Shown here: positions 1-22,720 of the stretch, in pieces
Position numbering within the stretch: the stretch's first letter is position 1
How the letters are laid out: every line of letters starts with the position of its first letter
Origin: a virus
Strand: one strand, 5' to 3'
IMG/VR virus record: IMGVR_UViG_3300042673_000124
Coordinates: 1 to 22,720 of that record
Length of the DNA: 22,720 bases
Position numbers and translations under genes: made by a program
The notes under the pieces: generated by a model
What the model was told of the DNA's origin: nothing
Seen by the model: only the letters and a program-made list of their open reading frames with translations
Database searches by the model: none

Positions 1-1
1 T

Positions 2-577
2 ATGACTAAGTACCACATGGACGATGCTCCTGCGAACCAGTTCTTCTTAGAGTACATTGCTAGACCACAGACTGCTGAGATATTCTTCGAAGATGTGTTG
101 ATGGCATGTGTGTTCTATGGGATGCCTATGCTTGCAGAGAATAACAAGGCACGTATACTGTACCACTTTAAGAACAGGGGCTACAGAGCGTTCTCATTGA
201 ACAGACCTGACAGGGTGCTGAACAAGTTGAGCAAGACAGAGCGTGAGTTGGGGGGTATACCTAACTCAAGTGAAGAAGTGAAGCAGGCACACGCCTCTGC
301 TATTGAGTCATACATTGAGAAGTTTATTGGGTTTGATATGACATCTACCTACCGACCAGCGGATGAGATAGGCACAATGCCATTCATTAGAACGCTTGAG
401 GACTGGGCTAAGTTTGATATTAATGACCGAACAAAGCACGATGCATCAATCAGTTCTGGATTAGCTATAATGGCAAATCAAAAACATGTATATTTACCAG
501 ATAAAAAAGAGTCGAAAATTAGTGTTAATTTCGCAAAGTACGCTAACACTGGAAATCAAAGTAAAATTATTAGATGA
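2..577 (+). CDS. Terminase large subunit, C-terminal part (5' end outside window)
   Basis: This is the last 191 residues of a gene that very probably begins upstream; the ATG at base 2 lies in frame but need not be the start. The terminase motor cuts and pumps phage DNA into the prohead through the portal, and this part corresponds to the C-terminal RNase H-fold nuclease. Visible signs are the segment YIARPQTAEIFFEDV followed by FYGMPMLAENNKARI, a pattern I associate with terminases of Bacteroidota phages, and KHDASISSGLA near the end, where the Asp is a candidate for the last acidic residue of the nuclease site. The ATPase half and the first catalytic Asp would lie upstream. The gene ends TGA inside the ATG of the portal gene (ATGA overlap), and terminase next to portal is the usual phage order. 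The assignment rests on motif memory plus context. Confidence 0.8.
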   Translation: MTKYHMDDAPANQFFLEYIARPQTAEIFFEDVLMACVFYGMPMLAENNKARILYHFKNRGYRAFSLNRPDRVLNKLSKTERELGGIPNSSEEVKQAHASAIESYIEKFIGFDMTSTYRPADEIGTMPFIRTLEDWAKFDINDRTKHDASISSGLAIMANQKHVYLPDKKESKISVNFAKYANTGNQSKIIR

Positions 578-3009
578 AAGATGTCGTAGTCAATATATCT
601 TCAACAGCATTTCCAAGCCAGTTTGTTTCTGATTCGGAGAAAGCTACCCCTGAGTTTGGTCTTCAGGTCGGGCAGGCAATCAGTTGGGAATGGTTCCGAA
701 AAGATGGAAGTCAATGCAGATATTACAATCAGTGGGCTGAGTTTAATCGCTTGCGTTTATACGCTCGTGGTGAGCAGTCCATTCAGAAATATAAGAATGA
801 GTTAGCCATTGATGGTGACTTGTCTTACCTAAACCTTGACTGGACTCCAGTTCCTATTCTCCCTAAGTTTGTTGACATTGTTGTTAACGGAATGGGAGAT
901 AGACTCTTTAAGGTTAAGGCATATGCACAGGATGCGATGTCTCAGGCTAAGAGAAGTAAGTATCAGGACATGATTGAGAGCCAGATGCTTTCTAAGGACT
1001 TGCTTCTAAAGATACAGGGCGAGACTGGTGTTAATCCATTTGTTACTAACCCGGAGGAGTTGCCTCAGACTGATGAGGAACTATCTCTATACATGCAGCT
1101 TAAGTATAAGCCTGCGATTGAGATTGCTGAAGAGGAGGCTATTAATACCATCCTTGATGAGAATCACTACCAAGATACACGCAAGCGTATTGACTACGAC
1201 TTAACGGTACTAGGAATTGGCATTGCTAAGCATGAGTTCTTACCAGGGTCTGGCGTTGAGGTGTCCTATGTTGACCCTGCCAATGTTGTGTACAGTTACA
1301 CTGAGGACCCATTCTTTAAGGACTGCTTCTATTGGGGAGAGATTAAGACTCTTCCTATGACTGAGTTGCTTAAGATTGACCCGACTCTTACACGTGAGCA
1401 GTTGGAAGAGATATCCAAATACTCTCAGAGTTGGTATGACTACTACAATGTTGCTCGATTCTATGAGAACAGCATGTTCTATCGTGATACCTGCACCTTG
1501 CTTTACTTCAACTATAAGACCACCAAGAAGATGGTCTACAAGAAGAAGATTCTTGAAGGTGGTGGTACTCGTGTTATAGAGAAGGATGACAAGTTTAATC
1601 CTCCTGTAGAGATGATGGAGGAAGGTCGATTCGAGAAGATTGAGAAGACCATTGACGTGTGGTATGATGGTGTCATGGTGATGGGTACCAACTTCTTGTT
1701 GAAATGGGAACTATCTGAGAACATGGTAAGACCAAAGTCTGCATCTCAGCATGCTATACCAAATTATGTGGCATGTGCACCACGAATGTACAAGGGTGCT
1801 ATTGAGTCGTTGGTGAGAAGGATGATACCTTTCGCTGACTTGATTCAGTTGACTCACTTAAAGTTACAGCAGGTCATTGCACGTACGGTGCCTGATGGTG
1901 TGTTCATTGATGCTGATGGATTGAATGAGGTTGACTTGGGTACAGGTGCAGCATACAACCCTGAGGATGCGTTGAGACTATACTTCCAGACTGGTAGTGT
2001 TATTGGGCGTAGTTACACTCAGGATGGTGAATTTAACAATGCACGAGTTCCTATTCAGCAGCTTACATCTAACTCAGGTGCGGCTAAGACTCAGATGTTG
2101 ATTGCTAACTACAATCACTATCTAGACATGATCCGTTCTGTGACTGGTCTTAATGAGGCTAGAGATGGGTCTACTCCTGATCCTAATGCATTGGTTGGTG
2201 TACAGAAACTTGCAGCACTTAATTCAAACACAGCAACTAGACATATCCTTGAGAGTGGTCTATTTATTTATCGCACAATTTCTGAGGCACTTACATATCG
2301 TGTTGCTGACATTCTTCAGTACGCTGACTTCAAGGATGACTTTGCTAATAAGATTGGCAAGTACAACGTGTCCATATTGAATGACATCAAGGACCTCTAT
2401 ATCTACGACTTTGGTATCTTCATTGAGATTTCTCCAGACGAGGAGCAGAAGGCACAACTTGAGCAGAACATTCAGGTTGCTCTAGCGAAGGGTGATATTA
2501 ATCTTGAGGATGCTATTGACATCAGAGAGATTAAGAATCTTAAACTTGCTAACCAGTTGTTGAAACTCAAGAGAGTGAAGAAGCAGGAGCGTGAGGAGAA
2601 GATGGCTATGCAGAAGCAGGAGATGATGGCTCAGCAGCAGTTACAATCTCAAGAATTTGCAGCGCAGACTGCTATGCAGAACATACAGTTAGAGGCTCAA
2701 GCCAAGATGCAATTGAAGCAGGCTGAGGTGGCGTTTGACATTGAGAAGTTAAAGGCAGAGGCTGAGCTTAAGAGAATGTTGATGGCTGAAGAGTTCCAGT
2801 ATCAGATGCAGATTTCTGGTGCTAAAGAATCATTACTCGCAGATAGAGACATGATGAAGGAAGAATCTAAAGCCAAGAGAATTAGTCAGCAGAACACTGA
2901 GCAGTCTAAGTTGATTAATCAGAGGAAGAATAACTTGCCGCCAATGAACTTTGAATCCAATGAGGATACGCTTGATGGGTTCGATATGGCAGAGTTTGAG
3001 CCACGTTAA
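574..3009 (+). CDS. Portal protein
   Basis: An 811-residue protein placed directly after the terminase and before scaffold and capsid genes, the usual position of the portal. Portals form a dodecameric ring at one capsid vertex through which DNA passes, and they dock the terminase and later the tail connectors. About 800 residues is long for a portal but matches the large portals of P22-like and crAss-like podoviruses. The middle is rich in Tyr, Trp and acidic residues. From about residue 655 to 770 the chain becomes a Gln/Met/Lys/Glu-rich helix with many AQQQ, EMMAQ and KAEAELK stretches, most likely a coiled coil like the C-terminal barrel of large portals. The start overlaps the terminase stop by 4 nt, suggesting translational coupling. 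I see no frameshift. Identification is from position, length and architecture. Confidence 0.78.
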   Translation: MKDVVVNISSTAFPSQFVSDSEKATPEFGLQVGQAISWEWFRKDGSQCRYYNQWAEFNRLRLYARGEQSIQKYKNELAIDGDLSYLNLDWTPVPILPKFVDIVVNGMGDRLFKVKAYAQDAMSQAKRSKYQDMIESQMLSKDLLLKIQGETGVNPFVTNPEELPQTDEELSLYMQLKYKPAIEIAEEEAINTILDENHYQDTRKRIDYDLTVLGIGIAKHEFLPGSGVEVSYVDPANVVYSYTEDPFFKDCFYWGEIKTLPMTELLKIDPTLTREQLEEISKYSQSWYDYYNVARFYENSMFYRDTCTLLYFNYKTTKKMVYKKKILEGGGTRVIEKDDKFNPPVEMMEEGRFEKIEKTIDVWYDGVMVMGTNFLLKWELSENMVRPKSASQHAIPNYVACAPRMYKGAIESLVRRMIPFADLIQLTHLKLQQVIARTVPDGVFIDADGLNEVDLGTGAAYNPEDALRLYFQTGSVIGRSYTQDGEFNNARVPIQQLTSNSGAAKTQMLIANYNHYLDMIRSVTGLNEARDGSTPDPNALVGVQKLAALNSNTATRHILESGLFIYRTISEALTYRVADILQYADFKDDFANKIGKYNVSILNDIKDLYIYDFGIFIEISPDEEQKAQLEQNIQVALAKGDINLEDAIDIREIKNLKLANQLLKLKRVKKQEREEKMAMQKQEMMAQQQLQSQEFAAQTAMQNIQLEAQAKMQLKQAEVAFDIEKLKAEAELKRMLMAEEFQYQMQISGAKESLLADRDMMKEESKAKRISQQNTEQSKLINQRKNNLPPMNFESNEDTLDGFDMAEFEPR

Positions 3010-3026
3010 AAAAAAATATATATTTG
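2995..3026 (+). promoter_or_regulatory. Bacteroidota-type promoter upstream of scaffold gene
   Basis: TTTG at 2995-2998, a 20-nt spacer, then TATATTTG at 3019-3026. This matches the known Bacteroidota vegetative promoter consensus (TTTG around -33, about 19-21 nt, TAnnTTTG around -7). It overlaps the last codons of the portal gene and lies 19 nt before the scaffold ATG at 3046, giving a predicted 5' leader of roughly a dozen bases. It would let the head genes be transcribed separately from the terminase and portal. Confidence 0.6.
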
Positions 3027-3045
3027 TAACATAAAATCTAATTAA

Positions 3046-4143
3046 ATGGAAATCAAAGTAAGATCACTAGATGCAGTTGAGCCAAAAAGTATTCAGGAAG
3101 TTGAACAAGAACTTCTCGAAAAGCATGAAAAGGAAATCAACGGTGAGGTATCAATTGGTTTGGATACTTCTAGTATTGACAATGGGGTTCAAGATACTCC
3201 TCCACAAGAGGAGGAATTATCTGAAGAAAAAGTTCTTTCATATATTGGAAAGAGATACAATAAGCAAATCAATTCATTCGATGAGTTGATGGATCAGAGA
3301 CAGGTAAATGAAGAATTACCTGAGGATGTTTCAGCTTATTTAAATTATAAGAAGGAGACTGGTCGTGGCTTCGATGACTTCCTAAAGCTTAGGAAAGATT
3401 ACGATGCTATGGACCCTGATAACCTTCTTAGAGAGTACCTTGCAGATACGCAACAGAATCTTGATTCTGAGGATATCGATGTCTTAATGGAGGAGTATAC
3501 CTACGATGAGGACCTAGATGAGGAATCAAAGATTAAGCGTACAAAGATTGCAAGAAAGAAAGCTATTGCCGAGGCAAAGAACTACTTCAACTCTCAGAAA
3601 GAGAAATATAAGTTTCCGCTTGAGTCAAGTGGTATGGGCTTATCTCAGGAAGAGAAGGAGGAGTTTGATGCTTATCGTCAGTATACAAAACAGTCAAAGA
3701 GTATAGAGGAGGAAAGTAATCGGAAGCGTAAGTGGTTCGACCAAAAGACAGATGAGGTCTTTAGTAAAGACTTCAAAGGATTTGAGTTCGACATTAACGA
3801 TAAGAAGATTCTATTTACTCCGGCATCTGCTTCAGAATTAAAGAGTGCTCAGTCAAGTCCATTAAACTTTGTTAATAAGTTCTTGGATGAGAGTGGACTA
3901 ATTAAGGATGCTGCTGGATACCACAAGTCTTTGTCTATCGCAATGAATCCTGAGAAGTTTGCCAAGTTCTTTTATGAGCAAGGGCAGGCGGATGCTACCG
4001 ATGATGTTTTACGTAAGACCAAAAATATAAATATGTCTGAGCGTAGAGCTCCTGAGGTTGTTAATAAGGGTGGAATGCAGGTGAAGGCGGTTGCGCCAGA
4101 CTCTGGAAGGGGTCTAAAAATCCGCAGTATTAAAAAAATCTAA
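3046..4143 (+). CDS. Probable capsid scaffolding protein
   Basis: A 365-residue, highly charged protein lying immediately before the major capsid gene, where scaffold genes normally sit. Scaffolds fill the prohead, guide capsid assembly and are lost or degraded before packaging. The first ~60 residues and the 130-170 region are strongly acidic (for example EEYTYDEDLDEESK), the middle is Lys/Glu-rich and predicted helical, and the last ~35 residues are basic with RGLKIRSIKKI at the end. An acidic helical body with a basic C-terminal tail that binds the capsid protein is typical of scaffolds. There is no serine-protease motif that I can see, so maturation cleavage is not indicated. The start is preceded by an A/T-rich leader without Shine-Dalgarno, and a promoter-like sequence lies at 2995-3026. 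The role is inferred from position and composition, since scaffold sequences are poorly conserved. Confidence 0.65.
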   Translation: MEIKVRSLDAVEPKSIQEVEQELLEKHEKEINGEVSIGLDTSSIDNGVQDTPPQEEELSEEKVLSYIGKRYNKQINSFDELMDQRQVNEELPEDVSAYLNYKKETGRGFDDFLKLRKDYDAMDPDNLLREYLADTQQNLDSEDIDVLMEEYTYDEDLDEESKIKRTKIARKKAIAEAKNYFNSQKEKYKFPLESSGMGLSQEEKEEFDAYRQYTKQSKSIEEESNRKRKWFDQKTDEVFSKDFKGFEFDINDKKILFTPASASELKSAQSSPLNFVNKFLDESGLIKDAAGYHKSLSIAMNPEKFAKFFYEQGQADATDDVLRKTKNINMSERRAPEVVNKGGMQVKAVAPDSGRGLKIRSIKKI

Positions 4144-4162
4144 CAACTAAAAAAACAAAACA

Positions 4163-5584
4163 ATGCCAGTTTTATCATCCCCTGGGTTCCAGTTGCAGCC
4201 AAGTGCTGAGCAGGTCCCTTTATCAACTAACTACATTACCAACTTTGATTTCTTGAACCAGTATCTTCCTGATACCTACGAGAAAGAATTCGAGCGTTAT
4301 GGTAACCGTACCGTGGCTTCTTTCCTTAGAATGGTAGGAGCTGAAATGCCGTCCAACTCTGATATGATCAAGTGGGCTGAGCAAGGTCGTTTGCATACTA
4401 AGTATGTGAACTGTGATTCTTCAGCTGCTGCAGCAGCAGATTCTGCAACTATTACTGTTAATGATGCTAACGTAACCGCTATTGCAATCCGTGCTGGACA
4501 GACTGTATTTATCTCTGATAATGCTACAGGTCTTTCTAACAAGGGTATCGTTACCGCTGTTAACACATCTGCTGATACTTTCGATGTTGCTTACTACGAA
4601 GGTGGTGGACAGACTTTCTCTGGAACTGCTGTACTTTCAGTATGGATTTATGGTTCTGAATTTAAGAAAGGAACTGTTGGTATGATTGGTTCTTTGGAAG
4701 CTGAAGACGAAATCTTCGACAACTCTCCAATCATCATCAAAGACAAGTATGCTGTATCTGGTTCTGACATGGCTCAGATTGGATGGGTAGAAGTAACTAC
4801 CGAGAATGGTGCAACTGGATACCTTTGGTATTTGAAGTCTGAGCACGAGACTCGTCTACGTTTCGAAGACTATCTTGAGACTGCAATGATTGAAGCAGTT
4901 CCTGCTGAGACTGGTTCTGGTGTGGCTAACGCTTCTTTGAACCCATTGTATGGTAACAAAGGTTCTGAGGGTATCTTCTACGTGGTTAACAACCGTGGTA
5001 ACGTATGGGGTGGTGGTAACCCAACTACTCTATCTGACTTTGATAGCATCATCTCTCGTCTTGACAAGCAGGGATCTATTGAAGAGAACGTAATCTTCGT
5101 TAACAGAGCATTCAGCTTTGACATCGATGATATGTTGGCAGCTCAGAACAGCTACGGTGCTGGAGGTACTTCTTATGGTCTATTCGACAACGATGAGAAG
5201 ATGGCCTTGAATCTTGGATTCACTGGCTTCCGTAGAGGTTATGACTTCTACAAGTCTGACTGGAAGTACTTGAACGATCCTACCATGCGTGGTGGCTTGC
5301 CTACTGGCTCTACTGCAACTGGTACTGTAACTGGTCTATTGGTACCTGCTGGTTCTACCACTGTGTACGATCAGATTCTTGGTAAGAACGCTAAGAGACC
5401 ATTCTTGCACGTTCGTTACAGAGCTTCTGAGACTGAAGATCGTAGATACAAGACTTGGATCACTGGTTCTGCTGGTGGTGCACAGACTAGCGATCTAGAT
5501 GCAATGGAGGTTAACTTCTTGTCTGAGCGTTGTGTATGTACCTTGGGTGCAAACAACTTCGTGTTGTTCAGATACGGAGCCTAA
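4163..5584 (+). CDS. Major capsid protein (HK97-fold type)
   Basis: A 473-residue protein that should form the capsid shell. The N-terminal part (LSTNYITNFDFLNQYLPDTY, residues 20-39) and the stretch around 187-235 (IKDKYAVSGSDMAQIGWVEV, then GYLWYLKSEHETRLRFEDYL) resemble capsid proteins of crAss-like and related Bacteroidota phages. Residues ~85-165 are an Ala/Ser/Thr/Val-rich beta-type insertion, beginning with SSAAAAADSAT, which could form an E-loop elaboration or surface protrusion. Codon choice looks more biased than in neighbouring genes, with many AAC, TAC, TTC, CGT and GGT codons, consistent with very high expression. The leader is AACAAAACA directly before the ATG, with no Shine-Dalgarno. 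The gene is followed by a strong hairpin at 5596-5617. HK97 fold is inferred from family resemblance and was not modelled. Confidence 0.85.
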   Translation: MPVLSSPGFQLQPSAEQVPLSTNYITNFDFLNQYLPDTYEKEFERYGNRTVASFLRMVGAEMPSNSDMIKWAEQGRLHTKYVNCDSSAAAAADSATITVNDANVTAIAIRAGQTVFISDNATGLSNKGIVTAVNTSADTFDVAYYEGGGQTFSGTAVLSVWIYGSEFKKGTVGMIGSLEAEDEIFDNSPIIIKDKYAVSGSDMAQIGWVEVTTENGATGYLWYLKSEHETRLRFEDYLETAMIEAVPAETGSGVANASLNPLYGNKGSEGIFYVVNNRGNVWGGGNPTTLSDFDSIISRLDKQGSIEENVIFVNRAFSFDIDDMLAAQNSYGAGGTSYGLFDNDEKMALNLGFTGFRRGYDFYKSDWKYLNDPTMRGGLPTGSTATGTVTGLLVPAGSTTVYDQILGKNAKRPFLHVRYRASETEDRRYKTWITGSAGGAQTSDLDAMEVNFLSERCVCTLGANNFVLFRYGA

Positions 5585-5595
5585 TTGTAAATAAT

Positions 5596-5620
5596 GGAGG
5601 GGCCAATTGGCTCCTCCTTT
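5596..5620 (+). terminator. Hairpin after major capsid gene (attenuating terminator or 3' stabiliser)
   Basis: The 5' arm GGAGGGGCC and 3' arm GGCTCCTCC form a 9-bp stem with one G-T wobble around the tetraloop AATT (5596-5617). It begins 11 nt after the capsid stop codon. Only TTTAATCTTT follows, a short broken T-tract, so it may terminate only partly or protect the 3' end of the capsid mRNA. It closely resembles the hairpin at 5936-5958. Confidence 0.65.
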
Positions 5621-5631
5621 AATCTTTAAAT
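5621..5631 (+). repeat. Intergenic repeat AATCTTTAAAT, copy 1
   Basis: AATCTTTAAAT lies just after the capsid hairpin and 10 nt before the ATG at 5642. The same 11-mer recurs at 5966-5976 in the same place relative to the next hairpin and gene. It may be a leader element, an initiation enhancer or the remains of a duplicated intergenic region. Confidence 0.6.
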
Positions 5632-5641
5632 AAACAAGACA

Positions 5642-5926
5642 ATGGCAAAGAAAGTAACTGGACCTGGTCCTAAGAAAGGCACGCCTGTAAAGGGGCCTAT
5701 TTATAATGCAACTAAAAGAGCTCCATTGATGGAGGTTGGTGTAGGTAAAGGACAAAAAATGTCTGTAGATACCACTAGCATGAGCAAGCCTGACCCTAAA
5801 ACATTTAACTTTACTATCACTGGTCCTGATGGATCTGTTGTAAGAAAGGGTAACTTGAGTCAAGGAATTGGCAAGATGGCTGCTCAAGATTTAGTAAACA
5901 AGCTTAAACTTAAGAAGGGTAAGTAA
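5642..5926 (+). CDS. Small basic protein following the capsid gene, function unknown
   Basis: A 94-residue protein that I do not recognise. It is rich in Lys and Gly, with a basic N-terminus (MAKKVTGPGPKKGTPVKG) and a basic C-terminus (VNKLKLKKGK). The middle (FNFTITGPDGSVVRKGNL) looks like a short beta-hairpin or small beta domain. Such a protein between the major capsid gene and the connector genes could be a capsid cement/decoration protein or a DNA-condensing head protein, but that is only a guess from position and charge. It is bracketed by two similar hairpins (5596-5617 and 5936-5958), so its mRNA may form a separate unit with its own dosage. Its leader AACAAGACA before the ATG resembles that of the capsid gene, AACAAAACA. 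No Shine-Dalgarno is present. The coding call is supported by clean spacing and neighbouring gene direction. Confidence 0.75.
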   Translation: MAKKVTGPGPKKGTPVKGPIYNATKRAPLMEVGVGKGQKMSVDTTSMSKPDPKTFNFTITGPDGSVVRKGNLSQGIGKMAAQDLVNKLKLKKGK

Positions 5927-5935
5927 TAATTAACT

Positions 5936-5964
5936 GAGGGGGTCGCTGTGGCTCCCTCTATTTT
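5936..5964 (+). terminator. Hairpin after the 94-residue gene
   Basis: 5' arm GAGGGGGTC and 3' arm GGCTCCCTC form a 9-bp stem with two G-T wobbles around the loop GCTGT (5936-5958), followed by TATTTTAAATCTTT. Like its twin at 5596-5617 it has only a weak T-tract, so partial termination or mRNA protection is more likely than complete termination. Confidence 0.6.
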
Positions 5965-5965
5965 A

Positions 5966-5976
5966 AATCTTTAAAT
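5966..5976 (+). repeat. Intergenic repeat AATCTTTAAAT, copy 2
   Basis: Exact second copy of the 11-mer at 5621-5631, again between a G-rich-armed hairpin and a start codon (ATG at 5985, 8 nt downstream). The shared hairpin-plus-11-mer arrangement suggests a duplicated or convergently maintained intergenic cassette. Confidence 0.6.
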
Positions 5977-5984
5977 TTAATCAA

Positions 5985-6734
5985 ATGAAAAAATCAGTAA
6001 CAAGTTCTGACAAAGTCTACAAACTTAAGGGAGAGTCTGCTCCTTTATCTTTTACTCTACCATCAAGAAACACTAGGAGATATCCTCTACTTTACTTTGA
6101 TGAAGAGAATAATGTTAACAGACCACTAAGGTATGCCATCAATCAGAAGTCTCCCTTTGAGGACGAGCAGGATGGCAATGCAATTGTAGAGCCAATCATC
6201 TTTGAGAATGGCTTCCTATCAGTTCCAAGAAACAACCCAGTACTACAGCAGTTCCTTCACTACCATCCACTAAATGGCTTGGCATTCATTCAGGTTGATT
6301 ATGAGAGAGATGCGGCTAAGGAAGTAGAGCAACTTACATCTGAGGTAGATGCATTGATTGAAGCACGTCAACTTAGTGTTGATCAGCTTGAGACAATTGC
6401 TAGAGTATTGTTCAGTAAGGACCCTAATAAGTTCACAACATCTGAACTTAAGCGTGATATCTTAATCTATGCAAAGAGAGATCCAAAAGGATTCTTGAAT
6501 ATCCTACGTGACCCAATGCTAAAACTTCAAGCAAATATTCACGTGTTCTTTGAGAACAAGTTATTGGCATTCAGAAACAATAACAAGGAGGTGTGGTTTA
6601 ATACCCCATCAGTGAAGAAAAAAATGCTTACTGTATCCTATGGTGATGACCCATACTTTGCCGTGGCTCAATTCCTAAAGACAGATGATGGTATCGATGC
6701 TTTGAAAATGTTAGAAAATAATTTAGATTTGTAA
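5985..6734 (+). CDS. Head-region protein of unknown function
   Basis: A 249-residue protein without a motif I can name. The first ~110 residues look mixed alpha/beta, including FTLPSRNTRRYPLLYFDEEN (residues 24-43) and a later VLQQFLHYHPLNGLAFIQVDY segment. From about residue 115 to 160 it is helical and acidic (EVEQLTSEVDALIEARQLS), and the C-terminal part ends in a helix. There is no signal peptide, membrane segment or catalytic signature. It sits between the capsid and connector genes and is closed by a strong terminator, so it is most likely a head-associated or head-completion protein expressed with the capsid. An alternative is a non-virion regulatory protein, since the final ~130 residues do not look like a beta-rich structural protein. 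The start is chosen for the A/T-rich leader and the absence of an upstream in-frame candidate before the hairpin. Confidence 0.7.
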   Translation: MKKSVTSSDKVYKLKGESAPLSFTLPSRNTRRYPLLYFDEENNVNRPLRYAINQKSPFEDEQDGNAIVEPIIFENGFLSVPRNNPVLQQFLHYHPLNGLAFIQVDYERDAAKEVEQLTSEVDALIEARQLSVDQLETIARVLFSKDPNKFTTSELKRDILIYAKRDPKGFLNILRDPMLKLQANIHVFFENKLLAFRNNNKEVWFNTPSVKKKMLTVSYGDDPYFAVAQFLKTDDGIDALKMLENNLDL

Positions 6735-6765
6735 CGTAGTTTTTCATAGATAGATAATCAAAAAT

Positions 6766-6794
6766 GGGGGTGTAATAACACCCTCTTTTTTTTT
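6766..6794 (+). terminator. Intrinsic terminator ending the head-gene block
   Basis: 5' arm GGGGGTGT and 3' arm ACACCCTC form an 8-bp stem with one G-T wobble around the loop AATA (6766-6785), followed directly by nine T residues (6786-6794). This is a textbook Rho-independent terminator. It lies 31 nt after the stop at 6734 and separates the head genes from the tail/ejection genes. Confidence 0.85.
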
Positions 6795-6797
6795 GTT

Positions 6798-6805
6798 TAT
6801 ATTTG
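6798..6805 (+). promoter_or_regulatory. Bacteroidota -7 element restarting transcription of the tail genes
   Basis: TATATTTG at 6798-6805, right after the terminator T-tract and 13 nt before the ATG at 6819, matches the -7 consensus TAnnTTTG. The extended 11-mer TATATTTGTAA is identical to that at 3019-3029. No TTTG lies at the expected -33 distance, because that region is occupied by the terminator stem. The promoter may therefore be weak or need a phage factor. Confidence 0.45.
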
Positions 6806-6818
6806 TAAAAAGACTAGA

Positions 6819-7562
6819 ATGATCAACTCAGTTAGAAATACCGTATTGGCAATTCTGAACAAGAATAACTACGGATACATCTCACCTTCTGACTTCAACC
6901 TGTTTGCCAAGCAGGCACAGCTAGAAATCTATGAAGAGTACTTTTCTGGGTATAATGACTTAGTTAATAAGGAGAATGCCCGTGTCGCTGGAACAGATTA
7001 CGCTGATCAGAAGAAGGCTTTAGAGGAAGCAATAGAACTATTTGCAGTTACATCAACGCTTACTCAGGTAACTGCGGCTTCGAATAGATACTACCTACCA
7101 TCGGTAACTACCACTGGGTTTGATTACTTTATGATCAACAAGGTTTTGTGCTACGATGCTTCAGGTGCTACTAGGGTATTCAAAGCAGAGGCAGAGAAGG
7201 TTACTCATGGAAAGATTACCATGCTAGTAAACTCTAACTTGACTGCTCCTACTGAAAACTTCCCAGCGTATACGCAGGAGGGTAGCATACTAACAGTATA
7301 CCCATCAACGATTAATCTTCCTAACGAGGTGGATGCCAATTACTTTAGATATCCTAAGGACCCTAAGTGGACGTTCACTACACTAACTAATGGTGAGCCA
7401 GTGTTCAACCAGTCTCCTGGTTTAGGATACCAAGACTTTGAGTTGCCTATCGAGGATGAAATAAAATTAGTTTCAAAGATTCTTCAGTACGCTGGCATGT
7501 CTATTCGTGAGATTCAGGCAGTTCAGTTCGGTGGTGCTGAGGAACAAAAACAATCACAATAA
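6819..7562 (+). CDS. Head-tail connector / ring-type protein
   Basis: A 247-residue protein, first gene of the tightly packed tail cluster. The N-terminal SVRNTVLAILNKNNYGYISP followed by FNLFAKQAQLEIYEEYFSGY is a pattern I know from conserved structural proteins of Bacteroidota and marine podoviruses. A later segment, NYFRYPKDPKWTF (from about residue 174), is also characteristic, and the C-terminus is an acidic helix ending EEQKQSQ. By position, before the muzzle gene and beside a second connector-like gene, it probably forms one of the rings between portal and tail nozzle or helps complete the head. It contains no membrane segment or enzyme motif. The next gene starts 2 nt after its stop. 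The exact ring it forms cannot be decided from the sequence. Confidence 0.65.
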   Translation: MINSVRNTVLAILNKNNYGYISPSDFNLFAKQAQLEIYEEYFSGYNDLVNKENARVAGTDYADQKKALEEAIELFAVTSTLTQVTAASNRYYLPSVTTTGFDYFMINKVLCYDASGATRVFKAEAEKVTHGKITMLVNSNLTAPTENFPAYTQEGSILTVYPSTINLPNEVDANYFRYPKDPKWTFTTLTNGEPVFNQSPGLGYQDFELPIEDEIKLVSKILQYAGMSIREIQAVQFGGAEEQKQSQ

Positions 7563-7564
7563 TC

Positions 7565-8488
7565 ATGGCATACATCACTCAAGAGAAATACTACGAAAAT
7601 AATGGGGTTGCTCCTATAGATGCAAACTGGGGATCATATCAGTATGTTAGTCTACAGGACATTGTCAACAATTTCTTGTTGATGTATTCAGGCAATCACT
7701 CATTAGTAAATAATGAAGAGCGATATAAAATTTTGTTTCATGCCAAGAGAGCAATACAAGAACTAAACTATGATGCGTTTAAGCAAATAAAAGTTCTTGA
7801 GCTTACTGTGGACGATACGCTTAAGTACATTCTACCGTCAGACTATGTGAACTGGGTTAGGGTAAACCTATACAAGGATGGATACCTAAGACCATTGACT
7901 GAGAACATTCAGGTGCTTTCTGCTAAGGCGTACTTGCAGGACAACACCGGTAAGATACTATTTGATAATCAGGGCAATGCATTGTCTCCTGAGTTTTCTG
8001 AGATTGACTTGCAGAGATTAGAGGGTGTTAAGAAGAGTATTTACTTGAACCCTCAGAGTGCGTATGATGGTCAGGAGGGTTGGAACCTAGATGGCAACTG
8101 GTATTTTGAATATGGCATTGGTGCTAGATATGGTCTTAATAATGAGACTGCTAACTTCAATCCTACATTTAACATTGATGCTAAGAGTGGTGTAATTAAC
8201 TTTAACTCAGGCATGTATGGCCAGTCAGTGATATTGGAGTACATATCAGATGGCATGGAGAATGGTGATGATTTAAGTATTAGCGTAAATAAATTGTTTG
8301 AAAAGTTTATTTATGCGTACATTACGTATGAGATTCTAAATGCTAAACTTGGAGTTCAGGAATATATTGTGAACCGTGCAAGAAAAGAGAAGACTGCTCT
8401 TTTGAGAAACTCTAAAATCAGATTAAGCAACATTCATCCAGGTAGACTATTGATGAACCTACGTGGAATGGACAAGTGGTTGAAATAA
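7565..8488 (+). CDS. Tail ring / adaptor protein (T7 gp11-like role)
   Basis: A 307-residue protein between another connector-type gene and the muzzle gene. The segment YKILFHAKRAIQELNYDAF (about residues 54-72), followed by VDDTLKYILPSDYVNWVRV, is typical of adaptor/tail-tubular-A-like proteins: a helical part that packs on the portal plus a beta-rich part. Residues 150-230 are Tyr/Asn/Gly-rich beta structure, and the C-terminal ~80 residues return to helix with a basic stretch (NRARKEKTALLRNSKIRLS). In podoviruses such a protein forms a ring directly below the portal and receives the nozzle. It is coupled at both ends, with a 2-nt gap upstream and a TAATATG junction downstream. The assignment is by family resemblance and position. 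Confidence 0.7.
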   Translation: MAYITQEKYYENNGVAPIDANWGSYQYVSLQDIVNNFLLMYSGNHSLVNNEERYKILFHAKRAIQELNYDAFKQIKVLELTVDDTLKYILPSDYVNWVRVNLYKDGYLRPLTENIQVLSAKAYLQDNTGKILFDNQGNALSPEFSEIDLQRLEGVKKSIYLNPQSAYDGQEGWNLDGNWYFEYGIGARYGLNNETANFNPTFNIDAKSGVINFNSGMYGQSVILEYISDGMENGDDLSISVNKLFEKFIYAYITYEILNAKLGVQEYIVNRARKEKTALLRNSKIRLSNIHPGRLLMNLRGMDKWLK

Positions 8489-8489
8489 T

Positions 8490-11400
8490 ATGGCGAATAT
8501 CACAAGGAACTTCATAGCTGGTAGAATGAATAAAGTCGTTGATGAACGACTTATTCCTGATGGAGAGTATATTGATGCTCTTAATGTTCGCATGGGTTCT
8601 ACTGAGAACTCAGAGATTGGTGTTATTGAAAACACTAAAGGGAACACCAAGTTAACCACGCTAAAGTACATTAATGGAACATCACTTAGCGCATCTGCTA
8701 GATGTATAGGTACTATAACTGACAATACAAACGAAACTATCTATTGGTTTATTCATGACTCAAACTTTCCTGTAGGTGCTACAGGCAAGCTTGACATGAT
8801 TGTGTCGTTCAATGTGTACAACAACATATTGACATACCACTTGATTAGCATCAACGATGGTGGAGGAGTTAATACCACGCTAAACTTTAACCCAGACTAT
8901 CTTATTACAGGAGTCAACATTATTGACAACTTATTATTTTTTACAGACGATTATAATCCTCCTAGGGTAATTAACATAGACAAGAACTATGCAGATCCTG
9001 TTGGGAACATAGACCAGTTTAGTGCTGAGTCTATTCTTGTTATCAAGAAGCCACCAGTAGAGTCTCCTAGTGTAGAACTTATAAATACTGGTGATCAGGA
9101 GAACTTCTTGGAGAGCAGATTCATTTGCTTTGCTTACCGATATCAGTATGAGGATGGCGAGTATTCTGCTACCTCTCAGTGGTCTGAACCTGCGTTTCAA
9201 CCTAAGCCATTTAGTTTTAGCATTAACAGCTATCTAAATGATGGCATGCAGAATCAGTACAACACTGCAATTGTAACTTACAATACTGGTGGTCCGCTTG
9301 TTAAGGGTATTGACTTGCTATTTAAGGAGACCACAAGCAATGTAATTAAGGTCATTGAAAAACTTGACAAGGCTGCTCTTGGATTCACTAATAATGAAAA
9401 CCGTACATATACATTTACAAATAGTAAAATATTTACAGTGCTTCCAGAAAGTGAGTTGTCTAGATTATTTGACAACGTACCACTTCTAGCTAAGGCCCAA
9501 ACTATTATGGGCAATAGACTGATGTATGGAAACTACGTTGAGGGTTACGACATGCTGGATAATAATGGTAACCCAGTTGAGTTGGGGTACTCCACTACAT
9601 TGATATCTGAGGAGATAAATAACATTGAGATTAATGATTCATTTGATTTTGGATTATACAATTTTGGTGCTATTCCTCCTGTATTTTTTGAGACGATTCC
9701 TGACTCTGTGGTATATTTGGAGCTTGATGGTCTTGAACTTGTTGAAGGTGCCTCTATTACAGTGGATATGACTTTTGATCATTATTCTTTTACTGGGTTT
9801 GTACCATCATTCCCTACGGAAACCAATGACAATATATCCCTTACATTCTCATTTATTTTACCTAAGTCTTACAGCTCAGTATATGAGATGGCTTTTAGTC
9901 TAGAGTTTAAAGATGCTGTAGGGCTTGCTGGTAATATTGAGCCTGTTGTTGATGCATGTGATGGTACTACTTTTACTGATCAGTTCAATTGCGCGCTTTC
10001 AACTAATCTAGGTGTATTAACTAAAACTGATAGTGGTATTAATGTTGCTGGTCAAGGTATTGGTATAATTACAACACCTGCTAGTACACAGATTGGATTT
10101 CAATTGCTTACCATGAGGTATGTTGATAACACAGTTTCACCTAGTCCAAGCGTATGGGAGTATTACTCATACAGCTTTGTTGAGGCATTTTATCAAAAGA
10201 TAAATACACCTAGAAGTTTACATAGCAATAGAGGATATGAGATTGGCATTGTTTACATGGATGATTTTAACAGATCAACCACTGCATTAGTAAGTCCAAA
10301 CAATACGGTTCACGTACCATGTTCTGCATCTGATAATAAAAACTCTATTCAGGTAACTATCCCTACTGCACAGAAGCCACCATACTGGGCAACAAGATAT
10401 AAGTTTGTTATAAAGCCAGACGAGGACACGTACGATACTATTTATAGCAGCATATTCTTCAATGATCCAGCAACTAATAATACTTACTTCTTACTTGAAG
10501 GCGAGAATGCTAGGAAGGTTCAAGCTGGAGATAGGCTTATAGTCAAAGCGGATACGAATGGTGCTACTAACAGATGTGTATACGCTACTGTGCTTGAAAA
10601 AGAATCTCAAGTAGCAGGATTTGTTGAGATACCAAGCCCTACTGATCCAACTGTGGATATAGCTGTTCCGGCTGGCGTATACATAAAGATTAATCCAAAT
10701 AACTTTTCTACTGTAACTGATTACGATTCTATTGTATCTCCGGGAACAATTGAGGTAGATCAAAATATTTCTGGAGGCTACCCTAAGTTAGCCTACCCAA
10801 TGAACATCAGGCGAGGGGCTGGATATGATCCTGCTCACTTAACATGGGAGTATGAAGATTACGATGTCCCTGCTGGTAGTAGAATCCAGATAAACATTAA
10901 GTTCCAAAGACTTGGTGTTGGCAAAGGTAATGGTAATTGTGAGACTAGGATATATACCCTAGAAAAAAATATGATTGCATCTGCAAACTATGACAATATG
11001 TTGGAATGGTTTGATGGAGATAATGTTAAGATTATTCTTGATCAAGGTATTCAAGATGTTGGTGGAGATGGATGCGAGATTGAGAATGAGTACATAGGTG
11101 ATCCCAGTTTATTAGGGGTTTATAATTATACTACAGGACCAGCAACAGCTGCTATTGCAACTCCTTTAACATGTACTAACAAGTATCGATTCGCTAGAAA
11201 TACAGTCACTAATGAGTTGACACTAGTTATGTCTGGAACAGTTAGATGTAATGGTGAAACATATAGATCCCAAAGAAGGTCTAGTATAATTGCTACGATT
11301 GATGTATTTAGAGCTGATAATATAATCATATTTGAGACTGAGCCAATAGATGCATCTCCAGATATTTTCTTTGAGAATGAGTTATCTCTACCTATTGTAA

Positions 11401-12953
11401 ATGGATTTCATACTGGGAACGTACAGAATCAAACATCTTCTGTACCAGCAATAATTAATACCAACTTCTTCAACTGCTTCTGCTTTGGTAACGGAGCGGA
11501 GAGTTATAAGATTCTTGATTCAATCATTGGAAGAACACTATCTCTTGGTAATAGAGTTACAGCAGTCGCTGCTCAAGACTACCAGAGAGTTAGAAGGTTT
11601 GCTGATATCACCTATAGTGGTGTTTATAACTTTGAGTCAAATGTTAATAAGTTAAATGAGTTTAACCTTGGTCTACTTAACTATAAGTACCTAGAAGTGG
11701 CATTTGGCCCTATCTACATTCTAGATAGTAGTGAGACTAATGTGCTTGTACTACAGGAGGATAAGATATCTTATGTGCTTGCTAGTAAGAACTTGATTTC
11801 AGATTCTTCTGGTGGAGGTACAATCGCTTCAATACCACAGATACTTGGTACTCAGATTGCTAGAACAGAAGAGTATGGAATTAGCTTCCACCCAGAGAGT
11901 TATGTGCAGTGGGGACCTGATAAGTTCTTTACAGATGTAAAGCGTGGTGCTGTGCTTAATCTAAAGGGAGACCAGTTGATAGTGATATCAGAGTTTGGAA
12001 TGCGTACTTGGTTTAGAGATGAGTTCATTGAGTCATTCAATACTCAGAAACTAGGTGGGTATGATCCGTATCTAAATGAATACGTTTTGACTACGAACTC
12101 TGAGGAGTTACCTATACCAATTGATTGCATAGCTTGCGGAGTATCTCAGACATTTACTATTCCAACTGGGAACACACAAACATATTGCGTTGACTTAGGT
12201 CAGCCTGTTGGCATAGTTACTATACCATACACTGTCCCTGCTGGATCAACATCTAACTTTACTATATCGGTAACTTACGATGGTTCAACTCAGACCTCTG
12301 GTCTTGTGAATGTCTCAGGCTCATTGCAGTTTAATAAGAATAAGAATAATGTCAATGTAGCTACCGTTACAATAACAGCAGCTGGTCCACTTGAGATTAC
12401 TGTAGTTCCTAACTGCCCTATTCAGCAGACTTTGACTATTGTAAGAGTTACATTGACTAGCGTTGTTGATGCAGGCAAGTTTATACATAATGAGTACAGA
12501 TATACTCAAGGAACTTATGTATCACCATTGCAGTCTACTTTTGTTACCTTTGCTACAGATGATTCAAGTCCTGTGGTGTCTCAATACGATTCAGTATCAG
12601 GACCTCAAGGATTTGGAGGCATCCCAACAAATGGGTCAAACCTACAGATTATATCGAATAAGATTGTTCCAGATACATTTGATTTTGTTCTAGGTCAGGA
12701 TAAGTTTAGATATTTGCGTAGCAATACGTTATATCCAAATACTTCTGTAGGAATTACAAACTTACTTGCAGCATCTACAATAGTGTCTCCAATAACAGGA
12801 AGTGCAGGAGTTTATTCAGGAACTTTCATTGTACCTAACAGTGGCAATTACCTTTACTTGATTTGGGATTACAGAAATTCATTGCCTGTAACTCTTTGTT
12901 ATTCTAATACAACTACTCTAGACGCTTGTTGCGGCTGCGAAGAACCAACTTAA
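8490..12953 (+). CDS. Tail nozzle / 'muzzle' (P22 gp10-like stabilisation) protein with appended C-terminal region
   Basis: A 1487-residue protein, expected to form the tail nozzle that closes the DNA channel. The N-terminus (FIAGRMNKVVDERLIPDGEY, then IDALNVRMGSTENSEIGVIE) and the block FAYRYQYEDGEYSATSQWSE are hallmarks I associate with muzzle proteins of crAss-like and related phages. The beta-propeller core appears to close with YGISFHPES (from residue 1129), a FFTDVKRGAVL block, and GGYDPYLNEYVLTTN (1189-1203). In relatives as I remember them, the closing segment continues into a conserved 'GW.SF.SF.P' domain. Here that domain is absent and appears in the separate gene at 14173. Residues ~1204-1487 are instead a Thr/Ser/Val-rich beta region that opens with CIAC (1213-1216) and ends CCGC (1480-1483). 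It is probably surface-exposed. The gene starts and ends in TAATATG junctions, indicating coupled translation. Confidence 0.75.
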   Translation: MANITRNFIAGRMNKVVDERLIPDGEYIDALNVRMGSTENSEIGVIENTKGNTKLTTLKYINGTSLSASARCIGTITDNTNETIYWFIHDSNFPVGATGKLDMIVSFNVYNNILTYHLISINDGGGVNTTLNFNPDYLITGVNIIDNLLFFTDDYNPPRVINIDKNYADPVGNIDQFSAESILVIKKPPVESPSVELINTGDQENFLESRFICFAYRYQYEDGEYSATSQWSEPAFQPKPFSFSINSYLNDGMQNQYNTAIVTYNTGGPLVKGIDLLFKETTSNVIKVIEKLDKAALGFTNNENRTYTFTNSKIFTVLPESELSRLFDNVPLLAKAQTIMGNRLMYGNYVEGYDMLDNNGNPVELGYSTTLISEEINNIEINDSFDFGLYNFGAIPPVFFETIPDSVVYLELDGLELVEGASITVDMTFDHYSFTGFVPSFPTETNDNISLTFSFILPKSYSSVYEMAFSLEFKDAVGLAGNIEPVVDACDGTTFTDQFNCALSTNLGVLTKTDSGINVAGQGIGIITTPASTQIGFQLLTMRYVDNTVSPSPSVWEYYSYSFVEAFYQKINTPRSLHSNRGYEIGIVYMDDFNRSTTALVSPNNTVHVPCSASDNKNSIQVTIPTAQKPPYWATRYKFVIKPDEDTYDTIYSSIFFNDPATNNTYFLLEGENARKVQAGDRLIVKADTNGATNRCVYATVLEKESQVAGFVEIPSPTDPTVDIAVPAGVYIKINPNNFSTVTDYDSIVSPGTIEVDQNISGGYPKLAYPMNIRRGAGYDPAHLTWEYEDYDVPAGSRIQINIKFQRLGVGKGNGNCETRIYTLEKNMIASANYDNMLEWFDGDNVKIILDQGIQDVGGDGCEIENEYIGDPSLLGVYNYTTGPATAAIATPLTCTNKYRFARNTVTNELTLVMSGTVRCNGETYRSQRRSSIIATIDVFRADNIIIFETEPIDASPDIFFENELSLPIVNGFHTGNVQNQTSSVPAIINTNFFNCFCFGNGAESYKILDSIIGRTLSLGNRVTAVAAQDYQRVRRFADITYSGVYNFESNVNKLNEFNLGLLNYKYLEVAFGPIYILDSSETNVLVLQEDKISYVLASKNLISDSSGGGTIASIPQILGTQIARTEEYGISFHPESYVQWGPDKFFTDVKRGAVLNLKGDQLIVISEFGMRTWFRDEFIESFNTQKLGGYDPYLNEYVLTTNSEELPIPIDCIACGVSQTFTIPTGNTQTYCVDLGQPVGIVTIPYTVPAGSTSNFTISVTYDGSTQTSGLVNVSGSLQFNKNKNNVNVATVTITAAGPLEITVVPNCPIQQTLTIVRVTLTSVVDAGKFIHNEYRYTQGTYVSPLQSTFVTFATDDSSPVVSQYDSVSGPQGFGGIPTNGSNLQIISNKIVPDTFDFVLGQDKFRYLRSNTLYPNTSVGITNLLAASTIVSPITGSAGVYSGTFIVPNSGNYLYLIWDYRNSLPVTLCYSNTTTLDACCGCEEPT

Positions 12954-12954
12954 T

Positions 12955-14169
12955 ATGGCAACATCAGGAACATTTTATTTAGACGCACCATCACTTAGTA
13001 CCGCTACGGTGGTATACTCAAATGCAGCACTAACAACAGTAGCTGCCAATGGGTTTTATTCTGATGGGTCAATTGTAAGAGAGCAAGTGTCTGGTGTATT
13101 GTTACCTCAGCAAATTTGTCCTTCTTGTTCAGTTCCATGTGGAGGCACAATAAATGCCAATGGTACACAGGGTGTTTATTATTTAAATACAAATCTTGGT
13201 AGCCCTACTGGAGCGGTGATTATTAGGTTTAATCCTACATCTGTACCTGAGGGAATTAAAGTTGTTTATAATAGTATTGTTTATAATGGATTGTCATCCC
13301 CATCATTTGGATGGCGTAAAGGTACAGCAGGGTTGCCTACTTATCTTGGGTCATCATCTGATCCTTGTAGCAGTGGCATAGTTGCAGGCTCTCCTTATAC
13401 ACTTAATGAATTCCAATATAATGGAACAACATTTGCTCCATTAGGAACTGTAGAAACTGTATCTGTAGCTTCAGGTCAGATGCAACTTACTGCTTCTGCT
13501 CCAGGCAATTGCGTTATGGTTATACCTAAGACAGCAGCATCTCCATCTATTCTAAACCTTACATTTGTTGGGCCATGTACTGGTGCTGTATTTAGCATTT
13601 CAGTATCATGTCCAGCCGCATTGCCATCATTCGCTTCTAGCACAGTAAATGTAGGAAGTGCTACAGCATGTGCTGACACTATTGATCAAACTTATTACGT
13701 GGCTTATGTCAATGGAGGGGCTGGTGTACTTGGGTTATATGACTTAGTATTTAGTGATGCTAATGGTCAATCTAAGCTTAGTGCAGGATACTATAAGACC
13801 ACTGCTGCTGGCGCAAACAATTGGTTTCAAGTAGATTCCAATGGTGTAATTATTGCATTTGGTAATTGTACATCTAATACATTCACGGTATACTTTGATG
13901 TGACTACAAATCCAAATACTTACGGATGGGGTAGTTCATCTGCTGCTTGTGCAGGAACTGGTACACCTTTGACAGTGTACATCACTGGAACAGAACCATC
14001 ACTATATGATGTGTTTCTTGCAGGTAAGGTTCTATACACAAACGTAGGGCTTACTACACCATTGAATGGTAACAATACACACTATAAGACTGTATCAGCT
14101 CCTGCTTCAGGAGAGACATTATTAATCGATGGAGTTGGGGTAATTTCAACTTGGGGAGGACCTTGTTAA
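12955..14169 (+). CDS. Fibre-like / receptor-binding candidate with three Cys-ended modules
   Basis: A 404-residue Ser/Thr/Gly/Ala-rich, beta-type protein without hydrophobic membrane segments. It contains three copies of a ~45-residue module (residues 17-58, 262-305 and 358-404). Each has a 'Y/F-S/T-N/D' strand, a GFY or GYY or HYK element, an isoleucine/valine-rich last strand, and a Cys at its end (CPSC, FGNC and the terminal WGGPC). Residues 65-225 form a separate domain (GVYYLNTNLGSPTGAVIIRF, later NCVMVIPKT and CPAALP) of a kind I recall from marine Bacteroidota phages. Its place between the muzzle and the detached muzzle end, with 1- and 3-nt gaps, points to a tail-tip adhesin or fibre. 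Receptor binding is inferred from position and composition only; no chaperone or carbohydrate-binding motif is recognised. Confidence 0.6.
   Translation: MATSGTFYLDAPSLSTATVVYSNAALTTVAANGFYSDGSIVREQVSGVLLPQQICPSCSVPCGGTINANGTQGVYYLNTNLGSPTGAVIIRFNPTSVPEGIKVVYNSIVYNGLSSPSFGWRKGTAGLPTYLGSSSDPCSSGIVAGSPYTLNEFQYNGTTFAPLGTVETVSVASGQMQLTASAPGNCVMVIPKTAASPSILNLTFVGPCTGAVFSISVSCPAALPSFASSTVNVGSATACADTIDQTYYVAYVNGGAGVLGLYDLVFSDANGQSKLSAGYYKTTAAGANNWFQVDSNGVIIAFGNCTSNTFTVYFDVTTNPNTYGWGSSSAACAGTGTPLTVYITGTEPSLYDVFLAGKVLYTNVGLTTPLNGNNTHYKTVSAPASGETLLIDGVGVISTWGGPC
13003..14166 (+). repeat. Triplicated coding module in the fibre-like gene (three copies in this span)
   Basis: Copies lie at 13003-13128, 13738-13869 and 14026-14166. 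They are protein-level repeats, diverged at the DNA level: copies 1 and 3 share YSN/YTN followed by LTT, and copies 1 and 2 share GFYSDG / GYYKTT. All end in a cysteine. The 600-nt gap between copies 1 and 2 holds an unrelated beta domain. Confidence 0.55.
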
Positions 14170-14172
14170 ACT

Positions 14173-14979
14173 ATGGCAAATTATACACTATCATATAGCG
14201 AATCATCACAGGGGTGGCCTTCATTCTACTCCTTCATTCCGGACTACATGGTCGGGATGAACAACTACTTCTATACTTTCAAGGGAGGGAACTTGTATCG
14301 TCACAATGTGAATGAGACTAGAAATAATTTCTATGGTACTCAGTACACTTCTAGAATACAGAGTGTGTTTAACACATCTCCTCTTGAGAATAAGATATTC
14401 AAGACCATAAATCTTGAGGGTAATCATAGTTGGGCAACACTAGCTGAGACCGATATACAGACCTCTGGCTTCATCGAATCAGCATGGTATGAGAAGAAGG
14501 AGGCATCATGGTTTGCGTTCGTTAGAAACGCTGGAACGGTGCCAGCGCAGCCATCAGAGTATGCGCTTAGATCAGTGAATGGTATTGGGCTAAGTCAGAA
14601 CGTGACTGGTGCTGCATCAGCATTGAACGTATCGTTTCCTATATCACCTGACCTAACTGAGATTGGTAGCATTGTTAGTGTTGGCGATTACTTGTATTAT
14701 AGCCTACCTCCTAATTACAGTACTCCTGTGTTATGTGGGCAGATTACAAGTATTGTAGTTGACTATCCAGCAGGCAATAATAGGATTGTAGTGAATGCAT
14801 CAATAGCAGGTGGTAGTGTACCAGGTATAACTAACCCATTCTTTATGTATATTAAGGGGTCCGTAGCGGAGTCTCATGGTGTGCTAGGACACTACTGCGT
14901 ATTCACATTGGAGAACAATAGAGTGGATAAGGTGGAGCTATTTGCAGTTGAGTCTGAAGTAATGAAAAGTTATCCTTAA
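14173..14979 (+). CDS. Detached muzzle C-terminal domain / tail structural protein
   Basis: A 268-residue protein beginning TLSYSESSQGWPSFYSFIPD (residues 4-23), followed by YMVGMNNYFYTFKGGNLYRH. In related Bacteroidota phages I recall this block as the part that follows the 'GGYDP..NEYVLT' segment of the muzzle protein within one polypeptide. Here it is an independent gene separated from the muzzle by the fibre-like gene. The rest is beta-rich (for example YLYYSLPPNYSTPV and NNRIVVNASIAGG) and ends in an acidic helix-like tail. It probably docks on the muzzle to rebuild the tail tip, or anchors the fibre-like protein. There are no enzyme motifs. The gene starts 3 nt after the fibre gene and ends 4 nt before the GNAT-type gene. 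The fission interpretation is inference from remembered relatives. Confidence 0.6.
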   Translation: MANYTLSYSESSQGWPSFYSFIPDYMVGMNNYFYTFKGGNLYRHNVNETRNNFYGTQYTSRIQSVFNTSPLENKIFKTINLEGNHSWATLAETDIQTSGFIESAWYEKKEASWFAFVRNAGTVPAQPSEYALRSVNGIGLSQNVTGAASALNVSFPISPDLTEIGSIVSVGDYLYYSLPPNYSTPVLCGQITSIVVDYPAGNNRIVVNASIAGGSVPGITNPFFMYIKGSVAESHGVLGHYCVFTLENNRVDKVELFAVESEVMKSYP

Positions 14980-14983
14980 ATTT

Positions 14984-15394
14984 ATGGGAATATTATTAAG
15001 GCAACTAAATGCAAATGACTACGATGACATCCTAGTGGGATGGTGGAAGGATTGGGGATGGGATGCACCTAGTAGAGATTTCTTGCCTGATGATGGGACT
15101 AGTGGACTGATTGTGTTTGATGGTGATGAGCCAGTATGTGCTGGGTTTATGTATACCATGAATGCAAAGGTTGCTTGGGTTGAGTGGATAGTATCTAGCA
15201 AGACCTATAGAAAGAAGCCAGCCAGAAAGGAGTGTATAGATTTATTGATTTACACCCTTACTCAGGTTTGCAAAAGTAAAGGAGCTAAGTATGTGTTCTC
15301 AAACAATAACAATAAGCATTTGATTGATAGCTTCATTAATAGTGGGTATGTCAAGGGATGTACAAATTCAACAGAGTTAATAAAAATATTATAA
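14984..15394 (+). CDS. GNAT-type (N-acetyltransferase-like) protein, degenerate CoA loop
   Basis: A 136-residue protein resembling GNAT-like proteins that occur among structural genes of aquatic phages. The order fits the family: an N-terminal DYDDILVGWWKDWGWDAPSR segment (13-31), then beta strands SGLIVF, PVCAGFMYT (50-58) and VAWVEWIVSS (63-72), a helix (ECIDLLIYTLTQ) and KYVFSNNNN before a final helix and the GYVKG turn. GNAT enzymes bind acetyl-CoA through a loop of the form R/Q-x-x-G-x-G/A. Here the corresponding KTYRKKPARKE stretch (73-83) lacks those glycines, so catalysis is doubtful or uses another binding mode. It lies inside the tail/ejection operon, so a role in modifying a virion or host protein is possible but unproven. 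The conserved Trp-rich start is the best family clue. Confidence 0.6.
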   Translation: MGILLRQLNANDYDDILVGWWKDWGWDAPSRDFLPDDGTSGLIVFDGDEPVCAGFMYTMNAKVAWVEWIVSSKTYRKKPARKECIDLLIYTLTQVCKSKGAKYVFSNNNNKHLIDSFINSGYVKGCTNSTELIKIL

Positions 15395-15395
15395 C

Positions 15396-16307
15396 ATGGG
15401 ACTAGAAACAGGAGCCATAATAGGTATATCAACAGCAATAGCAAGTGCAGGAGCATCTGCTGGACAGGCTGTAAGCGCAGGTCAAGCAGCTAGAAAAGCA
15501 TCAAGAACTGCTGAAGACGCATTTAATAAGGCGATGAATGAGTTGAGTGCAAATAGAATTGCAGGGCTCAGCCTACCAAGAGAAGCAATGGAGCGTCAGA
15601 TTGAGGCTAACCTATCGGCAGGAGCAGAGTTAACTCAAGCAGGAAGAGAAAGTGAGAGAGGTGCTGCGGCTATTGCAGGACAGGTATACAGAGGACAGAC
15701 TGAGGCTCAGAGAGAAATAGCTGGAGATATTGGCAAACAACTAATGGGTCTTGAAGCTGCAACTGCTGAGGAGGAGACAAGACTTGCTGGAGCTAGAGCT
15801 AATCTAAACTTGGCTGAGGCACAGGGAGCTCAACAAGCTGCTGCTCAGGCTGGTGCTCAGAGTGCTGCTGCTGTTAAAGGAATATTTACAGGGCTTGAAT
15901 CAGCAGGTCAGCAATACCTAGAAGCAAGTGAGTTATATAAATCTAGCGAGGGCGTTAAGCAATATGATAATTTGCTTAAGCAGTACGAGAAAGCCGCAGC
16001 AGATAAAACATTAAACAAACAATTTCTAGATCCTACTACAAATCAGCCTTTGCCATTTAATATGGTCATATCAAAACTAACAGGTAATAGAGATATCGCC
16101 AATAAGATAGGGTCAATGGATGCGTTGAATGCTAAAGATTATTTAATTAAAAGCCCGAACATAATTAATTCAATATCAGGAGATGTATTCTCAAGAGGAT
16201 ATGACCCGGGTATGGACATCTTAGCACCTAAAAGAAATTTGTCAAGTTCTTTAAATGCATTTTCAAATCCTTCTTTAGGATTTAATACAAACCCATTTGG
16301 AAATTAA
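15396..16307 (+). CDS. Probable internal virion / DNA-ejection protein (Ala-rich)
   Basis: A 303-residue protein with a composition typical of podoviral internal virion proteins. Residues 6-30 are a small-residue hydrophobic helix (GAIIGISTAIASAGASAG) that could insert into or cross a membrane. Residues 31-165 are a long Ala/Gln/Glu/Arg-rich helix (for example EAQGAQQAAAQAGAQSAA), probably a coiled coil. The C-terminal third is less regular and Asn/Ser/Leu-rich, ending SLGFNTNPFGN. It is followed by two further helical proteins of presumed internal location, the order seen for ejection proteins in T7-like and P22-like phages. Such proteins leave the capsid with the DNA and form a channel across the cell envelope. 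Its stop is 3 nt before the next ATG. Function is inferred from architecture and position, with no direct motif. Confidence 0.6.
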   Translation: MGLETGAIIGISTAIASAGASAGQAVSAGQAARKASRTAEDAFNKAMNELSANRIAGLSLPREAMERQIEANLSAGAELTQAGRESERGAAAIAGQVYRGQTEAQREIAGDIGKQLMGLEAATAEEETRLAGARANLNLAEAQGAQQAAAQAGAQSAAAVKGIFTGLESAGQQYLEASELYKSSEGVKQYDNLLKQYEKAAADKTLNKQFLDPTTNQPLPFNMVISKLTGNRDIANKIGSMDALNAKDYLIKSPNIINSISGDVFSRGYDPGMDILAPKRNLSSSLNAFSNPSLGFNTNPFGN

Positions 16308-16310
16308 GGA

Positions 16311-17786
16311 ATGGCTACATACTATAAATTTGCAGAAAGAGAAGCTGACAGTTTTGTAAACTGGGCAGAGATTGGTAAGGGCCTTACCGACATGCTTCAA
16401 GAGCAGATGAAAATCCGTGAGGATAAAAGAACTGCTATTGATAAGGTCACTAGAGAGAACCTAAAGAGTTTGTCTGAGGCACCTACTGGAGACCATACTA
16501 ATCTAAATACTTGGACTCTTGATTATGCGGACAATGCAAGACAGGCTATCCTGTTACAGGATAGACTACTAAAGTCTGGTGCTCTTAAATTAAAAGACTA
16601 CACTATCATGAGACAGAACCTAAACGATGGTACTGATGAGTTGTTTAGTGTGATTAAAAACTTTCAAACTGCATTCAAAGAGAAGAGAGACAGGATGATA
16701 AGTAATGACCCTGCTAATAAATCTCAAGCGTTTGAGATGGACTTGATGGCTTATACTGAGCAGTTTGGGGACTTCTCTAAATCAAAGGCTATGATTGATC
16801 CAAATAACTTTATGGTTAATATTGGTATCATGGAGCCTGACCCTGAAAACAAGGGGGTAATGAAGGTTGGTAAGCAGATTGCTCCATCTGGATTCCTAAA
16901 GAAGATTCAGAATACCAAGGTTGATTACTTTGATTCTAATGGTGCGGCTGAGGCTGCAAGTAAAAGTTTTGGTGGGTTTACTGAATCTACTATACAAAGT
17001 CTGAACAGACTACAGGGTAAGGTTGTAACGATTGATGATGTAAGGAAGAGACCTGGATACGAGGAGGCTCTTAATGAAGAGATTAATTCATTCTTCTCTA
17101 ATCCATTTAACATCACATCTGTACTTACTAACGACCTTGTTAAGGACAAGAATGGTAAGGCATACGTGTCAAATATATCAGGCAAGGAAGGCAATGTTAT
17201 TGAGTATGTGTTTGACCCTAAGACAAACTTTTATACGCCAAGGCTAACAGCGGAGCAAGAGCAGGCTGCTAGAGATTACATGAGACGTAAGATTGAGAGC
17301 AGACTTGATATAAAACTTAAGGAGGACCCATTCAATAAGCCACAGCCTAATGTAGGAAGACGTGAAGATGAGACACCTTCTAGTGGAGGTAACTATGCAG
17401 AAAGTGTTAATCAGTTTAAGACCAAATTAAAACAAGTTAAACCGAAAAGAGATAACTATATATTCACTGGTACTGGAGACGTAACAGTTGAAAACCTTCA
17501 AAATCTTTTGAGTTCTGATCCAGCATTAATAGGTAAGTTTAAAGTATCATCAGTAGATGATGTGGTAACAGTTACTGATAATGATGATGTTCTAATTGGT
17601 TCTTATGACTTGTCGAAAACAGATGCACGAAATAAAGGAACTGATTTTTTTAAGCAAAGAGAAAGATATCTAGATGACTTAATTAATCGAGTAACAAATT
17701 ATTCAATCTCTAAGGACCCAACAATTATTGGTGTATCTTTGATGACAGGACAACAGACAGGAGGGGCTTCACGATTTAATCCTTAA
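16311..17786 (+). CDS. Probable internal virion (cargo/ejection) protein
   Basis: A 491-residue, charged, mostly helical protein. The N-terminal YYKFAEREADSFVNWAEIGK (4-23) followed by the helix QEQMKIREDKRTAIDKVTRE is a pattern I recall from conserved proteins next to ejection proteins in aquatic Bacteroidota phages. Residues 60-165 continue as helices (DYADNARQAILLQDRLLKSG). Residues ~190-330 are mixed, and the C-terminal ~150 residues contain a small alpha/beta domain with VDDVVTVTDNDDVLIGSYDL. There is no signal peptide, membrane helix or catalytic signature. It stands between the Ala-rich probable ejection protein and the giant metallopeptidase-like protein with 3- and 2-nt gaps, so it probably belongs to the same set of proteins packaged inside the head. 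A scaffold-like or structural internal-core role is the main alternative. Confidence 0.55.
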   Translation: MATYYKFAEREADSFVNWAEIGKGLTDMLQEQMKIREDKRTAIDKVTRENLKSLSEAPTGDHTNLNTWTLDYADNARQAILLQDRLLKSGALKLKDYTIMRQNLNDGTDELFSVIKNFQTAFKEKRDRMISNDPANKSQAFEMDLMAYTEQFGDFSKSKAMIDPNNFMVNIGIMEPDPENKGVMKVGKQIAPSGFLKKIQNTKVDYFDSNGAAEAASKSFGGFTESTIQSLNRLQGKVVTIDDVRKRPGYEEALNEEINSFFSNPFNITSVLTNDLVKDKNGKAYVSNISGKEGNVIEYVFDPKTNFYTPRLTAEQEQAARDYMRRKIESRLDIKLKEDPFNKPQPNVGRREDETPSSGGNYAESVNQFKTKLKQVKPKRDNYIFTGTGDVTVENLQNLLSSDPALIGKFKVSSVDDVVTVTDNDDVLIGSYDLSKTDARNKGTDFFKQRERYLDDLINRVTNYSISKDPTIIGVSLMTGQQTGGASRFNP

Positions 17787-17788
17787 AA

Positions 17789-20700
17789 ATGAACGAACAG
17801 GCTTTAAATTATTCGTATGAACTATTCAAGAAAGATGGGTATACCGGAACACTTGATCAATACAAACAACTTATAAGTTCAGACAAACAAGCTCTTGATT
17901 ATTCATATAATCTTTTTAAGAATGATGGATACTCTGGCAGCGTAAATGATTTCAACCAACTGATTAGCCCTATGGCTGAAAAGCTAGTGGCATCTGAGCC
18001 TGTTGAGCCAGTAAAAAAAAAAGATACGGTATCACCATTTGTGGATGGTGGTTCGGGGCTTACAAACTTTGACCCACGTACTGGTCAAGTTGTACAGGAG
18101 ACTCCTGCCTTTGCACAAAAGCAACCTGAGGTAAAGTTACCTAAGCAGAAACTACCTGCACGTACTGAATTTCAATTTCAACCAGGGAAGGGATTGCCTG
18201 AACAGAAAACCGCTCCACTTCCTAAGTTTGTTGAGGAGCAGTTATCTGCTGTTAAACCAGAACTTATAGGTAAGACTGAGGAGAATGTTGTACCACAACT
18301 TAAGTATCAATTCGGTCCACTAGGATTTAAGTTTGAAGAAACTGGTGCTGGTGATTTTATGAAAGCCACATCTCCATCAGGAGAGTCTATTGAAATATCT
18401 TTGGATATAATTGACCCTGCTGATAGAGAAGTAGAAGCCAATAAACTAAACGCATTTTTAAGAAAGGGCACCACCGCTGTAAAGAACTTATCCACTTTAC
18501 AGAAGCAGTACACAGACGCTAATAAAAAGATTGTATCTCAGAAGGAACTTGATGAGTCTCTGGCAAGCATCAATGCAGAAGAGACAAAAATCTTGGCAAG
18601 AAATGCTGAGTTCGTTAAGACTCAGAATAAACTAGAGGCAGAGAAAGCACAACTAGAAAGTGTTCCTGTACAGCAAAGAAACAATCCGGAGTACATTGCT
18701 AGAGTAGATGACTTCATATCAAGAGCAGATCAGTTCAGTGGTGAATTCCAATCCTTTATAAAGGATGCTCAGGATTTGTCAAAGAGAGGTCAGCAATTGA
18801 ACAGGTCCATAGGCAAGTACACTGAGATGAAAGCTCAGCAGGGTACATGGTATGGTGCTGCTTTAAATGCCGTTGCTAATAAGTCAATCTACAATATGGC
18901 TAAAGGATTCTCTGGGCTTGCTATTGATTTCTTGGGAGAAGTAATACCAACTCAGGCTATAATGAGTCAGGATGATTACGAGAAAAACTTCATAGAGCAG
19001 GCTAAGAAAGAGGGTGTAGATATTGCTGAAGGAGAAGACTTCATATCAATCACTAGTAGACTAAGCCCTGAAACTATTGCTAATATAGAGAATAGGGTAC
19101 GAGATGTAGCAAAGAAAAGTGTAAAGGGAGAGATTATAGGTGGTTTAGATAAGGCTTCTAAGACGATTATGGAATCATCAGGGGTTTCTCCTGAGTATTA
19201 CAGGTCAATTGAAGAGACATTTGTTGGAGGCGCATTGCTTGGTGCATTGACATCTATACCGGCTATGGCTGGTGGACCAATCGCACGTACAGTATTGATG
19301 AGTTCTCAGGTATTGGCAGGACTGGATGATGAGATGGCTAATGATCCTGCATTTGCAGATGTGTCAGAGAATGAGAAGTTACTAGTTAAGGCTCCAATTG
19401 CAGTAGCTGTAGGTATACTTGAAAGTGTTGGTCTAAGTAACTTATTAAAGCAAAAAGGTTTCTTGAATGGATTAGTGCTTAAGGCATTAGGAAAGGTTGG
19501 GACAGGTGCTAGTTACAAGACATTTGGAGAAGTAATTAAGAATGAGATTGATAGCGCTATAGGCAGAGGAGCTTTAACTTTAGGGGCTGGTGTTTTAGCA
19601 GAAGTTGAAACAGGCGCATTACAAGAAGTTGCTGATATCACTGCCAAAGAAATTTACAACATGGCTAAGGAGAAGAAGATGTTTGATACTCCTGACTCTG
19701 TGGTACAATTTATTGAGCAAGTAGGTAAGGCTGGTCTACAGGAAGGTATTGGAGCAGGAGTACTTGCTGTACCTGGATCTATATCTGCCGCCTACAGAGG
19801 CAAGGGATTCTTAGGAATGGATGATGCTCAGTTTGCTATGTTCGAGAAGATGGCAAATGACTCAAACATTCAGAAGGGATTTATTGCTAGGCTTAAGTCT
19901 AGAATTAATGCTGGAGAGATTACTTCTGCTGAAGGTAAAGACATCTTAAATAACTATAGAAACTCTATTAGTTTATTCAACTCGTTGCCTGATAACCTTG
20001 ACATGAAAGGTAAGAAGGAGGCGATGAACTTGCTAAAGGAGAAGCGTGAATTGGAGCGTCAGATTGATGGCAAGGATCAAGCATTGACAGTTCCTCAAAG
20101 AAATAGAGTAAACGAAATAAATCAACAACTTACTAAACTATCAGAAGATGCCGTTCAAAAGCAAGCAGCAGGTGAAGTACCTGTACAGCCAGGAACCAGA
20201 GTTAGCCAAGAAATGGCGCAAGGAGAACCCCAAGCAGAACCTCAAGGCGTTACCCAAGAAGGTCAAGAAAAAATAAATGAGATTGAGAGAAGAAGACAAG
20301 AGGAACTGAGCACTTACGATGAAGAAGGTCTTAATGAAGTTTATGAAGTAGGTAGCGATCAAACTGTAGGAGAGTTTATAAATGCCAAGTATGATGCGGA
20401 ACTAGCAGCATTAGAACAACCTACTCAGGAGGTAGATGTAGAAGGAGAAGTATCAAGACTTGAGCAACTATTTGCAGAGCAAGAGACTGCTCCTACCGTA
20501 TCTGCTGGTATATCAATATCAAATGATGCTGATGTAGAGGAGTTAAGAAATAGAACTAAGTCAAAATCTCAGCAGGCCACAACACAAGAAGAGAAAGAAT
20601 CTTCTAGCACAAGATTAAAGATTATTGACACAGCGAAGAAGGCTATCAAAACATTGAAGTCTGTATTCCCTGATATTGATATTGTAATCCATGATGATGA

Positions 20701-22720
20701 GGGTAGTTATAATGCTGCAATGGCAGACATGGATGGAGCATCTGGAACTAGAGGCAACTTCTCTTATGAGACTACTCCTGATGGTAAGACAACAGGAAGG
20801 ATTGACATAAATCTATCCAGAGCTAACTCTAGAACAGTAGCTCATGAGGTTGCTCATGGTATACTATTTAAGACATTTGGAGAGAACGTAAACTTATTCA
20901 ATGACTTTAGAACAAGACTATCCAAGGTACTTAAGGGTGATGCAAATAAGAAACTAAATGATTTTGCTGCTAAGTATGTTGACCCTGTTACAGGACAACT
21001 ACTAGATGTAAACCATGAGGAGTTCTTGGCTGAGTTAACTGGTATGTTAGAGCAGCAGGAGACAAGCGTATCTGTAAGTACAATGCAGAAAGTTGCTGCG
21101 TTGATTAATGAGTTTGTGTCTAAGATTACAGGTGGCAAGTTCAAACCATTTGAGGATACTAAGAATACCAAGGACGTAGTTGACTTCTTCAATACTATCT
21201 CTGGTGCTATCAGAGAGGGCAGTGAGATACAGCAACTAAATAGTCAAGAGCCATACTCTTCAGGTGTAGCAATACCTGTAAGTAATCCTCAAGAATTTGT
21301 TGGTAAGAAGTTTAAATCTCAGGTTGATATAGGTGATTATAAATTCCCATCTGGAATAGATATCCTAACAATAGCAGACTTACCTATAAAGACTTTAACT
21401 GAATTAGTTAGACAGTATGAAGGCAGAGTATTAATCATTACAAGTGATGCCACTGGGTATGGTGTAGATAAGAATGGAGACGCAATCCTTGGTGGTTTTG
21501 GGTTTGCTTCAAACAAAAAGAATGTTGATGATGGTATTGGATTTGCAAGTGTTAGTACTGGAACAGTAAGAGGAACTTATACAGCAGCTGAGAAAGCATA
21601 TGGTACAGGGAAGACTCTTGTGCTAGTAATGATTCAGCCTCCACATACTACTATCAATAACTCTTATGGTGCTAAGTACATTATCAGAGGGCTAAAAGAA
21701 ATAGCCGCATCTTCTAAGGAAGAGTTAGCAAAAACTAAGGATGCCATTAAGAGTTTTATAAAAGGCTCTAAGGCTATTCAAAATGAATTGAAGAATGATC
21801 AGGCTGCTTTGAAGAGAGGATCAGAGAAGAGATTATTTGACTTGATTGATAGCATAGATGAGAATACCAATTTAGAAGAAGCAGTTAAAGAGTTTCTTAA
21901 TGACACTACTTTTACAATAAGAAAGGAACTTGGTAAAGGTATAATCCTTGAGAATAAAAATATAAGAACAAACAAGTCTACTAACTATAGTAAGATTGCA
22001 CTTAACAATGTTGGGTACAACATATATGATTTCCTTAAGGAGTACGGAGACAATACATTCTTGACAGATGATTTAATTCTAAATAATACTGGAGGGTATG
22101 TGGTTGGTGGATTTGAATTAGATGTACTTCCAAAAGAACAGAGAGAGACTTTAATAAATGACATACAAGGAAGTGGTATAGTACATCCATTGTTTAATGC
22201 AAAACTTCCTGGAACAAATCATTTTAGACTTGATGGCCTATACGATGTTCAAGAAAACTTTTCTGAATATGCTAAGCCTGACACAGAAATTTCTTTATCA
22301 AAAGAAGAAAGAGATGCTTTGGTAAGAGAGATTTACAAGGATGATAAGTTTTATAAGGCAGAGGCTAGATTAATTCCTTTAGATAAAAGATCATATACCA
22401 ATCTAACTGTTCCAGCTAAGACTGAATTTAAGGATAAGTATTTAAAACAAAGAGGGTTACTTACAGAGGCCACACCAAATGTGCCTACTAAAGTTGCCAA
22501 AGGAGAAGGGTTTATCCCTAGAGAAGGTGCCGCTGAACAAATGGCGAAGAGAGACTTTGTAAGCAGAACTCAGGATGAAGCTACGCCAAAATCTAAAAGG
22601 GTATCTAAGTCTCAGATAATTGGAGAGAATGCTCAACTTGAAGCTGTAGTAAGACATGATTTAGGTGTTGCTAAAATTCTATCTAGAGAAGGATTGCTAC
22701 CACAAAGAACTAAACTCATT
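17789..22720 (+). CDS. Giant polyvalent internal virion protein with metallopeptidase domain (3' end outside window)
   Basis: An open frame of 1644 codons that runs off the window, so the true length is larger. Residues 5-64 are two tandem 30-residue repeats (ALNYSYELFKKDGYTG / ALDYSYNLFKNDGYSG). Residues ~65-210 are Pro/Lys/Gln-rich linker, and ~260-300 is a coiled coil. Residues ~475-665 hold several Gly/Ala-rich hydrophobic segments (for example FVGGALLGALTSIPAMAGG at 478-496), candidates for membrane insertion. Residues ~745-850 are a charged coiled coil and Gln/Glu-rich linker. Residues ~938-1150 look like a zinc metallopeptidase: HEVAH at 1019-1023, then HEEFLAEL at 1076-1083 supplying a possible third Glu ligand. 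Residues ~1166-1500 (IITSDATGYG, GGFGF, GIGFASVSTG, VLVMIQPPH) resemble a conserved domain of giant phage proteins with no known activity. The protein is probably packaged, ejected and multifunctional; its substrate is unknown. Confidence 0.8.
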   Translation, partial: MNEQALNYSYELFKKDGYTGTLDQYKQLISSDKQALDYSYNLFKNDGYSGSVNDFNQLISPMAEKLVASEPVEPVKKKDTVSPFVDGGSGLTNFDPRTGQVVQETPAFAQKQPEVKLPKQKLPARTEFQFQPGKGLPEQKTAPLPKFVEEQLSAVKPELIGKTEENVVPQLKYQFGPLGFKFEETGAGDFMKATSPSGESIEISLDIIDPADREVEANKLNAFLRKGTTAVKNLSTLQKQYTDANKKIVSQKELDESLASINAEETKILARNAEFVKTQNKLEAEKAQLESVPVQQRNNPEYIARVDDFISRADQFSGEFQSFIKDAQDLSKRGQQLNRSIGKYTEMKAQQGTWYGAALNAVANKSIYNMAKGFSGLAIDFLGEVIPTQAIMSQDDYEKNFIEQAKKEGVDIAEGEDFISITSRLSPETIANIENRVRDVAKKSVKGEIIGGLDKASKTIMESSGVSPEYYRSIEETFVGGALLGALTSIPAMAGGPIARTVLMSSQVLAGLDDEMANDPAFADVSENEKLLVKAPIAVAVGILESVGLSNLLKQKGFLNGLVLKALGKVGTGASYKTFGEVIKNEIDSAIGRGALTLGAGVLAEVETGALQEVADITAKEIYNMAKEKKMFDTPDSVVQFIEQVGKAGLQEGIGAGVLAVPGSISAAYRGKGFLGMDDAQFAMFEKMANDSNIQKGFIARLKSRINAGEITSAEGKDILNNYRNSISLFNSLPDNLDMKGKKEAMNLLKEKRELERQIDGKDQALTVPQRNRVNEINQQLTKLSEDAVQKQAAGEVPVQPGTRVSQEMAQGEPQAEPQGVTQEGQEKINEIERRRQEELSTYDEEGLNEVYEVGSDQTVGEFINAKYDAELAALEQPTQEVDVEGEVSRLEQLFAEQETAPTVSAGISISNDADVEELRNRTKSKSQQATTQEEKESSSTRLKIIDTAKKAIKTLKSVFPDIDIVIHDDEGSYNAAMADMDGASGTRGNFSYETTPDGKTTGRIDINLSRANSRTVAHEVAHGILFKTFGENVNLFNDFRTRLSKVLKGDANKKLNDFAAKYVDPVTGQLLDVNHEEFLAELTGMLEQQETSVSVSTMQKVAALINEFVSKITGGKFKPFEDTKNTKDVVDFFNTISGAIREGSEIQQLNSQEPYSSGVAIPVSNPQEFVGKKFKSQVDIGDYKFPSGIDILTIADLPIKTLTELVRQYEGRVLIITSDATGYGVDKNGDAILGGFGFASNKKNVDDGIGFASVSTGTVRGTYTAAEKAYGTGKTLVLVMIQPPHTTINNSYGAKYIIRGLKEIAASSKEELAKTKDAIKSFIKGSKAIQNELKNDQAALKRGSEKRLFDLIDSIDENTNLEEAVKEFLNDTTFTIRKELGKGIILENKNIRTNKSTNYSKIALNNVGYNIYDFLKEYGDNTFLTDDLILNNTGGYVVGGFELDVLPKEQRETLINDIQGSGIVHPLFNAKLPGTNHFRLDGLYDVQENFSEYAKPDTEISLSKEERDALVREIYKDDKFYKAEARLIPLDKRSYTNLTVPAKTEFKDKYLKQRGLLTEATPNVPTKVAKGEGFIPREGAAEQMAKRDFVSRTQDEATPKSKRVSKSQIIGENAQLEAVVRHDLGVAKILSREGLLPQRTKLI
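17801..17980 (+). repeat. Tandem 90-nt coding repeat at the start of the giant gene
   Basis: Two adjacent 30-codon units, 17801-17890 and 17891-17980, encode homologous segments with 16 identical residues in the first 26 aligned (core Y-S-Y-x-L-F-K-x-D-G-Y-x-G ... Q-L-I-S). The DNA has diverged, so this is an old duplication kept by selection on the protein. Confidence 0.8.

Follow-up and report, generated by a model that had tools for sequence, protein, structure and literature searches.

A giant polyvalent phage protein with a zincin-like domain and candidate cleavage motifs at its module borders

The window analysed here, 22,720 nucleotides of IMG/VR virus record IMGVR_UViG_3300042673_000124, encodes about the first half of a giant protein which, by its domain content, is a phage polyvalent protein of the kind described in 2017 (PMC5512222). 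Several unrelated domains are combined in one chain: a zincin-like domain (MPT1), an uncharacterised module (U), LPD23 and a second HExxH domain. Short R-x-Q-like motifs, referred to below as seams, are present at module borders of this protein and its relatives. We propose that the giant is an ejected chain of effectors and that MPT1 would release modules by cutting its own giant at the seams; we regard the chances of this reading as evenly balanced. Its more specific form is put forward tentatively, at somewhat worse than even chances: an ejected effector polyprotein with almost no cysteine, in which an internal zincin would free exchangeable modules in the host at R-x-Q-like seams, with seam and peptidase co-evolving by lineage.

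The giant gene and its neighbours

The open reading frame on the plus strand runs for 1644 codons without a stop and reaches the end of the contig, in agreement with a previous sequence-only reading of this DNA, which had reported a frame of at least that length and proposed to extend the contig. The extension was provided by a 61,230-bp contig, IMGVR_UViG_3300042887_000389 (L002), which matches the frame over 4932 nt with 0 mismatches. The stop codon read in L002 gives a full giant of 3234 aa, and LPD23 and the second HExxH domain were added at the same time. The order of elements is: repeats (residues 1-62), hydrophobic region (478-691), MPT1 (935-1148), U (1175-1595), LPD23 (1612-1664), HEIQH at about 1737 and a long C-terminal chassis (Table 1). 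LPD23 was matched by Pfam profile PF18838 with an E-value of 1.4e-7 and 31.6 bits against a cut-off of 27. The HEIQH motif, at residue 1737, belongs to a peptidase-like domain past the end of the window. The profile of the C-terminal chassis matched eight close relatives and no others in the set searched; iteration made the profiles of the linker, C1 and MPT2 drift (to coiled coils or HExxH), and no claim is based on them.

The repeats noticed previously were borne out as two N-terminal units of about 31 aa. Their profile matches again at residues 2244-2293 of the L002 protein, within the C-terminal chassis, and several relatives behave likewise. The hydrophobic region reported earlier stands as a recurrent Gly/Ala-rich region, though not as one classical transmembrane helix: only residues 531-553, approximately, passed a strict hydropathy cut. 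At 660-718, a sub-threshold Pfam match to Col-Pyo_DNase (E 0.0084) was dismissed as a chance match to the hydrophobic region.

Table 1. Features of the window discussed in the text (residue numbers refer to the giant)
Feature	Coordinates	Strand	Basis
Muzzle-type tail protein, PF25731 crAss_MUZ, 20 Cys in 1487 aa	8490..12953	+	Pfam; phage-type marker, Cys contrast
Small gene of block, 303 aa, 0 Cys	15396..16307	+	phrog_13764
Medium gene of block, 491 aa, 0 Cys	16311..17786	+	Cys count, gene order
Giant polyvalent protein, residues 1-1644 of 3234	17789..22720	+	ORF reading; completed by the identical contig L002
Tandem repeat at the N-terminus, two units of ~31 aa, residues 1-62	17789..17974	+	Repeat profile matched in 18 giants
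Gly/Ala-rich hydrophobic region, residues 478-691, candidate membrane-interacting segment	19220..19861	+	Profile matched in 38 giants, lowest E 1e-86
MPT1, predicted zincin-like metallopeptidase domain, residues 935-1148	20591..21232	+	Profile/alignment; AF2 pLDDT 77.6, pTM 0.74
HEVAH motif (H1019, E1020, H1023), model helix 1016-1032	20843..20857	+	Invariant in relatives; AF2 model
E1077, E1078, E1082, third-zinc-ligand candidates, model helix 1076-1089	21017..21034	+	Invariant in 51-58 sequences; AF2 model
Seam motif 1, FKSQV, residues 1175-1179, between MPT1 and U	21311..21325	+	Motif search
U, uncharacterised module, residues 1175-1595, exchanged for others in relatives	21311..22573	+	Module comparison; low-confidence model
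Seam motif 2, VSRTQ, residues 1591-1595	22559..22573	+	Motif search
Seam motif 3, VSKSQI, residues 1605-1610, LPD23 module start	22601..22618	+	Motif search
LPD23 start (PF18838, residues 1612-1664 in L002)	22622..22720	+	Pfam match; HEIQH domain beyond window

Terminase, portal, capsid and tail genes were found upstream of the giant, which is thus encoded among late virion genes. Judged by its genes, the window comes from a podophage with a crAss-type muzzle. Related muzzle genes occur in isolates that infect Flavobacterium, Cellulophaga, Tenacibaculum and Maribacter, and the hosts of the window phage are probably Bacteroidetes bacteria. A 136-aa gene at 14984-15394 matches phrog_17252; its syntenic counterpart in MW202828 bears the annotation of an N-acetyltransferase subunit.

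The giant closes a small-medium-giant gene block that is nearly free of cysteine, and has none in its own 3234 residues. Giants of the first family set contain 14 cysteines in 193,916 residues, compared with 1247 in 133,448 (0.93%) for the other open reading frames of the same loci, and the genes of about 500 and 250 aa just upstream of the giants have none, with rare exceptions. An alignment of the medium gene showed no conserved stretches that would suit it as a scan query. Cysteine is likewise absent from T7 gp15 and gp16 and from N4 gp50-52, and crAss001 has two in gp45, none in gp46 and one each in gp47 and gp49. For N4-like vRNAP the absence of cysteine has been published and tied to injection (PMC3915230). 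Several syntenic giants of isolated phages are annotated, as deposited, as 'structural protein'. This annotation and the cysteine depletion common to known ejected proteins support the earlier placement of the giant as the last in a run of ejection-type genes. It is likely that the giant is packed in the virion and ejected into the host, with cysteine depletion taken as a correlate of ejection.

MPT1, an exchangeable zincin-like domain

The HEVAH motif at residues 1019-1023 and the HEEFLAEL sequence starting 53 residues later were both found at the positions noted previously. As only 0.004 HExxH motifs are expected by composition in the full giant, and H1019, E1020, H1023, E1077, E1078 and E1082 showed no variation across alignments of 51-58 relatives, HEVAH is not a chance match. 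The AlphaFold model of MPT1 (56 sequences; Table 1) has the order helix-strand-helix-strand-strand-HExxH helix-Glu helix, which is zincin-like. H1019, E1020 and H1023, whose position on one active-site helix was a prediction of the sequence-only reading, are all located on a single model helix. The Thr-Val-Ala stretch previously taken for a strand-like lead appears in the model as the first turn of that helix, and the preceding strand is formed by residues 1001-1008. MPT1 is probably a zincin-like metallopeptidase: residue conservation and the order of fold elements are observed, and activity is predicted from them. Together with the LPD23 match above the Pfam cut-off, these data favour the previously suggested peptidase inside a polyvalent-type giant.

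Similarity to described peptidases is low. Foldseek searches with two models gave no match in the PDB at E <= 0.001; SprT-like viral models showed weak fold similarity (E 0.1-0.3, prob 0.85-0.93), and weak sequence similarity to IrrE was seen around the HExxH motif (E 0.029). It is known that IrrE cleaves a repressor. With similarities this weak, the gluzincin type suggested by the sequence-only reading is a candidate assignment. No match of MPT1 above cut-off was obtained in Pfam, NCBIfam or PHROG. When genome contigs were searched with a profile of the MPT1 alignment, no copy in bacteria came up, so that no link to a host is provided.

No HExxH was found in the syntenic giants of phi19:3, phi38:1 and Panino, and those of Gundel_1, MW202828 and L154-L157 have motifs of the HEFGH or HEFAH type (HEFGH in Gundel_1 and MW202828); the isolate giants were matched by gene order, and homology beyond MPT1 was seen only for the N-terminal repeat in MW202828. 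In four relatives that share the C-terminal chassis, the place of the HEVAH-type MPT1 is taken by HEFGH or HEFAH. By these comparisons MPT1 is an accessory module, missing from syntenic giants or replaced in them by another HExxH type. In Maribacter phage Panino (L102) a tRNA gene cluster and a tmRNA adjoin the giant gene at 30190-32953.

The modules swapped beside MPT1 on one chassis are U, LPD23 with the second peptidase-like domain, a methyltransferase-like module (weak Pfam match) and Kinase-PolyVal. The last of these, PF18762, was found in the close relative L007 at protein residues 617-751, upstream of MPT1; an ART-like FHGG stretch follows it, as judged by eye. The structure model of U was too uncertain for a classification.

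Motifs at module borders and their interpretation

A V/I-S-K/R-S/T/A-Q motif is present at module borders in the clade of the window. De novo scans of individual giants gave other flavours in other lineages, namely PISKAQ in L025, APRQQ in L043 and PRKQ in L071. The pattern counted over the family was R[FKRQ]Q. The seams of the window giant, of K-S-Q and S-R-T-Q type, are kin of this pattern and not the pattern itself; the two are linked solely because both sit at module borders.

Of the 69 non-redundant giants that carry MPT1, 24 have R[FKRQ]Q at 5-45 residues after this domain, against 1.6 expected; when 361 gapped pairs were ranked over the 40 residues that follow MPT1, R.Q came first. Over whole proteins the same giants contain 151 copies versus 63.3 expected; the corresponding numbers for 24 giants without MPT1 are 23 and 21.4. 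A held-out set of 23 giants, non-redundant with respect to the first set though not phylogenetically separate from it, gave 12 with the motif after MPT1 (0.7 expected); the motif had been noticed post hoc before this test. For the combined 92 giants the count at +5-45 was 36 against 1.1 expected (32-fold), falling to 0 against 4.4 at +100-260 and rising to 42 against 3.7 at +300-440. Binomial P values for such counts are optimistic, since relatives were treated as independent.

Four different modules (A-D) follow MPT1, with a recognisable seam in 58 of 76 cases; about a quarter are without one. In giants sharing a chassis, S[KR][SA]Q precedes it in L002, L005, L009, L010, L020 and L022 (and in L008) and is absent in four relatives with another HExxH type, although this comparison is small. 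Seam copies are encoded by different codons, indicating that conservation is at the protein level and ruling out a DNA-level repeat as their origin.

The placement of the seams suggests that MPT1 cuts its own protein, which accounts for the motif evidence most economically. The sequence-only reading had left the target of the peptidase open between a host defence protein, an envelope component and the protein itself; the seam motif tilts the choice towards the giant rather than a host protein. In the mechanism that we propose, the giant would be the cargo that a podophage with a crAss-type muzzle encodes in a three-gene ejection block almost devoid of cysteine. Packaged in the virion, it would exit via the tail, unfolded at least in part, and its entry into the host may be helped by the hydrophobic region, by analogy with N4, T7 and crAss001. 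MPT1 would then cut this chain of effector modules just after itself and at later module borders, freeing the adjacent module and those that follow; this step is suggested by motif placement, the lack of enrichment in giants without MPT1 and the held-out test. The freed modules (U and LPD23 with the second peptidase-like domain; in relatives, kinase or methyltransferase-like modules) would have the host as their target in early infection.

Besides the modules that have no recognisable seam, the post hoc origin of the motif, the kinship of the giants, the small same-chassis comparison and the failure to find a significant PDB fold match, two observations count against cutting at the seams. The profiles of modules A-D were matched only next to MPT1, so that the motif could belong to an MPT1-module unit and not mark a cut site, and N4 vRNAP, which has an MPTase of its own, is reported to be packaged unprocessed (PMC5512222). 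Because modules A-D were found only directly after MPT1, motif and domain may also share ancestry. The seam could accordingly be a structural or host-protease-sensitive linker travelling with such units, its lineage flavours being inherited and MPT1 having no role in processing. We consider this improbable, as one and the same motif stands ahead of modules that look unrelated (A-D, U and LPD23) and appears again 300-700 residues further on. Somewhat less improbable, though still unlikely, is that MPT1 is itself an effector of the ejected protein, directed at host proteins such as a defence protein or a regulator, with the seams serving only as flexible joints. The accessory status of MPT1 among syntenic giants fits exchangeable effectors, and the weak similarity to IrrE near HExxH points in the same direction; this explanation nevertheless leaves unaccounted for an R-x-Q enrichment found solely in giants with MPT1 and at a spacing of one module.

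The remaining alternatives concern the virion. Processing of P1 DdrB before packaging (PMC5512222) provides a precedent for MPT1 as an essential protease of virion assembly or maturation, but we give this very little credence because isolates with a related muzzle gene have syntenic giants without HExxH. It is equally hard to credit that the giant is a scaffold or tail component and is not ejected: the case for its presence in the virion is indirect, yet its cysteine depletion is that of known ejected proteins and unlike the cysteine-containing muzzle of the same genome.

Comparison with known systems

The T7 core proteins gp14-gp15-gp16 have the same gene order and size gradient as the block described here, and gp15 and gp16 share its lack of cysteine; no sequence relation was seen, however, and where the window giant has polyvalent modules, T7 gp16 has a lytic (endolysin-type) domain. 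The N4 vRNAP operon (gp52-gp51-gp50) is similar in its small-medium-giant order and in its giant of 3500 aa, which is cysteine-free, packaged and injected, and contains an MPTase. It differs in that an RNA polymerase module was not detected in the window giant, and in the reported packaging of the N4 protein in unprocessed form. In crAss001, gp45-gp46-gp47 are cargo genes that follow the muzzle gene and are low in cysteine, and the packaged cargo has been proposed to traverse the tail partly unfolded (PMC10172136); gp47, unlike the window giant, is annotated as RNA-polymerase-related and not as a polyvalent effector. Lack of cysteine offers a simple way to recognise ejected cargo from sequence in phages that have not been cultured.

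Elemovirus gp21 (NC_055852; L012; 3694 aa), from a cultured relative that grows on Flavobacterium sp. BAL314, has a homologous MPT1 with HEIFH, no cysteine and the same position, after cysteine-free genes of about 200 and 450 aa. Its tblastn match is 25.5% over residues 898-1386. It differs in chassis and modules, among them DUF3293, found above the Pfam cut-off at residues 1323-1392. A literature search for proteomics on the elemovirus giant found no paper.

The closest precedent is the class of polyvalent proteins with zincin-like MPTases described by Iyer et al. in 2017 (PMC5512222), where 12 MPTase clades were distinguished and both ejection and autoproteolytic release by the zincin domain were proposed. 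The earlier suggestion of an undescribed takeover system is not supported in that form, since both this class of protein and processing by an MPTase had been put forward in 2017. The window giant resembles these proteins as a very large multidomain chain encoded with late virion genes, in having LPD23 and, in a relative, a kinase module, in its HExxH zincin-like MPTase with a later Glu helix, and in having more than one peptidase-like domain per chain. When the main text of that paper was searched, neither a named cleavage site for zincin self-processing nor the recurrent R-x-Q-like seams seen at module borders of the window family were found. To the 2017 proposal this would add a candidate cleavage site that is associated with one clade of peptidases. 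The seam motif gives the idea of self-processing a concrete site, and would help to delimit effector modules in many unannotated giants.
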